Under the pieces are notes generated by a model. That model had not been told where the DNA came from. It worked only from the letters and a program-made list of their open reading frames with translations, and did not search any database. A program made the position numbers and the translations under genes. Below, piece by piece: positions 1 through 64,000 of a stretch of DNA of 64,000 nt. Origin of the DNA: Fibrobacter sp. UWB10 (GTDB lineage: Bacteria > Fibrobacterota > Fibrobacteria > Fibrobacterales > Fibrobacteraceae); NCBI RefSeq assembly GCF_900182935.1, contig NZ_FXUE01000002.1:558001-622000 (forward strand). The letters run 5' to 3'. Each line of letters starts with the position of its first letter. The first letter of the stretch is position 1.

Positions 1-295
1 ATGACACATGCATCTCTATGGGTTCGTTTTTTGTGAGAGCAAACGGGACGCTGTTATAAATTTTTTTGCTTGCATCTGATTTCGGTAAAACCAATATGCG
101 AAACACTTCATTCAACGCAATAAGCATGTTCGATTTTCCAGAAGCGTTCGAACCATAAAGGATACCCAATTTATACAAGAAAACGCCATCGACAACTTCT
201 GTAACAAGCTCCGATGAGGGGCCTTTGGCTAAGAAATTTAATTCTTGCTTGTCGCGAATGGAAAGATAATTCTTCACCCAAAAGTTTCTTATCAT
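1..295 (-). CDS. AAA-family ATPase, N-terminal part (cut by window edge)
   Basis: Reading the minus strand from an ATG at 295 gives 98 residues with no stop before the window edge, so the gene is only partial. It opens with a short 'LSIRDKQELNF' strand and then has a clear Walker A motif, GSNASGKS, at about residues 49-56. This arrangement is typical of the AAA_15/AAA_21 group of SMC/OLD-like ATPases, which bind ATP through that loop; many act in phage defence or as stand-alone ATPases of unknown role. The rest of the ATPase and any partner gene lie outside the window, so the role cannot be settled. It diverges from the polysaccharide locus that starts at 557. Confidence 0.8.
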   Translation of the reverse strand, partial: MIRNFWVKNYLSIRDKQELNFLAKGPSSELVTEVVDGVFLYKLGILYGSNASGKSNMLIALNEVFRILVLPKSDASKKIYNSVPFALTKNEPIEMHVS

Positions 296-556
296 AAATG
301 ACCCTTTTTTGCAAAACAGGTAGTTGTACTACGAAAATATACAAAATTTTTATTTGTTGTAATTATATTTTATTGATTTTCGTAATTTTCTTACATTTTT
401 GCTGTTAAAAAGTTTTCTTCTCCTAATGTTGGTTTGTTCGAACCCGCTGCTGTAAGTTTTTCGTCATTATTTTTAAAGTAAATTCACAATATACATGAAT
501 GTTTACTAAATTTGGTCTAAATTTGGCTTTCAAACTTAACCCCGAGGTCTGCGCAG
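296..556. other. AT-rich divergent intergenic region upstream of polysaccharide locus
   Basis: 261 bases between the divergent ATPase and the first polysaccharide gene. Strongly AT-rich, with no convincing ORF. It holds a tandem pair of -7-like elements near its right end (entered separately) and is the only obvious promoter region for the 13-kb locus to the right. No JUMPstart/ops element was recognised. Confidence 0.6.
507..525 (+). promoter_or_regulatory. Tandem TAAATTTG -7 elements (507-514 and 518-525)
   Basis: Two exact copies of TAAATTTG, 11 bases apart, end 31 and 42 bases before the GTG at 557. Both match the TAnnTTTG consensus known for Bacteroidetes -7 elements and found before many other genes in this window. 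They are the best candidate promoters for the polysaccharide operon; a clear -33 element was not seen. Confidence 0.55.
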
Positions 557-1240
557 GTGTACTCCCGCTGCCTAAAAAGAGTCCTTGATTTCTGCTGCGC
601 GCTCCTGGCCATTGTCTGCCTGAGCCCGCTCCTCGTGGCACTCACCCTCGTTGGTGCAGTCAAAATGAAGGGCAACCCCTTCTTTACGCAACCGCGCCCC
701 GGCCTTAACGAAAAGATTTTCAAGCTCGTCAAGTTCCGCACCATGACCAACGAAAAGGACGCCAACGGCAACCTGCTCCCAGACGATGTCCGCCTGAACG
801 CCTACGGCAAGTTCCTGCGCTCTACCAGCCTCGACGAGCTCCCCGAACTCTTCAACATCCTCAAGGGCGACATGGCCGTAATCGGGCCGAGACCCCAGCT
901 CGTGCGCGACATGGTCTTTATGACCCCCGAACAGCGCAAACGCCACACCGTGCGGCAGGGGCTCAGCGGACTTGCGCAGGTGAACGGGCGCAACGCCGTC
1001 ACCTGGGAATCGAAAATCGGCTACGACCTGCAGTACATCGAGAAAATCACCCTCCTCGGCGACATCAGGATAATCCTCACCACTCTCGGCAAGGTGTTCA
1101 AGCGCGACGGAATCACCGAAGACGGTTCCGACACCGCCACCGACCTCGGCGACTACCTGCTCGCAAGCGGCAAGATCACCCGCGAACAGTACGACCGTGG
1201 ACAAGCCGAAGCGAAAAAGCTCATTGCGGAGGCTGAGTAG
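557..1240 (+). CDS. Polyprenyl-phosphate sugar-1-phosphate transferase (PglC/WcaJ catalytic type)
   Basis: 227 aa, a single-domain bacterial sugar transferase of the small phosphoglycosyltransferase type. It should move a sugar-1-phosphate from a UDP-sugar to undecaprenyl phosphate at the inner membrane, the first step of repeat-unit assembly. Visible are a hydrophobic re-entrant helix at residues 11-33, KFRTM at 59-63, SLDELPE at 91-97 with the catalytic Asp-Glu pair, and GPRP at 110-113. The start is a GTG with a weak GAGG 9 bases upstream. The next gene begins 2 bases after its stop, so it heads the polysaccharide operon. Its GC-rich codon use contrasts sharply with the AT-rich genes that follow, suggesting it is a fixed locus end and the following cargo is exchangeable. 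Confidence 0.9.
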   Translation: MYSRCLKRVLDFCCALLAIVCLSPLLVALTLVGAVKMKGNPFFTQPRPGLNEKIFKLVKFRTMTNEKDANGNLLPDDVRLNAYGKFLRSTSLDELPELFNILKGDMAVIGPRPQLVRDMVFMTPEQRKRHTVRQGLSGLAQVNGRNAVTWESKIGYDLQYIEKITLLGDIRIILTTLGKVFKRDGITEDGSDTATDLGDYLLASGKITREQYDRGQAEAKKLIAEAE

Positions 1241-1242
1241 GT

Positions 1243-2061
1243 ATGCTGCTAAATTTTTCAGTTTCCATGTGTGTTTATGGTAAGGACAATCCTGTTCATT
1301 TCAAACAGGCTGTCGGTTCTATTCTTAATCAAACAGTCAAACCTACAGAAGTTGTTTTGGTCGTTGATGGACCCGTTCCAGATGAATTGGATGGTATCAT
1401 TAAAAGTTATGAGATTAACCCGATTTTCAAGGTGGTTCGACTTTCGGAAAATAAGGGGCACGGAATCGCTAGACGAACAGGACTTGAAAATTGCACTAAT
1501 GAGTTGGTCGCTTTGATGGATGCCGATGATTTAAGTGCTGAAAATCGCTTTGAATTACAACTCCAAGAGTTCGAAAAGAACCCAAATCTTGATATTGTCG
1601 GTGGAAATATAACTGAATTTATTGATAATCCTAAAAATATAGTCGGAAAAAGGATTGTCCCAGATTCAGATTCGAAAATTAAGGTATATCTGAAAAAACG
1701 TTGCCCGATGAACCAGGTAACGGTAATGTTCAAGAAGGATTCTGTCCAAAAAGTTGGTGGATATGTTGACTGGTATTGTGACGAGGATTATTACTTGTGG
1801 AACCGTATGTATCTTGCCAATATGACATTTGGGAATGTTCCTAAAATTTTGGTAAATGTCCGTGTAGGCAAAGATATGTATAAGCGCCGTGGCAGTTGGA
1901 AGTACTTTAAAAGCGAAGCCAAACTCCAATGGTATATGTTTAGAAAGGGGATTATTTCTTTGCCGATATACCTATACAATGTCATTATAAGATTCTGTTT
2001 GCAGGTTCTTATGCCAAATTGGTTGCGAGGGTTTGTTTTTAAGAAATTTGCGAGATCTTAA
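1243..2061 (+). CDS. Family 2 glycosyltransferase
   Basis: 272 aa with a GT-A fold N-terminal half: an SVSMCVYGK first strand, a VVDG nucleotide-binding motif near residue 42 and DADD at 93-96 as the metal-binding DxD. The C-terminal third is basic and hydrophobic, suggesting membrane association. It probably adds one sugar to the lipid-linked repeat unit on the cytoplasmic face. The specific donor and acceptor cannot be read from sequence. It lies 2 bases after the sugar transferase and 1 base before the next start, consistent with translational coupling. Codon use switches here to strongly AT-rich. Confidence 0.85.
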   Translation: MLLNFSVSMCVYGKDNPVHFKQAVGSILNQTVKPTEVVLVVDGPVPDELDGIIKSYEINPIFKVVRLSENKGHGIARRTGLENCTNELVALMDADDLSAENRFELQLQEFEKNPNLDIVGGNITEFIDNPKNIVGKRIVPDSDSKIKVYLKKRCPMNQVTVMFKKDSVQKVGGYVDWYCDEDYYLWNRMYLANMTFGNVPKILVNVRVGKDMYKRRGSWKYFKSEAKLQWYMFRKGIISLPIYLYNVIIRFCLQVLMPNWLRGFVFKKFARS

Positions 2062-2062
2062 T

Positions 2063-3259
2063 ATGGGTCAGTTCATTCAAAGACTGAAATTTGTTCGATT
2101 TGATGATATTTTAGCAATTTTCCCAATGATTGCTTCGTTTTTTTTATCTCTTTTTTTTCGCCTACTTAATCGAGAAATTTGGCTTGTTTGTGAAAGAGAA
2201 AAAGAAGCTCGAGATAATGGTTATTGGTTTTTCAAATATTTGTGTGAAAAACATTCCGAAATAAATGCTGTTTATGCAATAAAAAAGAACTCTGTAGATT
2301 ATCTAAAAGTAAAAAAGTTGGGAAAAGTTATTGAATTTGGTTCTTTTATGCATTGGTTGTATTATTGGTGTGCCAAATATAATATAAGCTCCCAAAAAGA
2401 AGGAAAACCGAATGCTGCGTTATGCTTTGTGTTGGAAGTTTATTTTGGGTTTCGAAAGAATAGAATTTATCTAAAGCATGGAATTATAAAAGACGCTCAA
2501 AGATGGATTTATAATGATATTTCTAAGCTGACAATGTTGTGCACTGCAGCGAAAAAAGAACAGATTTTTATTCAGGAAAATTTTGGATATGAAAAGTCTA
2601 AGGTCAAACTTACCGGGTTATGCCGCTTTGATAACTTGCTTTCTCCTCATGTCGTAAAAAGACAAATTGTCATTATGCCAACAATGAGGGAATGGCTTAG
2701 AGAAATATCATCCGAGACTACTAAATATGAAAAGTCTAATTTGTTTACGGAATCAGAGTATTATAAGGTATGGATGAGTCTTCTTCACTCAGAATTGCTA
2801 CATAAAATTTTAGATGAGTACGATGTTAACGTACTTTTTTATCCTCACCCTGCAATGCAAAAATATTTGAGTGATTTTTCTTCAGCATCTAATCGAATAA
2901 AAATTGCCTCATCGCATTTTTTTGATATGCAAAATTTGCTAATGGAATCATCATTATTAATAACCGATTACTCTAGCATTTTTTTTGATTTTGCATATAT
3001 GAATAAACCTTTAATATACTATCAATTTGATTATGAAAAATATCGTGAGGGACAATATCAGCAGGGGTATTTTTCATACAAAGAGGATGGTTTTGGACCT
3101 ATTTGTTTCTCTGAAAATGAGCTTTGTGAAAAAGTTGAAGAATATGTAAAGAATAATTTTAAAAATTCAATATTATACGAAAATCGGTCTCGTGATTTTT
3201 ATGCATATAGAGATTCGAACAACTGTTTTAGAACTTTTAAGGCTATTCAAACCTTGTAG
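2063..3259 (+). CDS. CDP-glycerol:glycerophosphotransferase-family protein (TagB/TagF-like)
   Basis: 398 aa from the ATG at 2063, which sits one base after the preceding stop; an in-frame ATG at 2033 would overlap that gene by 29 bases and is less likely. The protein has a hydrophobic N-terminal patch (about 15-35) and then the Glyphos_transf fold: LKHG near 138-140, a PHP motif near 261-263, LITDYSS near 299-305 and an FDYEKYR stretch just after. These are hallmarks of CDP-glycerol glycerophosphotransferases, which add glycerol-phosphate (or ribitol-phosphate) to a polymer or cap a repeat unit. It suggests the surface glycan carries a polyol-phosphate. No CDP-glycerol-forming enzyme is present in the window. 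Confidence 0.85.
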   Translation: MGQFIQRLKFVRFDDILAIFPMIASFFLSLFFRLLNREIWLVCEREKEARDNGYWFFKYLCEKHSEINAVYAIKKNSVDYLKVKKLGKVIEFGSFMHWLYYWCAKYNISSQKEGKPNAALCFVLEVYFGFRKNRIYLKHGIIKDAQRWIYNDISKLTMLCTAAKKEQIFIQENFGYEKSKVKLTGLCRFDNLLSPHVVKRQIVIMPTMREWLREISSETTKYEKSNLFTESEYYKVWMSLLHSELLHKILDEYDVNVLFYPHPAMQKYLSDFSSASNRIKIASSHFFDMQNLLMESSLLITDYSSIFFDFAYMNKPLIYYQFDYEKYREGQYQQGYFSYKEDGFGPICFSENELCEKVEEYVKNNFKNSILYENRSRDFYAYRDSNNCFRTFKAIQTL

Positions 3260-3271
3260 GAGAGTTTTCGT

Positions 3272-4081
3272 ATGAGTTCTGTAGAAATTTTATGTGCTAC
3301 AATGCATCAGACTGATTTTTCAAAAATTAAGTCGATGAACATCCATTCAGATGTTGTTTTTGCTAATCAAGCTGATGAAAATTCTTTTAAAGAGCTTGAA
3401 TTTGATGGCCATACGGCTAAAATGATAACAACAAAAACACGAGGAGTGGGCTTAAATCGTAATATTGCGTTGCTTGCCTCGAGCAAAGATATTCTCCTTT
3501 TTGCAGATGATGATGTAATATATGATAGTAAAATAGAACAAATTATTAATGAGGCTTATAATCGTTTTCCTGAGGCTGATGTTATTATTTTTGGATCTGC
3601 TTTTTCAAAAAATGGAGAAATATATAAAAAAAGGGTTCCGCCCAAAGGTCGCCTGCCTGTATTTAAATCTTTGAAATATGGAACGATTGCTTTGACAATC
3701 CGCAGGCAGTCGTTGTTAAAGGCTGGACTTTATTTTACGGAATTATTTGGTGGCGGTTGTGTATATTCACATGGTGAAGATTCTGATTTTATTTTGCAAT
3801 GTTATAAAAAAAAGTTAAAGATTTATGCATTTGACTCTGTTATAGGTTGTACTGCAAAAGATTCTTCAACATGTTTTCATGGGTACAATGAAAAATATTT
3901 TTATGATACTGGCGCTTTAGCTAGGTTTGCCTTTGGCAAATTATCAATTCCTTACATGTTGTATATGGCACTTAGGATAAAAGAAGATTGTACATTGTCC
4001 TTTTTTGAAAAGATACATTTTTTGAAATTGGGCTATAAAAACTTTAATAATCTAATACCATTTTCAAATGAAATGCGTTAA
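3272..4081 (+). CDS. GT-A type glycosyltransferase (GT2-like)
   Basis: 269 aa with the GT-A signature LLFADDD at about residues 75-81 as metal-binding motif, preceded by a conserved RGVGLNRN segment (57-64). The family resembles glycosyltransferases of variable polysaccharide clusters. A good Shine-Dalgarno (AGGAG) precedes the ATG. It probably extends the lipid-linked oligosaccharide; sugar specificity is unknown. The C-terminal third has the amphipathic basic character usual for peripheral membrane transferases. Confidence 0.78.
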   Translation: MSSVEILCATMHQTDFSKIKSMNIHSDVVFANQADENSFKELEFDGHTAKMITTKTRGVGLNRNIALLASSKDILLFADDDVIYDSKIEQIINEAYNRFPEADVIIFGSAFSKNGEIYKKRVPPKGRLPVFKSLKYGTIALTIRRQSLLKAGLYFTELFGGGCVYSHGEDSDFILQCYKKKLKIYAFDSVIGCTAKDSSTCFHGYNEKYFYDTGALARFAFGKLSIPYMLYMALRIKEDCTLSFFEKIHFLKLGYKNFNNLIPFSNEMR

Positions 4082-4084
4082 TTT

Positions 4085-5131
4085 ATGGTTGAATTTGCAG
4101 TCCTTACCATATTTGTTTTATTTTTTGCTTTTTTTGCGGAACGGCATAATTCATTTCCGTTTTTCTTTCTATGTGTGCTTTCTTTGGCTCTGTTTTCAGG
4201 CTTACGAAATGAAAGCGTAGGAATTGATACGGCACAGTATTATATGGTTTATCACAATGTTCTTAGCGGAAGGGATGTGTATGGTATAGAAGATTCATTT
4301 CTCAACATATGTGTTTTTTTGCAGGCTATATCTAAGTCTCCTGCCTTCCTTGTTTTCTTTATGTCTTCTTTGACCAATGTTTTAATCATTTCACGTTTAT
4401 GGACGTTGCGAAAAGAATGTTCTTTTTTTGTGATGGTTGCAATATATATATCAAGTTTTTATCCGGAATCAATGAATGTTATGCGTCAATTTTTAGCGGT
4501 CGCATTGGTTTTTGCAGGAACATATTTCCTCAGAAACAAAACGTTTTGGATATACATTATTTTTTGTACAATGGCTTTTCTATTCCACAAAACGGCGCTA
4601 TTGGGTTATTTGCTACTAATTCTTTTCTTTATTGTTAACAAGGAAATAAATAAATGGCTTCGTTATGGAGGAATACTTGTTTTTTCTTTAGTTGTTTTGA
4701 TTTCTTTCCCAACATTAATTTCACTAATAGATGCTTATTCTAGATATTTTAATCGTTCGGGATCGGGCATTGGTTTAATTATGCTATATAAAATAGTTCT
4801 TTTTTGCTTGGCCGTTTTTATTGCAAAATTTGGGTTTTATCAGCAATCTGGTGTTTTTTACGGAAAAGAAAAATTGAATTTGTCGTTTTCATTTTCATAT
4901 GCGATAGGGCTAATTTTATGTTCAATAGGGACGTTTTTTTTGTTTATGGATAGGATTGCCTTGTATTTTATGATGTTTGAAATGCCTTTTTGGGGAAGTT
5001 TTGCTCGGTCTCGTTTTTATCCGTTATTTTACAGATCTTTGATATTCGTTCTTGTAGCCAGTTTGTATATCATGTATTTGATTTCTGATGGACAAAAAAT
5101 ATTCCCTTATTCAACAATATGGAGCGAGTAG
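4085..5131 (+). CDS. EpsG-family membrane protein, likely polysaccharide polymerase (Wzy role)
   Basis: 348 aa, almost entirely hydrophobic with about ten predicted membrane segments. Near the N-terminus it has the EpsG signature 'GLRNESVGIDTAQYY' (about residues 39-53), the conserved RN..vG.DT..Y loop of this family. EpsG proteins polymerise polysaccharide repeat units in the manner of Wzy. With a Wzx flippase at 8168 and a Wzz/BY-kinase at 14778, it completes a Wzx/Wzy-type pathway. The next gene starts directly after its stop codon. Confidence 0.82.
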   Translation: MVEFAVLTIFVLFFAFFAERHNSFPFFFLCVLSLALFSGLRNESVGIDTAQYYMVYHNVLSGRDVYGIEDSFLNICVFLQAISKSPAFLVFFMSSLTNVLIISRLWTLRKECSFFVMVAIYISSFYPESMNVMRQFLAVALVFAGTYFLRNKTFWIYIIFCTMAFLFHKTALLGYLLLILFFIVNKEINKWLRYGGILVFSLVVLISFPTLISLIDAYSRYFNRSGSGIGLIMLYKIVLFCLAVFIAKFGFYQQSGVFYGKEKLNLSFSFSYAIGLILCSIGTFFLFMDRIALYFMMFEMPFWGSFARSRFYPLFYRSLIFVLVASLYIMYLISDGQKIFPYSTIWSE

Positions 5132-6088
5132 ATGTTGGTAAGTGTTGTTGTCCCCGTTTATAAAGTGGAACGTTACCTAGAAAATTGTATAAAAAGCATC
5201 CTTAATCAATCGTTCAAGGATTTTGAGTTGATTTTAGTTGATGATGGATCTCCGGATAATTGTGGAGAATTATGCGATTTTTTTGCTAGAAAAGATCCTC
5301 GGATAAGGGTCGTTCATCAAAAGAATGGAGGCCTTTCGAAAGCACGTAATTCTGGAATTGACATTGCAACGGGCGACTATTTAACATTTATAGATAGTGA
5401 TGATTTTGTTTTTCCAAATTATTTGGAAATTTTGGTGAAAACAAGCGTTGCGTATGGGGCGGATTTGTCTGTATGTGGGTATTGTCGTTGTAAAGAAAAT
5501 GATTCAATGAAGACTATAGAAGAATCTCTACATAATTCAGTTGAATTATTCCATGATGATAAGATGAATGTTTTCTTTACAACAAAAAAAATTGGTACAA
5601 CGGCATGGGGAAAATTATATAAAAAGAAGTTATTTAAACATTTAAGGTTCCCTATTGGCCGATATAACGAGGATGCGTTCACTACGTATTTGACTATACA
5701 TGAAGCGAATTTAATTTGTGTTTGTTCATATATCGGATATGTGTACCGTGAAAATGAGCAAAGTATTATGAATGAATCTTATTCGATGCGAAAAATGGAT
5801 TCGGTTGATGCTAGTGTTGAACGTGCTTTATTTATTGAAAAAAATTACCCAGATTTGACAGGGCTTGCGTATAGGTCGATTATTTACTCGTGTAATCAAA
5901 TTATCTTAAGTATGGGTCGTGCTAAAATATGTGATGTCTCCGTTTTAAGAAAACTTCAGCCTTTATATCGAAAATATTGGAGGCATTATATTTTCAAAAG
6001 GAGCTCTATTATAGGAAAGTTTTTTGCTTTCGGGGCATTTTTGAATGTTAAAATACCATTATGGTTTGTTAATTATATGGGGCTGTAG
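5132..6088 (+). CDS. Family 2 glycosyltransferase (EpsJ-like)
   Basis: 318 aa. Classic GT2 N-terminal domain: VSVVVPVYKVERYLE at the start, LVDDGS ending at residue 40, NGGLSKARNSG at about 65-75 and DSDD at 88-91. The C-terminal part is basic with a hydrophobic end. The start codon immediately abuts the stop of the polymerase gene, so the two are probably translationally coupled. Likely transfers a hexose or N-acetylhexosamine to the growing repeat unit; the donor is unknown. It is a paralogue of the following gene. Confidence 0.88.
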   Translation: MLVSVVVPVYKVERYLENCIKSILNQSFKDFELILVDDGSPDNCGELCDFFARKDPRIRVVHQKNGGLSKARNSGIDIATGDYLTFIDSDDFVFPNYLEILVKTSVAYGADLSVCGYCRCKENDSMKTIEESLHNSVELFHDDKMNVFFTTKKIGTTAWGKLYKKKLFKHLRFPIGRYNEDAFTTYLTIHEANLICVCSYIGYVYRENEQSIMNESYSMRKMDSVDASVERALFIEKNYPDLTGLAYRSIIYSCNQIILSMGRAKICDVSVLRKLQPLYRKYWRHYIFKRSSIIGKFFAFGAFLNVKIPLWFVNYMGL

Positions 6089-6091
6089 AAT

Positions 6092-7042
6092 ATGCCAAAA
6101 ATTTCCGTAATTGTCGCTGTTTATCAAGCTGGTAAATATTTACAAAAATGTTTGGATAGCATAAGAAGCCAGACATTTAGTGATTTTGAAGTTGTTTTGG
6201 TTGATGATGGCTCTAAAGATACTTCTGGCCAGATTTGTGATGAGTACGCGTCTATTGATTCAAGATTTAAGGTTATTCATAAAGAAAATGGTGGCGTCGC
6301 TTCAGCAAGGCAACTAGGTTTAGAACTTTCTGAGGGGGATTACGTTATTCATGTTGATCCAGACGATTGGATCGATTCAGAAATGCTTGGAAAGATGTAT
6401 CGTAATGCCGTTGAAAAAAAGTCTGATATGGTGATTTGTGATTTTATGAAGCATGTAAATGGGCGTTGCTTTGAATTTTCACAAAATCCAGGATCTCTTG
6501 AACATCAAATAGTAATGCAAAATTTTTTTGGAAGCTTGCATGGATCTTGTTGTAATAAACTTATAAAGAGATGCCTGTTTGACAAATTTGACATTAATTT
6601 CCCACAGAATATGAATGTTTGGGAGGATTTGTTTGTCTGTATAAAATTGACAATGCATGATATACGGGTTTCTTATATTCCGGAACCTTTATATCATTAT
6701 ATGTGCTCTGCAAATGAAAACAGTATTGTTGCTTCAATCTCTAGAAGAAAACTTGACTCAATGCTGTCGTTTATAGAATATTTTGATAAGCTTGATGGTT
6801 TTGATAAGTCTTTATTAATTAGGCGAAAAATTGAAGCGAAAAGAATGGCTTTTTTGTTAAAAAAAATGAAACGGAAAGAATTCTACGAAATATGCCCAGA
6901 TATTAATGATTTGTATTATGCTAAATTTAGTGGCTTTAGAAAACTTGATCACCTTATACGTTTTTCATTGTTTTGTTCGTGGCCTATTTCTCGATTATGT
7001 TTTTCCTTATGGAAGATTGAATCATTACTTTTAAGAAAATGA
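6092..7042 (+). CDS. Family 2 glycosyltransferase
   Basis: 316 aa with the same architecture as its upstream neighbour: SVIVAVYQAG at the start, LVDDGS at 36-41, NGGVASARQLG at about 66-76 and DPDD at 89-92. It sits 3 bases after the preceding gene. The two neighbours are similar enough in layout to be tandem paralogues that have diverged in specificity. A cytoplasmic-face sugar transfer step in repeat-unit assembly is the expected role. Confidence 0.88.
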   Translation: MPKISVIVAVYQAGKYLQKCLDSIRSQTFSDFEVVLVDDGSKDTSGQICDEYASIDSRFKVIHKENGGVASARQLGLELSEGDYVIHVDPDDWIDSEMLGKMYRNAVEKKSDMVICDFMKHVNGRCFEFSQNPGSLEHQIVMQNFFGSLHGSCCNKLIKRCLFDKFDINFPQNMNVWEDLFVCIKLTMHDIRVSYIPEPLYHYMCSANENSIVASISRRKLDSMLSFIEYFDKLDGFDKSLLIRRKIEAKRMAFLLKKMKRKEFYEICPDINDLYYAKFSGFRKLDHLIRFSLFCSWPISRLCFSLWKIESLLLRK

Positions 7043-7058
7043 CTTTAAATGGTAAATT

Positions 7059-8150
7059 ATGAATAAAATAAGACCTATTGCATTTTATTTGCCGCAGTTT
7101 TATCCTACGCTGGAAAATAATGCGTGGTGGGAGCCAGGCTTTACTGAATGGACAAATGTTGTTCAAGCACGCCCTTTGTTTAAGGGACATTATCAACCTC
7201 GTATACCACAGGAACTGTCGTTCTATGATTTGCGAGTTCCTGAAACTCGAGAACGACAAGCTGAATTAGCTCAAGAGGCCGGAATAGAGGGCTTTTGTTA
7301 TTGGCATTATTGGTTTGGGAATGGCAAACGCCTTCTAGATCGGGTGTTTCGTGAAGTTGTTGAATCTGGAAAACCCGATTTTCCATTCTGCCTTTGTTGG
7401 GCTAATCATAGTTGGTTCCAGAAAACATGGAAACCTAATGCTCCGGACAAGTTGCTTATAGAACAAACATATCCTGGAATTGAAGATTATAAAGCCCATT
7501 TTATAGAAATGCTGCCTGCATTTAAGGACAAAAGATATATACGAACTAACGAGGGAAAATTACTTTTTGGAATTTTTGATCCACAAAAATTTGAAGATTT
7601 TAATAACTTCAAAAAGGTGTGGAATCAATTAGCTTCAGAACACCATTTACGTGGATTTGAATTTTTTGCGTATACACAGGGACGTAATCAATTAAATGTA
7701 TCTGTGTTGCAAAATTATGACACAATTGTTTATGAAGCTATGAATGATGCTTATAAAAACTATCATTTTCATCGTTTTTCCTTCGAATGGTTTGTTTATC
7801 ACATAAAAAGAATGTTGAAAAAACCGCTCAGAATGATCAATTATTCACAATATGTAGAAAAATCAATAGAAAGATTTGAAGAATTGGTAGATGTGATACC
7901 TTGCATTGATCCTATGTTTGACCATTCTCCTCGAAGTAAAGGTGTGCATCAAATTCTTCATAATAATGATCCTAAATTGTGGGGAAAACTTTGCTGTAAA
8001 ACCCGTAAGTTGGTTGAATCTAATCCAAATAATCCTGACAATTTCATCTTCATCAAGGCTTGGAACGAATGGGGCGAAGGTAATTATATGGAACCCGATA
8101 CTCGATTCGGCAAGGCGTATATAGAAGAAGCAGGAAAGGCTTTTAAATAA
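7059..8150 (+). CDS. WbsX-like / glycoside hydrolase family 99-like domain protein
   Basis: 363 aa. It begins with the signature FYLPQFYP (9-16) and WWEPGFTEW (23-31), has CLCWANHSW (111-119) and ends with WNEWGEGNYMEPD, all characteristic of the WbsX family. Members are found in O-antigen and capsule clusters; the fold resembles GH99 endo-mannosidases and the family is annotated either as glycosyltransferase or glycosidase-like. No signal peptide is seen, so it should act in the cytoplasm on the lipid-linked intermediate. The exact reaction is unknown. Confidence 0.82.
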   Translation: MNKIRPIAFYLPQFYPTLENNAWWEPGFTEWTNVVQARPLFKGHYQPRIPQELSFYDLRVPETRERQAELAQEAGIEGFCYWHYWFGNGKRLLDRVFREVVESGKPDFPFCLCWANHSWFQKTWKPNAPDKLLIEQTYPGIEDYKAHFIEMLPAFKDKRYIRTNEGKLLFGIFDPQKFEDFNNFKKVWNQLASEHHLRGFEFFAYTQGRNQLNVSVLQNYDTIVYEAMNDAYKNYHFHRFSFEWFVYHIKRMLKKPLRMINYSQYVEKSIERFEELVDVIPCIDPMFDHSPRSKGVHQILHNNDPKLWGKLCCKTRKLVESNPNNPDNFIFIKAWNEWGEGNYMEPDTRFGKAYIEEAGKAFK

Positions 8151-8167
8151 AAATTTTTATAATATAG

Positions 8168-9700
8168 ATGACCATGGCAAAAAAAGGCTATTTCGTTTCA
8201 TCCTTTTTTTGGAGTACTTTGTCAAAGGTTCTAAATGCAATCTTTGGCTTTGTGTCTGTGCCTATTTTGTTGGGGTATTTTGGTAAAGCCGATTACGGTA
8301 TTTTGTCTATTGCTACTGCTTGTAATGGATGTATGCATTTATTGGACTTGGGCATGAATACTGGTGCGGTAAAGTTCTTTGCTCAATGGTCTGCTGAAGG
8401 CAGAAGAGATTTAATCCAAAAGGTCTCGAATACAAATACAACGTTTTACTTAATCATTTCATTCGTCAATATAGCCGGACTTTTGTTCTTAGCATGGTTT
8501 GGAGAGAGGTTCTTCTCAATTTCTTATGATCAGTTCCTTAAACTCAGAACATGCTTTTACATTTTGGCTCTTTTTTCTTCAGTTAGTTGGGCTACATCTG
8601 CATATACACAATTACTCACGGCTTTTAAGAAAATTGCTTTTACAATGCAGGTTAACAGTGTCATGCTGCTTATGCGTATAGCACTTATATTCTGTGTTCT
8701 TTTTTTCAAATTCTCCTTAATTGAATATTTTTTCTATCTCACGGCAATTGTTGCCGCGACAATAATACCTTACATAGTAAAATGCAAAAAGGATCGATTG
8801 CTCGATTCTTTAAAGCCTGCTTTTTATTGGAAAGAATTCAGTGCTGTTTTCTATTTTAGTCTGTCTATTTTTGCATTATCTTTATTTCAAGTTGCTGCAA
8901 CTCAATCGCGACCAGTCATTTTAAGTATGTTTGCAGAAAGGGGGGCTGAATCGGTTGCCGATTTTAGAATTGTTGAAGTCGTGCCTCAGTTTATCATTAT
9001 GCTTTGTGGCTCTCTTACTGCGATTTTCTTGCCTAATTCATCTGAAATGATTGTTAGAAATAATTTGGGCGAAATTCAAAATTTTATCAATACATGGACA
9101 ACACGTACGACGATTTTTGTTTGTATGCTATGTTTTCCATTCATTGTTGCTTCAGAAGATGTTTTAAGTGCCTATGTTGGTTCTGAGTTTGGTTATCTTT
9201 CAAAATGGCTTGTGTTGTGGTGTTTTTTCTTGATTGTCCAAATGCATTCGACTCCGGCGTTTAGTTTTATTCTGGCAAGAGGCCGGACAAAAGTATTGGT
9301 TGTCTCTACTGCAATCGCATCTGTAATTTCGATTATTGTTAACATTTGTTTGAGCAGAATTATTCCTGTTGGTTCTGCTGTTGTTGGGTATGCTGTGTAT
9401 ATGCTCGGTTTGATAGGCGTATATTATCTGTATATTTATAAATATTATATCGGTCTTAAACGGTTTCCTGTGTTCAAGTCTTTTATGCTTCCGCTTTCTT
9501 TGGGGTTTCTTTCTTGTGTTTTCCCAATGTTTATTACGGTTCCATACATTGAAATATCAAGCATTAGTAGAATTAATTATATATTTCTATTTTGTATCAA
9601 GTCTTTGTTGTGGTTTTTACCGTATGTCGGTTTGTTGTTTGCATTACGTGTAGTTAAAATTTCTGATTTAAAGGGGCTTATTAATGGGCGTGGTAAATAA
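8168..9700 (+). CDS. Polysaccharide flippase (Wzx, MATE/MOP superfamily)
   Basis: 510 aa with about 12-14 hydrophobic segments spread along the whole length and an N-terminal GYFVSSFFWSTLSKVLNAIFG typical of RfbX/Wzx transporters. It should flip undecaprenyl-pyrophosphate-linked repeat units to the periplasmic face for polymerisation. Two start codons are possible (8168 or an in-frame ATG at 8174); the first is used here. The gene overlaps the following SDR gene by 17 bases. Confidence 0.88.
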   Translation: MTMAKKGYFVSSFFWSTLSKVLNAIFGFVSVPILLGYFGKADYGILSIATACNGCMHLLDLGMNTGAVKFFAQWSAEGRRDLIQKVSNTNTTFYLIISFVNIAGLLFLAWFGERFFSISYDQFLKLRTCFYILALFSSVSWATSAYTQLLTAFKKIAFTMQVNSVMLLMRIALIFCVLFFKFSLIEYFFYLTAIVAATIIPYIVKCKKDRLLDSLKPAFYWKEFSAVFYFSLSIFALSLFQVAATQSRPVILSMFAERGAESVADFRIVEVVPQFIIMLCGSLTAIFLPNSSEMIVRNNLGEIQNFINTWTTRTTIFVCMLCFPFIVASEDVLSAYVGSEFGYLSKWLVLWCFFLIVQMHSTPAFSFILARGRTKVLVVSTAIASVISIIVNICLSRIIPVGSAVVGYAVYMLGLIGVYYLYIYKYYIGLKRFPVFKSFMLPLSLGFLSCVFPMFITVPYIEISSISRINYIFLFCIKSLLWFLPYVGLLFALRVVKISDLKGLINGRGK

Positions 9701-10535
9701 GTTGAGTGAAATCTTTAAGGCTCTTCGCCTGGCGAAAAAATTTTATAAGGCGGGAGGCTGCGTTACTGCAAATATCGCGTATCCGCAGTATGGAAATATT
9801 CTAGAGGGTAGGCGAATTTGTGTTACCGGAGGTGGCTCTGGCATCGGTTTAGCGATAGCAAAAAAATTTGCCCAATGCGGAGCAAGAGTCTTGATTACTG
9901 GCAGAAACGAAGAAAAGTTAAGAGCGGCCGTAAAGGAAATTGGATCTAACGGATTTTATATTGTTTGGGATGTTTCTAACGTGAGTTTAGCCGAGGAAAA
10001 ATTGTGCGATGCATCTAAAATTCTTGACGGAAATATTGATATTTTAGTGAATAATGCGGGTCTTGCCCCTTCAAAATTTTGGGGAGACGTGGATGAAATT
10101 GAATGGGATAGAATTTATAGCACAAATTTGAAGGGAATGTTCTTTTTGACGCAACAAATTGTCAAGAAATGGAAAAAATTGGCTTTCTCAGGATACAAAA
10201 AGGTTATCAATATCTCTTCTCAGGGCGGATTTGTGGGAGCCACGTACCCTTACCGAATGGTCAAGTGGGATGTCCGGGGATTGACAGAGGGGCTCGGAAA
10301 AACACTCGTTAAGGACAATATAATTGTCAATGCGATTGCCCCTGGCGTAGTAAAAACATCAATGCAAGAATTTTCGCTTAATCAAGGAGACAATTTGTAT
10401 ACCAACCAAAATCCGATTCAACGAGTCTGCTTACCCGAAGAAATTGCCGAATTGGCGTTGTTCCTTGCAAGTGATGCAAGTAATTTTATTATTGGTCAGA
10501 CCATTGTGTGTGATGGCGGTTACATTTTAAAATAA
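9684..10535 (+). CDS. Classical short-chain dehydrogenase/reductase
   Basis: 283 aa. After a 40-residue N-terminal extension it shows the Rossmann motif TGGGSGIG (48-55), NNAG (123-126) and the catalytic Ser (about 178), Tyr190 and Lys194 in YRMVK, so the active site is intact. It should reduce a carbonyl or oxidise an alcohol with NAD(P)H. It overlaps the end of wzx by 17 bases; alternative starts inside the overlap exist. Lying directly before a ThDP-dependent enzyme, it may act on that enzyme's keto product; this is inference from gene order only. Confidence 0.82.
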   Translation: MGVVNKLSEIFKALRLAKKFYKAGGCVTANIAYPQYGNILEGRRICVTGGGSGIGLAIAKKFAQCGARVLITGRNEEKLRAAVKEIGSNGFYIVWDVSNVSLAEEKLCDASKILDGNIDILVNNAGLAPSKFWGDVDEIEWDRIYSTNLKGMFFLTQQIVKKWKKLAFSGYKKVINISSQGGFVGATYPYRMVKWDVRGLTEGLGKTLVKDNIIVNAIAPGVVKTSMQEFSLNQGDNLYTNQNPIQRVCLPEEIAELALFLASDASNFIIGQTIVCDGGYILK

Positions 10536-10545
10536 GGGCTTTTGT

Positions 10546-12237
10546 ATGTATTCTCAAGCAAAAAATGTTCAAATTGTAACCGCCCTTCTCAAAGAGCATG
10601 GCATCAACCAAATGGTCGTAAGTCCCGGTGGAACAAATGCTCCTTTTGTGAAAGGGATTCAGGATGATCCTTTTTTTACGCTCTACTCCGTAGTTGACGA
10701 ACGAAGTGCTTTATATTTTGCTATAGGCATATATCTAGCTACTGGCAAGCCTGTCGCTATGTGCTGCACTAGTGCTCAAGCCACCCGCAACTATGTTCCT
10801 GGCTTGACGGAAGCGTTCTATAAACATGTTCCGATACTTGCCATAACTTTTTCCAAGCATCCTCAATATACGGGTCAAGATTATATGCAGGCTCCGAATC
10901 AAACTTCGCTCCCAGTGGATTCGGTCAGAAAGTCTTTCTCGCTGCCGTATGTATCAAATGAGCATGATCGACTTCATTGCGAACGCTTGGTAAACGAAGC
11001 CATTCTTGAGTTGACTCATATTGTTCCCGCTCCAGTGCAACTTAATGTTCCTATGCTTGATAATGAACTCGGCTTATATACCGAAGATTCTTTGCCGAGT
11101 ATCAAGGTAATAAAGAGATTTTCAAAAAATGATGTGTCTGCAGTAAATCTTGATGGCAAAAAAGTATTGATTGTTGTTGGCGAAAATTGTGGCTATGACG
11201 ATAATGCGATAAAGCTGTTTGCCCAAAAGAATAATGCTGCTATTTATGTCAACCAACTGTCTAACATGCGTAATGTTTATACGGTTGAAGGAAATTTGAT
11301 TCTCTCCCGCATGAGTCAGGAAGATTTTGACAAAAATCTTTGCCCGGATATTCTAATAACGATTGGCGGACAAACTGGAGATTATCCGTTGTATCATAAG
11401 CTCGCAGAAACAAAATGTGAGTATGAACATTGGCGAATTTCTGCTGGTGGCGAAATTGTTGACACCTATGATCATTTGACAAAAGTCTTTGAATGCGCGC
11501 AAGACGATTTTTTTAATAACGTTAATGGAACTTGTGCGAATAATGGTTATTTAATGACCTGGAAGTCTTATACAGATAATTATAACACATCTATAGATCT
11601 ACCGTTGTCCAACGCGTTGGCTGCGCAGCAACTTTGTGATAATATTCCCGAAAATTCATATGTAAATTTTGCAATTCTTAATTCTCTTCGTGTATGGAAT
11701 TTATTCCATTTGAAAAATCGGGTAAAATGCTTCTGTAATGTGGGTGCGTTTGGGATTGATGGAGGAATGTCAACATTCTTCGGTCAGAGCGTTGTAACAG
11801 ATGAATTATGTTATATGGTTATTGGGGATTTGGCGTTTCTTTACGACATGAATTCTCTATCAATCAGGCATATTAAGAATAATGTCAGAATTATTCTTGT
11901 CAATAATAATGGTGGAATGGAATTTAAATACGGTTGCGATGCGCAGAAAAAGAATAGTATAGACCGTTATATTGCAGCAGCCAATCATTTTTCTAACGCT
12001 GATGGATGGGCGATGTCAAATGGATTCAAGTATATTCCTGTGAAGACAAAGGAAGATTTTTTAGCAAATGTGAATATCTTGAATAAGTCTTCAGATGCTC
12101 CAATTCTTATGGAAATATTTACGGATGACGAAAAAGAAAATATTGCATATACATCTATAATGAGAGCCAATGATTATAGAACTTTTGCAGATAAAGTAGC
12201 GAACCGTCTGAAAAGTAAATTGAAAAAGATTATTTGA
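10546..12237 (+). CDS. Thiamine-diphosphate-dependent enzyme, MenD-like
   Basis: 563 aa with the three-domain layout of ThDP enzymes. The N-terminal Pyr domain has VDERSA with the catalytic glutamate (about residue 52) and CCTSAQATRN, closely resembling MenD. The PP domain has the ThDP-binding GDL at about 427 followed by a run ending in NNNGG near 451-455. The MenD substrate-binding SPGSR motif is replaced by SPGGT, so it is unlikely to make SEPHCHC for menaquinone, and no other men genes are nearby. Set between an SDR and a pyruvyltransferase in a polysaccharide operon, it probably makes or transfers a two-carbon or keto-acid unit for an unusual sugar. Substrate unknown. Confidence 0.75.
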   Translation: MYSQAKNVQIVTALLKEHGINQMVVSPGGTNAPFVKGIQDDPFFTLYSVVDERSALYFAIGIYLATGKPVAMCCTSAQATRNYVPGLTEAFYKHVPILAITFSKHPQYTGQDYMQAPNQTSLPVDSVRKSFSLPYVSNEHDRLHCERLVNEAILELTHIVPAPVQLNVPMLDNELGLYTEDSLPSIKVIKRFSKNDVSAVNLDGKKVLIVVGENCGYDDNAIKLFAQKNNAAIYVNQLSNMRNVYTVEGNLILSRMSQEDFDKNLCPDILITIGGQTGDYPLYHKLAETKCEYEHWRISAGGEIVDTYDHLTKVFECAQDDFFNNVNGTCANNGYLMTWKSYTDNYNTSIDLPLSNALAAQQLCDNIPENSYVNFAILNSLRVWNLFHLKNRVKCFCNVGAFGIDGGMSTFFGQSVVTDELCYMVIGDLAFLYDMNSLSIRHIKNNVRIILVNNNGGMEFKYGCDAQKKNSIDRYIAAANHFSNADGWAMSNGFKYIPVKTKEDFLANVNILNKSSDAPILMEIFTDDEKENIAYTSIMRANDYRTFADKVANRLKSKLKKII

Positions 12238-12250
12238 GTTTGAATTTAAT

Positions 12251-13402
12251 ATGAAAAAATACATCATTATTTCTGATTTTAGTCTTACAGCACGAAATCG
12301 TGGCACTGCGGCACTGGGTTATGGTTCCTTGGCCTTTTTACGTGAAAAAGGGTATATGGAGGAAGGACAAGAAGTCATTTGCTATAGGATTTTACGTAAC
12401 CCCTTTCGATGCAGTTTTTTTCGAAAGAAAAGTGAATCCATTAATGTTCAAGGAACTTCTGTTACATTTAATTATTTAACGACGAGCGTTTTTGAGTATA
12501 AACTTTGGAAAAAATTTGGGATTTCTTTTCCCTTTAGTGCATGGGGTAAAATGGTAAGGAATTTGGCCCTAGTTGCTGCGATTAATGGTGGGGATGGCTT
12601 TTCTGATATTTATGGCGTGAGGTTGTATAATTCCCGCCTTTGGGAAATTAAACTTGCTAAGCAGATTAAAGTCCCTGTAATTTTGTTGCCGCAAACAATA
12701 GGCCCTTTCAAAGACCCCAAAATATTGGAAGAAGCCAAGCAGATAATGGAATATGCTTCTGCTGTTTATGTTCGTGATTCAAAATACACCAAAGAACTTG
12801 ATAAAATGGGAATCAAGTACGAACTGACAAACGACTTGTCGGCGTATATGAAACCTGAGCCTTGGGATATAGATATCAAGCCGGGTTCTATCGGAATCAA
12901 TGTGAGCGGTCTTGCGTATTCCAACAATTTCCGCGACCTTGCTGGGAAATTTGCTGCTTACCCTGAATTGATGACTAAATTGGTTCAGCATTTCCAGAAA
13001 AAAGGTAAAACAGTCTATCTTATTCCCCACGCATACGGCTATAATAATCCAGAATGGGATAATGACGACATGATTTCTAGTCGGGAATTCTATAACTCGC
13101 TAGAGGATAAAACCAATGTCGTACTGATTGATAAAGACCTGATTTCTCCGCAAGTCAAATACGTGATTTCAAGGATGTCGTTCTTTATCGGCACCCGAAT
13201 GCATGCCAATTTTGCGGCAATCTTTACCAAAGTCCCGGTATTTGGCTTGGCTTACAGTTTCAAGTTCCAGGGGGCTTTTGAAAATAATGGCATATACAAT
13301 CGAACCGCAATGATAAACAATATCACCTCAGCCGATATCCCTGGGATTATTGACCAGATTGATAAAGCGTATGAAGAAGATGTGGGGGAGAAACGGTCTT
13401 AG
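12251..13402 (+). CDS. Polysaccharide pyruvyltransferase family protein
   Basis: 383 aa. Shows the PS_pyruv_trans pattern: a Gly-rich start with NRGTAALG (17-24), LLPQTIGPF around residue 147, YVRDSKYTKE, and GTRMHANFAAI at about 314-324, a conserved active-site stretch. Members use phosphoenolpyruvate to place a ketal pyruvate on a sugar, making the polymer acidic; some members have other roles. It is the last gene of the AT-rich polysaccharide block; its 3' third is already closer in base composition to the rest of the chromosome. No terminator hairpin with T-run follows directly; a GC-rich repeat-like tract starts here instead. Confidence 0.82.
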   Translation: MKKYIIISDFSLTARNRGTAALGYGSLAFLREKGYMEEGQEVICYRILRNPFRCSFFRKKSESINVQGTSVTFNYLTTSVFEYKLWKKFGISFPFSAWGKMVRNLALVAAINGGDGFSDIYGVRLYNSRLWEIKLAKQIKVPVILLPQTIGPFKDPKILEEAKQIMEYASAVYVRDSKYTKELDKMGIKYELTNDLSAYMKPEPWDIDIKPGSIGINVSGLAYSNNFRDLAGKFAAYPELMTKLVQHFQKKGKTVYLIPHAYGYNNPEWDNDDMISSREFYNSLEDKTNVVLIDKDLISPQVKYVISRMSFFIGTRMHANFAAIFTKVPVFGLAYSFKFQGAFENNGIYNRTAMINNITSADIPGIIDQIDKAYEEDVGEKRS

Positions 13403-13608
13403 ACTGTTTCGGGAGCCGGCGAGTCCGGCGGACATCTTGTCTCCCGCATCCGCGTTAGGGATCGAAGCCCGAAGGGCCGGGAGGGCCGCTCGTATCCCGC
13501 GCTCGGCCCTCAGGTCCTTCGGCTTCGCTCAGGATAAACTCGGCCGCGAGAGCCCGCCCCTGCGCAGCAGGGAATGCCCGTTTCAAATAAAAAGGTTATA
13601 TTGTAAGT
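13403..13608. repeat. GC-rich intergenic repeat-like block at end of polysaccharide locus
   Basis: About 200 GC-rich bases sit between AT-rich genes and contain nested short inverted repeats (for example GCCCGAAGGGC at about 13469) and, at 13511-13539, a stretch ending 'TTCGGCTTCGCTCAGGAT' that resembles a second copy at 25553-25596. An apparent 94-codon reading frame across it has no protein-like features and is treated as non-coding. It looks like one or two interspersed REP-like repeats inserted at the locus boundary. Confidence 0.55.
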
Positions 13609-14295
13609 ATGGATTATTGTGCTTTCGCTACTGACAAGTTTCTCAACTCTACATTCCTTAACACCTGCGTGTTGGGCTTGTTCTCTTTGCTATTGGCTGT
13701 GGCAACGGTCGTGATTGCGGTCTGTCAGTATCGTTTCCAAAAGAATAGCCATGAGCAAAAGCTTTTGCTGGATCGTGAAAACAGAATCCTTGATATCTAC
13801 AAGGTTTTCGGCGATTGTGGGCGAGTCTTCATAACGAAATACCCGAGCGCAAATCTCAAGTTGGGAATTTTGCCAAATGAATTAGAGGTAAAAAAGCAAC
13901 AGGAGCATCGAAGCCTAGTCTGCAATACGTTTGGCATGGCGAAACTAATCTTTAAATCTGATCCGGCGATTATAGGTCAATTGGAAAAGATTATGAAAAA
14001 GTTCCTTGAACTGAGTTCAAGGGAACTTCAGGTTATCCTTGCTCAAAGAGAAGTGTTTATGAAGGCTTTTGAACAGGTGAGGGTTGCTTTCGCTGATAAG
14101 GGCGTTGTCACTTTGCAAGATGTTTGGCTGAATCAGGATGCGTTTGATATGCTGAATAAGTTGAGTAATACCCAAGATGTTGTAGATCTTGAGAGAGGAA
14201 TAGAATCTTTCTGGAATAACGAACTCTCCGACGATAATTTCGACAAGTACTTTGAACCGTATATCAGCAAAATTCCGAGGAATGCGCTAGAATAG
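13609..14295 (+). CDS. Hypothetical protein with N-terminal membrane anchor
   Basis: 228 aa; no family recognised. Residues about 17-40 form one strong transmembrane helix (FLNTCVLGLFSLLLAVATVV), followed by a basic, charged and mostly helical cytoplasmic domain with possible coiled-coil character around residues 130-170. No catalytic motif is visible. A TATATTG sequence lies a few bases upstream, and a palindrome-plus-promoter repeat (14319-14380) follows its stop. It is isolated between the polysaccharide locus and the Wzz gene, with ordinary base composition. Confidence 0.7.
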   Translation: MDYCAFATDKFLNSTFLNTCVLGLFSLLLAVATVVIAVCQYRFQKNSHEQKLLLDRENRILDIYKVFGDCGRVFITKYPSANLKLGILPNELEVKKQQEHRSLVCNTFGMAKLIFKSDPAIIGQLEKIMKKFLELSSRELQVILAQREVFMKAFEQVRVAFADKGVVTLQDVWLNQDAFDMLNKLSNTQDVVDLERGIESFWNNELSDDNFDKYFEPYISKIPRNALE

Positions 14296-14318
14296 CGTTT
14301 TTAACCTGTGCGTTAAAC

Positions 14319-14380
14319 TTTTTTACAAACCTTGCAATCAACTGATTGCACGATTTCCATTTCTAGTGTCTAGATTTGTG
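14319..14380 (+). repeat. 62-bp palindrome/promoter module, copy 1
   Basis: Contains ACAAACC, then TGCAATCA-N2-TGATTGCA (about 14333-14350) and TCTAGTGTCTAGA with an overlapping -7 element TAGATTTG at 14371-14378. A copy with only a few differences lies in inverted orientation at 23598-23660. The module follows a gene end and precedes an Rpn nuclease remnant. It could be an intrinsic terminator plus promoter, or a regulator-bound operator shared by the two sites. Confidence 0.75.
14371..14378 (+). promoter_or_regulatory. -7 element TAGATTTG before Rpn remnant
   Basis: Matches TAnnTTTG and lies 31 bases before the ATG at 14410, which itself has a strong GGAGG Shine-Dalgarno at 14398-14402. 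Inside repeat copy 1. Confidence 0.45.
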
Positions 14381-14409
14381 CCTCTTGAAAATTTGATGGA
14401 GGTTTTATC

Positions 14410-14679
14410 ATGACTAAAAAATTCAAGGGCAAAACATATCTCGATCCCAAGTATGACCCGGCTTTCAAGGAACTTTGATTTTTCTCTAAAAATAAGTATA
14501 TTTTGACAAGGCAGGAAAAGGCTATGAAACGTGACGAAGAATATAGAACGCGACTGGCTAGCGGCGTTGTCAATGCCGAACTCAAAGTATATAAAGCTTT
14601 GATTGCGGCAGGAAAAATCACAGCAGAGGATGCTGTACAGGTCTCGGGGTATCCCAAAGAAATGTTCAATTCCAAATAG
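14410..14679 (+). pseudogene. Remnant of Rpn-family nuclease/putative transposase (internal deletion)
   Basis: An ORF of 22 codons starts at 14410 after a perfect Shine-Dalgarno. Its KTYLDPKYDPAFKEL is the conserved N-terminus of Rpn (PD-(D/E)XK, 'recombination-promoting nuclease') proteins, but it ends at a TGA at 14476-14478. In the same frame, beyond the stop, 14524-14679 encodes KRDEEYRTRLASG and ends in a helix 'ITAEDAVQVSGYPKEMF' resembling the C-terminal tail of the same family. The catalytic core is missing. The simplest reading is a gene that lost its middle by deletion; the 51-codon downstream part has its own ATG (14524) and AGGA and could in principle still be translated. Confidence 0.65.
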
Positions 14680-14732
14680 CCCCTTTCTGCACCTTTTTTG
14701 TACGCCCCCTGTAAGCATATAATAATTTTTCC

Positions 14733-14740
14733 TATATTTG
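14733..14740 (+). promoter_or_regulatory. -7 element TATATTTG upstream of Wzz/BY-kinase
   Basis: Exact TATATTTG, 37 bases before the ATG at 14778. The 5' leader would be about 30 bases and contains the GGAG ribosome-binding site at 14768-14771. Confidence 0.6.
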
Positions 14741-14777
14741 CATCCAAAGTTGTATTTATTGCATTTTGGAGACTTAC

Positions 14778-16922
14778 ATGGCCGATAGTGAACAGCAGAC
14801 GATTGTGGTTGGTGCACAGGCCCAAACGGCCAACAACACCATCACATTGCTCGAAGCTTTGTTTATTTTGTGGAAAAAGCGCTTTACCCTGTGCCTGTTT
14901 TTGATTGTGGGCGCTGTGGTGGGTGTCGTGGTTGGCCAGTGGATTCGTCCGCAGTATACAAGCGATGCTCTGTTGCAGGTAGACCCCAAGGGCAATAAGG
15001 CCGCAAACCGTGCCATGGGCGAAATGGGTGCAATCCTCGATGTGGCAAGCCCGGCCGATGCCGAAATTCAACTCATTAAGAGTCGCCTGGTGCTGAGCTA
15101 CGTGGTGGCTCAAGAACACCTGAACTATTCTGCAACGCCTACGAGTGCGCTGAACCGCTTGTTGCACCGTGAAGGCCGCATGGATATCGACTTTTTGTCT
15201 ATCCCGGATTTGGCCCGTTCCGAAAAGTGGCGTGCCGTGGTCACGGGGGGCGACTATTATGCCGTTTACACCGAAGACGATGTTAAACTGGTCGAAGGCA
15301 AGGTGGGCGCTTTGCTCAAGGCTCCGTATGCGGGCGATACTTTGCAGATTCGCGTGAGCCGCATGAAGGCGTCTCTCGGCGAAGAATTCAGGATTGGTCT
15401 TAAGAACCCTCTGCTTGCGGCACGCGGACTTGCCGGAGCCCTGAAGGTGGCTGAGAAGGGGAAGCAGACTGGTGTGATTGGTGTGTCTTATTCGCACCGC
15501 TATCCCGACCGTGCAGCCTCTATTTTGAACACGGTTGCCAATACCTATGTGCGCCAGAATGTAGAAATGCGCAGTGCCGAGGCCGAAAAGACTTTGGAAT
15601 TTTTGGAATCGCAGTTGCCGGGCATTAAGGCCAAACTCGACAGTTCCGAAAAGGTTTTGGCCGACTACCGCCATAGCATTGGTTCTGTGGACATGACGGG
15701 GGAGACTAGAGCTCACTTGGATAAGGAAATGGACTTCCAACGCCAGTTGTTGCAGCTGGAACAGCAGCGCCAGCAGGCAACGCGCCTGTTTAAAGAAGAA
15801 CACCCCTCGGTGCAGACGATTGTAAAGCAGCAAGACAAATTGCGTGGCGAATTGGCTCGCCTCAAAAAGAGTGCAGAATCTATGCCGGAAACCCAGCAAG
15901 AAATGATTCGCCTGCAAGAAGATGTGGCGGTGAACAACGCCCAATACACGACTATGCTCAACAATATTCAGCAGTTGCGCGTGGTGCGCGCGGGTGAGGT
16001 GGGTAACGTGCGCGTGGTGGACTTTGCGCAGATTGAACCCATTCAGAGTAAACCGAAAAAGTTCAATATTCTGGTGTGTAGCATGGCGACGGCTTTTATG
16101 GTGGGTGTGCTGTGGGTGTTCTTGCTGCGCATGATGCGTAACGGTGTGCGTAGTTCGCAGGAACTGGAGCATGCGACCGATGTGAGTGTGTTTGCGAAGA
16201 TTCCTGAAAGCAAGAATAAGTTGTTGCGCGACAAACGCCACAAGTTGACTCTTGTGGAAGCCTCCCCGAATGACCAGGCGAGCGAGGCGTTCCGTACCTT
16301 GCAGACGGCGGTGGATTTTTCGCTTGCCGAAGACCAGAAGGTGCTCATGGTGTGTGGCCTGGTGCCGGGCGTGGGTAAGTCTTTTGTGACCAAGAATTTG
16401 GCGGCAGTTTATGCTATGAATGGCAAGCGTGTGTTGCTGATTGATGCCGATATGCGCAAGGGTGTGATTCGCAGTTCTAAGCATGCTGGTTTGACCGAAG
16501 TGCTTTCGGGTAAGGTGCCGTGGCGTGAAACTGTGGCCGACACCCGTTGTCAGAATTTGTTTGTAATGGGCTGCGGTAAGCGCCTTATGTCGCCCAGCGA
16601 ACTTTTGCGCCACGATACGTTTAAGAATCTGCTCGAAGAAATGAAGGCCGAATACGACATGATTCTGGTGGATACCCCGCCAGTAAGCATGGTGACCGAT
16701 GCCGAACTGATTTACCCGTTGGTGGACTTTGCCCTGATGGTGGTGCACTATGGCACCGATTCTGTGGCCCAAGTCAAGGAAAATTTGGCGAATTTGCGCC
16801 GCTATGCCGACAAACCCTGTGCCTTTGTAATGAACCACTGTGAATACGAACCGGGCCATTATTATGGTTATGGGTACTATGGTCATGGTTATTACGGTAA
16901 GGGTTATTACAGCAAATCGTAA
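14778..16922 (+). CDS. Wzz-type polysaccharide co-polymerase fused to BY-kinase (tyrosine autokinase)
   Basis: 714 aa from the ATG at 14778, preceded by GGAG; an in-frame TTG at 14766 overlaps that site and is rejected. Two membrane helices (about 35-55 and 435-455) bracket a periplasmic Wzz domain with long helices rich in Gln and charged residues (about 270-400). The cytoplasmic C-terminal domain has Walker A PGVGKS (about 529-534), Walker A' LLIDADMRKG (about 553-562) and Walker B ILVDTPP (about 629-635). It ends in a Tyr/Gly cluster of over ten tyrosines, the autophosphorylation tail. It should control chain length and export in the Wzx/Wzy pathway. No outer-membrane polysaccharide exporter or cognate phosphatase is next to it. 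Confidence 0.92.
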   Translation: MADSEQQTIVVGAQAQTANNTITLLEALFILWKKRFTLCLFLIVGAVVGVVVGQWIRPQYTSDALLQVDPKGNKAANRAMGEMGAILDVASPADAEIQLIKSRLVLSYVVAQEHLNYSATPTSALNRLLHREGRMDIDFLSIPDLARSEKWRAVVTGGDYYAVYTEDDVKLVEGKVGALLKAPYAGDTLQIRVSRMKASLGEEFRIGLKNPLLAARGLAGALKVAEKGKQTGVIGVSYSHRYPDRAASILNTVANTYVRQNVEMRSAEAEKTLEFLESQLPGIKAKLDSSEKVLADYRHSIGSVDMTGETRAHLDKEMDFQRQLLQLEQQRQQATRLFKEEHPSVQTIVKQQDKLRGELARLKKSAESMPETQQEMIRLQEDVAVNNAQYTTMLNNIQQLRVVRAGEVGNVRVVDFAQIEPIQSKPKKFNILVCSMATAFMVGVLWVFLLRMMRNGVRSSQELEHATDVSVFAKIPESKNKLLRDKRHKLTLVEASPNDQASEAFRTLQTAVDFSLAEDQKVLMVCGLVPGVGKSFVTKNLAAVYAMNGKRVLLIDADMRKGVIRSSKHAGLTEVLSGKVPWRETVADTRCQNLFVMGCGKRLMSPSELLRHDTFKNLLEEMKAEYDMILVDTPPVSMVTDAELIYPLVDFALMVVHYGTDSVAQVKENLANLRRYADKPCAFVMNHCEYEPGHYYGYGYYGHGYYGKGYYSKS

Positions 16923-16932
16923 TAATTTATTA

Positions 16933-16940
16933 TATTTTTG
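16933..16940 (+). promoter_or_regulatory. -7 element TATTTTTG upstream of OmpA-family gene
   Basis: Matches TAnnTTTG, 35 bases before the ATG at 16976; an AAGGA Shine-Dalgarno at 16963-16967 lies in the leader. Confidence 0.5.
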
Positions 16941-16975
16941 CTATTAAACACGGTTACCGAAGAAGGAAACAACTC

Positions 16976-19087
16976 ATGAAAAAAATACTTGGAATGGCTC
17001 TATTGGCTGCAAGCTTTAGCTTTGCCCAGATAGGCATGGAGGGCGGCTCTGACGGTCTCCACCAGATTAATGCCAAGACGCTTGGCCAGTGGAACTTTAC
17101 CATTGGTACAGGTGGCAACATCTCTCTTTCGTCGTGGGGCCTTTCCCGTGGCGGCATGTTTGAGGTGAATGGTCAAACTTACAGCTATAATGACTGGGAC
17201 TATAGCCAGGCCGGTAACTTCTTTGTAGGCATTGGTTTGTTAAACTGGTTAGACGTGGGCGCTATTTTGCCAGTGTACTACGAACATGCTAACTCCAAAG
17301 GACCGGCTGGTACAACGAACCAGTGGGCCACGAGCCGCGGCGACTTGGACCTGTGGTCCAAGATCAGGCTCCCGCTCGATACCAACAATGTGTTCGGCGT
17401 TGCCTTGATGCTTAACATGTATATTCCTACGGGTGAAGAGGCTGCCGGTGTGCGCCCCCGCCATGTGTGGTACTTGAACAGCGATGGTTATACTCACCCC
17501 TTTACTGCTAACGACTGGGTTTTTGCCGCAGGCCTTGCTGGCACGTGGGACTTTACCAAGTGGGGTAAGCCGTTCCGTATTAACTTGTCGGCTAGCTACG
17601 TGTACCCGCTCGACCAGGACTTGACCAATGTGCTTATGTACAGCGCTGGCGTGAACTGGATTCCGAAGGACTGGGTGGATGTGTTTGTGGAATACTCCGG
17701 CGAAGCTCGCTTGCAGACCAAGGGTATCTACAAGTTTGAACCGAGCGAAGACCCGATGCTCATTACTCCGGGTTTCCGTTTCCACCTGCCGTATAACATC
17801 GACTTTGCTATGGGACTTGAAGTGGCCGTGCGTACCTTCAAGAACCTTGGCTTCGATCACGAAGACGAAATGGATGGCTGCGAAGACCGTGTAATCCGTT
17901 ACACGAGCCGCGAGGGTACCGAAGTCACGTACTGCTATGCTCCGACTCCGCTTATTTCGGGTGCCGCACTCCTCACTTGGCGCTTTGGCGCTGACCTGTG
18001 GCGCGATTCCGATGACGATGGCGTGAACAACAACAAGGACAAGTGCCCGCATACCAAGAAGGGTATTAAGGTTGACTCCGAAGGTTGCCCGCTTGATACC
18101 GATAAGGACGGCGTGGTTGATTCTTATGACAAGTGCCCGAACACTCCGGCTGGCGTGTCTGTGAATACCGATGGTTGCGCCGACAAGGATTCCGTGATTT
18201 TGACCGATGAAAACTCGATGGTGGATTCTGCTGCCTTGAACGCCGCCGAACGCGCTCGCTTGGATTCTCTGAACCGTCTCGATAGCGACAAGGACGGCAT
18301 TCCGGATGTAAGCGACAAGTGCCCGAACACTCCGGAAGGCATTGTGGTGGACTACTTGGGTTGCATGCTCGACTTTGACAGAGATGGCGTTCCTGACAAT
18401 GCGGACAAGTGCCCGAACACTCCGAACGGCGTGAGCGTTGATAGCACCGGTTGCCCGATGGACTTTGACAAAGACGGCGTACCTGACAATCTGGACAAGT
18501 GCCCGAACACCAAGGAAGGCCTTGCAGTAGACAGCACTGGTTGCCCGTCTGATACCGATAACGATGGCATCTTTGACGGCCAGGACAAGTGCCCGGGTAC
18601 CGCAGCTGGCTTGCCGGTTGACTCTGTGGGCTGCGTGCTCGACGGTGACAAAGACGGCGTTGCCGACAACCAGGACAAGTGCCCGAACACCTTGGAAGGC
18701 ATTGCTGTTAAGGAAGATGGCTGCCCGGTGAATAAGAAGGAAAACCTGGATGAACTCAAGAAGGGCATTCAGTTCCAGACCGGTTCGACCAAGCTCACCA
18801 AGAAGAGCTACACAACTTTGAACGACATTGCCTCGCTCATGCGCAAGGTCAAGTCTGCTAACCTTGAAGTGCAGGGTCACACCGATAACACCGGTTCTGA
18901 AGCCACGAACCAGAAGCTTTCTGAAAAGCGTGCTCAGGCTGTGGTGGACTTCTTGAAGAAGAAGGGAATCGAAGCTGACCGCCTGCGTGCTATCGGTTAC
19001 GGCTCTGAAATGTCGATTGCCGACAACAACACCAAGGAAGGCCGCGAACAGAACCGCCGTGTGGAACTGGTTCCGTTTGAAAAGTAA
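16976..19087 (+). CDS. OmpA-family outer membrane protein with seven thrombospondin type-3 repeats
   Basis: 703 aa. A signal peptide ending in FSFA (about residues 1-17) is followed by a beta-rich, Trp/Tyr-rich region (about 20-340) likely to form an outer-membrane barrel. Then come seven calcium-binding TSP3 repeats of the form D-x-D-x-DG-x-x-D-x-x-DKCP (about 342-585), with a charged insertion of about 40 residues between repeats 2 and 3. The last 110 residues are an OmpA domain with the peptidoglycan-binding VQGHTDNTGS and NRRVEL motifs. It should anchor the outer membrane to peptidoglycan. It has its own promoter and a strong terminator, so it is probably expressed alone and highly. Confidence 0.92.
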   Translation: MKKILGMALLAASFSFAQIGMEGGSDGLHQINAKTLGQWNFTIGTGGNISLSSWGLSRGGMFEVNGQTYSYNDWDYSQAGNFFVGIGLLNWLDVGAILPVYYEHANSKGPAGTTNQWATSRGDLDLWSKIRLPLDTNNVFGVALMLNMYIPTGEEAAGVRPRHVWYLNSDGYTHPFTANDWVFAAGLAGTWDFTKWGKPFRINLSASYVYPLDQDLTNVLMYSAGVNWIPKDWVDVFVEYSGEARLQTKGIYKFEPSEDPMLITPGFRFHLPYNIDFAMGLEVAVRTFKNLGFDHEDEMDGCEDRVIRYTSREGTEVTYCYAPTPLISGAALLTWRFGADLWRDSDDDGVNNNKDKCPHTKKGIKVDSEGCPLDTDKDGVVDSYDKCPNTPAGVSVNTDGCADKDSVILTDENSMVDSAALNAAERARLDSLNRLDSDKDGIPDVSDKCPNTPEGIVVDYLGCMLDFDRDGVPDNADKCPNTPNGVSVDSTGCPMDFDKDGVPDNLDKCPNTKEGLAVDSTGCPSDTDNDGIFDGQDKCPGTAAGLPVDSVGCVLDGDKDGVADNQDKCPNTLEGIAVKEDGCPVNKKENLDELKKGIQFQTGSTKLTKKSYTTLNDIASLMRKVKSANLEVQGHTDNTGSEATNQKLSEKRAQAVVDFLKKKGIEADRLRAIGYGSEMSIADNNTKEGREQNRRVELVPFEK

Positions 19088-19105
19088 TTCTTGCTACTGA
19101 CAACG

Positions 19106-19131
19106 GGTCGGCTCCGCCGACCCTTTTTTTA
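19106..19131 (+). terminator. Intrinsic terminator after OmpA-family gene
   Basis: GGGTCGGC-TCC-GCCGACCC forms a perfect 8-bp stem with a 3-base loop, followed directly by seven T. Confidence 0.9.
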
Positions 19132-19140
19132 CGCCCTATT

Positions 19141-19179
19141 GTCTTCCCCGGCTTGACCGGGGACCTCCTCTCGGATCCT
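19141..19179. repeat. REP-like hairpin element
   Basis: Contains TCCCCGG-CTTGA-CCGGGGA (19145-19163), a 7-bp perfect stem, followed by 'CTCCTCTCGGATCCTGA'. This kind of short GC-rich palindrome is common as an interspersed repeat in bacterial genomes. It lies in the short gap before the Wzi-like gene and leaves it without a good Shine-Dalgarno. Confidence 0.5.
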
Positions 19180-19183
19180 GAAT

Positions 19184-20671
19184 ATGAAGCACTTGATTAT
19201 TTGCATACTGATTCTCGCAGTTCTCTGTCCTGCTCAGTCCACGTTCTCTTCTGAGCGCAACCGCAATTTGCGTACGCTTGACTACTTGCCCATGCTCATG
19301 GACTACCACCGCCATACGGTGGGCGAGGCTCGCCAATTCTTTACCTACCCGCGCCGTAATTACAACTTTGTACGTGATTTTGCGAACAAAGAAAGTAACG
19401 CGATGGTGTACTATGCCGATTCCATTGGCTCAGGTAAAGACGCTCACCGCTTTGCGATTGCTGCGTCACCTATGGTAGGGCTCGATTACCGTGGTGGGGA
19501 AGCGTTAGGCGATACCATTTGGCCGGGCATCGATGGCGGATTGTATTTGCGTGGCTATGCGGATTCGCTGGACTTTGATTTAGACGCCCGCATTTATGCC
19601 GAACAGCATGCGGCCAAAAAGCCCAAGAGCTTTGACGGCGAGGTGTTCGATGTTCAGACCGAAGATGGTAATGCCGGTGCTGACTACGTGAGCTACGCCC
19701 GTTACCGTGCGCACTTGGGGCTGAACTACGCCTGGGCGCGAATCTCGCTTGCCCGTGATGTTTTGCACTGGGGGCCGGGCTATTATAATAATCTCACGTT
19801 CAACCAGTTTGCGTTGCCCTACAACATGCTCAACCTGGACTTTACGTTTGGCCCGCTCCGCGTGTTTAGCGTGTATGCCGACTTGCGCGTGAACAGTTGG
19901 AGCTATAGCATGGACAACTTGAACGACCGCAATCTGTATGCGCACCGTTACGAACTTGCCTTGGGTAACTTGACTGTGGGCATGAGCGAATTGCAGGTGC
20001 TGTACAACGAAAACAAGCCCTGGCTTTTTGTGCCGTTGGTGCCGCTCTTTATTGAAAAAGGCAATTATTCTGAACACGTAAACAACGGTGCGCTTGCTTT
20101 TGACTTGAATTACCGCCTGTTTAATGCGGTGCGTGTTTACGGCGAATTCTTCTTGGACGATATGGAATCGCCGATGGCCGTGTACGAAAACAAGTACAGC
20201 AACAACCGCTGGGCGGGCATGCTTGGCCTGCAGGCCGGTTACGACTTTGATGTGAACGGTCATGCGCTGCAGGTTGGGACGATTGCCGAGATTGCCCGTG
20301 TTGAACCTTATACCTACTGCCATTACGACACCGCTCAAGCGCAAATGGCTCATTTAGGCCAACCGCTCGGGAACCCCAATGGTCCGAACAGTTTGGCCAT
20401 TGATTGGACTTTGTATGGCCAACTCCAGTTGGCGGGGCTATCCAGCGTGTTTGTAGGACTCCACAACAAGTGGCTCTGGAAGGGGACCGATGCCGGTAGC
20501 GATGTAGAAGACCCCTACAAGACCATTCGCAAACGCTTTACGCATGACGCTCCGCTCCATTACTCCCTGACACCCGCCGTCAGTTACCGCGGCAACCACG
20601 TAGCTTTCTTCGGGGAATACGGATTCTTTGACGACCGCTACGTCAACCTCCGCGTCATGTTCATGTTGTAA
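19184..20671 (+). CDS. Wzi-like capsule-assembly outer membrane beta-barrel protein (paralogue 1)
   Basis: 495 aa. A signal peptide ends around LCPAQS. The body is dominated by alternating polar/aromatic strands of an outer membrane barrel. The diagnostic stretch 'SLARDVLHWGPGYYNNL' (about 187-203) and the following LPYNML match the Wzi capsule-assembly family, in which the barrel helps attach surface polysaccharide to the outer membrane. It is clearly paralogous to the gene at 57157, sharing LDYRGGEAL, TIWPGIDGG, HWGPGYYNNL and FLDDMESP. Set between the Wzz/OmpA genes and a sugar dehydratase, it fits a surface-glycan role. Confidence 0.78.
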   Translation: MKHLIICILILAVLCPAQSTFSSERNRNLRTLDYLPMLMDYHRHTVGEARQFFTYPRRNYNFVRDFANKESNAMVYYADSIGSGKDAHRFAIAASPMVGLDYRGGEALGDTIWPGIDGGLYLRGYADSLDFDLDARIYAEQHAAKKPKSFDGEVFDVQTEDGNAGADYVSYARYRAHLGLNYAWARISLARDVLHWGPGYYNNLTFNQFALPYNMLNLDFTFGPLRVFSVYADLRVNSWSYSMDNLNDRNLYAHRYELALGNLTVGMSELQVLYNENKPWLFVPLVPLFIEKGNYSEHVNNGALAFDLNYRLFNAVRVYGEFFLDDMESPMAVYENKYSNNRWAGMLGLQAGYDFDVNGHALQVGTIAEIARVEPYTYCHYDTAQAQMAHLGQPLGNPNGPNSLAIDWTLYGQLQLAGLSSVFVGLHNKWLWKGTDAGSDVEDPYKTIRKRFTHDAPLHYSLTPAVSYRGNHVAFFGEYGFFDDRYVNLRVMFML

Positions 20672-20682
20672 ACTTTTTTTAC

Positions 20683-20690
20683 TATATTTG
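20683..20690 (+). promoter_or_regulatory. -7 element TATATTTG upstream of nucleotide-sugar dehydratase
   Basis: Exact TATATTTG starting 12 bases after the Wzi-like stop codon and 30 bases before the ATG at 20721; AGGGG at 20706-20710 could serve as ribosome-binding site. Confidence 0.55.
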
Positions 20691-20720
20691 TCACAAGTTA
20701 ATCTATAGGGGCAAAATTCC

Positions 20721-22664
20721 ATGTCAAAATATTCGCAGCTCTTTACGAATTTTAGACTTCGCAAGAGGCTTTTGGCACTAGTCGATGCGTTTATCGTCTT
20801 AGTGGCCGGTTTGTTGGTGAATTTGCCGCTGCCTATTTTTTCGGACCGCATTGGTCGCGCTCAGCTGTTTTCTTTTTTGCTCCTTTGCGCGTTCTGCTGT
20901 TTTGCTTGCCAGCTTTTGTTCGGTGCATACAATAAATTGTGGCGCTACTTTAACTTGCGCGACTACCTGAGTTGCGTCAAGGGAATTGTGGGCGGTTTTG
21001 TTGTAGCTGTTGTTCTGTTTTATCTGATTTCTGGTACAGGGTTCCCGATTTTTTCTGTGCTCACCTGCGTGATTGCAACGGTGGGTGTGTGCTTGTTCCG
21101 TTACATGTTCAAGGGAACGTTTATTTCGCTGGTGAATGCGGGCCTACAAGAGGGCAAAAAACGCCGTACCATGATTATTGGTGCGGGCGAGGCCACGCGC
21201 GTGCTGCTCGATGAAATCAAGCGTTTGCAATCGCCCAAAGAAAACGATGCTGTGGGCGCTGTTGATACGGTTAATATGTACCCGGTGTGCTTGATTGACG
21301 ATGACCGCTACAAGATTGGAAAGTTTTTTAACGATGTGCTGGTGGCCGGCGGTACAAGTGATATCGAAAAGATTGCGCGCTTGGAACGCATTGAACAGAT
21401 TATTTTTGCAATTCCGAGTTGCCCGCCTAAAGACCGCGCGGTGATTCTCGATTTGTGCGGCAAGACGGGGCTCCCGGTCAAGATTCTGCCGTTCGTGGGC
21501 TGCTTGCAAGATGTCTCGGAGTCCGAAAAGTCCAACTATATTTCGCAGATTCGCGATATCAAGGTGGAAGACCTTTTGGGCCGTGAGCCGATTAAGTTTG
21601 ACAATTCCGAGATACGCGGATTTATCGAGAACAAGGTTTGCATGGTCACCGGCGGCGGAGGCAGTATCGGTAGCGAACTCGTGCGCCAGATTGCCAAGTA
21701 CAATCCGGCCCAGGTGATTATCGTGGACATTTACGAAAACAATGCCTACGATATTCAGCAAGAACTGGTCATGGAATACGGCAAGAGCCTGAACCTGGTC
21801 ACGATTATTGCGAGCGTGCGTGACTACTTCCGCATGAATCAGATTTTCAAGAAGTACAAACCGCAGGTGGTGTTCCACGCGGCGGCTCACAAGCATGTGC
21901 CGCTCATGGAAAATAACCCGATGGAAGCCATTAAGAACAATGTGGTGGGTACGTTCAATATGGCGACGCTTTCGCTGATCAACAACGTCAAGAAGTTCGT
22001 GATGATCAGTACCGATAAGGCGGTGAACCCCACGAACGTGATGGGGGCCAGCAAGCGCTGCTGCGAAATGATTGTGCAGTTCTTTGCGCAGCAAAAGGAT
22101 TGCCGCACCGAATTTGTGACTACCCGCTTTGGCAACGTGCTTGGCTCTAACGGATCCGTGATTCCGCTGTTTAAGCGCCAGATTGAGCAGGGCAAGCCCG
22201 TGACCGTGACGCATCCGGACATTATCCGCTACTTTATGACGATTCCGGAAGCGGTGAACCTGGTGCTCGAAGCCGCAAGCTTTGCGCACGGTGGTGAAAT
22301 CTTTGTGCTCGACATGGGGCAGCCAGTAAAGATTGTGACTTTGGCCGAGAACTTGATTCGTATGTATGGCAAGGTGCCGTATAAGGATGTTGAAATCAAG
22401 TTTACGGGGCTGCGCCCGGGCGAAAAACTGCTCGAAGAACTCTTGATGGGCGAGGAAGGCCTGCAAAAGACCAAGAACAAGCTCATTTACATCGGCAAGC
22501 AGATTCCCATTGACCTGGATTCCTTCGTCGACCAGCTGTGGGATTTGAAAAACGCCGCGAGTGCAAACGACGACCAGAAGGCCATTCAGGCCCTCCACAA
22601 AATCGTCCCGACCTTCACGACTCCTGAAGAATTTAACAAAACCGTCATGATGCCCAAGGTATAG
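20721..22664 (+). CDS. Membrane-bound nucleotide-sugar 4,6-dehydratase (PglF/WbpM/CapD type)
   Basis: 647 aa. Four hydrophobic helices occupy about residues 15-120, followed by a first Rossmann region with MIIGAGEATR (about 151-160) and the catalytic Rossmann domain with VTGGGGSIGSELVRQ (about 309-323). The active-site segment reads STDKAVNPTNVMGASKR: Met replaces the usual SDR Tyr in the Tyr-x-x-x-Lys motif, as in the large membrane dehydratases WbpM and PglF. It should convert UDP-GlcNAc to a 4-keto-6-deoxy sugar, a precursor of bacillosamine- or QuiNAc-type sugars used by the polysaccharide locus. Own promoter; no terminator identified. Confidence 0.9.
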   Translation: MSKYSQLFTNFRLRKRLLALVDAFIVLVAGLLVNLPLPIFSDRIGRAQLFSFLLLCAFCCFACQLLFGAYNKLWRYFNLRDYLSCVKGIVGGFVVAVVLFYLISGTGFPIFSVLTCVIATVGVCLFRYMFKGTFISLVNAGLQEGKKRRTMIIGAGEATRVLLDEIKRLQSPKENDAVGAVDTVNMYPVCLIDDDRYKIGKFFNDVLVAGGTSDIEKIARLERIEQIIFAIPSCPPKDRAVILDLCGKTGLPVKILPFVGCLQDVSESEKSNYISQIRDIKVEDLLGREPIKFDNSEIRGFIENKVCMVTGGGGSIGSELVRQIAKYNPAQVIIVDIYENNAYDIQQELVMEYGKSLNLVTIIASVRDYFRMNQIFKKYKPQVVFHAAAHKHVPLMENNPMEAIKNNVVGTFNMATLSLINNVKKFVMISTDKAVNPTNVMGASKRCCEMIVQFFAQQKDCRTEFVTTRFGNVLGSNGSVIPLFKRQIEQGKPVTVTHPDIIRYFMTIPEAVNLVLEAASFAHGGEIFVLDMGQPVKIVTLAENLIRMYGKVPYKDVEIKFTGLRPGEKLLEELLMGEEGLQKTKNKLIYIGKQIPIDLDSFVDQLWDLKNAASANDDQKAIQALHKIVPTFTTPEEFNKTVMMPKV

Positions 22665-22758
22665 TGAGCGGTCTGCCCGCGCCCTGTTGCCGCGACCCAA
22701 CCTCCGCCTCCCACCACCCACCCTAATCGCTGGGGTGCATAAGGGGGTAGACCTGTGT

Positions 22759-23370
22759 TCAGATTCGTTGCACCATCTGAACTAAATTATTTCTCACATT
22801 GTATTCTACAAAACCATTCTTTTGGTAGAAATCAACTAGTTTTGCGTCATTTTCTCTTTTTTCACATTCCAAAAACACCATCCCGCCGCCTACAACATCC
22901 TGGCATTCTTTAATTTTGGCCATACAAACATCTAGCAGGTTTTCTCCACTTATGGGATGTTGTATTTCGTTGGAATAATTCTTCCCAAGCTGAGCTATAA
23001 GATATGAAGACGCTACGTAGACATCACGATCCTTATCATAAGAGGCAAATTTCGCCCACTTACGCTTTGTACTCTTAGAAATGTCTACAAACTTTGCCGG
23101 TATTGAAATAGGCTTAATAGTCAATGAAAAGTATCCTAATAATTCCTGATTGATGGAAGACAGAACTAAATGAGTCATAGACAACTTCTGTCTAGAAAAG
23201 TTTTCTGCTTTCTTTTTCAGAAATGTTTCAACATCATCATTCTTTTGTGCAGGATTCGTTCCCAAAGCCGGTTTATACGTACTAGAGAAATTTTTAATTG
23301 CACCCTTTACAAAAGAACTTGCTTCGGATTCGAGCAAGTCTACAATTCGGTAGCTGGAAAAAACACGCAT
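22759..23370 (-). CDS. GNAT-family acetyltransferase, likely toxin of a toxin-antitoxin pair
   Basis: 203 aa. The central region has the GNAT pattern: MTHLVLSSINQELLGYFSLTI strand segments (about 65-85), an AQLGKNY substrate loop (about 125-131), and FLECEKRENDAKLVDFYQKNGF (about 173-194), the acetyl-CoA domain ending in the family's FYxKxGF motif. Size and layout match GNAT toxins that acetylate aminoacyl-tRNA, though a metabolic acetyltransferase cannot be excluded. Its ATG overlaps the TAA of a 55-codon upstream gene by one base, a typical TA arrangement. It is surrounded by non-coding sequence on both sides. Confidence 0.75.
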   Translation of the reverse strand: MRVFSSYRIVDLLESEASSFVKGAIKNFSSTYKPALGTNPAQKNDDVETFLKKKAENFSRQKLSMTHLVLSSINQELLGYFSLTIKPISIPAKFVDISKSTKRKWAKFASYDKDRDVYVASSYLIAQLGKNYSNEIQHPISGENLLDVCMAKIKECQDVVGGGMVFLECEKRENDAKLVDFYQKNGFVEYNVRNNLVQMVQRI

Positions 23371-23537
23371 TATTTAGCAAACAATTTTTTGATTCTTCTC
23401 ATTTCAGATGCTTTTTTCTTGGAATCCAGAGAAACCCACTTGGACTTTTTGCCGGACTTAACCAAAGCATCTAGCAAGGAATCAGCCATTTTCTGACTCC
23501 TTATCGAAAAATCTTTTGAAATGCTAGCTGTTGACAT
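23370..23537 (-). CDS. Small basic protein, putative antitoxin of the GNAT pair
   Basis: 55 aa read from the ATG at 23537, with an AGAGG Shine-Dalgarno 6-7 bases upstream; too short to be listed by a usual ORF cut-off. The sequence starts MSTASISKDFSIRSQKMADS and continues to a Lys/Arg-rich tail with KKASEMRRIKKLFAK. The opening pattern (a short strand, then 'KDFSI' and a helix) is like small proteins encoded just before GNAT toxins in other bacteria. Stop and toxin start overlap by one base. It should bind and neutralise the toxin and may repress the promoter in the repeat module 60 bases upstream. Confidence 0.65.
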   Translation of the reverse strand: MSTASISKDFSIRSQKMADSLLDALVKSGKKSKWVSLDSKKKASEMRRIKKLFAK

Positions 23538-23597
23538 ATTATACCTCTTTTAAATATAATAAAATCCTTAAGAAAACGCAAACTACGCTTTTCGAAA

Positions 23598-23660
23598 CAC
23601 AAATCTAGACACTAAAAAAGAAAATCGTGCAATCACCTGATTGCACGGTTTGTAAAAAAA
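23598..23660 (-). repeat. 63-bp palindrome/promoter module, copy 2 (inverted)
   Basis: On the minus strand this repeats the 14319-14380 module: ACAAACC, a perfect 10-bp inverted repeat CGTGCAATCA-GG-TGATTGCACG, a T-rich stretch, then TAGTGTCTAGATTTG. Here the palindrome plus T-run could act as terminator for the acyltransferase gene ending at 23692, with the TAGATTTG element then starting transcription of the toxin-antitoxin pair. Confidence 0.75.
23600..23607 (-). promoter_or_regulatory. -7 element TAGATTTG upstream of toxin-antitoxin pair
   Basis: Inside repeat copy 2; points to the antitoxin ATG 62 bases away on the minus strand. Confidence 0.45.
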
Positions 23661-23691
23661 TAATGCGTGTTTTATTTGTTCTGCGAGTGTG

Positions 23692-25542
23692 CTAGAATTG
23701 GAAGTAGATGAATGGGCAGCTGTCAGCGCTCATGAACTGGTAAATCACGAAGATGATGAACGCCGTGGTTACGACCATGAGGGGAATCGGCTGCGAGGCG
23801 AACATGATGCGGTAGCGGCTCTTGATCTTCTTGGGAATCCAGTGGATGAGCATGCCCGCGATGAACACGAGGATGATGTTGATGTGCTCCCAGGCGATGG
23901 TGCTGAGCGTGCCCCATTTCCAGGCGCAGCCCATTTGCTGGACCATGTTCTTGGCGGTGTTCCAGGCGACTTCGTTGGCTTCGGCCGGGTCCAGGTTCGA
24001 GCCCGCGCGGAAGAAGAGTCGCGTGAAGGTGATGAACACGAAGGTGAGCGACACGTTCCAGGCCACATACAGCCAGTGGTAGGTTTTGTCGCTGAACAGG
24101 CGGTATACCCACACAATGTACAGACCGGTGAATAGCACGCCGAAGTAGGCTGCCGTAATCGCGAAGATGGCGGTGTGCGACTGTTTGAAGATGATGGCGC
24201 TCAGGGCGAACAGCACGAAGGCGGTAATAGTGCGGAACTTGAGGCTGCGCTTGCACCAGATTTTGTTGAACACCTGGCCAAAGCCGTTCAGACCGCCCCA
24301 AATAATGAAGTTCCAGCTGGCACCATGCCACCAACCGCCCACAATCTGGGTAGCCATGGCGTTCATGTTGGTGGTAATGAACTTGCGCGATTCGGGCCTA
24401 AAGTAGGCAACAACGGAAATGTAGGCGAACAGGAGCCCGAGCATGACGCCCACGAGTACGCTGCCCGAAAGCATAATGGCCACAAGGCTCAGAAATGCCA
24501 TCCAGAAATACGTGCCCACGGTGGCGTTGCGGTTACCGCCCAGCGGAATGTAGAGGTAGTCGCGCCACCAGCTCGAAAGGCTGATGTGCCAACGACGCCA
24601 AAATTCGGTGGGGCTGAGCGCCTTGTAAGGGCTGTTGAAGTTCTGCGGCAGGCGGAATCCCATGAGGAGGGCGACGCCAATGGCGATGTCGGTATAGCCG
24701 GAGAAGTCGGCGTAAACCTGCAGTGAGTAGGCGAACAATGCAATCAGGTTTTCGAGGCCGGTAAACAGCAGGGGAGTGTCAAAGACGCGGTCCACAAAGT
24801 TGGTGGCCAGGTAGTCGCTCAGGATGATCTTTTTGGCGAGACCGTTCAGAATCCAGAACACGGCGATGCCAAAGGTGCGGCGCGGCAAGAAGTATTTGCG
24901 ATACAGTTGCGGCACGAATTTGTCGGCGCGCACAATTGGGCCTGCCACCAGCTGCGGGAAGAATGTGAGATAAAAACCGAAATTCAGGATGTTGTCGACG
25001 GCCTTGATTTTACCGCGGTAAATGTCGATGCAGTAGCTCATGGCCTGGAACGTAAAGAACGAGATGCCCACCGGCAGAATAATGGTGTCTACCAGCGAAT
25101 GCGTGCCGAACATCTTGTTGCTTGCGGCGGCGAAGAAGTTGTATACGTGCAGTTCGATGCCGGTAAAGTCGTAGAGAGCGTCCAAGAAGAAGTAGGAATA
25201 TTTATAGTAGCACAGAACGAGCAAGTCGATGATGACCACGATGATCATCCAGAGTTTCTTTTTCCACTGCTCCTCGGCGCGTTCAATCCATTTGCCAATA
25301 AAGAAGTTCGCGACCACGCAGAAAATAAGGATGCAAACGTAGCTACCGCTCGTTTTGTAGTAGAAGAACATGCTTGTCGCAAACAAGAAGGCGTTGCGCA
25401 GCAGAATGCGGTTCTTAATCAGGGTGAGCGCCGCGAACACGCAGGCGAAAAATCCCCAGAAATAGAACTGCGTAAACAGCAGCGGACTGTTCGGGTCAAA
25501 CGAAAAAGTTCGAGATAAATATGGAATTAAATAGTCAAGCAT
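23692..25542 (-). CDS. MBOAT-family membrane O-acyltransferase (AlgI/DltB-like)
   Basis: 616 aa from the ATG at 25542; a longer frame starting with GTG at 25584 runs through a repeat element and is rejected. At least ten hydrophobic segments. It has the AlgI-type features 'GYTDIAIGVALLMGF', 'PTEFWRRWHISLSSWWRDY' and the MBOAT active-site His in GGWWHGASWNF. It should pass acyl (usually acetyl) groups across the inner membrane for O-acylation of a periplasmic or surface glycan. It is the last gene of a likely operon with two SGNH hydrolases and hisS, which would supply the periplasmic transfer step. Confidence 0.9.
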   Translation of the reverse strand: MLDYLIPYLSRTFSFDPNSPLLFTQFYFWGFFACVFAALTLIKNRILLRNAFLFATSMFFYYKTSGSYVCILIFCVVANFFIGKWIERAEEQWKKKLWMIIVVIIDLLVLCYYKYSYFFLDALYDFTGIELHVYNFFAAASNKMFGTHSLVDTIILPVGISFFTFQAMSYCIDIYRGKIKAVDNILNFGFYLTFFPQLVAGPIVRADKFVPQLYRKYFLPRRTFGIAVFWILNGLAKKIILSDYLATNFVDRVFDTPLLFTGLENLIALFAYSLQVYADFSGYTDIAIGVALLMGFRLPQNFNSPYKALSPTEFWRRWHISLSSWWRDYLYIPLGGNRNATVGTYFWMAFLSLVAIMLSGSVLVGVMLGLLFAYISVVAYFRPESRKFITTNMNAMATQIVGGWWHGASWNFIIWGGLNGFGQVFNKIWCKRSLKFRTITAFVLFALSAIIFKQSHTAIFAITAAYFGVLFTGLYIVWVYRLFSDKTYHWLYVAWNVSLTFVFITFTRLFFRAGSNLDPAEANEVAWNTAKNMVQQMGCAWKWGTLSTIAWEHINIILVFIAGMLIHWIPKKIKSRYRIMFASQPIPLMVVTTAFIIFVIYQFMSADSCPFIYFQF

Positions 25543-25552
25543 ATTGATTTTA

Positions 25553-25596
25553 GATCCTTCGACTTCGAACCTTCGGTTCCTCACTCAGGATGACAC
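25553..25596. repeat. REP-like element between SGNH hydrolase and MBOAT genes
   Basis: GATCCTTCGACTTCG ... CTCACTCAGGATGACAC forms an imperfect inverted repeat (ATCCT/AGGAT ends) and resembles the stretch at 13511-13539. It fills the 66-base gap inside an otherwise tight operon. Confidence 0.5.
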
Positions 25597-25608
25597 TGGT
25601 GCAAATCC

Positions 25609-27291
25609 TTATTTTACTTCTTCCTTTCTTTTTTCGGCGGGTAAATTGGCTATATGTTCTTGGTATGACTGAATAATTGCTTTATAGAACAGATCGCCGA
25701 GCAGGTTGTAGCCCGAAAGCTTGAAGTGCACTTTGTCGGCTTTGGCGAGGTCGGCCTTTTCCCACTTGGCCATGGAACCGAGGCCACCCATAATTCCGAA
25801 CTTGTCCCACACACCGGCCTTGTACTTGTCGGCCAGCGCAAAGAATGCCTTGCGGGCCACGTCGCCGTTGGGGTGCTGTACGTATTTCTTTTTCTTGACT
25901 TTGCGGAACATGTCGTTGTTCGTCTCGAAAATGATAGCCACATTCGGGTTCACTTTCTTGATTCGGGCAATAAGCTTGTCGTAGTCGCCCTTGAACTGCT
26001 TGTCGTTAAAGCGTTCGACGTTCGCGTCGTTAATGCCGATGGCGAAAATCACCAGGTCGGGCTTGTAGAAGGCGAGCTGTTTTTCCAAAAGCGGGCAGAC
26101 TTCTTCAAAGTAGTCGTGCACCTTCGCGCCGTTAATGCCAACGCCCGTGTAGGTAATGCCAGGCGCATCGGTTTCGGTCAAAATGCCGGTGAGCGTAAAA
26201 CGCGGGCGTGCATTCTTTTTGACGGAATCGGACTCGGCTGTAGGTTCTGCAATGCAATGCTCGTTGGCATAATTCGTGGAATCGATTTCGCCCTCGGCGT
26301 AGTTCACCACAGGCTTGCCCAATTTTTCGGCGCAGCTGCGAGTTTTATTCTTGGCTTCTTCGCGGCGCAAGCATGCGGTGTCGAGCACGTCGCATTCACC
26401 CTGGAACATGGAATCTCGGGCAACTTCGGGCAACGCTACGTTGTTCGGAATCTTCGCGGGCTCGGGAACTTTCTTTTGGGCGGTATCGCCGTTCGCCTTC
26501 TTGATAGAATCTTCTTTGGCGCGAGCAATGGAATCTTGCAACAGCGAGTCGGTAATGAATTTCGCAATCTCGGCCTGCTTCAGAGAATCAATCCAGCGGA
26601 AGGCAATTTGAATTGTATCGATCGGGCGCGGGCTTGTGAACACGTAGCTCTGGCTTGCGGTGTCGAGTATGCCGTAAATTTCGTTGGAATCGACTTTGAG
26701 CACGGGCACTACATCGCCGGCGTCGCTGTAGCCGAACAGGCGGAGTTTGGTTTCGCCCCAGAGCGGGGTAGAATTGTACTTGTCCAAAAGCAGCGTGATT
26801 TCAGAGCGCGGATCGCTGGTGCTTACGGCAATGCCCAAAAGGCCAAGCGGCTTTTTGATTTCGCGCTGCACGTTCTTGTTCATGTCCCAAATGCCTTTGT
26901 AGGCGCTGGCGTAGCTTGCGGGCGTGTTGGTGCGCGCGGCAGAATACGGGAACACGAATCCACGGCCAGCAGAAGCCCCCGGGTATTCCTTGATAAAGTG
27001 CTCGCGAATGCGGCCAGAAATCACATCGGCCTGCAGGTGCGAACCGCCTACGTGCAGAATGCGGACTTGGCCGCGGTTTTCAAACACGAGCGTGTCCATC
27101 TTGTTAAAGAAGGTGGTGAACGAGGCGTTGCCCTTGGGGAACTTGATCACGTTCTGCGTGGTGTCGATAAAGTCGTAGCGCGAAAGGTCTAGGGAAAAGC
27201 CACCGGGAGCAGGCGGCACGTCTTTTGCAAAAGTATTTTCTGCAAAAATAGAGAGCGCTGCTAGCGCAAAGGTCAGGAGTACGCGCTTCAT
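25609..27291 (-). CDS. Periplasmic SGNH/GDSL-like hydrolase (second of pair)
   Basis: 560 aa. Signal peptide ends near TFAKD. The catalytic Ser is in HVGGSHLQAD (Ser84), the oxyanion/Asn block is AIGINDAN, and the catalytic dyad is ADKVHF (Asp519, His522), the usual Asp-x-x-His. A charged insert rich in Lys, Asp and Ser (about 225-325) separates the first and later catalytic blocks. Family members act as carbohydrate O-acetyl esterases or, next to an MBOAT, as acetyltransferases. Its start overlaps the stop of the upstream SGNH gene by 4 bases (ATGA), so the two are co-translated. Confidence 0.82.
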   Translation of the reverse strand: MKRVLLTFALAALSIFAENTFAKDVPPAPGGFSLDLSRYDFIDTTQNVIKFPKGNASFTTFFNKMDTLVFENRGQVRILHVGGSHLQADVISGRIREHFIKEYPGASAGRGFVFPYSAARTNTPASYASAYKGIWDMNKNVQREIKKPLGLLGIAVSTSDPRSEITLLLDKYNSTPLWGETKLRLFGYSDAGDVVPVLKVDSNEIYGILDTASQSYVFTSPRPIDTIQIAFRWIDSLKQAEIAKFITDSLLQDSIARAKEDSIKKANGDTAQKKVPEPAKIPNNVALPEVARDSMFQGECDVLDTACLRREEAKNKTRSCAEKLGKPVVNYAEGEIDSTNYANEHCIAEPTAESDSVKKNARPRFTLTGILTETDAPGITYTGVGINGAKVHDYFEEVCPLLEKQLAFYKPDLVIFAIGINDANVERFNDKQFKGDYDKLIARIKKVNPNVAIIFETNNDMFRKVKKKKYVQHPNGDVARKAFFALADKYKAGVWDKFGIMGGLGSMAKWEKADLAKADKVHFKLSGYNLLGDLFYKAIIQSYQEHIANLPAEKRKEEVK

Positions 27292-29039
27292 TTCTTTTTC
27301 GCTCCTTTCATTTCAAGTCTTTTTGTCGCCGGGATCTTTGTTGCCGAAGTTTTTGCCGGAGCAGGCTTTGCCGCGGGCTTGGGGGCGGGCGCGACTTGCT
27401 TTTTGACTGGCTTAGGCGCAGGTTTGGCGACAGGCTTTACGACGGGTTTGGCCGGCTTGGGCGTTTCGATAGCATCTTCAAGCGGTTTGTTTTCGGCCTT
27501 CCACTGGTGCAGTTCCTTGAGCTTTTCGTCGGTAATGTGGTGACGGTCGCGGAACTTGAAGTAGTCGTAATGCATGCGGAGCGCGGCGCAGAACAGGTCG
27601 CCCATGTAGGCAGCGCCACGGCGTGTAAAGTGAATGTGGTCGGTGAATCCGAGAGCGGGTTCCTTGTTAACCCATTTGATCATGGCACCGTTGCCGCCCA
27701 TCACGCGGTGCATGTCCCAGTAGGCGGCTCCGTTTTCCAGAGCGACTTCTCGCAGGGCCTTGATTGTCATCGCAAGGCCAGAATAGGTCTGCCACTGGCC
27801 GTCTTTTTGGCGTGCCATGTCGGCGGGGCCAATGAACAGAATGTCGGCGTCGGGGTTTGCTTTTTGAATCGCCTGAATCTGTCGCGTGATGATTTTCTTG
27901 GTCCATTCGATGTTGCTCGAGGTAATGCTTGGCACCAGGTTGCCGCCGTATTCCATGATGATGAGCTTTACGTTCATGGCCTTGTAAGATTCGGCCAGAA
28001 GTTCGGTATCGATGCGGTGGAAGATTGTGCCCGAAGAGCCGCGCATGGCCACGTTATCGACTGCGACTCCGTATGCGCCGTCTGCAGAAATCGCGTAGAT
28101 TTCTGCGTTGCCCGAAAGGTACATCTTGGCAATCGAGGTGGTGTCTTCGAGTTTCCAGGTGTATACCTTGAGCTTGTTGTAAGTGTCGATGATTGGTTCG
28201 CCTGCGTCTACGACCTTGGTCGTGCGCTTTTCTTTGGGGTTGCCTTCGTCGTCTTCGCCTACGATTTCGACGATGGTGCGGTTCACGTTGAGCTTGGCCT
28301 TAAGGCGTGCGTTCTTGTTCGTGAGGAGTCGAATGGTGCTGTAACCACCCACATGGCTGAACTGTTTTTTGCGTTCCTTGCGGCGCTGGATAGTGATAGA
28401 GGCTTCGCCTTCGAGCTTTGCAAGCTGGGCGAGCGGACCATAGCGCGTGTGTTCTGCTTCGTCTTCTTTGGGGCCAAACAGAATGTAGCGGGTGAGAGCG
28501 CCCACGCCGGCGTGGCTTGTGGTCATAGACGGCACGGTCATAATGGCGGGCATCATACCCGGGCCTGCACCGCCGAATTCATCTTGCAAGTCTTCGCGAA
28601 TGGTGGCCGAGATTCGGTCTTCTTCGAGCTGCGAGTCACCGTAATGCACTACGTGTACAACGTTAGAATCGAGTTCGGCGAGTTCCAGGTGCAAGAAGAA
28701 TCGGTCAAACCACGTGGCGTCGTTGTTCGGCAAATCGAAACGCGTTTTGCCCTTCTCAAAAAAGTCCTCATAGAACTTGAGCGAGTCGCTGAAGGCGGCA
28801 AACTCTTTACGCTTGGTCGCTTCCATCATCTCACGGATAGCTTCTTCGGGGTCGACAGCTGCGGTAGAATCAATCAGGGAATCTTGCACAGACTGCTTTT
28901 CGAAGATTTCGGTGAGCTTCGGGTAACGGAGCGTCGAGTCGCCAATGTGAATGCCGTCATTCGGGTAAATGAGGGCAACAAGGCCCAGTACGGCGAACAA
29001 GCTAATGATAGATAAGAGAACTTTTAGGGGGGACATCAT
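27288..29039 (-). CDS. Membrane-anchored SGNH/GDSL-like hydrolase (first of pair)
   Basis: 583 aa. An uncleaved-looking N-terminal helix (about 5-26) anchors it. The nucleophile lies in VHYGDSQLEED (Ser136), followed by GAGPGMMP; the C-terminal Asp-x-x-His is in FTDHIHF. Residues about 525-583 form a low-complexity Lys/Pro/Ala tail (repeats of KPxxKP), possibly spanning or binding peptidoglycan or an acidic glycan. Lies 15 bases after hisS and overlaps the next SGNH gene by 4 bases. Most likely part of a glycan O-acylation system with the MBOAT protein. Confidence 0.8.
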   Translation of the reverse strand: MMSPLKVLLSIISLFAVLGLVALIYPNDGIHIGDSTLRYPKLTEIFEKQSVQDSLIDSTAAVDPEEAIREMMEATKRKEFAAFSDSLKFYEDFFEKGKTRFDLPNNDATWFDRFFLHLELAELDSNVVHVVHYGDSQLEEDRISATIREDLQDEFGGAGPGMMPAIMTVPSMTTSHAGVGALTRYILFGPKEDEAEHTRYGPLAQLAKLEGEASITIQRRKERKKQFSHVGGYSTIRLLTNKNARLKAKLNVNRTIVEIVGEDDEGNPKEKRTTKVVDAGEPIIDTYNKLKVYTWKLEDTTSIAKMYLSGNAEIYAISADGAYGVAVDNVAMRGSSGTIFHRIDTELLAESYKAMNVKLIIMEYGGNLVPSITSSNIEWTKKIITRQIQAIQKANPDADILFIGPADMARQKDGQWQTYSGLAMTIKALREVALENGAAYWDMHRVMGGNGAMIKWVNKEPALGFTDHIHFTRRGAAYMGDLFCAALRMHYDYFKFRDRHHITDEKLKELHQWKAENKPLEDAIETPKPAKPVVKPVAKPAPKPVKKQVAPAPKPAAKPAPAKTSATKIPATKRLEMKGAKKK

Positions 29040-29053
29040 AAGCGTTTAATTAT

Positions 29054-30349
29054 TTATGCCTTCAAGCGCTCCACGATGGCTTCTGTATTTCCTACGAACA
29101 TTTCGCCGGTGCGCATGTCCTTGTATTCGAATTCACCTGCGGCTGCCTTGGAACCGTCGACGTACACGACGATTTTCGCGCCCTGGTAATTGGCCTGGTC
29201 GAGCTGCTTGCCCATTTTCATGGCGGCGAGCGGGTGTGCGACCGAGAACGGCTTACCCGTGCTTGCGCTACGGAAAACCTGAGCGGTTTCGAAAACCTTC
29301 TTCATGTCGTTGCCGAAGCTTGCGATGTAGAAGTCCACGCTCTGCTTGGGGCTCGGGAGCAACTTGTGTTCGGAGAGCAAGTCGGCGAGAACCACGTCGC
29401 CCATGCCAAAGCCCACGCCTGGAATGCGTTCGCCACCGAGCTTTTCGGTGAGGCTGTCATAACGGCCACCGCCAGCGATAGCGCGCATGGATTTACCCTT
29501 GTCAAAGACTTCGAACACGATGCCGGTGTAGTAGGCGAGGCCGCGAACAATGGAAAGGTCCAGGTTCACACATTCGCCGTAACCTGCGGCGGTAAGCGTT
29601 GCGAACAGGTCTTCGATTTCGGCGAGGGCTGCAGTTGCGTTTTCGCTATGCACCTTGGTCTTGACTTCTTCGATGCTCTTGCAGCTCATGAAGTCATCCA
29701 GCTTTTTCACCTGGTCTTCGGAGAGGCCTGCATCGGCGAGAGCTTTGGCGAATGCTTCGGGGCCGATTTTTAAGCGGCGGTCAAGCACTGGGTAAACGAG
29801 TGCCGGATTCGGGGCGCCGATTTCTTCGAGGTAGGTGGCCAAAAGCTTGCGGCTAGAAACGCCAATCGCAAATTCGCCGTCCTTCAGGCCGAACTTGCGG
29901 AGCATGGTAGCGATGGCTGCCATCAGGTCGGCTTCGGCGTAAATGCTTTCGGTACCGATGATGTCCATATTCAGCTGGAAGAATTCGCGAAGACGACCCT
30001 TCTGTGCCTTTTCGTAGCGGAAAAGGCGCGGCATGCTGAACCACTTGAAAGGCTTCTTGAGTTCGCGGGCCTTCTGGATTACGAGGCGGGCGAGCGTCGG
30101 AGTCATTTCGGGGCGGAGTGCGATTTCGCGGTCGCCCTTGTCTTTAAAGTTGTAAAGCTGGCTTACGATTTCTTCGCCGGACTTGCCTGTATACAGCTCC
30201 AGATGTTCAAACATCGGGCCTTCGTATTCTTCGTAGGCAAAAGATTCGGCGACGCTACGCCAGGTGTCAAAAATGTAATTCTGGATGCGCTCGGCTTCCG
30301 GGTAAAAATCGCGTGTGCCCTTAGGCAACTGAGGAATAGAAATGCTCAT
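29054..30349 (-). CDS. hisS: Histidine--tRNA ligase
   Basis: 431 aa, normal length. Class II motifs are present: PKGTRDFYP at the start, motif 2 FRYEKAQKGRLREFFQ (about 111-126), the HisA-type stretch LDLSIVRGLAYYTGIVFEV and GGGRYDSL, and a C-terminal anticodon-binding domain. It charges tRNA-His. A TACATTTG element lies 8 bases before the start. Three envelope genes follow closely on the same strand, so hisS probably heads their operon. Confidence 0.97.
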   Translation of the reverse strand: MSISIPQLPKGTRDFYPEAERIQNYIFDTWRSVAESFAYEEYEGPMFEHLELYTGKSGEEIVSQLYNFKDKGDREIALRPEMTPTLARLVIQKARELKKPFKWFSMPRLFRYEKAQKGRLREFFQLNMDIIGTESIYAEADLMAAIATMLRKFGLKDGEFAIGVSSRKLLATYLEEIGAPNPALVYPVLDRRLKIGPEAFAKALADAGLSEDQVKKLDDFMSCKSIEEVKTKVHSENATAALAEIEDLFATLTAAGYGECVNLDLSIVRGLAYYTGIVFEVFDKGKSMRAIAGGGRYDSLTEKLGGERIPGVGFGMGDVVLADLLSEHKLLPSPKQSVDFYIASFGNDMKKVFETAQVFRSASTGKPFSVAHPLAAMKMGKQLDQANYQGAKIVVYVDGSKAAAGEFEYKDMRTGEMFVGNTEAIVERLKA

Positions 30350-30357
30350 AGTGCCTG

Positions 30358-30365
30358 CAAATGTA
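30358..30365 (-). promoter_or_regulatory. -7 element TACATTTG directly before hisS
   Basis: Ends 8 bases before the hisS ATG (30349). If the transcript starts 5-8 bases after the element, as in Bacteroidetes promoters, it would begin at or next to the start codon. Confidence 0.55.
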
Positions 30366-30430
30366 GAAAAATGCAGGCAAAAGGCAGAAGAAAGTAAACG
30401 TTAAAAGTAGGGAAGCAAGCTCTTTTTTGG

Positions 30431-30525
30431 TCACACGGATTGGATAAAACTAACGTTTTATCTAATTGGACTTTAAATATTTTTTCATAAAAGATTTTGC
30501 GTTAGCAAAATCAAATCCGTGTGGC
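30431..30525. repeat. Inverted pair of TAAC-loop hairpin repeats (copies A and B)
   Basis: Copy A (+): CACACGGATT, then stem GATAAAAC-TAAC-GTTTTATC at 30443-30462. Copy B (-): CACACGGATT, then stem GATTTTGC-TAAC-GCAAAATC, occupying 30493-30512 on the plus strand. The CACACGGATT boxes form 10-bp inverted ends of the whole 95-base unit. The stems differ in sequence but remain fully paired, and the loop is constant. A third copy is at 37336-37370. Confidence 0.85.
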
Positions 30526-30545
30526 ACTTTTATTGATTCTTGTGC

Positions 30546-33500
30546 TTACTTGACTTCTATCATGGGGCTGGTTTCGCTGAGCAAGTAGGTCCATTCTTCG
30601 CGAATCTTGTTGTATTCGGCCGGGTCGGCGTAAAGCGCGAAGGTGGTCCACTTGATGCTGTTCTTGCCGTCAAAATTCTTCTCGTAGCTCACGTAATCCG
30701 GGTCGCGGCTAAGCGGCTTCGGGCCGGTAATCTTGACCGTCTTGCCGCTTGCAGCTGTAACGCTTAATTTGTATGCAAACTGCGTTTCGTGCGGCATGCG
30801 AATCGGGTGGTGGCGCTTTGATACCTTCGGGAGTTTGAACAGGCTGCGTTCCCACACGTTCGGGAAGCGTCCCTTGAGTTCGGATCCGCCTTGGCCGAAG
30901 TAGCCCTTGGAGGCGTATGTCACAATCAGGGCCAGCGGCTTGTTGAATTCGGCAAGGTTTTCGATGCGGATGTTGCCGATGCTCACGTCGGGAATGCCCG
31001 AGGCGAGGAATTCTTCCATCAGCTTTTCCTGTTCCTTGGCGTCGCGGCCAAAGAAACGGTTGCGCATCACACTGGCGAACTTGCCCTGCAGCGAAATGGA
31101 GTCGCGGAATTCGCAGGCACCATCGTTTCCGATAAACAGGCGGTGTTCAATACCGATTTGGTGTTCCTGATTGTCTTCGAGAATCGGCGTGGTGACCACA
31201 TGGCTGCTGTCGTCGTTGATTACGAGTGCGACTTTGCCTTCCATGTCGAGCGGCACAGGTCGATCGTTGCCGGTTTTGTCGGTGGCATCGACCCAGCGTT
31301 CGGTGACTTGACCTTGCGCCGGAATATAGAGAATCATGTGGTTGAACTGCTGAATCGTCGGGAGGCCGGCAAAGCCTTCTTCGGTCAGGTGAATGGCCGT
31401 CAGGTAGCTCTTGATGCCGATGGATTCAAGCATTTCCTTGAGCAAGAGTGCCATGTCCTTGCAGTCACCCTGGTGCTTTTTGAGCGTGACTTCGGCGGTT
31501 TGCGGAATCAGACTGTGTCCGCCGAATCGCACGTCGCGGTAGCGGATATCGTGGCGCACAAAGTTCACGATGGCTTTGACGGCGTTGTCGTTGGCTTTGC
31601 TGCCGCGGACTTCGCGGGCTTTTTCTCGCACGCTCACGGCCTGCTTGAACTGGTGCTTGATCAGGTTCTGGTAATCTTCGCCCACGTTCTTCCATTCCTG
31701 CTTGCCGGTGAGCATCAGGCCTGCGCCAAAGTCGCGGTACACGGGCATGTAAAGTTCTTTGCGAATGATAACCGGGTTCTCGATTTTCCATTCGATGCCG
31801 CCCTTGATTGCCTTCTTTTCCAGCGGGCCGTATTCTTCGGTCACGAAGCGGGCTGTGTCGGCGTAAATGCGGAAGCTGGATTCACCCACGGGAACATCCT
31901 TACTGCTCACGAAGTCGGTGTAAGGAATCATGCCCTTGTTTTCGATATTCGTGCGGCTGAACTGCAGGTAAATAAAGTCGCCCGGTTCAAGTTCTTGCAG
32001 CGGGAAGTGCGCTGTCTGCGATTCGTTCTGCCCGCCGATTTCGGTGGCGTAGGTAATGTAGGCACCGTTCAGGTTCGCCTTCTGCTTCAAGTTCCAGTTG
32101 CTGTCGTAGACTTCGAGGGCGTTCAGGTAAATGCGGTCGAATCCAGGCAAAAAGTCGAAGTTGAATTCGCGATAGATGGCGGCGCCGCGAATGTCGAGGA
32201 TTTCCATGAGCATTTCGTCGGTGCGGACCCAGTTTGCGCCTTTTTCGGCCTTCAAAGTCTGCTTGTTGTAATGCACGACGGCGGGGAAGTCGCCTTCGGT
32301 GCCCTGCTTTTTAGCTGTTTCGCTGAGGAGGCTCTTCAGATTCTTGGTGCGTTCTTCCACCGGCGTAATCGGCTTTTGCAACGTGCGGTTGTCAGCCTTG
32401 CCGAGGAATGCCTTCGTGGCGCTGAGGAAACTCTTGGCGTCTTCGTTATCGGGCTTGAGGGCGAGAGCCTTGGTGAGCGACTTTTCGGCGTCGCGGTAGT
32501 TGCGGCTGTAGAAGAGAATCTTGCCCTGCGTGGTCCAAATCTTGTAGTCGTTGCGGTCCTTGGCGAGCGTTTCTTCGCTGATGGCGCGGGCTTCTTCGTA
32601 ACGGCCAAGGAACATGAGGGCATCCATCAAGGTGGTGCCGAGTTCTACACTCATGCCAAAGCGACGGCGTACCTGGTAAAGAATGTCCACGGCTTCGGCG
32701 TACTGGTCGAGACCCATATAAGTCTTGGCGAGGTAAACACCCAAGCGGCTGCTCGGCTGCGTGTCGTAAAGGCGTTGCACGACGACCAAGGACTGGTTGC
32801 GCTGACCGAGACCCCAGAGGGCATCGCTCAAGTTGATGACGTATTCCGGATTGTTCGGCGTGTAACGCAGGGCTGCTTCGGCGCATTCGCGGGCGCGGCC
32901 GTAGTCGAACAAGGCTTCGTACATTTCGCCCAAAATCGAGAGCAATTTGCCGTTCTTTTGCACCAGTTCGCGCTGGCTTTCAAAATGGCTGATGCCGGGG
33001 CCGTAAAGTTCCTTCATCTGGTACACGAATCCGCAGTTAATCAGGTACAGCGGTTCTTCGGGATCCATGCGGTTGGCGCGTTCAAAGTAGCTGAGGGCTA
33101 CGAGCGGCTGGTTTTCGAGCAGGCGTAAAATACCCACTTGGCTCATGATGGCGGCGTTGAACTTAGCCTGTTTCTTGGCGGATTCAGCGTCGCTGGCGGT
33201 GGCGGGCTTTTCGCCCACGGTCAGGCCTTCGATACCGTGCTGCATGACCTTGGCGAATTTCTTTTTGTTCACGCCCTGTGTCCAGCTGACAATCATGATT
33301 CCGCGGCCGTCATCATAGAAATAGCGGCCTGTATAATAGAAGTCGAACTTGTTGACTACGTGAGTCAGGCTAAAGTCTTGCGCATAGCGGTCACCGACCT
33401 TTTGGCGGTGGCTTTCAAGCGTCGGATTATTCGGGTCTACGCCCAGGCGTACGAGTAGCACCTTGAACAAATCCTGCGAATTCACGGCGTCGCTTTCTAC

Positions 33501-34403
33501 TGTCGCACCGTAAACGAACAGCGAAACGTCCTCGGCCTTGTTGCTAAGCACCAGGTCCGGGTCGTCGTTCTGGCGGGCGATACCTGTCCAGTGATGCCAG
33601 AGGGTGTCTTTGACAGCCCAAGTGTAGCCGAGGGCGGGGGAGTTGAAGCTTTGCACGTTGTTCGGCGAGAGTTCCGGGCCTTCGCTGGCGGCGGTTTCGC
33701 GCATGCTGAAGTTTGCGAAGAATTCCTTCCATTCGTTCTTGAGTTCGCCCGGCTGGAGCGGCGTGTCAGTGGCCGAAAGCGTGAGCGTGTACACGCGGCT
33801 CCCGGCGCCTGTGACAAAGCCGACGGCCTCGTAGGGGCTGTCGTAGCGCTTGCCCGCGACGTCAAAGAAAACGCCTGTACCGCCGAAATTTTCTTCGGGA
33901 TATGTTTCTGCGAGAGTTGCCTTCTTGCCGCTAGATTCAAATGCCTGCATCTCCATCTGGGCGCGGTCCATGAGTCGCATGGGTTCGCCCTTGGGGAGTT
34001 CGATTTCGACCAGGACCGCGCGGCGTCCTGTGCTTGCGTTATAAAATTCGTAGGGGACGCCGCTCTCGTGGGCGCTCCCGTCGTCATCGCCCACGAGCGC
34101 CCAGTCGCCTGCGCCGCCCTGAGGCAAAATGAAGCTGAATCCGTCGGAACTGAAACTGTTGGCGGTGTTTTTGCGGGTCGATTTGGTGCTCGCGTCCGAA
34201 TTTACTGCCGAACCTTCGTCAAAATAGTCGTCGGTGTAGCTCCCGGAATTAGCTGCCTGCGAACCTTCGGACTGCGGGTCCGATTCGGTGAGCGGCTTTC
34301 CGTTACCGGCGCAAGAAATTAAAGATGCAACAAACAACAGCCCAAACAGCGGGGCGCAAAAACTGGGGATACGACTCAATTTTTCAAACAAAGAATTGCT
34401 CAT
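30546..34403 (-). CDS. Very large lipoprotein with TPR repeats, DUF3857 and transglutaminase-like domain
   Basis: 1285 aa. The N-terminus is a lipoprotein signal with lipobox LISC (Cys about 32). A first unknown domain (about 90-390) is followed by about six tetratricopeptide repeats (about 410-660), a DUF3857 beta domain (about 700-900) and a transglutaminase-like domain with an apparent triad Cys981 (in GDCKD), His1022 (in FNHMILY) and Asp1039 (in WVDATD). The DUF3857-transglutaminase pair is typical of FCB-group envelope proteins; activity is usually presumed to be protease or acyl transfer. A TATTTTTG element lies 5 bases before the ATG. Monocistronic by context. Confidence 0.85.
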   Translation of the reverse strand: MSNSLFEKLSRIPSFCAPLFGLLFVASLISCAGNGKPLTESDPQSEGSQAANSGSYTDDYFDEGSAVNSDASTKSTRKNTANSFSSDGFSFILPQGGAGDWALVGDDDGSAHESGVPYEFYNASTGRRAVLVEIELPKGEPMRLMDRAQMEMQAFESSGKKATLAETYPEENFGGTGVFFDVAGKRYDSPYEAVGFVTGAGSRVYTLTLSATDTPLQPGELKNEWKEFFANFSMRETAASEGPELSPNNVQSFNSPALGYTWAVKDTLWHHWTGIARQNDDPDLVLSNKAEDVSLFVYGATVESDAVNSQDLFKVLLVRLGVDPNNPTLESHRQKVGDRYAQDFSLTHVVNKFDFYYTGRYFYDDGRGIMIVSWTQGVNKKKFAKVMQHGIEGLTVGEKPATASDAESAKKQAKFNAAIMSQVGILRLLENQPLVALSYFERANRMDPEEPLYLINCGFVYQMKELYGPGISHFESQRELVQKNGKLLSILGEMYEALFDYGRARECAEAALRYTPNNPEYVINLSDALWGLGQRNQSLVVVQRLYDTQPSSRLGVYLAKTYMGLDQYAEAVDILYQVRRRFGMSVELGTTLMDALMFLGRYEEARAISEETLAKDRNDYKIWTTQGKILFYSRNYRDAEKSLTKALALKPDNEDAKSFLSATKAFLGKADNRTLQKPITPVEERTKNLKSLLSETAKKQGTEGDFPAVVHYNKQTLKAEKGANWVRTDEMLMEILDIRGAAIYREFNFDFLPGFDRIYLNALEVYDSNWNLKQKANLNGAYITYATEIGGQNESQTAHFPLQELEPGDFIYLQFSRTNIENKGMIPYTDFVSSKDVPVGESSFRIYADTARFVTEEYGPLEKKAIKGGIEWKIENPVIIRKELYMPVYRDFGAGLMLTGKQEWKNVGEDYQNLIKHQFKQAVSVREKAREVRGSKANDNAVKAIVNFVRHDIRYRDVRFGGHSLIPQTAEVTLKKHQGDCKDMALLLKEMLESIGIKSYLTAIHLTEEGFAGLPTIQQFNHMILYIPAQGQVTERWVDATDKTGNDRPVPLDMEGKVALVINDDSSHVVTTPILEDNQEHQIGIEHRLFIGNDGACEFRDSISLQGKFASVMRNRFFGRDAKEQEKLMEEFLASGIPDVSIGNIRIENLAEFNKPLALIVTYASKGYFGQGGSELKGRFPNVWERSLFKLPKVSKRHHPIRMPHETQFAYKLSVTAASGKTVKITGPKPLSRDPDYVSYEKNFDGKNSIKWTTFALYADPAEYNKIREEWTYLLSETSPMIEVK

Positions 34404-34408
34404 GACGA

Positions 34409-34416
34409 CAAAAATA
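34409..34416 (-). promoter_or_regulatory. -7 element TATTTTTG directly before the large lipoprotein
   Basis: Matches TAnnTTTG and ends 5 bases before the ATG (34403). It overlaps the T-run of the lgt terminator, so termination and initiation sites are stacked. Confidence 0.45.
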
Positions 34417-34441
34417 AAAAAACGGAGCGCGCAAGCCCCGT
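34415..34441 (-). terminator. Intrinsic terminator after lgt
   Basis: On the minus strand ACGGGGC-TTGCGC-GCTCCGT (34422-34441) folds with one G-T pair and is followed by TTTTTTTA. It would end the orn-PBP-lgt transcript. Confidence 0.7.
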
Positions 34442-34509
34442 CTTTCTATAGTCCAAAGTGGAATATGTTTCTGTCTTGTGTAAAAATAAATTAGAAAACG
34501 AAACGGTTA

Positions 34510-35391
34510 TTAGGTTGATGCGTTCTCTTTGGGCTCTTTTTTCTTCTGCCTATAAATCAGAACAATCAGCCAGATTAAGCCGGTCAGGAACATGACGCTG
34601 CAAAGTGTCTGTCCGCGGCTCATGCCGAACAGGTCCACGCGGCCAAGGTGTGCATCGGGTCTGCGGAAAAATTCGATAAAGAATCTAAAGAGGCCGTAGC
34701 CCATTAGGTACAGGCAGGGCATCTTGTCGCGCAGCAGCGGAATGCGCCTTAAGTTGTACAAAACTACAAACAAAATAACGCCTTCGAATAGCATTTCGTA
34801 AAGCTGGCTCGGGTGGTGTAGAATCGGGTTCGTAATCGGACTATCGTGGGCGAGCGGGAACCACATGCCAATGCCGCTTGTAGTGACTTCGCCAAAAAGT
34901 TCGCCGTTAATAAAGTTGCCCCAGCGGCCCCAGGTGTAGGCGAGCGGAGCCAGCATAAAGCAAAGGTTCAGGCCTTCCCACACGTTCATCTTGTTGCGCT
35001 TCAGGCCAATGTAGGTGAAAATCGTGCCAAGAATCATGCCGCCGTGGTAGCTCATGCCCGAAATGCCCGTAAAGTGGTAGCCGAGCGCATCGTGGGTCAT
35101 CGGGAAAATGATTTCGGTCGGGTTGGCGAGGTAGTAGCCCGGTTTGTAGAAGAACACGTAGCCCAGGCGCGCACCGATAATGATACCCGCGATAATCCAG
35201 GTGAACAGGCTGTCGAACTGGTCCTTGGTGTAGCCCAGCTTTTCCTTCTTGTTCACGTGCATCAGCGTCAGGTAGCCCGTCACGAAGGCGAAAATGTACA
35301 TGATGCCGTACCAGCGCACCGGGAAGCTCCCCAGCGTAAAGGCCGTTCCGTCAAAATAAGAAGGGATTAGATTCCACCATGTCGGTTCCAT
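34510..35391 (-). CDS. lgt: Prolipoprotein diacylglyceryl transferase
   Basis: 293 aa, normal length, with seven membrane segments. The signature GRWGNFINGELFG (about 155-167), the SYHGGMILG loop and HPSQLYEM are all present. It attaches diacylglycerol from phosphatidylglycerol to the lipobox cysteine, the first step in maturing lipoproteins such as those at 30546, 54715 and 63301. It starts one base after the penicillin-binding gene ends. Confidence 0.97.
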   Translation of the reverse strand: MEPTWWNLIPSYFDGTAFTLGSFPVRWYGIMYIFAFVTGYLTLMHVNKKEKLGYTKDQFDSLFTWIIAGIIIGARLGYVFFYKPGYYLANPTEIIFPMTHDALGYHFTGISGMSYHGGMILGTIFTYIGLKRNKMNVWEGLNLCFMLAPLAYTWGRWGNFINGELFGEVTTSGIGMWFPLAHDSPITNPILHHPSQLYEMLFEGVILFVVLYNLRRIPLLRDKMPCLYLMGYGLFRFFIEFFRRPDAHLGRVDLFGMSRGQTLCSVMFLTGLIWLIVLIYRQKKKEPKENAST

Positions 35392-35392
35392 T

Positions 35393-36742
35393 TTACTTTC
35401 CTTTCTTGGGTAAATATTGGTGAGCCCAGTAGTTAAATAGCATTCCGGCGACCTGGGTTGCCGGCTGCGAACGCATGCCTTGCAAGTCGTGCACCTGCAT
35501 AATCACAAGTACCACCGCCTTGTTCGGGTCTTCCTTGGACTGTGCAAAACCCATGAACCATTCGTAGCGGCCGTATGGGTCGTGTCCGTCGAGGGAACCC
35601 GTCTTTCCGCCGATGGTGAGGGCGTTGAAGTTCTTGCGGGCCATGTGTCTGGTCGAAATGTTTTTGCGGGCGGTGCCGTGCGTGACCGTGCGAATCATCG
35701 CTTCGCGTAGGCCGTAATAAGTGTTGTCGCTGAACTTGCCTACATCAAGCGCGATACGGCTCTTGGGAGCGAATCCGTCCAAGTTAGCGGCCCAGGGAAT
35801 TTCCAGCGGCTTTTTCGTGAGAATGGAGCGGACCTGTGCGGCTGCAAGGAGCGGGGTCAAAGTGGTGGCTTCCGTAAAGCCGCTGCTGACTTCGGCGAGG
35901 CCGTAGCCGGTATCGGGCGGTGCGTAGTTGGAACGCGGGGGGAGTGCACCCGGGAAATTCATGTTGTAGCCCAGCTTCTTGGCGGCGCTGCGCAGGCGTT
36001 CGGCACCCACGTTCATGCCCACGATGGCCATGGGCGGATTAGCGGACTTGGCGTAGGCGTCTTGCAGTTCGATAAACGGACCCTTGTAGCCTTCCTTGAC
36101 GCGCAGCTGGTTCTTGTAAAGGTGAATGCTTGAGCCAATCATCGGGATTTGCGATGTGAGCGAGTAGCGGTTTGATTCCATGGCCGCCGAAATGGTGACC
36201 GTCTTTGCAAGCGATGCCGCCGGGAAGGTATTCTTGATAAAGTAGTCGGGCTTTTCTTGCACGTGGTTGTTGCGGCGTTCGCCCCAGGCAATAATTTCGT
36301 TGCTTTGGGGGTCTACCATCAAGATGACCGCGTGTTCGGGGCGGAATCGGCGCAGCAGGTTGTCGATTTTTTCGGCCATGAAAACATCTTTCTGGGCCTT
36401 GATGTGCGCGCTGTCGATGACGTCTGCTTCGGTCGGATTATCGGGAACCACGGCGGCGGCAACTGTTGCCTGCGTATTCGCCAGGTCTTCGGAGTCTGCC
36501 TTCGGGAAAATTCCCGTTTCGCTTAGCTGTTCGGCCTGCAGGGTGGCGTCGTTTGTGGCTGTAGAATCGATTGCTTCGGCGTATTCGTCTTCTTCAGCGG
36601 GCTTCGGGGGCTCTTTTTCGCTAAAAATGCAGGTGCCCATCAGGGCGCAAAGTCCCATAAAAACGGAAAAAACGATAATTCGGTTGCGAATCCTAACGGC
36701 GTAGGGGAGCCTTTTTTTCGGAAGGTAATTATTATAGTCCAT
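35393..36742 (-). CDS. Penicillin-binding transpeptidase-domain protein
   Basis: 449 aa. A membrane anchor at about 21-40 is followed by an acidic disordered linker (45-120) and a single transpeptidase domain with all three motifs: Ser177-x-x-Lys180 (SLAK), Ser-Ala-Asn (233-235) and Lys-Thr-Gly (380-382). It should crosslink peptidoglycan or be a related D,D-peptidase. It is shorter than class B PBPs because the N-terminal dimerisation domain is missing, so it resembles a stripped-down PBP or a PbpA-like enzyme. Between orn and lgt in one operon. Confidence 0.85.
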   Translation of the reverse strand: MDYNNYLPKKRLPYAVRIRNRIIVFSVFMGLCALMGTCIFSEKEPPKPAEEDEYAEAIDSTATNDATLQAEQLSETGIFPKADSEDLANTQATVAAAVVPDNPTEADVIDSAHIKAQKDVFMAEKIDNLLRRFRPEHAVILMVDPQSNEIIAWGERRNNHVQEKPDYFIKNTFPAASLAKTVTISAAMESNRYSLTSQIPMIGSSIHLYKNQLRVKEGYKGPFIELQDAYAKSANPPMAIVGMNVGAERLRSAAKKLGYNMNFPGALPPRSNYAPPDTGYGLAEVSSGFTEATTLTPLLAAAQVRSILTKKPLEIPWAANLDGFAPKSRIALDVGKFSDNTYYGLREAMIRTVTHGTARKNISTRHMARKNFNALTIGGKTGSLDGHDPYGRYEWFMGFAQSKEDPNKAVVLVIMQVHDLQGMRSQPATQVAGMLFNYWAHQYLPKKGK

Positions 36743-36757
36743 CTTAAAGTATAAACT

Positions 36758-37303
36758 TTACTTGAAAATCGTCTTGCGGTAGTACTGGAGTTCGGCGATG
36801 CTTTCGCGGATGTCGTCCAAGGCCTGGTGCTTTTCCATCTTCTGGAATTCTGGCAGGTCCGGGTACCAGCGGAAGGTCAGTTCCTTGATAGAACTCACGT
36901 CGATGTTTCTGTAGTTCAGCCAGCCGGTCAAAAGCGGCATGTACTTGTACAGAAAACGCCTGTCCTGCGTAATAGAATTTCCGCAGAGCACGTTTCCGCG
37001 TTCGGTGGTGAAGGGCTTGATGAAGTCGAGCGTCATCTTGTCGGCGTCGGCCATGGTGAGTGTCGACTTCCGGCAGCGTTCCACGAGCCCGCTCTGGGTG
37101 TGGTGACGCTTGTTCCAGTCGTCCATGCCTTCAAAAACGTTTTCGGTCTGGTGAATCGCCAAGACGGGCCCTTCAGCCAAAATATTCAAGTTCGGGTCGG
37201 TTACGATCGTCGCAATTTCGAGAATGACGTCCCTCTCTGGCTCAAGACCCGACATTTCGAGGTCCATCCAGACGAGGTTCGGTGCGCTTTTAATTCTTGC
37301 CAT
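36758..37303 (-). CDS. orn: Oligoribonuclease
   Basis: 181 aa, standard length. DEDDh exonuclease motifs: LVWMDLEMSGL (about 10-20), ITQDRRF (about 110-116) and a C-terminal EKHQALDDIRESI (His and Asp). Degrades 2-5 nt RNA fragments and pGpG. Upstream on the minus strand there is a near -7 element, TAAATTG, 10 bases before the ATG. It starts the orn-PBP-lgt operon. Confidence 0.96.
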   Translation of the reverse strand: MARIKSAPNLVWMDLEMSGLEPERDVILEIATIVTDPNLNILAEGPVLAIHQTENVFEGMDDWNKRHHTQSGLVERCRKSTLTMADADKMTLDFIKPFTTERGNVLCGNSITQDRRFLYKYMPLLTGWLNYRNIDVSSIKELTFRWYPDLPEFQKMEKHQALDDIRESIAELQYYRKTIFK

Positions 37304-37335
37304 AACGCGGACAATTTAGCAAAAAAATTAGAGAG

Positions 37336-37370
37336 GCCACACTGATTCGATTTTACTAACGTAAAATCTG
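37336..37370 (+). repeat. TAAC-loop hairpin repeat (copy C)
   Basis: CCACACTGATT, then stem GATTTTAC-TAAC-GTAAAATC at 37349-37368. The flanking box and loop match copies A and B at 30431-30525, while the stem sequence differs and still pairs perfectly. It lies between the divergent orn and Rpn genes, 98 bases before the Rpn start. Confidence 0.8.
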
Positions 37371-37467
37371 CTTTGTAAAAAGAAATAAATTTTCGCAAAA
37401 TTGGCTGCAAAACGCCCTAAAAAAGCGTGTATAGAAAGCGGGGGTCAACTTTAACCCAAAGGAAACT

Positions 37468-38559
37468 ATGTACACGCGAAAAAAGAAATGCGCAGACCCG
37501 ATTCTTGAAATGCTTGGTCTCGGACATCTGTACCTGGGCAAAAGGCCGTTGGTGTGGATTCCAGATTTGTATTCCCGAAAAGAATCCGCTGAAAAAAGAA
37601 AAACTGACTCAAGCGAACTGCATGACAAGTCTGTTCCGTATGATACGGGTGAAACTGATCTTTCGGAATATTTCGTGAAAACAAAGACTGACGGACCGTA
37701 CGCGAGTCTTCTCAGTGATGTCACGTTCAAAAAGGCTTTCTCGCCGGATACGGAAACTGGTAAAGCCAATCTCATCAATCTACTGAACGATATGCTTAAG
37801 GGACAAATCCTGTGCAAGATAAAGGATGTTTCTTCGCAACAGTCCGAATTGAACGATTCCGGCAGCAAGGCTTCTAGAACATCGATATTTGACCTGCATT
37901 GCATTGATGAAGAAGGCCGTCTGATAGAAATAGAGGTTCAGCTTCGCAGAAGGACAAATTTCTTAAAGAGGCTAGCTTTCTATTCAAGTCAAATGGTCGT
38001 CAAACAAGGAAAGCCTGGACGCAAATGGAATCACGACATCAAGCCGACCTATGTTATTGCAATTGCGAGGCACTCCGTTTTTAATGACGGTGAAGCGATT
38101 CACCGTGCGGGAATTCTCGATTATAAAACACATGAACAATGGGTGGACTGTGCAAACTTTACAGTTGTGGAATTGTCTAAGATAAAAAGGATTGTTTGCA
38201 AAAAAGATGATGATGCGACCAAGTGGATGTTTGTTTTCCGGTATCTAAACCGTCTGGAGCGGCTTCCGCCTGCGTTAAACGCTGGAAAGTTCAAAGGCTT
38301 GCTTGAACCGGCGAAAATAGCTAGATTCAATAAAAAGGAACTTGAAAGGTATAGGCGCACTATGTACACGGAATGGGACAGATACGGCGAAGAAGAGGCT
38401 TTTGCAGAAGATCATCCTGAATACATCAAGAAAATTGGGGATGAGGCTGTGGCGAAGGTAAATAAGAAATTTGCGACTCGTGATAAGAAAATAGCTAAAT
38501 TTTTGCAATCTATAGGCGTTTCCTCTCAAGATATTGCCTCTGCTTTTGCTATCAAGTAA
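37468..38559 (+). CDS. Rpn-family nuclease/putative transposase (PD-(D/E)XK)
   Basis: 363 aa. Core motifs: SDVTFKKAF (83-91), FDLHCIDEEG (141-150) and LIEIEVQLR (152-160), giving the Asp and Glu-x-Gln of the PD-(D/E)XK nuclease site. Unusually, about 80 residues precede the SDVTFKKAF element that normally stands near the N-terminus; this extension is basic and Lys/Ser-rich. A good AAGGA lies 6 bases before the ATG. It ends with SIGVSSQDIASAFAIK, the helix typical of these proteins. Family members promote recA-independent recombination in vivo. Confidence 0.88.
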   Translation: MYTRKKKCADPILEMLGLGHLYLGKRPLVWIPDLYSRKESAEKRKTDSSELHDKSVPYDTGETDLSEYFVKTKTDGPYASLLSDVTFKKAFSPDTETGKANLINLLNDMLKGQILCKIKDVSSQQSELNDSGSKASRTSIFDLHCIDEEGRLIEIEVQLRRRTNFLKRLAFYSSQMVVKQGKPGRKWNHDIKPTYVIAIARHSVFNDGEAIHRAGILDYKTHEQWVDCANFTVVELSKIKRIVCKKDDDATKWMFVFRYLNRLERLPPALNAGKFKGLLEPAKIARFNKKELERYRRTMYTEWDRYGEEEAFAEDHPEYIKKIGDEAVAKVNKKFATRDKKIAKFLQSIGVSSQDIASAFAIK

Positions 38560-38649
38560 TAATTGTTCTTAAAGTCTAGTTACAAATGAATTTGGAACGG
38601 GTGCCGTACAGGTGCCCATTTTATCTCAAAATTAGCGATTGTGATAATA

Positions 38650-38713
38650 ATGTAAGTAAAATGTAATGTATTTCTAAAAATTAAGGATAAAATAGCTCCA
38701 TGTAAGTTTACAT
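38650..38713. promoter_or_regulatory. Cluster of ATGTAA motifs upstream of fabF
   Basis: ATGTAA occurs at 38650-38655 and 38661-38666, and the palindrome ATGTAA-GT-TTACAT at 38700-38713 sits just 6 bases before the -7 element. Candidate regulator operator; the regulator is unknown. Confidence 0.4.
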
Positions 38714-38719
38714 TTTTTC

Positions 38720-38727
38720 TATATTTG
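38720..38727 (+). promoter_or_regulatory. -7 element TATATTTG directly before fabF
   Basis: Exact TATATTTG ending 8 bases before the ATG at 38736, with no Shine-Dalgarno in the gap; suggests a leaderless transcript. Confidence 0.55.
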
Positions 38728-38735
38728 CCGCCATT

Positions 38736-39968
38736 ATGGAAGAAGTCGTAATCACTGGTATGGGGTGTGTTTCCGCCCTCGGCAATACGCCGGAACTCCT
38801 TTGGAACAACCTGCTGGAAGGTAAATCCGGACTTGCAACGATCGATCGCTTCGACGTGACCAACTATCCTATTAAGATAGCTGCAGCCGTCAAGGAATTC
38901 GATGGTTCTGAATTTATTTCCCCGCGCGATTCGTCCCGCCTCTCTAGGTGCATCCAGTACGCTGTGTATGCTTCTTTCCAGGCTCTTAAGAACGCCGGTA
39001 TTTCTCCCGAAAACGAAGATCCGACCCGCTCTGGCGTGATTATCGGTTCCGGTATCGGCGGTATGCAGATTTATAGCGACTCCGTCGTTTCGCTTTCGAA
39101 CCGTGGCCCGAGCCGCGTGTCCCCGTTCTTCATTCCGATGTCTATCGTGAACATGCCCGCCGGCGAAGTTTCCAACCGCACTGGCTGGATGGGCCCATGC
39201 TACGCAGTGGTTTCCGCTTGCGCCACCTCTAACCACTCTATCGCCGCCGCCTACGACCAGATCCGCTTGGGCCGCGCCGATATCATGCTCGCCGGTGGTA
39301 CCGACGAAACCGTGAACAATGTCGCTCTCGCTGGCTTTACCTCTATGAAGGCCTTGAGCAAGCGCAACGACGATCCGACGACGGCTTCTCGTCCGTTTGA
39401 TAAGGACCGCGATGGTTTCGTGATCGGTGAAGGTTCTGGCATTCTCGTTCTCGAAAGCCTTACGCACGCTAAGAAGCGTGGCGCCAACATTCTCGCCCGC
39501 GTGGCCGGCATCGGCATGAGCGCAGACGCTCACCACATGTCCGCCCCGCGTGAAGACGGCGAAGGCGTTCGCCTCGCTATCGAAATGGCTCTCCGCGAAG
39601 CTGGTATTTCCCCGAAGGATGTGGGCTACGTGAACACCCACGGTACTTCGACTCCGCTCGGCGACGTTGCTGAATGCTCCGCCCTCGAAAAGGTCTTTGC
39701 CGGCGCCACCGACAGCCTCAAGGTGAACTCCTCCAAGTGCATGATCGGCCACGCTCTCGGCGCCGCCGGTGCCCTCGAAGCCATCATCACCGTGAAGTCC
39801 TTGCAGAATCAGATGATTCATGCGACCACGAACGTGTTCAACCAGGACGAACGCATCCACCTCGATGTGTGCGCCAACAAGAACACCAGCCACTCGTTCA
39901 ACTACGCCATGTCCGACAGTTTCGGCTTCGGTGGCCAGAACAGCGTGCTGCTCCTCGGCCGCAACTAG
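38736..39968 (+). CDS. fabF: 3-oxoacyl-ACP synthase II (beta-ketoacyl synthase)
   Basis: 410 aa, usual length. Catalytic Cys162 in SACATS, His302 in NTHGTSTPLGD and His339 in IGHALGAAGA make the complete Cys-His-His triad; TVNNVALAGFTSMKALS is the expected gating segment. It elongates fatty acids on acyl carrier protein. Not accompanied by acpP or other fab genes here. It is preceded by a -7 element and by ATGTAA motifs, and followed by a strong terminator. Confidence 0.95.
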   Translation: MEEVVITGMGCVSALGNTPELLWNNLLEGKSGLATIDRFDVTNYPIKIAAAVKEFDGSEFISPRDSSRLSRCIQYAVYASFQALKNAGISPENEDPTRSGVIIGSGIGGMQIYSDSVVSLSNRGPSRVSPFFIPMSIVNMPAGEVSNRTGWMGPCYAVVSACATSNHSIAAAYDQIRLGRADIMLAGGTDETVNNVALAGFTSMKALSKRNDDPTTASRPFDKDRDGFVIGEGSGILVLESLTHAKKRGANILARVAGIGMSADAHHMSAPREDGEGVRLAIEMALREAGISPKDVGYVNTHGTSTPLGDVAECSALEKVFAGATDSLKVNSSKCMIGHALGAAGALEAIITVKSLQNQMIHATTNVFNQDERIHLDVCANKNTSHSFNYAMSDSFGFGGQNSVLLLGRN

Positions 39969-39977
39969 TTCGATGAA

Positions 39978-40018
39978 TAATGTGGAATGAGTAATGTGAA
40001 ATTACTCATCTCACATTA
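39978..40018. repeat. Overlapping mutually exclusive hairpins downstream of fabF
   Basis: ATGAGTAA (39987-39994) pairs with TTACTCAT (40002-40009), and AATGTGA (39993-39999) pairs with TCACATT (40011-40017); the two stems cannot form together. TAATGTG also occurs twice (39978 and 39992), both complementary to one CACATTA. It lies between the stop codon and the terminator. Confidence 0.4.
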
Positions 40019-40027
40019 CACATTTAC

Positions 40028-40066
40028 AAAAGCCTTCTGGAGTTTCGTTCTCCGGGGCTTTTTTTT
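40028..40066 (+). terminator. Intrinsic terminator after fabF
   Basis: AAAAGCC...CTGGAG-TTTCGTT-CTCCGG...GGCTTTT, a long stem with a minor bulge, ending in a run of T. Confidence 0.88.
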
Positions 40067-40090
40067 GTTGCCTTTGTAAAGAAATGTTTC

Positions 40091-40098
40091 TATAATTG
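40091..40098 (+). promoter_or_regulatory. -7-like element TATAATTG before DUF2279 gene
   Basis: One mismatch to TAnnTTTG; ends 5 bases before the GTG start at 40104. Confidence 0.35.
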
Positions 40099-40103
40099 AG
40101 CCC

Positions 40104-41036
40104 GTGAAATTTTTCCGTTCCATATCGATTGCTTTGGTGGCGCTCTTGTTTGCAAGCGTTTCCTTGCAGGCGGCTCCGGGTGATCCGCTGACTTGGCGCG
40201 ATTCCACGTGGGATTTCCGCAGCGAAGATCCGGGCGATACAACGCAGTTCTCGGTTGCCAAAAGTGTCGGTGTTGCCTCTACGGTTTTGATTGCTTACGG
40301 TGCAGCCTATTGGCTTGTGTTCAAGAAAGGCTGGTGGGACGAAGGTGGCGGGCGTTTCCGCTTCGAAAACGATTTTGACTATGCCTTGAATCTGGATAAG
40401 CTTGGACATTTCGCCTCGGGCGTCATGATGGGCGAGTCTTTTTACGAAGGCTATCGCTGGGCTGGGGTCTCGGAGTTCAAATCATATATTTTCGCAGGCC
40501 TTTCTGCGTTTGCAACCCATGTGGCAATCGACGTGAAAGACGGTTATTCGCCGGAATGGGGCTTCAGTATTTTTGACGTGCTTTCGGGAACTCTAGGCGG
40601 CTTTTTGCCGATGGCAGAACGCTATGTTCCCGTGTTCAAGTACGTAGACCTTAAGTGGAGCTACTGGATCAATACCAAAGCGTATTACAGACAAAGTAAA
40701 ACAGGCGTGTTTACCGACGACTATTGCAACCAAACATTCTGGGCGTCGTTCAAGGTTTACCGCATGTTGCCTAAGGCCGCGCGTCAGTATTATCCGAGTT
40801 GGCTTGCCATTGCAGCGGGCTTGAGTATTGACGAGGGCGTGTTCCTGCACGATAAAAACATTACGCCCCATCGCGAAGTCTATATTGCCTTTGATTACGA
40901 CCTGGAAGCCTTCCGCCCGCAGAGCCGTATGGCGCGTACCATTATCAAGTACCTGAATTACTTCAAGCTGCCGGCCCCCACCGTGCAAGTTTATCCCGAA
41001 TTCCATTGGTATTTGCTGTACCCGATTAAGTTTTAG
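40104..41036 (+). CDS. DUF2279 (YfiM-like) family protein
   Basis: 310 aa starting with GTG. A signal peptide ends near LQAAP (about 24). It has a hydrophobic segment at about 55-75 and the DUF2279 signature LDKLGHFASG (about 97-106), followed by AIDVKDGYSPEWGFSIFDVLSG with two conserved acidic/helical blocks. DUF2279 proteins are predicted envelope proteins of unknown role. Monocistronic between the fabF terminator and the rib operon. Confidence 0.75.
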   Translation: MKFFRSISIALVALLFASVSLQAAPGDPLTWRDSTWDFRSEDPGDTTQFSVAKSVGVASTVLIAYGAAYWLVFKKGWWDEGGGRFRFENDFDYALNLDKLGHFASGVMMGESFYEGYRWAGVSEFKSYIFAGLSAFATHVAIDVKDGYSPEWGFSIFDVLSGTLGGFLPMAERYVPVFKYVDLKWSYWINTKAYYRQSKTGVFTDDYCNQTFWASFKVYRMLPKAARQYYPSWLAIAAGLSIDEGVFLHDKNITPHREVYIAFDYDLEAFRPQSRMARTIIKYLNYFKLPAPTVQVYPEFHWYLLYPIKF

Positions 41037-41050
41037 TGCTTCCTACAGCC

Positions 41051-41080
41051 TACTTTCTCTCGTCTCTCGTCTCTCGTCTC
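41051..41080. repeat. Heptamer tandem repeat upstream of ribE
   Basis: Three TCTCGTC units in tandem in the 72-base gap before ribE. Short, probably slipped-strand in origin; too few copies for a functional claim. Confidence 0.5.
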
Positions 41081-41093
41081 TTATCTAAATTTC

Positions 41094-41101
41094 TATCTTT
41101 G
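41094..41101 (+). promoter_or_regulatory. -7 element TATCTTTG directly before ribE
   Basis: Matches TAnnTTTG; 7 bases (CCCCCGT) separate it from the ATG at 41109, leaving no room for a Shine-Dalgarno or an FMN riboswitch. Confidence 0.5.
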
Positions 41102-41108
41102 CCCCCGT

Positions 41109-41708
41109 ATGTTTACGGGTATTATTCAATCTACCGGTGAAATCGTTTCTATCGAAAGTAGGGGCGATGCGCTTACCATGCGCCTTAAGTCACCGGGCTT
41201 TTTTAAAAATTGTAAGTTGGGCGACAGTGTCGCCAACGATGGTGTGTGTCTTTCCATTGAATCTTGTACCGATGACGAAGCCACTTTTTGCCTGATGCAC
41301 CAGACGGTGGAAAATACGGGCTTTAAGCAGGCCGCTGTCGGTAAGTTGGTGAATTTGGAACTTCCGTGTCGTGCAGACAGCTTTATGGGCGGTCACTTTG
41401 TGATGGGCCATGTGGACTGCATAACCGAAGTCATCAAGGTGACTCCGCGTGAAACGGGTGTCGAAGTGGATTTGAAGCTTCCGGCTGACCTGCGTCGCTA
41501 TGTGATTCGCCGCGGTTCGATTTCGCTTAACGGAATCAGCCTGACGGTCGCTGAAAAGTTCGAAGATTCCATTCGCGTGTGCATTATCCCTGAAACGCTT
41601 GCTCGCACGAACCTGCGCAATTGGGTTCCGGGTACAATCGTGAATGTGGAAGTCGACATGCTCGGCAAGTATATTGAAAATTATCTGAAGGAACGTGACC
41701 TTGCTTAA
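41109..41708 (+). CDS. ribE: Riboflavin synthase, alpha subunit
   Basis: 199 aa, normal length, starting [12 protein letters not shown]. Contains the two lumazine-binding repeats (about 1-97 and 98-190), with [12 protein letters not shown] at the start of the second. It dismutates two 6,7-dimethyl-8-ribityllumazine molecules to riboflavin. First gene of ribE-ribBA-ribH-nusB; its end overlaps ribBA by 14 bases. Confidence 0.96.
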
Positions 41709-42933
41709 TACGATTGAAGAGGCCATAGAAGATTTTAAGAACGGCAAGTTTTTGATTGTGGTCGATGACGAAGACCGCGAAAACGAAGGCGACTTTGTAA
41801 TCGCCGCCGAAAAGATTACGCCCGAAAAGGTGAACTTCATGCTCCACGAAGGCCGTGGCGTGCTTTGCGCACCGCTCCCGATCAAGCGTTGTCATGAACT
41901 GAACCTCACGCGGCAGACCGCCGAGAATACTTCGATTCTTGGGACGCCGTTTACCATCATGGTCGATAAAATTGAAGGCTGCACCACGGGTGTATCCGCT
42001 CACGACCGCGCGGCAACGATTCTCGCTCTTTCGGACCCGAATTCCAAGCCGAGCGACTTCGGCAGGCCGGGGCATATTTCGCCCCTGTACGCCCAGGAAG
42101 AGGGCGTACTCCGTCGCGCAGGCCATACCGAAGCAGCTGTAGACCTAGCAAAGCTTGCGGGCCTGCGTCCGGCGGCTGCCTTGATCGAAATCATGAACGA
42201 AGACGGCACGATGGCTCGTATGCCGCAGCTTCAGGAAGTCGCAAAGAAGTTTGGTCTCAAGATTATCTCGATCCGCGACCTGATCGACTATCGTCTGAGA
42301 AATGAAAAGCTGGTGCAGCGCGTTGCCGCTCCGCACGTGTCGACCAAGTACGGCGACTTTACCGCCTACGCTTACAAGAGCAAGACCGACGGCGTAGAAC
42401 ATGTGGCTTGGGTTGCAGGAAACCCCGACTTCAGCAAGCCGGTGTATGTGCGCGTGCATAGCGAATGCCTTACGGGCGATATCTTTGGTAGCCTCCGCTG
42501 TGATTGTGGCGAACAGCTGGCCGCCGCCATGAAGTTCATTGGCGAGCACGGCGGCGTGTTCCTTTACATGCGCGGTCAAGAAGGCCGTGGAATCGGTCTT
42601 TGCAACAAGCTCCGCGCTTACGAACTGCAAGAAAAGGGCATGGACACGGTCGAAGCGAACTTGCACCTTGGGTTCAAGTCGGACCTGCGTCAGTACGGTA
42701 CGGGCGCCCAGATTCTGGCAGACCTCGGCGTCAAGGAAATGCGACTGCTCACGAACAACCCGAGCAAGATTTCGGGCATTACGGCCTATGGCCTTAAAAT
42801 CGTGGAACGCGTGCCGATCGAAATTAAGCCGAACAAGGAAAACTTGTTCTACCTGCTTACGAAGCAGAAGAAGATGGGACACCAGCTGCACGTGGATGCC
42901 GCTGCCGAAGCGAATTTGAAAGAGGATAAGTAA
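41695..42933 (+). CDS. ribBA: Bifunctional 3,4-dihydroxy-2-butanone-4-phosphate synthase / GTP cyclohydrolase II
   Basis: 412 aa. The N-terminal RibB half has [11 protein letters not shown] (about 24-34) and the substrate loop PGHISPLYA; the C-terminal RibA half (about 205-400) has the zinc ligands in [16 protein letters not shown] and GQEGRGIGL. It supplies both precursors of lumazine. It starts with GTG inside the 3' end of ribE and stops directly at the ribH start. Confidence 0.95.
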
Positions 42934-43398
42934 ATGGTGAACGAAATCAAGAATTCCCTCAATGGTAGTGGCCTCAAGGTGGCAATCGCCGTTGCCCGCT
43001 TTAACGAGGTCGTGACCGACAAGCTCCTGGAAGGGGCTGTGCGTCAGCTTGAACTGCTCGGTGTAGCAGACAAGGACATCACGGTTGTGCATGTGCCGGG
43101 CGCATTCGAACTACCGGGCGTGTGCCGTCGCCTCGCTGACAGCGGCAAGTACAGTGCCGTGATGGCGCTGGGTGCTGTGATTCGCGGCGAAACCAGCCAC
43201 TACGACGTGGTGGTGAACGCTTCTACCGGTGGCATTGCAAACATCGCTGCCGAAGGTAAGCTCCCCGTGATTCTTGGAATCCTCACCACTGATACCGTGG
43301 ACCAGGCTATGAACCGTGCAGGCCTTAAGGCCGGCAACCTCGGCTCTAGCTGGGCATCTACCGCCGTTGAAATGGCAAACCTTTACAAGACCATCTAA
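42934..43398 (+). CDS. ribH: 6,7-dimethyl-8-ribityllumazine synthase
   Basis: 154 aa, usual length. VAIAVARFNEVVTDKLLEGA (about 16-35), VPGAFELPG (about 52-60) and GAVIRGETSHYDVV with the catalytic His-containing segment are all present. It condenses the two rib precursors. Immediately follows ribBA. Confidence 0.96.
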   Translation: MVNEIKNSLNGSGLKVAIAVARFNEVVTDKLLEGAVRQLELLGVADKDITVVHVPGAFELPGVCRRLADSGKYSAVMALGAVIRGETSHYDVVVNASTGGIANIAAEGKLPVILGILTTDTVDQAMNRAGLKAGNLGSSWASTAVEMANLYKTI

Positions 43399-43415
43399 TT
43401 ACTAGCGACTCGATT

Positions 43416-43850
43416 ATGAAAGTAAGTTACAGACCCGCCCGTGTTTTTGCCATGCAGCTGTTGTATGCCATGGAAATTACGGGCCAGACCGCAGGGGAGG
43501 CTCTTCCGGGAGTGCTCGAATCCCAGCCCCTTCACGCTGAACAGAAAAAGTATGGAATGAAGTTGGTGGACCTGGTGCAGGCCCATCGCGAAGAACTCGA
43601 CGAAAACATCAAGGCCGCGGCCGCTCACTGGGAACTGGACCGCATGGCAAGCCTTGACCGCATTGTGCTCCGCATTGCGATGGTCGAACTTTCTTACATT
43701 CCCGAAATCCCCATGAAGGTCGCCATTACCGAAGCGGTGCAGATTGCCGCCAAGTACAGCACCGACAATTCGGATTCTTTCGTGAACGGCCTTTTGACTG
43801 GCTTTATGCGTAACCGTGGCATGGTTGTCACCGAACCTAAGGAAAAGTAA
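43416..43850 (+). CDS. nusB: Transcription antitermination protein NusB
   Basis: 144 aa, usual length. RPARVFAMQLLYAMEITGQ at the start and the C-terminal PEIPMKVAITEAVQIAAKYSTDNSDSFVNGLL are the NusB signature. It binds boxA RNA with NusE for rRNA antitermination. The ribH-nusB pairing is common across bacteria. Confidence 0.95.
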   Translation: MKVSYRPARVFAMQLLYAMEITGQTAGEALPGVLESQPLHAEQKKYGMKLVDLVQAHREELDENIKAAAAHWELDRMASLDRIVLRIAMVELSYIPEIPMKVAITEAVQIAAKYSTDNSDSFVNGLLTGFMRNRGMVVTEPKEK

Positions 43851-43851
43851 A

Positions 43852-46800
43852 ATGCTCAAGGAAAAATGGATGAAACATATCTTCGCAGGCATTGCGGCAT
43901 TAGTGGCACTGGTTGTGTATGTGCTGACAATGGCTCCTACGGTAAGCTTCTGGGATTGCGGCGAATTTGTCGCTTGCGCCAATACCTTGGGTATTCCGCA
44001 TCCTCCTGGAACGCCGTTCTTCGTGTTCCTTGCACGTGCTGTTATTGTGCTGCTCCCGTTCGTGGGCGAAATCGCAAAGCGCGTGAACTACATCTCGGTG
44101 GTGAGCTCTGCCGCAACCGTGTATGTGACGGCTCTGTTTGCCTGGGAACTCTTGGCAACCGTGCTCAAGACTGACGCTCTCGCTGAAAAGATTACCGGTA
44201 AGGTTCGTACGGCCGTGCTTGGCTCTGCTGCTCTCGTGGCTGGTTTCCTCCTGACCTTCTCGGACACCTTCTGGTTCAACGCTGTCGAAGCCGAAGTTTA
44301 CGGCATCGCCATGCTGATCTTGATGCTTGTGTCTTACCTGGGTCTCGTTTGGTACAACAAGCGTAACGAAGACTACAGTGACCGCATTCTGATTTTCATT
44401 TGCTACATCGCCTTCCTTGGCGTGGGCGCTCACCTTTACACCATGCTTACGGTTCCTGCCGTGTTTGCTCTTTTGCTCGTGGCCGAACCCAAGAAGATTG
44501 TGGAACGCATTCCTATCTGGATTACGGGTACGCTCCTTTGCTCCGTGATTTACATGGTGTCTGCCTTTATCGAAATTTCGTTCCTTTGCTTGATTGCTCT
44601 TTCGATTCTCTGCCTTGCTAAGCCGTTCAAGAGCAAGGGTGTGCAGCGCAGCATGCGCCTGTCTTTGGCTTTTGCCTTCTTTGCCCTGATTGGTTACAGC
44701 ACGCACCTCTACATTCCGATTCGTTCGGAACTGAACCCGATTATCGACGAAAACGACCCCGAAATCAACATCCGCGACGAACAAGGTAACCTGCAACTCG
44801 GCAACCTGTTCAAGGATGAAAACTGGGTCGCCTTCAACAACTTCATTGAACGTAAGCAGTACGGCTCTGAAAGCATGATCAGCCGTGCCTTCTACCGTCG
44901 TTCTCGCCTTAGCCACCAGTTCCTTTCGTTCCCGCACATGGGTTACGGTGGATACCAGATGGCTCAGTACTTGCCGTACAAGGTGGGTGACGTGAACTAC
45001 GCTAACGGTGTTTACACCTTCGATGCTGGCGATAACCAGCCGGTGGAACGTTTTGGCATCAAGTTCCCGACGCAGATGAGCTTCATGGGCGATGCAACGC
45101 TCCCGCAGTTCATGATGTTCTTGCTCTTTAACGGCCTGTTGGTAATGGTTTGCGTGTTCGTTTGGAAGCGCAACCGCAACATGGGCGTGTTCGTTTCTGT
45201 GCTTTATGCTCTCTGCTCGCTTGGCCTGTTGTTCTACATCAACTTCGCCGACGGCACCCGCATGGAACAGCGCGATCGCGATTACTGGGTGTCTGTCATG
45301 AGTCGTAATGTTCAGGACCTGAACACTCGTGGTATGGGTATTTCCGCTTTGCCGGACCCGAACGAACTCATCGACATGCGTCAGAATATCGAGCATACCA
45401 AGATTCGTATGGAAATGCTCAAGGCTCGCGGTGCAAACGAAACCCGCCTTGCTGAACTCCAGCGCGAACTCGATGGCTATACCAATTCTGCAATTTGGCA
45501 GAACTGGCAGAAGATTGAAAACGGCTTTGCCCAGGTGGGTAGCCGCGCTCCGTTCCCCGATGCTGTGCACCTGGAAGTGCGCGAACGTGATTACTTCTAC
45601 ACGCCCGCCTTCATTTTCATGAGCCTGATTTATGGTATCGGTGCCGGAATCCTGGTGTTCTTGGTGGCAACGTCTAGCTTTGCTGCCTTTGCAAACCCGG
45701 TGGCTGCAGCCTTGGTTGCTGTGTCCTTCTTGGTACCTTGCATTTCGAACTACAAGGAACATGACCGTTCTGGCCTTTGGGTTCCTTGGGATTACGCATT
45801 CAACCTGTTGAACAGTTGCCGCCCGAACGCGATTCTCTTTACGAACGGTGACAACGATACCTTCCCGCTGTGGTTTGCTCAGGAAGTCGCTGGCGTGCGT
45901 AAGGACGTTCGCGTGGTGAACCTCTCGCTCGGTAATACCGACTGGTATATCAAGCAGATGCTCGACAACGAACCGATTCTCAAACTCAGCTACGACAAGG
46001 CCGCTATCGACCGCGACATGGTGCTCGACAATAGCTCTGCTTCTAACCCGAACCATCAGGTTTCTACTTGGGTCAAGAACGCTCAGCGCTTGATGCCGCA
46101 GCTCAAGAACCGTATTGACGCTATGGAAGGCCAGCAGCTTTCTGCCGCCGATTCTGCAAAGCTCATGCAGTTCAAGGTTCACTACCAGGTGTGGGATGCC
46201 TTTACCGAATGGGCTGCCCGTACTCGTAGCGGCATGATGCTCACGCAGCACAAGCTTGTGATTGACCTTGCTCTCCAGAACATGGATAAGCCGATTGAAA
46301 TTTCGACGACGGTCGGTACGTCTAACTTCATGGGTCTTGAAAAGTACATGGTGCAAGAAGGCATGGTCTACAACTTCGTGAAGGGTGATTTGACCCCGAA
46401 GCGCAATTCCTTCGATTCCAAGTTCACCGCCAACTTGATTGATTCTGTATTCAAGTTCCGTGGCCTCGGCGATGGTACCGCTTACATTAACGAAGAAACG
46501 TCTCGCTTGCTTTCGGGCTATGTTTCCTTGTACTTGCAGATTTCTTTTGATGCTCGCGACAAGATTTCGACGCTCCGCAACACGCATCCGTTCACGGCCG
46601 AAAAGAAGGCCCAGGTGGATAGCCTCGCTGCAGCAGCAGGCAAGTATCTTGAAATGGGCATGAAGCAGTTCCCCTCGGAATGGCGTAACTACTGGGCTGC
46701 CGCATTCGTTTACGAAGCCGCTGGTCAGAAGGCTAAGGCTCAGGAAGTCCTGAACCGCGGTCTCGAAAATGTTCCGGCATTCGAAGAAGGTGGCCGTGCA

Positions 46801-46944
46801 CGCTTGCTCATGAGCGGTCGCCAGATTGAACAGATGTCCGACGAACCGCTGAAGGTCGAAGCTCCGGTGGAACCCGCTCCGGAGTCGGACTCCGCTAAAA
46901 AGGATTCATCAAAGGAACCTGCAGTAGTTGCCGCGGCAAACTAA
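43852..46944 (+). CDS. DUF2723 membrane protein, protein O-mannosyltransferase-like (GT-C)
   Basis: 1030 aa from the ATG at 43852, one base after the nusB stop; a longer start inside nusB is rejected. The first 45 residues carry the DUF2723 hallmark VSFWDCGEFVACANTLGIPHPPGTP, with the catalytic-type Asp in a luminal loop, then about ten membrane helices, two soluble insertions and a C-terminal soluble domain (about 880-1030) with TPR-like helices. This GT-C fold family resembles eukaryotic and bacterial protein O-mannosyltransferases. It is followed by two polyprenyl-phosphate-mannose-synthase-like genes that could make its donor. Confidence 0.85.
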   Translation: MLKEKWMKHIFAGIAALVALVVYVLTMAPTVSFWDCGEFVACANTLGIPHPPGTPFFVFLARAVIVLLPFVGEIAKRVNYISVVSSAATVYVTALFAWELLATVLKTDALAEKITGKVRTAVLGSAALVAGFLLTFSDTFWFNAVEAEVYGIAMLILMLVSYLGLVWYNKRNEDYSDRILIFICYIAFLGVGAHLYTMLTVPAVFALLLVAEPKKIVERIPIWITGTLLCSVIYMVSAFIEISFLCLIALSILCLAKPFKSKGVQRSMRLSLAFAFFALIGYSTHLYIPIRSELNPIIDENDPEINIRDEQGNLQLGNLFKDENWVAFNNFIERKQYGSESMISRAFYRRSRLSHQFLSFPHMGYGGYQMAQYLPYKVGDVNYANGVYTFDAGDNQPVERFGIKFPTQMSFMGDATLPQFMMFLLFNGLLVMVCVFVWKRNRNMGVFVSVLYALCSLGLLFYINFADGTRMEQRDRDYWVSVMSRNVQDLNTRGMGISALPDPNELIDMRQNIEHTKIRMEMLKARGANETRLAELQRELDGYTNSAIWQNWQKIENGFAQVGSRAPFPDAVHLEVRERDYFYTPAFIFMSLIYGIGAGILVFLVATSSFAAFANPVAAALVAVSFLVPCISNYKEHDRSGLWVPWDYAFNLLNSCRPNAILFTNGDNDTFPLWFAQEVAGVRKDVRVVNLSLGNTDWYIKQMLDNEPILKLSYDKAAIDRDMVLDNSSASNPNHQVSTWVKNAQRLMPQLKNRIDAMEGQQLSAADSAKLMQFKVHYQVWDAFTEWAARTRSGMMLTQHKLVIDLALQNMDKPIEISTTVGTSNFMGLEKYMVQEGMVYNFVKGDLTPKRNSFDSKFTANLIDSVFKFRGLGDGTAYINEETSRLLSGYVSLYLQISFDARDKISTLRNTHPFTAEKKAQVDSLAAAAGKYLEMGMKQFPSEWRNYWAAAFVYEAAGQKAKAQEVLNRGLENVPAFEEGGRARLLMSGRQIEQMSDEPLKVEAPVEPAPESDSAKKDSSKEPAVVAAAN

Positions 46945-46975
46945 TTGCGCTTAGTGTATTGGTAAGAGGCTTTTC

Positions 46976-47911
46976 ATGGATTTGAGTCTTGTCATTCCCG
47001 TTAAAGAAGAAAGCGAAAACCTTCCGGAACTTTTCAAGGAAATCGTTGCCGCTATCGAGCCTACGGGATTCTCGTTCGAAGTCATTATTATTGATGACGG
47101 TAGTCGCGACAACACTTGGGATGTAATCGAAAACTTGTCCAAGGAATACGACTTTGTTCGTGCTTTCCGCTTTCAGTTTAACTGCGGTAAGGCTGCTGGA
47201 CTTGCTTTCGGTTTTTCTAAGGCGCGAGGCCGCTACGTTGCTACTTTGGATGGCGACTTGCAAGACGATCCGCTTGAAATCCCGAAGATGATCAAGATTC
47301 TCGAAGACGGATACGACCTGGTTTCGGGCTGGAAAATCCGCCGCCTCGATCCTTGGCACAAGACTTGGCCCTCTAAGCTTTTCAACTTGACGGTCTCGAT
47401 TGTGTGCGGTCAGCGTTTGCACGACTTTAACTGCGGTATCAAGGCTTACCGCAGTTCCGTGGTTCGCTTTATTCACCTGTACGGCGACTACCACCGCTTT
47501 ATTCCGGTGATGGCCAAGTGGCAGGGTTTCCGCATTACCGAAATGCCGGTGGCTCACCGCGCCCGCATTCATGGTGTTTCTAAATACGGCGTGTCGCGCC
47601 TGGTGTCTGGGTTCCTGGATTTGGTATCCCTGATGTTCATGCGCAGCTTTGCCTCTAAGCCGCTTCATTTCTTTGGCTTGCTTGGCCTGATTTTTATGCT
47701 GTTCGGTTTTGGTATTTCGGGCTATTTTGGTTACGAATGGTTCCAGACGGGCGCTCTCCATGTGCGTCCGCTCCTTTTGGCAGGCGGATTCTCGCTGGTG
47801 ATGGGCGTGCAGTTCATTTCTCTTGGCCTTTTGGGCGAAATGATGAACGGTAGCAAAAAACAGAGCTATCCTGTGGCCGAATCGATTCGTGAAATTGTAG
47901 ATTTGAGTTAG
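46976..47911 (+). CDS. Polyprenyl-phosphate glycosyltransferase with membrane tail (GtrB/ArnC type)
   Basis: 311 aa. GT2 domain with SLVIPVKEESENLPEL, IIIDDGSRDNTW (about 38-49) and LDGDLQDDP (about 92-100), then two C-terminal membrane helices (about 230-285). This layout matches GtrB/ArnC/DPM enzymes that load a sugar onto undecaprenyl or dolichyl phosphate. Expected to supply the lipid-linked sugar used by the DUF2723 protein just upstream. Confidence 0.85.
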   Translation: MDLSLVIPVKEESENLPELFKEIVAAIEPTGFSFEVIIIDDGSRDNTWDVIENLSKEYDFVRAFRFQFNCGKAAGLAFGFSKARGRYVATLDGDLQDDPLEIPKMIKILEDGYDLVSGWKIRRLDPWHKTWPSKLFNLTVSIVCGQRLHDFNCGIKAYRSSVVRFIHLYGDYHRFIPVMAKWQGFRITEMPVAHRARIHGVSKYGVSRLVSGFLDLVSLMFMRSFASKPLHFFGLLGLIFMLFGFGISGYFGYEWFQTGALHVRPLLLAGGFSLVMGVQFISLGLLGEMMNGSKKQSYPVAESIREIVDLS

Positions 47912-47925
47912 GAGAAAGTTGGTTT

Positions 47926-48639
47926 ATGGCGTACCCTAAAAGTCTTGTAATTGTTCCGACCTATAATGAGAAAGAAAACATCATGCTCATTATGTCGGCT
48001 ATTTTGGAACAGAACGAATGCATCGAAATCTTGGTGGTCGACGATGGCAGTCCCGATGGTACGGGCGACATGGTCGAAGAAGAAACCAAGAAGAATCCGC
48101 GCGTTCACTTGATTCGCCGTAAGGGCAAGATGGGCCTTGGCTCCGCTTACGTGACGGGCTTTAAGTGGGCTCTTGAACGCGACTACGAACGCGTCTTTGA
48201 AATGGATGCTGACTTTAGCCATGCTCCGACCGACTTGAACCGTTTTTTGGAAACCGCTGAAGATGCCGACCTTGTGCTCGGTAGCCGCTACCAGAATCAC
48301 CGCATTAGCGTGGTGAACTGGGATTTGCGTCGTTTGATTCTCAGCTACGGTGCAAACGTTTACACCCGCATTGTGACGGGGCTTCCGATTAGCGATGCCA
48401 CGGGTGGCTTCAAGTGCTTCCGTCGCGAAGCTTTGCAGGCTTTGAACCTCGACAAAATGAAGAGCGACGGCTATTGCTTCCAGATTGAAACCACCTTCAA
48501 GATTTGGAAGAAGGGACTTCGCGTCAAGGAAATTCCTATCATCTTTACGGACCGTACCCGCGGTACTTCCAAGATGAGCGGCGGCATTATATCTGAGGCG
48601 TTCTTCCTTGTTTTGAAACTCCGCTTGGGTCTCGCATAA
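47926..48639 (+). CDS. Polyprenol monophosphomannose synthase-like GT2
   Basis: 237 aa without membrane helices. The dolichyl-phosphate mannose synthase pattern is clear: SLVIVPTYNEKENI, LVVDDGSPDGTGDM (about 36-49), MDADFSHAP (about 91-99), GSRY and the C-terminal GTSKMSGGI. It should make mannosyl-1-phosphoryl-polyprenol from GDP-mannose. Next to a GtrB-like gene and the DUF2723 protein, it forms a likely protein-mannosylation cluster. Confidence 0.88.
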   Translation: MAYPKSLVIVPTYNEKENIMLIMSAILEQNECIEILVVDDGSPDGTGDMVEEETKKNPRVHLIRRKGKMGLGSAYVTGFKWALERDYERVFEMDADFSHAPTDLNRFLETAEDADLVLGSRYQNHRISVVNWDLRRLILSYGANVYTRIVTGLPISDATGGFKCFRREALQALNLDKMKSDGYCFQIETTFKIWKKGLRVKEIPIIFTDRTRGTSKMSGGIISEAFFLVLKLRLGLA

Positions 48640-48684
48640 CTCCGAAAAATTCTAAGTTCTGCCAACTGCCTACTAAGTTCTAAT

Positions 48685-50376
48685 ATGTATTCTTGCTCTA
48701 TCATTATCATCGCTTACAATTCCTGTGACTTTATCCCGGCTTGCTTAAAGTCCGTTCGCGATGCGTGCGAGGGCATTGATTCTCAGATTATCGTGTTGGA
48801 CAACGGTTCTAGCGAACCGATTCTGCCTGAAATCAAGGCGTTTTTCCCCGAAGTCCTTTGGATTGATTCCAAGGAAAATCTGGGTTTCGGTAAGGGGTGC
48901 AACCTCGCCGAAAAGCAGGCGACCAAGCCTTATTTGTTCTTTATCAACCCGGACACGGTGGTTTCGCGTGATTCGTTTACCAAGGTGCTCGATTTCATGG
49001 AAGAACATCCGGAATCGGGTACGGTGGGGTGCCGCATTCTGAACGAAGATGGCTCTATTCAGTGGGCTTGCCGCCGTTCGTTCCCGACTCCGATTTCTGC
49101 AATTTCAAAGACAATCGGTCTTTCTTCGCTGTTCCCGAAGAGTAAGCTGTTGGCTTCTTACAACATGACTTATGCCGACCCCGATGAAATGATCGAAGTG
49201 GATGCCATCAGTGGATCTTTCTTCTGCATTCGTCGCGATGTCTATGAACATTTGAACGGCTTTGACGAAGATTTCTTTATGTACGGCGAAGACCTTGACT
49301 TGTGCTTTAGGGCTAAGGTTGCTGGCTATAAGAACTATTACACGCCTTCGACGAACATTCTGCATTTTAAGGGCCAGAGTTGCCGTACGCGCCGCTGGGG
49401 CTCGTACTTGGACTTCTATAAGGCCATGCTTATCTTTGTGAAAAAGCACCGTGACCTTTACTTTGTCCCGAACTTCCTGGTGTCTTTCGGTATTCTGTTT
49501 GCTGCCTTTGTGGGCATGTTCTCGCGCTTGATTCCGAAGTTCTGGAAGATGTTCCTGGACTTGGGCGCAATTGCTCTTTGGGCAGTTGCGTTCCTGGGTA
49601 GCGGAATTACGGTGGACCGCCCCTGTGCCGATAGAGTGGGCGAGGCTGCCTCGAATTGCATTAATTATACAGTTGTTGTAAAACATTCTGTTTTGGATTT
49701 TTCTCAGTTTGAAGACTGGTGGCTTGTAGGGCTCGTCGTTATCGTGAACATGGTGTTCCTTGTGTTCCGCGGGGAATATACGGTTTCGAGCCTTAAGGGC
49801 GACCGGTTCTTGCGTTACTTGATTCCTTTGAATGTGCTTGCCGTGGGCGGTTATTTGGCTTTCCGCTATTTCTCCCAGACTCCCATTGTCTTCGACGAGA
49901 TGAGTTTCTTGCCTTACGCTCCGAAATGGATTGCCATTGTGGCATGCTCCAGTTTGGCAATTCCTTTTGCGCTCCTTATCTGGAGACGCTTCGCATTTTG
50001 GATAAACTATTTCTACCGCATTTTTGCCAAGAAACGCCATCGTTCCATTTTGCTCGGCGGTTCCGAAGATTCCCTGCAATCTTGGTTTGACCGCTACAAT
50101 GTGATTCCGGGTATCGAAATTCTTGGTTGCGTGAGCACGGATCCGGCTAAGGTATCCGACGAAAACCGCCAGCACCTGCTTGGAAACCTTTCTTCGATGG
50201 AATCGATTTGCAACCGCACCGGTTGTCGCGAACTTTTGGTGGTTTCCAACCTGTCGGGTTACCGCGAACCATTCGACATAAATTGGCTCGATAGTCTCGG
50301 TTTAAAGGTGTTTTTGCTCATCGGAAACACAAAAATGGGCGATTTTGCCCTCGTAAACCTGAAATATCTGCATTAA
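48685..50376 (+). CDS. Rhamnosyltransferase-like GT2 fused to membrane and CoA_binding_3-like domains
   Basis: 563 aa. Residues 1-250 form a WbbL-type GT2 domain with LDNGS (about 38-42), NPDT (about 92-95) and GEDLDLCFRAK (about 192-202). It is followed by several membrane helices (about 265-435) and a C-terminal Rossmann-like part (about 450-563) with ILLGGSEDSLQSW and a VIPGIEILGCVST stretch. This second half resembles the N-terminal half of polyprenyl glycosylphosphotransferases (membrane bundle plus CoA_binding_3), but the transferase domain itself is missing. The combination is unusual; function beyond glycosyl transfer is unknown. Confidence 0.75.
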   Translation: MYSCSIIIIAYNSCDFIPACLKSVRDACEGIDSQIIVLDNGSSEPILPEIKAFFPEVLWIDSKENLGFGKGCNLAEKQATKPYLFFINPDTVVSRDSFTKVLDFMEEHPESGTVGCRILNEDGSIQWACRRSFPTPISAISKTIGLSSLFPKSKLLASYNMTYADPDEMIEVDAISGSFFCIRRDVYEHLNGFDEDFFMYGEDLDLCFRAKVAGYKNYYTPSTNILHFKGQSCRTRRWGSYLDFYKAMLIFVKKHRDLYFVPNFLVSFGILFAAFVGMFSRLIPKFWKMFLDLGAIALWAVAFLGSGITVDRPCADRVGEAASNCINYTVVVKHSVLDFSQFEDWWLVGLVVIVNMVFLVFRGEYTVSSLKGDRFLRYLIPLNVLAVGGYLAFRYFSQTPIVFDEMSFLPYAPKWIAIVACSSLAIPFALLIWRRFAFWINYFYRIFAKKRHRSILLGGSEDSLQSWFDRYNVIPGIEILGCVSTDPAKVSDENRQHLLGNLSSMESICNRTGCRELLVVSNLSGYREPFDINWLDSLGLKVFLLIGNTKMGDFALVNLKYLH

Positions 50377-50458
50377 AACATAAAAATCCTACATTTTCTT
50401 TACACGTTGCACAAAAATGAGTTATTTTTTTGTGTAAGTATTTGATTATTAAGGTTTT

Positions 50459-50704
50459 ATGTTCGATACGAATCTTTTAAATATTCTTTGTTGCCCCGAA
50501 ACTAGGGGTAAGCTGAAATTGGCGTCTGACGAATGCTTGGCCGCCTTAAATCAATCTATTTCCGCCGGTACGCTCAAGAACGTTGCCGGAGAAAAGGTGA
50601 CGGAACCTTTGACCGAGGCTCTTGCTACCGAAGACAATTCCAGGGTGTATCCGGTTCGCGAAGGAATTCCGGTTCTTTTGGCGGACGAAGCAATTTTGCT
50701 CTAA
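50459..50704 (+). CDS. Trm112-like (UPF0434) small protein
   Basis: 81 aa. Begins FDTNLLNILCCPETRGKL and ends VYPVREGIPVLLADEAILL, the Trm112/UPF0434 framework; a central insertion (about 25-60) makes it longer than most. In other organisms these bind and activate methyltransferases. A separate leader precedes it, and it directly precedes the acidic protein gene. Confidence 0.78.
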   Translation: MFDTNLLNILCCPETRGKLKLASDECLAALNQSISAGTLKNVAGEKVTEPLTEALATEDNSRVYPVREGIPVLLADEAILL

Positions 50705-50713
50705 GAGGTGTTT

Positions 50714-53533
50714 ATGGCGGTAACGTTGGAATCACTCAGAAAGTCTGTAGGCAAGAAAAACACCAATTCCATGGTGTTTGCATGGCTTGCAGATCTCGAA
50801 CGCGAGGCGGGGGAGCTGGATAAGGCTCTCCAGAGAGTCGACGGCGGTCTCACGTTGTACCCGAATGATATTTCGGCAAGACTTGTCCGCGCGAAGATTC
50901 TTACCCAGCTTGAAGCGTATCAGCCTTGTGTTGAGGAATGTGAACGGATTATCGTGATGGATCCGTTCAACCTGGCTGCCCAGCAGCTTATGGGTAATGC
51001 CTACGACAAGCTTGGCATGCAGGCTGAGCGAAACGTGTGTTACCGTCGTTTGCACGATATGGACCCGCTGAACAACTTCTGGAAAGAAGAGTACGACGTC
51101 GTTCTTGAAAGTACGGTTGCTGCCACTACGGCTGCTGTTGCTGCGGATTCCGAATTTGTCATGTCCGATACCACTCCGGACTCGGGTGAACAGGATTCGT
51201 CGCTCGATATGTCTTTCGACACTGCGGCCGAACCTTCGACTGCGGATGCCGGTGCGGATTCGTTTGAAATGCCCGTTACTGCAGAATCGATTGATACTCC
51301 GGTTGCAGAAGAAACCGCTGGCGAAGATTCTTCCAGCGAAAACATGGTGGATGACCCGTTTGCATCGCTTGCGGCCATGTTGCCTAATGGTGATTCTGCC
51401 GAAGATTCTACGATGGAAGACTTGTCTGCATCGCTTGAATCTGCAATGGATTCTATCAAGACCGATGAATCCGAAGGCCTTACCGAAGAATTTGGTGCCG
51501 AGGAAAACATTTCGGGCTCCGACGTGTCTTCGGCTCTGTCTGACATGTTCGGTCTGGACGACGACCTGGAACCTGAAGAAACGACGACTAGTGCAAGTCC
51601 GTTTGCAAACCCTGCTTCCAAAGCCGACGTTCCTGTAAGCATCGATGACAACGCTGTGTCTAATGCGGCTTCTGTGTTTGAAACGGCTCGCGTCGAAGAC
51701 GACAAGCCGCAGAGCATTGATGATGCCTTTGGCGATATCTTTGGCGAAGATGAACTGCCCGAAGAAAAGCCTGTAGAACAACATGAAGATGCTGAATCTT
51801 CTGTGTTCGCTTCGATGTCGATGGAATCGCTCGCTGAAGCTCCGCTTGCTCAGGGAACTTCTGAAGCTCTTCCGGCCGACGAAGCCACTCTTGAAGAAGT
51901 CTCGGCTGATGATGCTTTTGCTCATGATGGCGGCTTGTTTGAAAAGTCCAAAGATTTCTCGAAGCCTGCTGAAGCAGACAAACCGCAGAGCATTGATGAT
52001 GCCTTTGGCGATATCTTTGGCGAAGACGAACTGCCCGAAGAAAAGCCGCTGGCTGCAGCTCCGAAGGCTGCTGAATCCCTTGATTTGCCTGCCGAAGAAG
52101 AAGGTGGCTTGTTTGAAAAGTCTGCCTCGGCGGACATGAACTTGAGCAAGCCTGCCGACGAACCGACGACGATTGATAACGCCTTCGATTCGATTTTCGG
52201 TGAAGACGAACTGCCGGAAGAAAAACCTGCTGTTGAAACACCTGCCGCAGCAGCACCTGCTGCTGAAAATCCGGTAGAAGAAAAAACTTTAGAAGAAACT
52301 CCGGCTGCGGATTCTTTCGAACTCCCGACGCTGGAATCTCCGATTGATAACTTGTTTGCAGACGACAATCTTGCTGATGACAATCTTGCTGATAAAAAGC
52401 CTGCAACCGAAGAATCTCTGACGATTGATGATGCTCCGGCTCTCGAATCGCCGATTGATAATTTGTTCGCCGACGATACTCCGGCTACAACAGCGACTTT
52501 AGAAGAAGAACTTCCGGCGGCAACATCGCTTGAAACTCTTGCGGAAGAAACGCCTGTCGCTGAAGAACTTGTTGCTGAAACACCTGCTGTTGAAACTCCT
52601 GTTGCTGAACCGGAACAGCCGACAATCACGCAGGACGCCGCATTGAGCGTCGATAGCGCCTTCAGTTCTATTTTCGGCGATGACGATGATCTGCCGGAGG
52701 AAAATTCCGCAGCTGTGAAACCGGCTGCTGAAATTAAGCCTGTCGAAATTCAGCCTGAAGATTCTGCATCGCTTGAAGAACAGGTGAACAAGGCCGAAGC
52801 TGAACTTGAAATGCCCGCCGCAAAGTCTGAAGGCTCTTCGGATCTCGCTCAGGAAATGGGTGGCGCCTTCGCTTCGATGTTCGGCAACTCCGACGACGAT
52901 TTGGATTTGCCCGAAGTGAAAGCTCCGGCAGAATCGAAGGAACCGGAACTGGACGACCAGGAATTGACGGGTGCTCCGGTAGAAGAAGGTTTTGACAAAC
53001 CGGTCGATGAAGCTCTCTCCAAGGATATCGACAAGTCCTTCGATAATTTGTTCGGAGAAAATGATGATTTAGACGTGCCCGCTGAAAAGTCTGCTCAGAC
53101 TGCATCGGAGGCTCCGGCTAAATCTGCTCCTGAACTTCCGACTGTAGAAACGGCTCAGGATTTGGATTCTCTGGAATCCGAAGTTTCCGGCGCATTCAAG
53201 GGCTTGTTCGACATGGACGACGATTCCTTGACCGAAGAAACCAAGCCCACGAATAAGGGGGTTGATTTCTTGATGTCCGGCGATTCCGACGATGAGATTT
53301 CTGCTGGCTTGATTAATGATCCCGACGCACCGCTTGATCGTGGTGCACAAGATTTGGATGAAAGCTTGAATACACGTACGCTTGCTGAAATTTATTTTGA
53401 TCAAGGTTTGTATGGCAAGGCTCTTGAAATCTACAAGGACTTGGCTCAGAAAGAACCTGAAAATGAAGATATTGCTGTGAGACTTTCCGAAGTGGAAAAA
53501 CTCTACAACGAAAAGTTTGGAGGTAACGCTTAA
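50714..53533 (+). CDS. TPR-flanked acidic repeat protein encoded with pilT
   Basis: 939 aa from the ATG at 50714 (AGAGG upstream; a GTG at 50708 falls in that site). Residues about 1-115 are TPR helices; about 120-870 are a very acidic Ala/Glu/Pro/Ser-rich, probably disordered region with about ten degenerate copies of hFGxDDxLPEE: for example SIDDAFGDIFGEDELPEEKP occurs twice, near-copies read AFDSIFGEDELPEEK and AFSSIFGDDDDLPEE. The last 50 residues (ARTLAEIYFDQGLYG...) are a TPR pair. Its stop codon overlaps the pilT start by one base. Role unknown; a scaffold for type IV pilus or gliding machinery is plausible. Confidence 0.75.
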   Translation: MAVTLESLRKSVGKKNTNSMVFAWLADLEREAGELDKALQRVDGGLTLYPNDISARLVRAKILTQLEAYQPCVEECERIIVMDPFNLAAQQLMGNAYDKLGMQAERNVCYRRLHDMDPLNNFWKEEYDVVLESTVAATTAAVAADSEFVMSDTTPDSGEQDSSLDMSFDTAAEPSTADAGADSFEMPVTAESIDTPVAEETAGEDSSSENMVDDPFASLAAMLPNGDSAEDSTMEDLSASLESAMDSIKTDESEGLTEEFGAEENISGSDVSSALSDMFGLDDDLEPEETTTSASPFANPASKADVPVSIDDNAVSNAASVFETARVEDDKPQSIDDAFGDIFGEDELPEEKPVEQHEDAESSVFASMSMESLAEAPLAQGTSEALPADEATLEEVSADDAFAHDGGLFEKSKDFSKPAEADKPQSIDDAFGDIFGEDELPEEKPLAAAPKAAESLDLPAEEEGGLFEKSASADMNLSKPADEPTTIDNAFDSIFGEDELPEEKPAVETPAAAAPAAENPVEEKTLEETPAADSFELPTLESPIDNLFADDNLADDNLADKKPATEESLTIDDAPALESPIDNLFADDTPATTATLEEELPAATSLETLAEETPVAEELVAETPAVETPVAEPEQPTITQDAALSVDSAFSSIFGDDDDLPEENSAAVKPAAEIKPVEIQPEDSASLEEQVNKAEAELEMPAAKSEGSSDLAQEMGGAFASMFGNSDDDLDLPEVKAPAESKEPELDDQELTGAPVEEGFDKPVDEALSKDIDKSFDNLFGENDDLDVPAEKSAQTASEAPAKSAPELPTVETAQDLDSLESEVSGAFKGLFDMDDDSLTEETKPTNKGVDFLMSGDSDDEISAGLINDPDAPLDRGAQDLDESLNTRTLAEIYFDQGLYGKALEIYKDLAQKEPENEDIAVRLSEVEKLYNEKFGGNA

Positions 53534-54645
53534 TGGCTGAACAGCAACCGCAACTTCGTATTGAAAAACTTTTGCGCGAAATGGTGAATCGCGGCGCATC
53601 TGACTTGCACTTGCGCGTTGGCGTTCCGCCTGTTTATCGTATTAACGGTGCCTTGCAGCGTCCCTTTGATGTGAAGGTCGATGCGATGCTGATGGATTCC
53701 TTCTTGGATGATATCATGAACCGCGACCAGAAACAGCGCTTTGAAGCGAACAAGGAATGCGACTTTGCCGTGGGCGCCCGCGACATGGGTCGTTTCCGTG
53801 TGAACGTTTTCCGCCAGCGTGGTTCTATCGCTGTCGTGATTCGTCACATTAAGGCAAAAATTCCGGCATTCTCAGAACTTCATTTGCCTGAAATCATTCC
53901 CGAAATGGCTTTGACCAAGCGCGGCTTGATGCTCGTTACGGGTACGACCGGTTCGGGTAAGTCGACGACGCTTGCCGCCATGCTTGATTATATTAACCAG
54001 AAAGAAGCGGTCAACATCATTACGGTCGAAGACCCGATCGAATACCTTTACAAAGATGACAAGGCGATTATTTCGCAGCGTGAAATTGGCGTGGATACCA
54101 ATTCTTACGCAAACGCCCTGCGTGCCGCTCTCCGTCAGGACCCGGACGTGCTTCTGGTGGGCGAAATTCGTGACCTTGAAACCATGCAGATTGCCTTGAC
54201 CGCAGCTGATACGGGTCACATGGTGTTTGCGACGATCCATACCACGAATGCAACTGAAACGGTTCACCGTGTGCTTTCGATGTATCCGCCGCACCAGCAC
54301 GATGAAATCCGCTTGCTGCTTTCTGAAGTGCTTGCGGGCATTATTTCGCTTCGCTTGTTGCCGACCAAGGATGGCAATGGCCGTGTGCCTGCTGCCGAAA
54401 TCCTCGTGAATACGGCTGCTATCAAGGAATACATCAAGGATAAAGATAAGAACGACTTGATCGAGCAGGCCATTGCCGAAGGTCATTTGCAGTATCACAG
54501 CCAGACGTTCGACCAGGCTCTTCTCAAGCTTTACGAAGAAGAAAAGATTTCTTTGGAAACTGCTATGAATGCTGCTACGAATCCCGATGACTTCGATCTT
54601 AAGATTCGCGGTATTTCGGGTACTTCCGAACGTACTTGGATGTAA
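53533..54645 (+). CDS. pilT: Twitching motility ATPase PilT
   Basis: 370 aa, usual length. Walker A GTTGSGKST (about 137-145), an Asp box VEDPIEY, Walker B LLVGEIRDLETM and the His box HTTNATETV are all present, with the PilT C-terminal RIPAAEIL-like segment. Hexameric retraction ATPase of the type IV pilus. Translationally coupled to the acidic protein. No pilB or pilC in the window. Confidence 0.95.
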   Translation: MAEQQPQLRIEKLLREMVNRGASDLHLRVGVPPVYRINGALQRPFDVKVDAMLMDSFLDDIMNRDQKQRFEANKECDFAVGARDMGRFRVNVFRQRGSIAVVIRHIKAKIPAFSELHLPEIIPEMALTKRGLMLVTGTTGSGKSTTLAAMLDYINQKEAVNIITVEDPIEYLYKDDKAIISQREIGVDTNSYANALRAALRQDPDVLLVGEIRDLETMQIALTAADTGHMVFATIHTTNATETVHRVLSMYPPHQHDEIRLLLSEVLAGIISLRLLPTKDGNGRVPAAEILVNTAAIKEYIKDKDKNDLIEQAIAEGHLQYHSQTFDQALLKLYEEEKISLETAMNAATNPDDFDLKIRGISGTSERTWM

Positions 54646-54665
54646 CGTTCCAACAGAGCATGTAG

Positions 54666-54696
54666 AAAAGTCCTCCGCATTCGCGGAGGACTTTTT
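54666..54696. terminator. Bidirectional intrinsic terminator between pilT and the beta-helix lipoprotein
   Basis: AAAAGTCCTCCGC-ATTC-GCGGAGGACTTTTT: 13-bp perfect stem with A/T runs on both sides, between two converging genes. Confidence 0.92.
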
Positions 54697-54714
54697 GGTG
54701 GATTAGGAGGAATT

Positions 54715-56922
54715 CTATTCGTTGTAGTAGACGGAGCTTCCTGAAGGGAAGGTGACGCTTTTCTGGTAGCTGGAGGTATTGCTTACTTGTGCGGGCTGAC
54801 CCGTAGTAGCGACCATGTATCTACCCGATATGGTGGGCTTGAATGCGATGTTAGAGGTTCCGTAGTAGTTGCCGGTTGTAAAGCTCACGTTATAGTTCGT
54901 GCCCTTTTCCGAGGAACCGCTACTGAATCCGAGAACCGTTTTGCTGGTGAGGCTTGCTGAGCCGTCGGCATCGAAGGAGCCGCCCATGCCGCCGCTAATT
55001 TGGCATTCTACGATGACAACGCCACCAGAAATGGTGAGTTCGCCGTTGCTGTCAATGCCGTCGGTGTCACCGGAGCCAGTCTTTGCGTGGTGTACGCCGC
55101 CCGTAATGGTCAAGAATCCACTGCTGCTGCCCATTCTGCCACCCATGCCGCCTCCGGGGCCGAATCCCCAGTTTGACTGGCCGCCTTGATTGGTGTTGCC
55201 GGATCCGTCATTGCCGCCGGCTGCATTCCAGGCGTCATCGGTTCCGTAGACATCGGTAATGCCGCCATTTGCCTTGATGTACCAGGCTTCGAGACCTTCG
55301 TAGGAATTGGTCACGTAGATGGTACCGTCGTTGATCATGAGGGTAGAGTCGGCGTGTACGCCGTCGTTCTTGGGAGCCGCAATGGTCGTGTAGCCTCCGT
55401 TAAAGTAGACGTTCTGGTTGGAATGAACACCGTCGTCACCAGAGGAAATATCGATCTTTCCTGCATTGATGTAAACTCTGTTGTCAGAGACGATGCCTTT
55501 GCCGGTCGATGTTACTTTGATGGTCGGCTCAGAAACCGAGTCTTGGACGATGATATAGTTGTAAGCCTGGATGCCGTCATCGCCTGCCTTGGTAATGGTG
55601 ATGTTGCCGCCCTTGATATTGACAATGCCTTTGTTGTCTACTACAGAGCCCTCATCTTCACCTTCGTCGCTCTTGATGCCGTCGCCGTTGGTCGCTGCGA
55701 TGGTAATGTTTCCGTTTTCGATATCCACGATGCCCTTGCCCTTCAAACCGTTATTTGCGGCGGTCACGTTGATTGTCGTGGTACCGCGGAAGCGCAAGTC
55801 GTTGCTAGTGTGAATGCCGTTGTTGTAGTTGCCCTTCACGATCAAGGTGCCTTCGCCTTTAATGGTCAAGTCATCCTTGGCGTAAATGCAGGCGCCCGTG
55901 GTATCTACCTTCGTTTCGTTGTTGGAATTGACGTAAGTATAAGACTTCGTACGAGTGCTTCCGTCGCTAAGCGTGTTGGTGGTTCCGCTTTTGGCGACCA
56001 CGAAGGTCTTGCTGGACATCTGCGAATAAATGGGAGCGTCAGCCGTGTTGGTGAGCGTGAGTCCGCGCAAGTTCAGGTAAACGCCCGAATCGCTCTTGGG
56101 AGAATACACACGAATCTGTGCGTCGGCACCGCTATAGGTTCCGCTAAAGTCGTAGTCGCCAGCGCAAGTGATAACCACTTCGCCACCGGTAATCGTGACG
56201 CAGTTGTTATTGTTTTCAACCGTGGCGCCGCTGGCTGCGTAAGTGATGGTGGGGAGGCTACCGTTCGAAGGCGTAACAACTGTGGTGCTGCTGATTGCCG
56301 GCGTATCGTTCGAACTGCTCGATACAGGGCTCTGCGATTCAGAAGAGGTCGGTTCTGCTGCAGACGAATTGCCCGGCTGAGAAGCACTGCTTTCAGGAAC
56401 CGTAGCCGTGAGAGAAATCTTGTTGCAGTCTGCATCAAAGTAATAGATGTTTCCGGTGGGTTCTTTGTAGTAAGAAATGCCGTTTACGGTATAGAGGGCT
56501 TTTTCTGCGGTGCAAGATTCGGTTTCGTTTGCAGAACCGGAATCCGTTGAATCTTCTGCGGGTTTGTCGGCGGATACCGTAGAATCGCTAGGCGTCGTTG
56601 TGCCTACGTCTGTGCTGGTTTCGACCGGTTTCTCGGAGTTGTTTTCAGTGGGGCCCGGCGTGGCTTCGGGAAACCCGTAGCTTCCGTCTGTATTGATCCA
56701 GAAGGCAAGTGTACCTTCGGTATCGAGGCAAAGTGTTTCTCCGCTTGCGCCTTGCATGGCGGCGTAGCCGTCATAGACGCACACGTTTGTAGTGTTTCCC
56801 GAAAGGTCTTCGGAAATAGTTCCTGCATCATCTTTCGGTGTGGTTGAGCTATCGCTTGAACAGGCTGCAATAAGCCCGAGCGATAACAGTGATGTAAATC
56901 CCAAACATTTCCAATTAAGCAT
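54715..56922 (-). CDS. Cthe_2159-type carbohydrate-binding beta-helix lipoprotein
   Basis: 735 aa. Lipobox LIAAC with Cys21, then a Ser/Thr/Pro-rich linker (about 25-225) and a right-handed beta-helix domain built from short repeating strands with many Asp/Gly turns such as GDDGVHS, KNDGVHA and GDGIKSDE (about 240-690). This is the carbohydrate-binding domain seen in Clostridium thermocellum Cthe_2159, a calcium-dependent acidic-polysaccharide binder. A Gly-rich stretch (FGPGGGMGGRMG) interrupts it. It should be surface-exposed and could bind plant cell-wall glycan. It faces pilT tail-to-tail. Confidence 0.82.
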   Translation of the reverse strand: MLNWKCLGFTSLLSLGLIAACSSDSSTTPKDDAGTISEDLSGNTTNVCVYDGYAAMQGASGETLCLDTEGTLAFWINTDGSYGFPEATPGPTENNSEKPVETSTDVGTTTPSDSTVSADKPAEDSTDSGSANETESCTAEKALYTVNGISYYKEPTGNIYYFDADCNKISLTATVPESSASQPGNSSAAEPTSSESQSPVSSSSNDTPAISSTTVVTPSNGSLPTITYAASGATVENNNNCVTITGGEVVITCAGDYDFSGTYSGADAQIRVYSPKSDSGVYLNLRGLTLTNTADAPIYSQMSSKTFVVAKSGTTNTLSDGSTRTKSYTYVNSNNETKVDTTGACIYAKDDLTIKGEGTLIVKGNYNNGIHTSNDLRFRGTTTINVTAANNGLKGKGIVDIENGNITIAATNGDGIKSDEGEDEGSVVDNKGIVNIKGGNITITKAGDDGIQAYNYIIVQDSVSEPTIKVTSTGKGIVSDNRVYINAGKIDISSGDDGVHSNQNVYFNGGYTTIAAPKNDGVHADSTLMINDGTIYVTNSYEGLEAWYIKANGGITDVYGTDDAWNAAGGNDGSGNTNQGGQSNWGFGPGGGMGGRMGSSSGFLTITGGVHHAKTGSGDTDGIDSNGELTISGGVVIVECQISGGMGGSFDADGSASLTSKTVLGFSSGSSEKGTNYNVSFTTGNYYGTSNIAFKPTISGRYMVATTGQPAQVSNTSSYQKSVTFPSGSSVYYNE

Positions 56923-57156
56923 TTTCTTACCTTTTTTATGGGGGTGATTTGCTTAAATCAAAAGATACTATGCTTAATATGGGAATATTTGTGACAAAAG
57001 GGTTATTTTGAAAAAACATAAAACGTAAAATGGAACGATTCGCCCCGTTCGGAACAAAAGGCTCCAAAATGTGTAAGCGGAATTGTAATCAGGGAATAAA
57101 AAGCTATCTTTTTGAAATAAATTACGCCATATTGATTCTTGAAAAATCGAGACGTT
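56923..57156. other. Divergent intergenic region between lipoprotein and Wzi-like gene
   Basis: 234 bases, AT-rich, with no ORF of note. A near -7 element (TATCTTTTG on the minus strand, one extra base) lies upstream of the lipoprotein. No clear element precedes the Wzi-like gene. Confidence 0.4.
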
Positions 57157-58707
57157 ATGAAAAGACTTACTAAGTCGTTTGCCTTCTTGTTGGCAACAAT
57201 GCTTTCTGTACCGGTATTTGCAGCATCGCCTGTAGTCGGTCCCGAAAATGTCCGCAACTTGCGCCTGTTGGAAAATTCTCCGATGCTGTTTGATTTGCAT
57301 CGCGTGACAACCGGCGATGGTCCCCAGTTCTTTGCATACCCGCATCGCGATACGACGTTCCGCAAGAATTTTGTGGATACCGAAAAGAATGCTTTGCTTT
57401 ATTACGACAACGCAAATGGAGCCTCTGTTTCTGGACATGGCGCTTTTGAAAATAAGGCTCCGCGCATTGCTTTGGCGATGTCGCTTGTGGGCGGTTTGGA
57501 TTATCGCGGCGGCGAAGCGCTGAATGATACCATTTGGCCGGGAATTGATGGAGGGATCTATTTGCGCGGTTATGCGGATTCCATTGACTTCGTGCTGGAT
57601 GCCCGTATTTACGATGAGGCGCATTTTGCAACGGAGAGAGAAAAGGATAATCGTCCTAGGTCTTTTGACGGGGAGTTCCTGGAAAACCAGAAATCGGAAA
57701 ATAATTCGGGTCTGGAATACACAAGCTACGCCCGCTACCGCGCCCACATTGCGCTGAACTACGATTGGCTGCGTTTGGACTTTGGTCGCGACGTGATGCA
57801 CTGGGGCCCGGGTTACTACAACAACTTGAGTTTGAACCAGTTTGCACTCCCGTACAACATGCTTTCGCTCGATATGCAGTTTGGACCGTTGCGCGTGCTT
57901 TCGTTCTACGGTGACTTGCGCATTTACCCGGGCATGGGCATGAATAACAAAGATGAAACCCGCAACATTTTCGGACACCGCTACGAACTTGCTGTGGGGA
58001 ACGCTACCTTCGGTATCAGCGAACTCCAGATTCAGTATGATAACTTGAAACCTTGGTTGTTTGTGCCGGTGGTTCCTTTGTTCATGGAAAAGGGCAACTA
58101 TTCCGAAGACAGCAACAACGGCTCGCTCGCATTTGATTTTAACTATCGCTTGTTCCGCTCGCTCCGCGTTTACAGTGAATTCTTCTTGGACGATATGGAA
58201 AGCCCGGTGAGCCTCGTCAAGAATGACAACATCGAAGCCAAGTGGGCTTGGATGGCCGGTATGCATGGCGCACACGATTTCAATATCAAGTCGCATTTGG
58301 TGGAATCGGGCTTTATCGCAGAATACGCCCGCATTGAACCTTACGTGTATTCTCATTTCCATGCGAATACGGCGCAGCTGGCTCATTTGGGCCGCCCGCT
58401 CGGCAGCCAGGCTGGCCCGAACAGCCAGACGATTGACTTTACTCTTTATGGTCGCTTGGATCATCGCATTTTTGCATCGCTTCGTAACACTTGGTTCTGG
58501 AAGGGAACGGATTACGGCAGCGCTGTGAATGATACGACTCCGCGTCGCGACCACATGAAAATTCACAAGCGTTTCTTGAAGGGCGCGGATATGGAATATT
58601 CGCTTACGCCTTCGGTTAGCTACGAAGGACAGTATACGTTCTTCTTGGGCGAAATCACGCTGTTCAACGACAAGAAAGTTTATTTAAGAACTGGCTTCAA
58701 GTGGTAG
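57157..58707 (+). CDS. Wzi-like capsule-assembly outer membrane beta-barrel protein (paralogue 2)
   Basis: 516 aa from the ATG at 57157; the earlier TTG at 57139 adds residues that do not look like a signal peptide. A signal peptide (KRLTKSFAFLLATMLSVPVFAAS) is followed by a barrel with FGRDVMHWGPGYYNNL, LPYNML and FLDDMESP, all shared with the gene at 19184. The two proteins are alike along their length, so they are paralogues that have spread to different loci. It lies 3 bases before the U32 gene. Confidence 0.78.
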   Translation: MKRLTKSFAFLLATMLSVPVFAASPVVGPENVRNLRLLENSPMLFDLHRVTTGDGPQFFAYPHRDTTFRKNFVDTEKNALLYYDNANGASVSGHGAFENKAPRIALAMSLVGGLDYRGGEALNDTIWPGIDGGIYLRGYADSIDFVLDARIYDEAHFATEREKDNRPRSFDGEFLENQKSENNSGLEYTSYARYRAHIALNYDWLRLDFGRDVMHWGPGYYNNLSLNQFALPYNMLSLDMQFGPLRVLSFYGDLRIYPGMGMNNKDETRNIFGHRYELAVGNATFGISELQIQYDNLKPWLFVPVVPLFMEKGNYSEDSNNGSLAFDFNYRLFRSLRVYSEFFLDDMESPVSLVKNDNIEAKWAWMAGMHGAHDFNIKSHLVESGFIAEYARIEPYVYSHFHANTAQLAHLGRPLGSQAGPNSQTIDFTLYGRLDHRIFASLRNTWFWKGTDYGSAVNDTTPRRDHMKIHKRFLKGADMEYSLTPSVSYEGQYTFFLGEITLFNDKKVYLRTGFKW

Positions 58708-58710
58708 TTT

Positions 58711-60024
58711 ATGCAAAAGCCTGAATTGTTAGCTCCTGCTGGTGACTTGATTCGTATGAAGTACGCGTTTGCGTACGGTGCCGATGCTGTGTATGCGGGC
58801 CAACCTGCGTTTTCGCTCCGTGCCCGCGAAAACGGATTCAAGAATTTAGATGACCTTGCCGCAGGCATTGAATATGCGCACCGCTTGGGCAAAAAGTTTT
58901 ACCTCACGAGTAACGTGATTCCGCGCAATGTGAAAGTCGAAGCATTCCAGAATGCTTTGCTTTCGGCAATTGATTTGAAACCGGATGCTTTGATTGTGGC
59001 AGATCCCGGCTTTGTAGGCTGGATTCGCGAGGTGCGCCCGGAAGTCGAAATTCATTTGTCTGTGCAAGCGAATACGACAAACTATTTGGCTGCCAAGTTC
59101 TGGCACGATTTAGGCGTGCGCCGCGTCATCTTGAGTCGCGAACTTCGCTTGTCCGAAGTTGTCGAAATCAAGAATCGCGTGCCCGGCTTGGAACTGGAAG
59201 TGTTTGTGCATGGCGCTGTTTGTATGTCAATGTCTGGGCGTTGTATGTTGAGTAACTGGGTGACTCGCCGCGACGCAAACCAGGGTGCGTGTGACAACAG
59301 CTGCCGCATGCCTTACCGCCTGTATGCAAATCCGGAACCGCAGTGCGAAAATTACCACGAACAAGAAGGCTCGTTTAGCTTGCAACGCACGGACCGCCCG
59401 GAACTCGACCCGATTGCCTTGGACGAAGACACTTGGGGCACGTACTTCATGAGCAGCCGCGACATTTGCGCTATCGATGTGATTCCGGAACTGATGGCAT
59501 CTGGGCTCGATTCGTTCAAGATTGAAGGCCGCACCAAGTCGGTGTATTACTTGAGCCAGGTGGTGCGTGCTTACCGTATGGCAATTGATTCTTGCGCCAC
59601 TCAAATGAAACAGGGCGTTGCTACGGAATCAGTCAAGGTTTCCGAAGAAAGCCGCCGAGCGATTTCGTTTGTGGACGGTCGCGGGTTCATGCCCGGATTC
59701 TTGCGCGGACCTGTGCCGCAGAATTACGAATCCACGCATGAAGAAGCCCCTGGTGGCTGTGTGGCGGCCCAGGTCATTGCCTACGATGTGAGCGCAAATG
59801 CTTGCCGCGTGAATGTCAAGAATCCGTTTTCAATCGACGATTCTCTGGAACTGATGACCCCTTCGGGAATGACTTCTTGCAGCGTTTCGGCCATGAAGGA
59901 TTTCAAGGGCGGAGACGTCGATCGTTTGCATCCGGGAACCGAAGGCTGGGTTTTCTTTTCAGAAGATGTAAAAGGCCTAGAAGAAAACGCTACTTTTTGC
60001 TTTTTTGTGCGAAAAAATCCGTAA
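58711..60024 (+). CDS. U32 peptidase-family protein (TrhP/YegQ-like)
   Basis: 437 aa. The U32 signature reads ELEVFVHGAVCMSMSGRCMLS, with further conserved Cys in GACDNSCRMPYRLY, and the N-terminal LAPAGDLIRMKYAFAYGADAVYAG. In TrhP/YegQ enzymes this fold takes part in 5-hydroxyuridine formation at tRNA wobble positions; other U32 members are collagenase-like. Full length with a C-terminal beta domain (about 340-437). Cotranscription with the Wzi-like gene is suggested only by spacing. Confidence 0.9.
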   Translation: MQKPELLAPAGDLIRMKYAFAYGADAVYAGQPAFSLRARENGFKNLDDLAAGIEYAHRLGKKFYLTSNVIPRNVKVEAFQNALLSAIDLKPDALIVADPGFVGWIREVRPEVEIHLSVQANTTNYLAAKFWHDLGVRRVILSRELRLSEVVEIKNRVPGLELEVFVHGAVCMSMSGRCMLSNWVTRRDANQGACDNSCRMPYRLYANPEPQCENYHEQEGSFSLQRTDRPELDPIALDEDTWGTYFMSSRDICAIDVIPELMASGLDSFKIEGRTKSVYYLSQVVRAYRMAIDSCATQMKQGVATESVKVSEESRRAISFVDGRGFMPGFLRGPVPQNYESTHEEAPGGCVAAQVIAYDVSANACRVNVKNPFSIDDSLELMTPSGMTSCSVSAMKDFKGGDVDRLHPGTEGWVFFSEDVKGLEENATFCFFVRKNP

Positions 60025-60041
60025 AAAAGGGAACTTTTTTT

Positions 60042-60049
60042 TAGATTTG
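60042..60049 (+). promoter_or_regulatory. -7 element TAGATTTG directly before the gene at 60054
   Basis: Matches TAnnTTTG and ends just 4 bases before the ATG, the tightest such spacing in the window. Confidence 0.5.
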
Positions 60050-60053
60050 TAAT

Positions 60054-60488
60054 ATGGCAGTAGACGAAGCTACTAAAAAGCAAGACGAGCTGGAACTTTA
60101 TCAGATTGACGATAAAGCTATTATGCCCTTCTTCGAATGCCACTTGGAAGAACTGAAACAGTTCATTCAGGAACGCAGGGGGCAGAATCTCTCGCTTTTG
60201 GAATTGCTCAAGCAGTTCATTCGCACCTACAAGCTTCCCTTTAATATGCAGCGCTATATGTCCGTACAGACGACATACATCAAGCAAGTGTTGCAAGAAC
60301 GCATGCAGGACCGTCAGGTGGCGGTGAGCCGCTGGATTCAGGAACATGCCGGCAGGCATCGTAACCGTATGATCCAGCTGCAGTGCCTTTATCTGGACCG
60401 CATTAAGGATAAATTGCTGCCCGAAGTCGAAAAAATGCTGGAACAGCGAATCGAAAATCTCCAGTCGAAACTGGATGAAAATAAATAG
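60054..60488 (+). CDS. Conserved-looking helical protein of unknown function
   Basis: 144 aa, predicted almost fully helical with Glu/Gln/Lys-rich heptads (about 25-60 and 105-144, likely coiled coil) and no membrane segment or signal peptide. No family recognised. It lies between a U32 gene and a DnaA-family gene and is followed by a terminator at 60526-60564, so it is a separate unit. A possible leaderless start is the most notable point. Confidence 0.7.
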   Translation: MAVDEATKKQDELELYQIDDKAIMPFFECHLEELKQFIQERRGQNLSLLELLKQFIRTYKLPFNMQRYMSVQTTYIKQVLQERMQDRQVAVSRWIQEHAGRHRNRMIQLQCLYLDRIKDKLLPEVEKMLEQRIENLQSKLDENK

Positions 60489-60857
60489 GTCGCTAAATCC
60501 TTGACAATCAATACCTTCTACGAAAAATCGCCGTTTTTTGACTAAAAATGGCGATTATTTTTTTGTATGTTTTTGGAAATGGTGCTAGTTTGTGTACCAA
60601 AAGTATGCTTTTTCTTGTCAAGACATGCAACAAAATTTTTCTGTTGATAAGTTGTTCCAATCATAGGGAGTCTGTCTTGATTGTGGAGTGATTAAAAGAG
60701 TGATTTGTTTGCAATAGTGGGGGTAATGTTGGGAATAAATATTTTTTTGCCGTTTTTGAGCTGAAATCGCCAATTTTCAAAAAAAATGACAGGGTTCGGA
60801 CATTTTGTTGTATGCTTTATTTAATTTTTTCATGCTTTTTTAGATGATTGGTAAAAC
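60489..60857. other. AT-rich region upstream of the DnaA-family gene
   Basis: 369 bases between a helical protein and the DnaA-family gene, with an intrinsic terminator near its start and one DnaA-box-like sequence TTATCAACA (minus strand, 60642-60650). Poly-A/T tracts are abundant, but only a single box was found, so a replication origin is not supported. Confidence 0.5.
60526..60564 (+). terminator. Intrinsic terminator after the unknown helical gene
   Basis: AATCGCC (60526-60532) pairs with GGCGATT (60550-60556) across a partly paired T/A loop, followed by a T-run. Confidence 0.75.
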
Positions 60858-62327
60858 GTGACAAACTCTGTTGCTCTCTTGAATTCGGAATCTTCGGTCT
60901 GGCAGTTGACTCTGGACCGTTTGCGCCTGGAATGTAATGACTATTTCGGCCTGACTATTTTGGATACGGTCTGCTATGAAGGCATTTTTGATGGTGTAGT
61001 CCAGCTTTCTGTTCCCGATGAACTTCGTGAGAACTGGGTGAAGGCTCATTATGCCGAAATTATGCGCAAGGCCTTTGCCGAAGTTCTTGGCGATTCCTTC
61101 GTTGATTTTACTATTTCTATTTCGGCATCTGCAAAGAATGCGCCCGTGATGGCTACTCCGGCGGCTCCGAAGCTTGTCCCCGTGCATGTGGCTCCTGCCC
61201 ACCCCAAGAAGCGTGCTCCGCGTCTTAAGCTTTCTTTGTATGCCGGCTATACCTTTGAAAACTTTATTGAAGGCGACTGCAACTTTACCGCTTGCGAAGC
61301 TTGCAAGTCTGTTGCCGAAAAACCGGGTGATCCGGCTTTGAATCCGCTTTTTGTGTACGGTAAGTCCGGCCTTGGCAAGACTCATCTTTTGCAGTCGATT
61401 GCAGGGCAGATGCTTAAATCGAGCTCGCAGACTCGCGTGGTTTATTGCCATGCTTACGAATTCCTGCGTGATGCTACGGCCATGAGCAAGGCCTTGAAGG
61501 CAAAGCTTGGTAATGTCCGCGAATTGGCTGTCGCTTTCCAAGAGAAGTACGAAAACTGCGATATATTGCTCTTGGACGATGTCCAGCTCTTGGAACACGC
61601 TTCTGCTACGCAGGAACGCTTGGCTGTTCTCATTAAGCATTTGCGCTCCATGGGCAAGCAGGTGGTGCTTTCTTGCGACAGGCATCCGTCGCAGTTCAGA
61701 ACAACTGATTCTTGTGTTGCTACCGCCAACGACGGCACTTCGATTCCGCGCATTTCGGCCAAGCTCTTGGCTCCGCTGGAATCTTGCGTGGCCGTGGGCC
61801 TCGATGTTCCGGATCTTTCGACCCGCATGAAGTTGATTCAGAAGAAGTCCATGAGCATTCCGTTCGTGGACAAGGACCGCGAAGAAATTTGCAGGTTCCT
61901 GTCGCTTCCGCCGCGCGAAAACTTCCGCGTGATCGAAGGCATGCTGAACGGACTTCGCGCCATGAACGAATTCTGCGAAGAAAACTTGGACCTGGGTGCT
62001 GTCAAGCGCTTGGTGGCTCCTCCGGGAACGACGGGCGTCGAAGAACTTTCGGTCAAGGGAATTGCCGAAACGGTGGCTATGGAATTCGGAACTGACTTGA
62101 ATGCGCTTGCAAGCAAGCGTCAAGATGCCGGTGTGGCACTTCCGCGTAAGGTGGCGATGTTCCTTTGCCGCGAATTGACGAATACGTCTCTTGTGAATGT
62201 TGGCGAATTCTTTAACAGAGATTACTCTTCTGTTATCGCCGCAATCCGTTCACTTACAAAGCAGATGGATTCTGATGAAGACCTTGCCCGCAAGGTCAAG
62301 GATATCCGCTATTTGCTGGAAGCCTAG
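60858..62327 (+). CDS. Divergent DnaA-family protein (AAA+ ATPase with DnaA-type DNA-binding domain)
   Basis: 489 aa from a GTG. An N-terminal domain I-like region (15-85) precedes an AAA+ domain with Walker A GKSGLGKT (168-175), Walker B ILLLDD (236-241) and a sensor 2-type FRVIEGML (356-363). At the place of the conserved arginine finger (SRF in DnaA), the sequence reads APL (305-307). The C-terminal DnaA helix-turn-helix is present (428-466), but the DNA-contacting RDHTTV becomes RDYSSV (454-459). It is not flanked by dnaN, recF or gyrB. Either a diverged replication initiator or a second, specialised DnaA paralogue. Confidence 0.85.
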   Translation: MTNSVALLNSESSVWQLTLDRLRLECNDYFGLTILDTVCYEGIFDGVVQLSVPDELRENWVKAHYAEIMRKAFAEVLGDSFVDFTISISASAKNAPVMATPAAPKLVPVHVAPAHPKKRAPRLKLSLYAGYTFENFIEGDCNFTACEACKSVAEKPGDPALNPLFVYGKSGLGKTHLLQSIAGQMLKSSSQTRVVYCHAYEFLRDATAMSKALKAKLGNVRELAVAFQEKYENCDILLLDDVQLLEHASATQERLAVLIKHLRSMGKQVVLSCDRHPSQFRTTDSCVATANDGTSIPRISAKLLAPLESCVAVGLDVPDLSTRMKLIQKKSMSIPFVDKDREEICRFLSLPPRENFRVIEGMLNGLRAMNEFCEENLDLGAVKRLVAPPGTTGVEELSVKGIAETVAMEFGTDLNALASKRQDAGVALPRKVAMFLCRELTNTSLVNVGEFFNRDYSSVIAAIRSLTKQMDSDEDLARKVKDIRYLLEA

Positions 62328-62329
62328 CA

Positions 62330-63211
62330 ATGATTGCTTTGGTGACGGGTGGCGCAGGCGTCGTAGGGACGGCGCTCTGTCGGGAACTTTTAGCGTGCGG
62401 TGTGTGTGTACGTGTGCTTGTGCTCCCGGGCGATACCCAGGCTGGGTTTTTACCCGAGGGGGTGGAGGTCTTTTATGGGGATGTTACGGACGCTGATTCA
62501 ATTCAAAAGGCGTTCGCTGGCGTAGACTTGGTGTATCACCTTGCCGCCATTCTTCTTTCTACAAAACCGGGAGCGTTTGACCGCATTAATGCGGGCGGCA
62601 CGCGCAATGTCGTGAATGCGGCAAAGCAGGCGGGTGTCAAGCGCCTAGTCTATGTCTCTAGTATTTCGGTGACGTATCCCGTGCTTACGGAATACGGCAA
62701 AAGCAAACTCGCAGGGGAGTCTTACGTCAAGGATTCCGGTTTGCAGTGGACCATTGTTCGCCCAACACTTGTCATCAGTTCGCCTATCGGTTCGGGCGGA
62801 ATCGAATTCAACATGTTCGTGGCCTACGTAAAGCGCTTTCCGGTGTATTTTATGCCAGGGGGCGGCAAGTGCCTCAAGCGTCCTGTGAAAAGTACGGATT
62901 TGGTCAAGGGAATCGCCCTTGCAGGCCTTTCGGAGCATGCAGTCGGTAAAACGTACGCCCTTGCGGGGGAGACTGTGCTTTCGATGGCGGATATGGCCAA
63001 GGCTGTCTTGAAACAGGTCGGCAAGCGCCATTGCATGATTCCTTTGCCGTGGTGGATTTCCAAGAAACTCGCTGTTCTTAAAAGCTGGATTGGCGGGCGC
63101 CCAGTGACAGCGGAGCAGGCTTTGGCGGGTTTTTTGTATGACGCCGCTCCCGATATCGAAAATGCGAAGGCCGATTTGGGCTATAATCCCGGTTCGCCCT
63201 TAAAAATTTGA
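62330..63211 (+). CDS. Extended SDR (NAD-dependent epimerase/dehydratase family)
   Basis: 293 aa. Rossmann motif VTGGAGVVG (5-13), HLAA (about 70-73), SS at about 110 and the active-site Tyr-x-x-x-Lys in EYGKSKL (about 121-127). It is close to the NDP-sugar epimerase or hydroxysteroid-dehydrogenase-like group; the substrate cannot be named. Starts 2 bases after the DnaA-family gene, so probably cotranscribed. Confidence 0.85.
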   Translation: MIALVTGGAGVVGTALCRELLACGVCVRVLVLPGDTQAGFLPEGVEVFYGDVTDADSIQKAFAGVDLVYHLAAILLSTKPGAFDRINAGGTRNVVNAAKQAGVKRLVYVSSISVTYPVLTEYGKSKLAGESYVKDSGLQWTIVRPTLVISSPIGSGGIEFNMFVAYVKRFPVYFMPGGGKCLKRPVKSTDLVKGIALAGLSEHAVGKTYALAGETVLSMADMAKAVLKQVGKRHCMIPLPWWISKKLAVLKSWIGGRPVTAEQALAGFLYDAAPDIENAKADLGYNPGSPLKI

Positions 63212-63242
63212 TAAAAAAGCCTTTTTTTATCACAAAAAATCA

Positions 63243-63269
63243 CCAATTATTTACATTGGCTTTTTTTTT
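63243..63269 (+). terminator. Intrinsic terminator after the SDR gene
   Basis: CCAAT-TATTTAC-ATTGG hairpin with nine T following; modest stem but well placed between operons. Confidence 0.65.
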
Positions 63270-63300
63270 GTATATATTCTATGCATAAAAAGAGGTATGT

Positions 63301-64000
63301 ATGAATTTTAAAGCGAAGTCAGCGGTATTCACTTCCGCCATTGCATTGTCCATGATGCTCGCCGCTTGTGGCAGCGACGACAATTCGTCGAACGTGGAAC
63401 GCGAAGAAGGCAGCTCTTCTAGCGTTCAAGAAACTTCCTCCTCGTCGGTGGAAGAATCGTCTTCTTCCGTGAAGTCGGATTTGCCCAAGGGAATGCGTGC
63501 TGCTACCCTGGATGATCTTGAAAAGAATTTAACCCTTGGATCCATGTTTGGAACCGAAGTTTATCTTGCTTCTGGCGCCAAGCAGGGGGTGTTCTCCATT
63601 TGGATTCCGGACACAGCATGGATTGCTGTTCGTTCGGACTTTGAAAACGGCGTGATTGAATATGGCCCCGAGAAAGGTTCGTTCATGGGTATCGATGCGG
63701 AGGCCGCCGACGAAATGAAGGCTTTCTTTGACAAGACCGGAAAAATGCAGTTTGTTGTGAAGGACGAAAAGAAGCTGCAGGTTTCTATCAATGGTGGTGA
63801 CTACATCGATGTCGAAAAGGCGAAGGTGCAGATATCCGCGAGCTGGATTTCGGACGGAACCGAACTGCACGGTGTTCAGCTTTCTTGCAAGAACGGCGAT
63901 ACCAAGCAGGTTTATTCGTTCTACAAGGGCCGCTACGTGGTTGAAGAAACGGTCAAGAAGGAAACAACTTGGTCGGCTGGTTACTACGATATCGAACGTA
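63301..64000 (+). CDS. Ser-rich lipoprotein, N-terminal part (cut by window edge)
   Basis: At least 233 aa, open to the right edge. The signal peptide ends in lipobox LAAC (Cys23), followed by an acidic Ser-rich linker with SSSSVEESSSS (about 37-58). From about residue 60 a beta-rich domain of unknown type begins. AGAGG lies 7 bases before the ATG. The lipobox/Ser-linker style is common in Fibrobacter surface lipoproteins. Function unknown. Confidence 0.8.
   Translation, partial: MNFKAKSAVFTSAIALSMMLAACGSDDNSSNVEREEGSSSSVQETSSSSVEESSSSVKSDLPKGMRAATLDDLEKNLTLGSMFGTEVYLASGAKQGVFSIWIPDTAWIAVRSDFENGVIEYGPEKGSFMGIDAEAADEMKAFFDKTGKMQFVVKDEKKLQVSINGGDYIDVEKAKVQISASWISDGTELHGVQLSCKNGDTKQVYSFYKGRYVVEETVKKETTWSAGYYDIER

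Follow-up and report, generated by a model that had tools for sequence, protein, structure and literature searches.

REPINs consist of tag-plus-hairpin units arranged as inverted doublets that fold in single-stranded DNA, reach tens of copies per genome and accompany a gene that is flanked by the same units and is their presumed mobiliser, the RAYT transposase (TnpA_REP, an HUH Y1 enzyme). CGTC-tagged palindromic repeats (dRS3, the Rickettsia palindromic elements) have 8-9 bp stems and 4-5 nt loops, occur mostly as head-to-head dimers, some of them heterodimers, and carry a CGTC/TGTC/CCTC tag, a stem starting with AT pairs and a CCA tail; they have no known dedicated transposase, and palindromic repeats of that kind have been posed as an open question (PMC3733652). 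The MITEs of IS elements are gene-less derivatives of a left and a right end with terminal inverted repeats, and in IS200/IS605 (TnpA_IS200) subterminal hairpins are the recognition structures.

The repeats described here, from Fibrobacter sp. UWB10, share with the REPIN-RAYT systems the tag-plus-hairpin unit, the inverted doublet folding in single-stranded DNA, the copy number and a flanked gene as presumed mobiliser. That gene, however, encodes a predicted PD-(D/E)XK protein of the GxxExxY family and not an HUH Y1 protein (PF01797), a 10-nt CACACGGATT box takes the place of a GTAG tag at the hairpin foot, and box and loop are constant whereas the stem is free to vary in sequence. The CGTC repeats are alike in stem, loop and dimer layout, but their tag, AT-paired stem start and CCA tail are lacking here, and the repeats here enclose a candidate partner gene. 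As in MITEs, gene-less derivatives of left and right ends have terminal inverted repeats in common with a longer, presumably autonomous element, whose only gene, unlike that of a MITE parent, is GxxExxY (TIGR04256/PF13366) rather than a recognised transposase. Subterminal hairpins also recall IS200/IS605, but here they are inverted, not direct, and enclose no Y1 gene; the IS200 of the UWB10 genome has ends unrelated to the hairpin family.

The window is a stretch of 64,000 nucleotides from the UWB10 genome (G000; 3.48 Mb in 10 contigs). A first-pass annotation, made from the letters alone, had placed three hairpins in it, and all three were found at those coordinates:

30430..30525, no strand assigned: copies A and B, a short inverted-pair element, REPIN/MITE-like and non-autonomous, boxes outward (pattern match, DNA fold)
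30432..30441, plus strand: copy A box CACACGGATT
30443..30462, plus strand: copy A hairpin GATAAAAC-TAAC-GTTTTATC
30493..30512, minus strand: copy B hairpin GATTTTGC-TAAC-GCAAAATC, with the left-end stem type of GxxExxY elements
30514..30523, minus strand: copy B box CACACGGATT
37338..37347, plus strand: copy C box CACACTGATT
37349..37368, plus strand: copy C hairpin GATTTTAC-TAAC-GTAAAATC, solitary, left-end stem type
37468..38559, plus strand: Rpn-family PD-(D/E)XK nuclease gene (TIGR01784/PF12784), neighbour of copy C

In each copy a 1-nt spacer separates box from stem. The box, stem and loop pattern, with at most 3 mismatches allowed, matches only copies A, B and C within the window, and gave zero matches in 100 shuffles of it. 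The inverted pairing of A with B stands as annotated, and the unit measures 92 bp from box to box (30432-30523). Single-stranded A-B DNA is predicted to fold with the boxes paired and both hairpins formed (-21.8 kcal/mol for the plus strand, z -6.95; -20.4 for the minus strand, z -6.38), and the reading of the pair as a small, non-autonomous, mobile-like unit is upheld. Copy C is solitary, as described, and represents an end-type singleton; its stem is of the left type, like that of B, whereas the stem of copy A (GATAAAAC) fits neither the left nor the right class. The annotator's remark that no named family fits agrees with Rfam, which returned no match in window positions 29900-38000. We treat the Rpn gene as a neighbour of the repeat system, not as a member of it or a functional partner of copy C.

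The annotation had named two findings that would count against it, a lack of further copies in the genome and stem changes without compensation; neither was seen. The same pattern gave 48 matches in G000 versus 0 for a reversed control, and a covariance model (R1) built on 34 aligned copies gave 62 at a cut-off of E<=0.01. Among the 34 aligned copies, 98.9% of stem cells are paired, both partners have changed in six of the eight stem pairs, and covariation scores 0.698 versus 0.199 for shuffled alignments, with 0 of 500 shuffles scoring as high. Covariation of the arms, for which three copies alone were too thin a basis, thus stands genome-wide. On its own it does not prove selection on structure, for which the annotation had taken it as evidence, because arm-to-arm correction by template switching can also maintain perfect palindromes; the stems form a modest number of discrete alleles. 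In the alignment A1 (34 sequences; consensus GCCACACGGATTnGATTTTACTAACGTAAAATCT) the box and a C-TAAC-G core are nearly fixed and the stem is free, the tag being CACAC[G/T]GATT plus 1 nt. Many G000 copies lie in box-outward inverted pairs like A-B, and the whole is a structured repeat family with an inverted-pair unit.

R1 matches occur in 12 of 61 family genomes (62 in G000, 49 in a genome of the same species, then 31, 20, 12 and fewer), and within the genus Fibrobacter the distribution is patchy, most species having none. Presence varies between strains, a point that the annotation had proposed to check: the A-B element is missing at its site in G059, of the same species, and in G026, G050 and G082, where hisS closely adjoins the next gene, while copy C and the Rpn block (window 37300-38600) are kept in G059 and are replaced after orn by other sequence in G050, G026, G034 and G036. 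A nucleotide-level clean empty site, sought in Fibrobacter by joined flanks, was not found, since intergenic regions are replaced wholesale and turnover is fast; the comparison yields presence and absence.

A likely parent of the repeats, which extends the earlier reading, is an element with GxxExxY as its only gene. At two loci of G017, from another genus of the family, a gene is tightly enclosed by inverted hairpins in the order box, hairpin, ~10 bp, ATG, 127 codons, stop, 2-3 bp, hairpin, box. Its product belongs to GxxExxY (TIGR04256, 150.2 bits, cut-off 35; PF13366, 141.3 bits, cut-off 22). Nine such genes (8 intact, 1 fragment) are present in six of 38 Fibrobacteraceae genomes, and all nine adjoin hairpins of the family, most on both sides and a few with one end lost or altered. 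The gene is found in 6 of 13 hairpin-positive genomes, three of these counted by BLAST matches, versus 0 of 25 others, which include two without an R1 screen and G007 with a single weak R1 match (p=6e-4). A full element spans ~450-475 bp and runs from an [RY]CACACGGATT box through the left hairpin (stem type GATTTTnC, loop TAAC, usually at the 5' end of the gene), GxxExxY and the right hairpin (GRAAnnnC, usually at the 3' end) to an inverted box. Short pairs and GxxExxY elements have box, loop and both stem types in common, and 23 of 28 short pairs are left/right heterotypic (expected 44%, p=5e-5); they usually combine a left-type with a right-type end, as deletion derivatives would. Searches for a GxxExxY gene in G000 (62 copies), G059, G036 and G034 found none; G000 has lost the gene or never had it, and its hairpin copies are therefore orphan derivatives.

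Other forms of the ends were seen beside these. Loci L323, L205 and L120 have a long variant of ~150 nt, composed of CACACGGATT, a small hairpin, a CAAATGCTAGGCTC...GCCTTACGCATTTG stem and the TAAC hairpin, which is probably the source of partial R1 matches at model positions 10-37. At L206:2552 and 2918 a different small hairpin (CACACGGATTGTTCAAGGAACCAAATG, CACACGGATTGTACAAAGTACCAAA) comes after the box, so that two hairpin types share it.

A scan of 84,980 species genomes gave 80 GxxExxY loci. Across phyla, inverted repeats scoring >=15 surround the gene at 48 of 74 loci versus 3 of 2079 random positions and, after dereplication, at 29 of 49 loci versus 2 of 342 neighbouring control ORFs. 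The ends are of several types: CACACGGATT plus TAAC hairpins in Fibrobacter and Treponema; AACAAACGGATTTGTT plus TAAC hairpins in a second Treponema group as well as in MAGs of Bacteroidales and Alphaproteobacteria; CTACGGATT..TCTGATT arrays (type P) in Prevotellaceae and Muribaculaceae; and other CACGRATT-like arrays elsewhere. Because some of the host genomes are MAGs, an isolated cross-phylum case could reflect a binning error. End type follows the protein tree: 21 of 24 rows of one protein clade (support 100/96) carry the TAAC-hairpin label, one further TAAC label (L251) lies outside it, type P ends belong to another clade, and end type changes 7 times on the tree versus 25.8 times when shuffled (0/200).

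Inverted hairpins of the Fibrobacter family also enclose, in Treponema, most GxxExxY genes of a single protein clade. Eight Treponema genomes with CACAC-type GxxExxY hold 64, 53, 26, 14, 12, 8, 4 and 2 R1 copies, counts that include in part the ends of the GxxExxY elements themselves, and six genomes with array-type GxxExxY hold 0. Treponema stems are 98.4% paired, with a covariation score of 0.793 versus 0.189 shuffled (0/500) in an alignment fitted to the model. A DNA methyltransferase gene of Treponema berlinense holds a 79-bp pair in frame, and four plasmid-borne homologues are without ~27 residues there, with flanking sequence kept, which by sequence comparison makes the gene a filled/empty site at the protein level. 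At L375, L378 and L386, also in Treponema, the central linker of hsdS contains short in-frame pairs, read as ...LSHGLDFANAKS...ETALAGSNPCDI..., which could promote specificity shuffling.

From its sequence and an AlphaFold2 model (pLDDT 92.5), GxxExxY is a predicted PD-(D/E)XK nuclease-fold protein, widespread and uncharacterised. Residues E28, D68, K80 and Q92 are invariant and E78 near-invariant among 46 sequences. The nearest fold is Cas4 (Sulfolobus SSO0001, 4ic1; Z 9.7, rmsd 3.9 over 102 residues), followed by restriction, Cas4, RecB and Holliday-resolvase folds at Z 6-8, a level at which the likeness may be generic. Searches of PADLOC and PHROGs gave only weak matches (E about 0.004), and a PDB sequence search gave nothing credible. 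TIGR04256 is mentioned only in passing in the open literature searched, and nothing on point was found on such repeats in Fibrobacter or Treponema.

We consider it probable that the repeats are the terminal ends, and the gene-less derivatives, of compact mobile elements that carry GxxExxY as their single gene. On this best reading the copies are REPIN/MITE-like: gene and ends are associated, and the gene would account for their mobilisation. In the proposed mechanism, pairing of the two boxes in single-stranded or cruciform DNA would leave both hairpins standing out in a clover-like junction, and the GxxExxY nuclease would recognise box plus hairpin and cut near the outer box edge. Copies with or without the gene would thereby be transferred or duplicated in trans, mostly into new intergenic sites. 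Binding and cleavage of the ends by GxxExxY, and its role as driver of their mobility, are inferred. Flanking target duplications, suggested in the first-pass annotation as a further check, did not emerge: 27 elements, whose exact boundary is uncertain, showed no excess over shuffles at any offset, and in this they are unlike MITEs.

An alternative that we rate as unlikely, though the strongest of those considered, is that GxxExxY travels only as cargo, perhaps as a nuclease for defence or addiction, and that the hairpins are sites of another host or trans-acting recombinase. The correlation between clade and end type would also arise if gene and ends were inherited together, so the gene could be cargo and not mobiliser. 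It is consistent with cargo that G000, G059, G036 and G034 have many copies and no GxxExxY, so that another or an extinct mobiliser is needed there, and that GxxExxY elements often lie within restriction-modification islands. One such island, at L206, also holds an abiF RNA (L206:1557-1593; RF03085, 41.4 bits), the only match that Rfam gave elsewhere. Five FISUMP (PF09603) lipoprotein genes of G000 are likewise bracketed by such hairpins:

C2:282445-283985, FISUMP lipoprotein gene
C2:770385-771913, FISUMP lipoprotein gene
C3:64324-65302, FISUMP lipoprotein gene
C3:251879-253177, FISUMP lipoprotein gene
C4:249178-250707, FISUMP lipoprotein gene

In that genome 17 of 46 hairpin clusters lie <=800 bp from a FISUMP domain versus 1.9 expected. 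The clustering may reflect co-duplication, cargo or preferred insertion, and the GxxExxY-element reading does not account for it. FISUMP cassettes as the system itself were rejected, since hairpins without FISUMP surround GxxExxY and occur in Treponema. Different FISUMP genes occupy the same Sua5/dehydratase site in three species.

Against cargo, GxxExxY is the gene inside the ends across Fibrobacterota and Spirochaetota, and the ends differ between GxxExxY clades. Moreover, PF05635 genes, present in 19 of 22 of these genomes, are flanked by inverted arrays of other kinds (scoring >=15 at 7 of 30 loci versus 0 of 529 controls), so CACACGGATT ends are not generic cassette ends. These PF05635 genes (L324-L353), of the four-helix-bundle, 23S rRNA IVS type, are often flanked by inverted degenerate arrays of ~7-8 bp units, such as GTTACGGGTTACGAGTTACG and TTGGCTATTGGC, unlike GxxExxY ends, and may represent a parallel class of element. 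Intergenic regions of Fibrobacter also hold arrays, for example TTAGAACTTAGAACTTAGAGCTTAGA and GTCTACTGCCTACTTCCTACT (L284-L286, L297-L300, L328), the TTAGAACTTAGAACTTAGAGCTTAGA type resembling the array that flanks an F. intestinalis PF05635 gene.

It is improbable that the hairpins act mainly as RNA (terminating transcription in both directions, stabilising mRNA or being excised like an IVS) and owe their spread to duplication and recombination only. Compensatory stems, the constant TAAC loop, the mostly intergenic position of copies and a gene between complementary arms, which recalls 23S rRNA intervening sequences, would suit such a role; yet the boxes, which rank with the best-conserved parts, are outside the hairpins, the reading frame continues through several Treponema copies in hsdS and a methyltransferase, and Rfam has no match. 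Least probable are true REP/REPIN sequences mobilised by RAYT, for despite a similar architecture (tag plus hairpin, inverted doublets, up to ~60 copies, single-stranded hairpin; PMC3116915) membership fails, and RAYT/IS200 was rejected as partner, because Y1 transposases are missing from most hairpin-rich genomes (no PF01797 in G059, G036, G034, G026, G091, G064 and G084), the sole Y1 gene of G000 encodes a 145-aa IS200-type protein without these ends, the repeat occurs at 0 of 17 tested Y1 loci, and there is no GTAG or CGTC tag.

Returning to GxxExxY as the putative mobilising gene, the tie to specific terminal structures gives this family a direct, testable function. The data suggest a widespread mobile-DNA system, undescribed in the open literature searched. 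With more reserve, at somewhat short of even confidence, we propose that GxxExxY proteins are the enzymes of a large, undescribed class of bacterial mobile elements, present in many phyla, in which every clade has a terminal code of its own (TAAC hairpins or inverted CACGRATT-type arrays) and which yields gene-less repeats, and that PF05635 genes may form a second. The link to GxxExxY offers a model for palindromic repeats that have no transposase, and may account for the degenerate arrays of CACGGATT type that surround such genes in many phyla. Were a small PD-(D/E)XK protein to move DNA with hairpin ends, transposition would have a route distinct from those of the DDE, HUH, serine and tyrosine enzymes.
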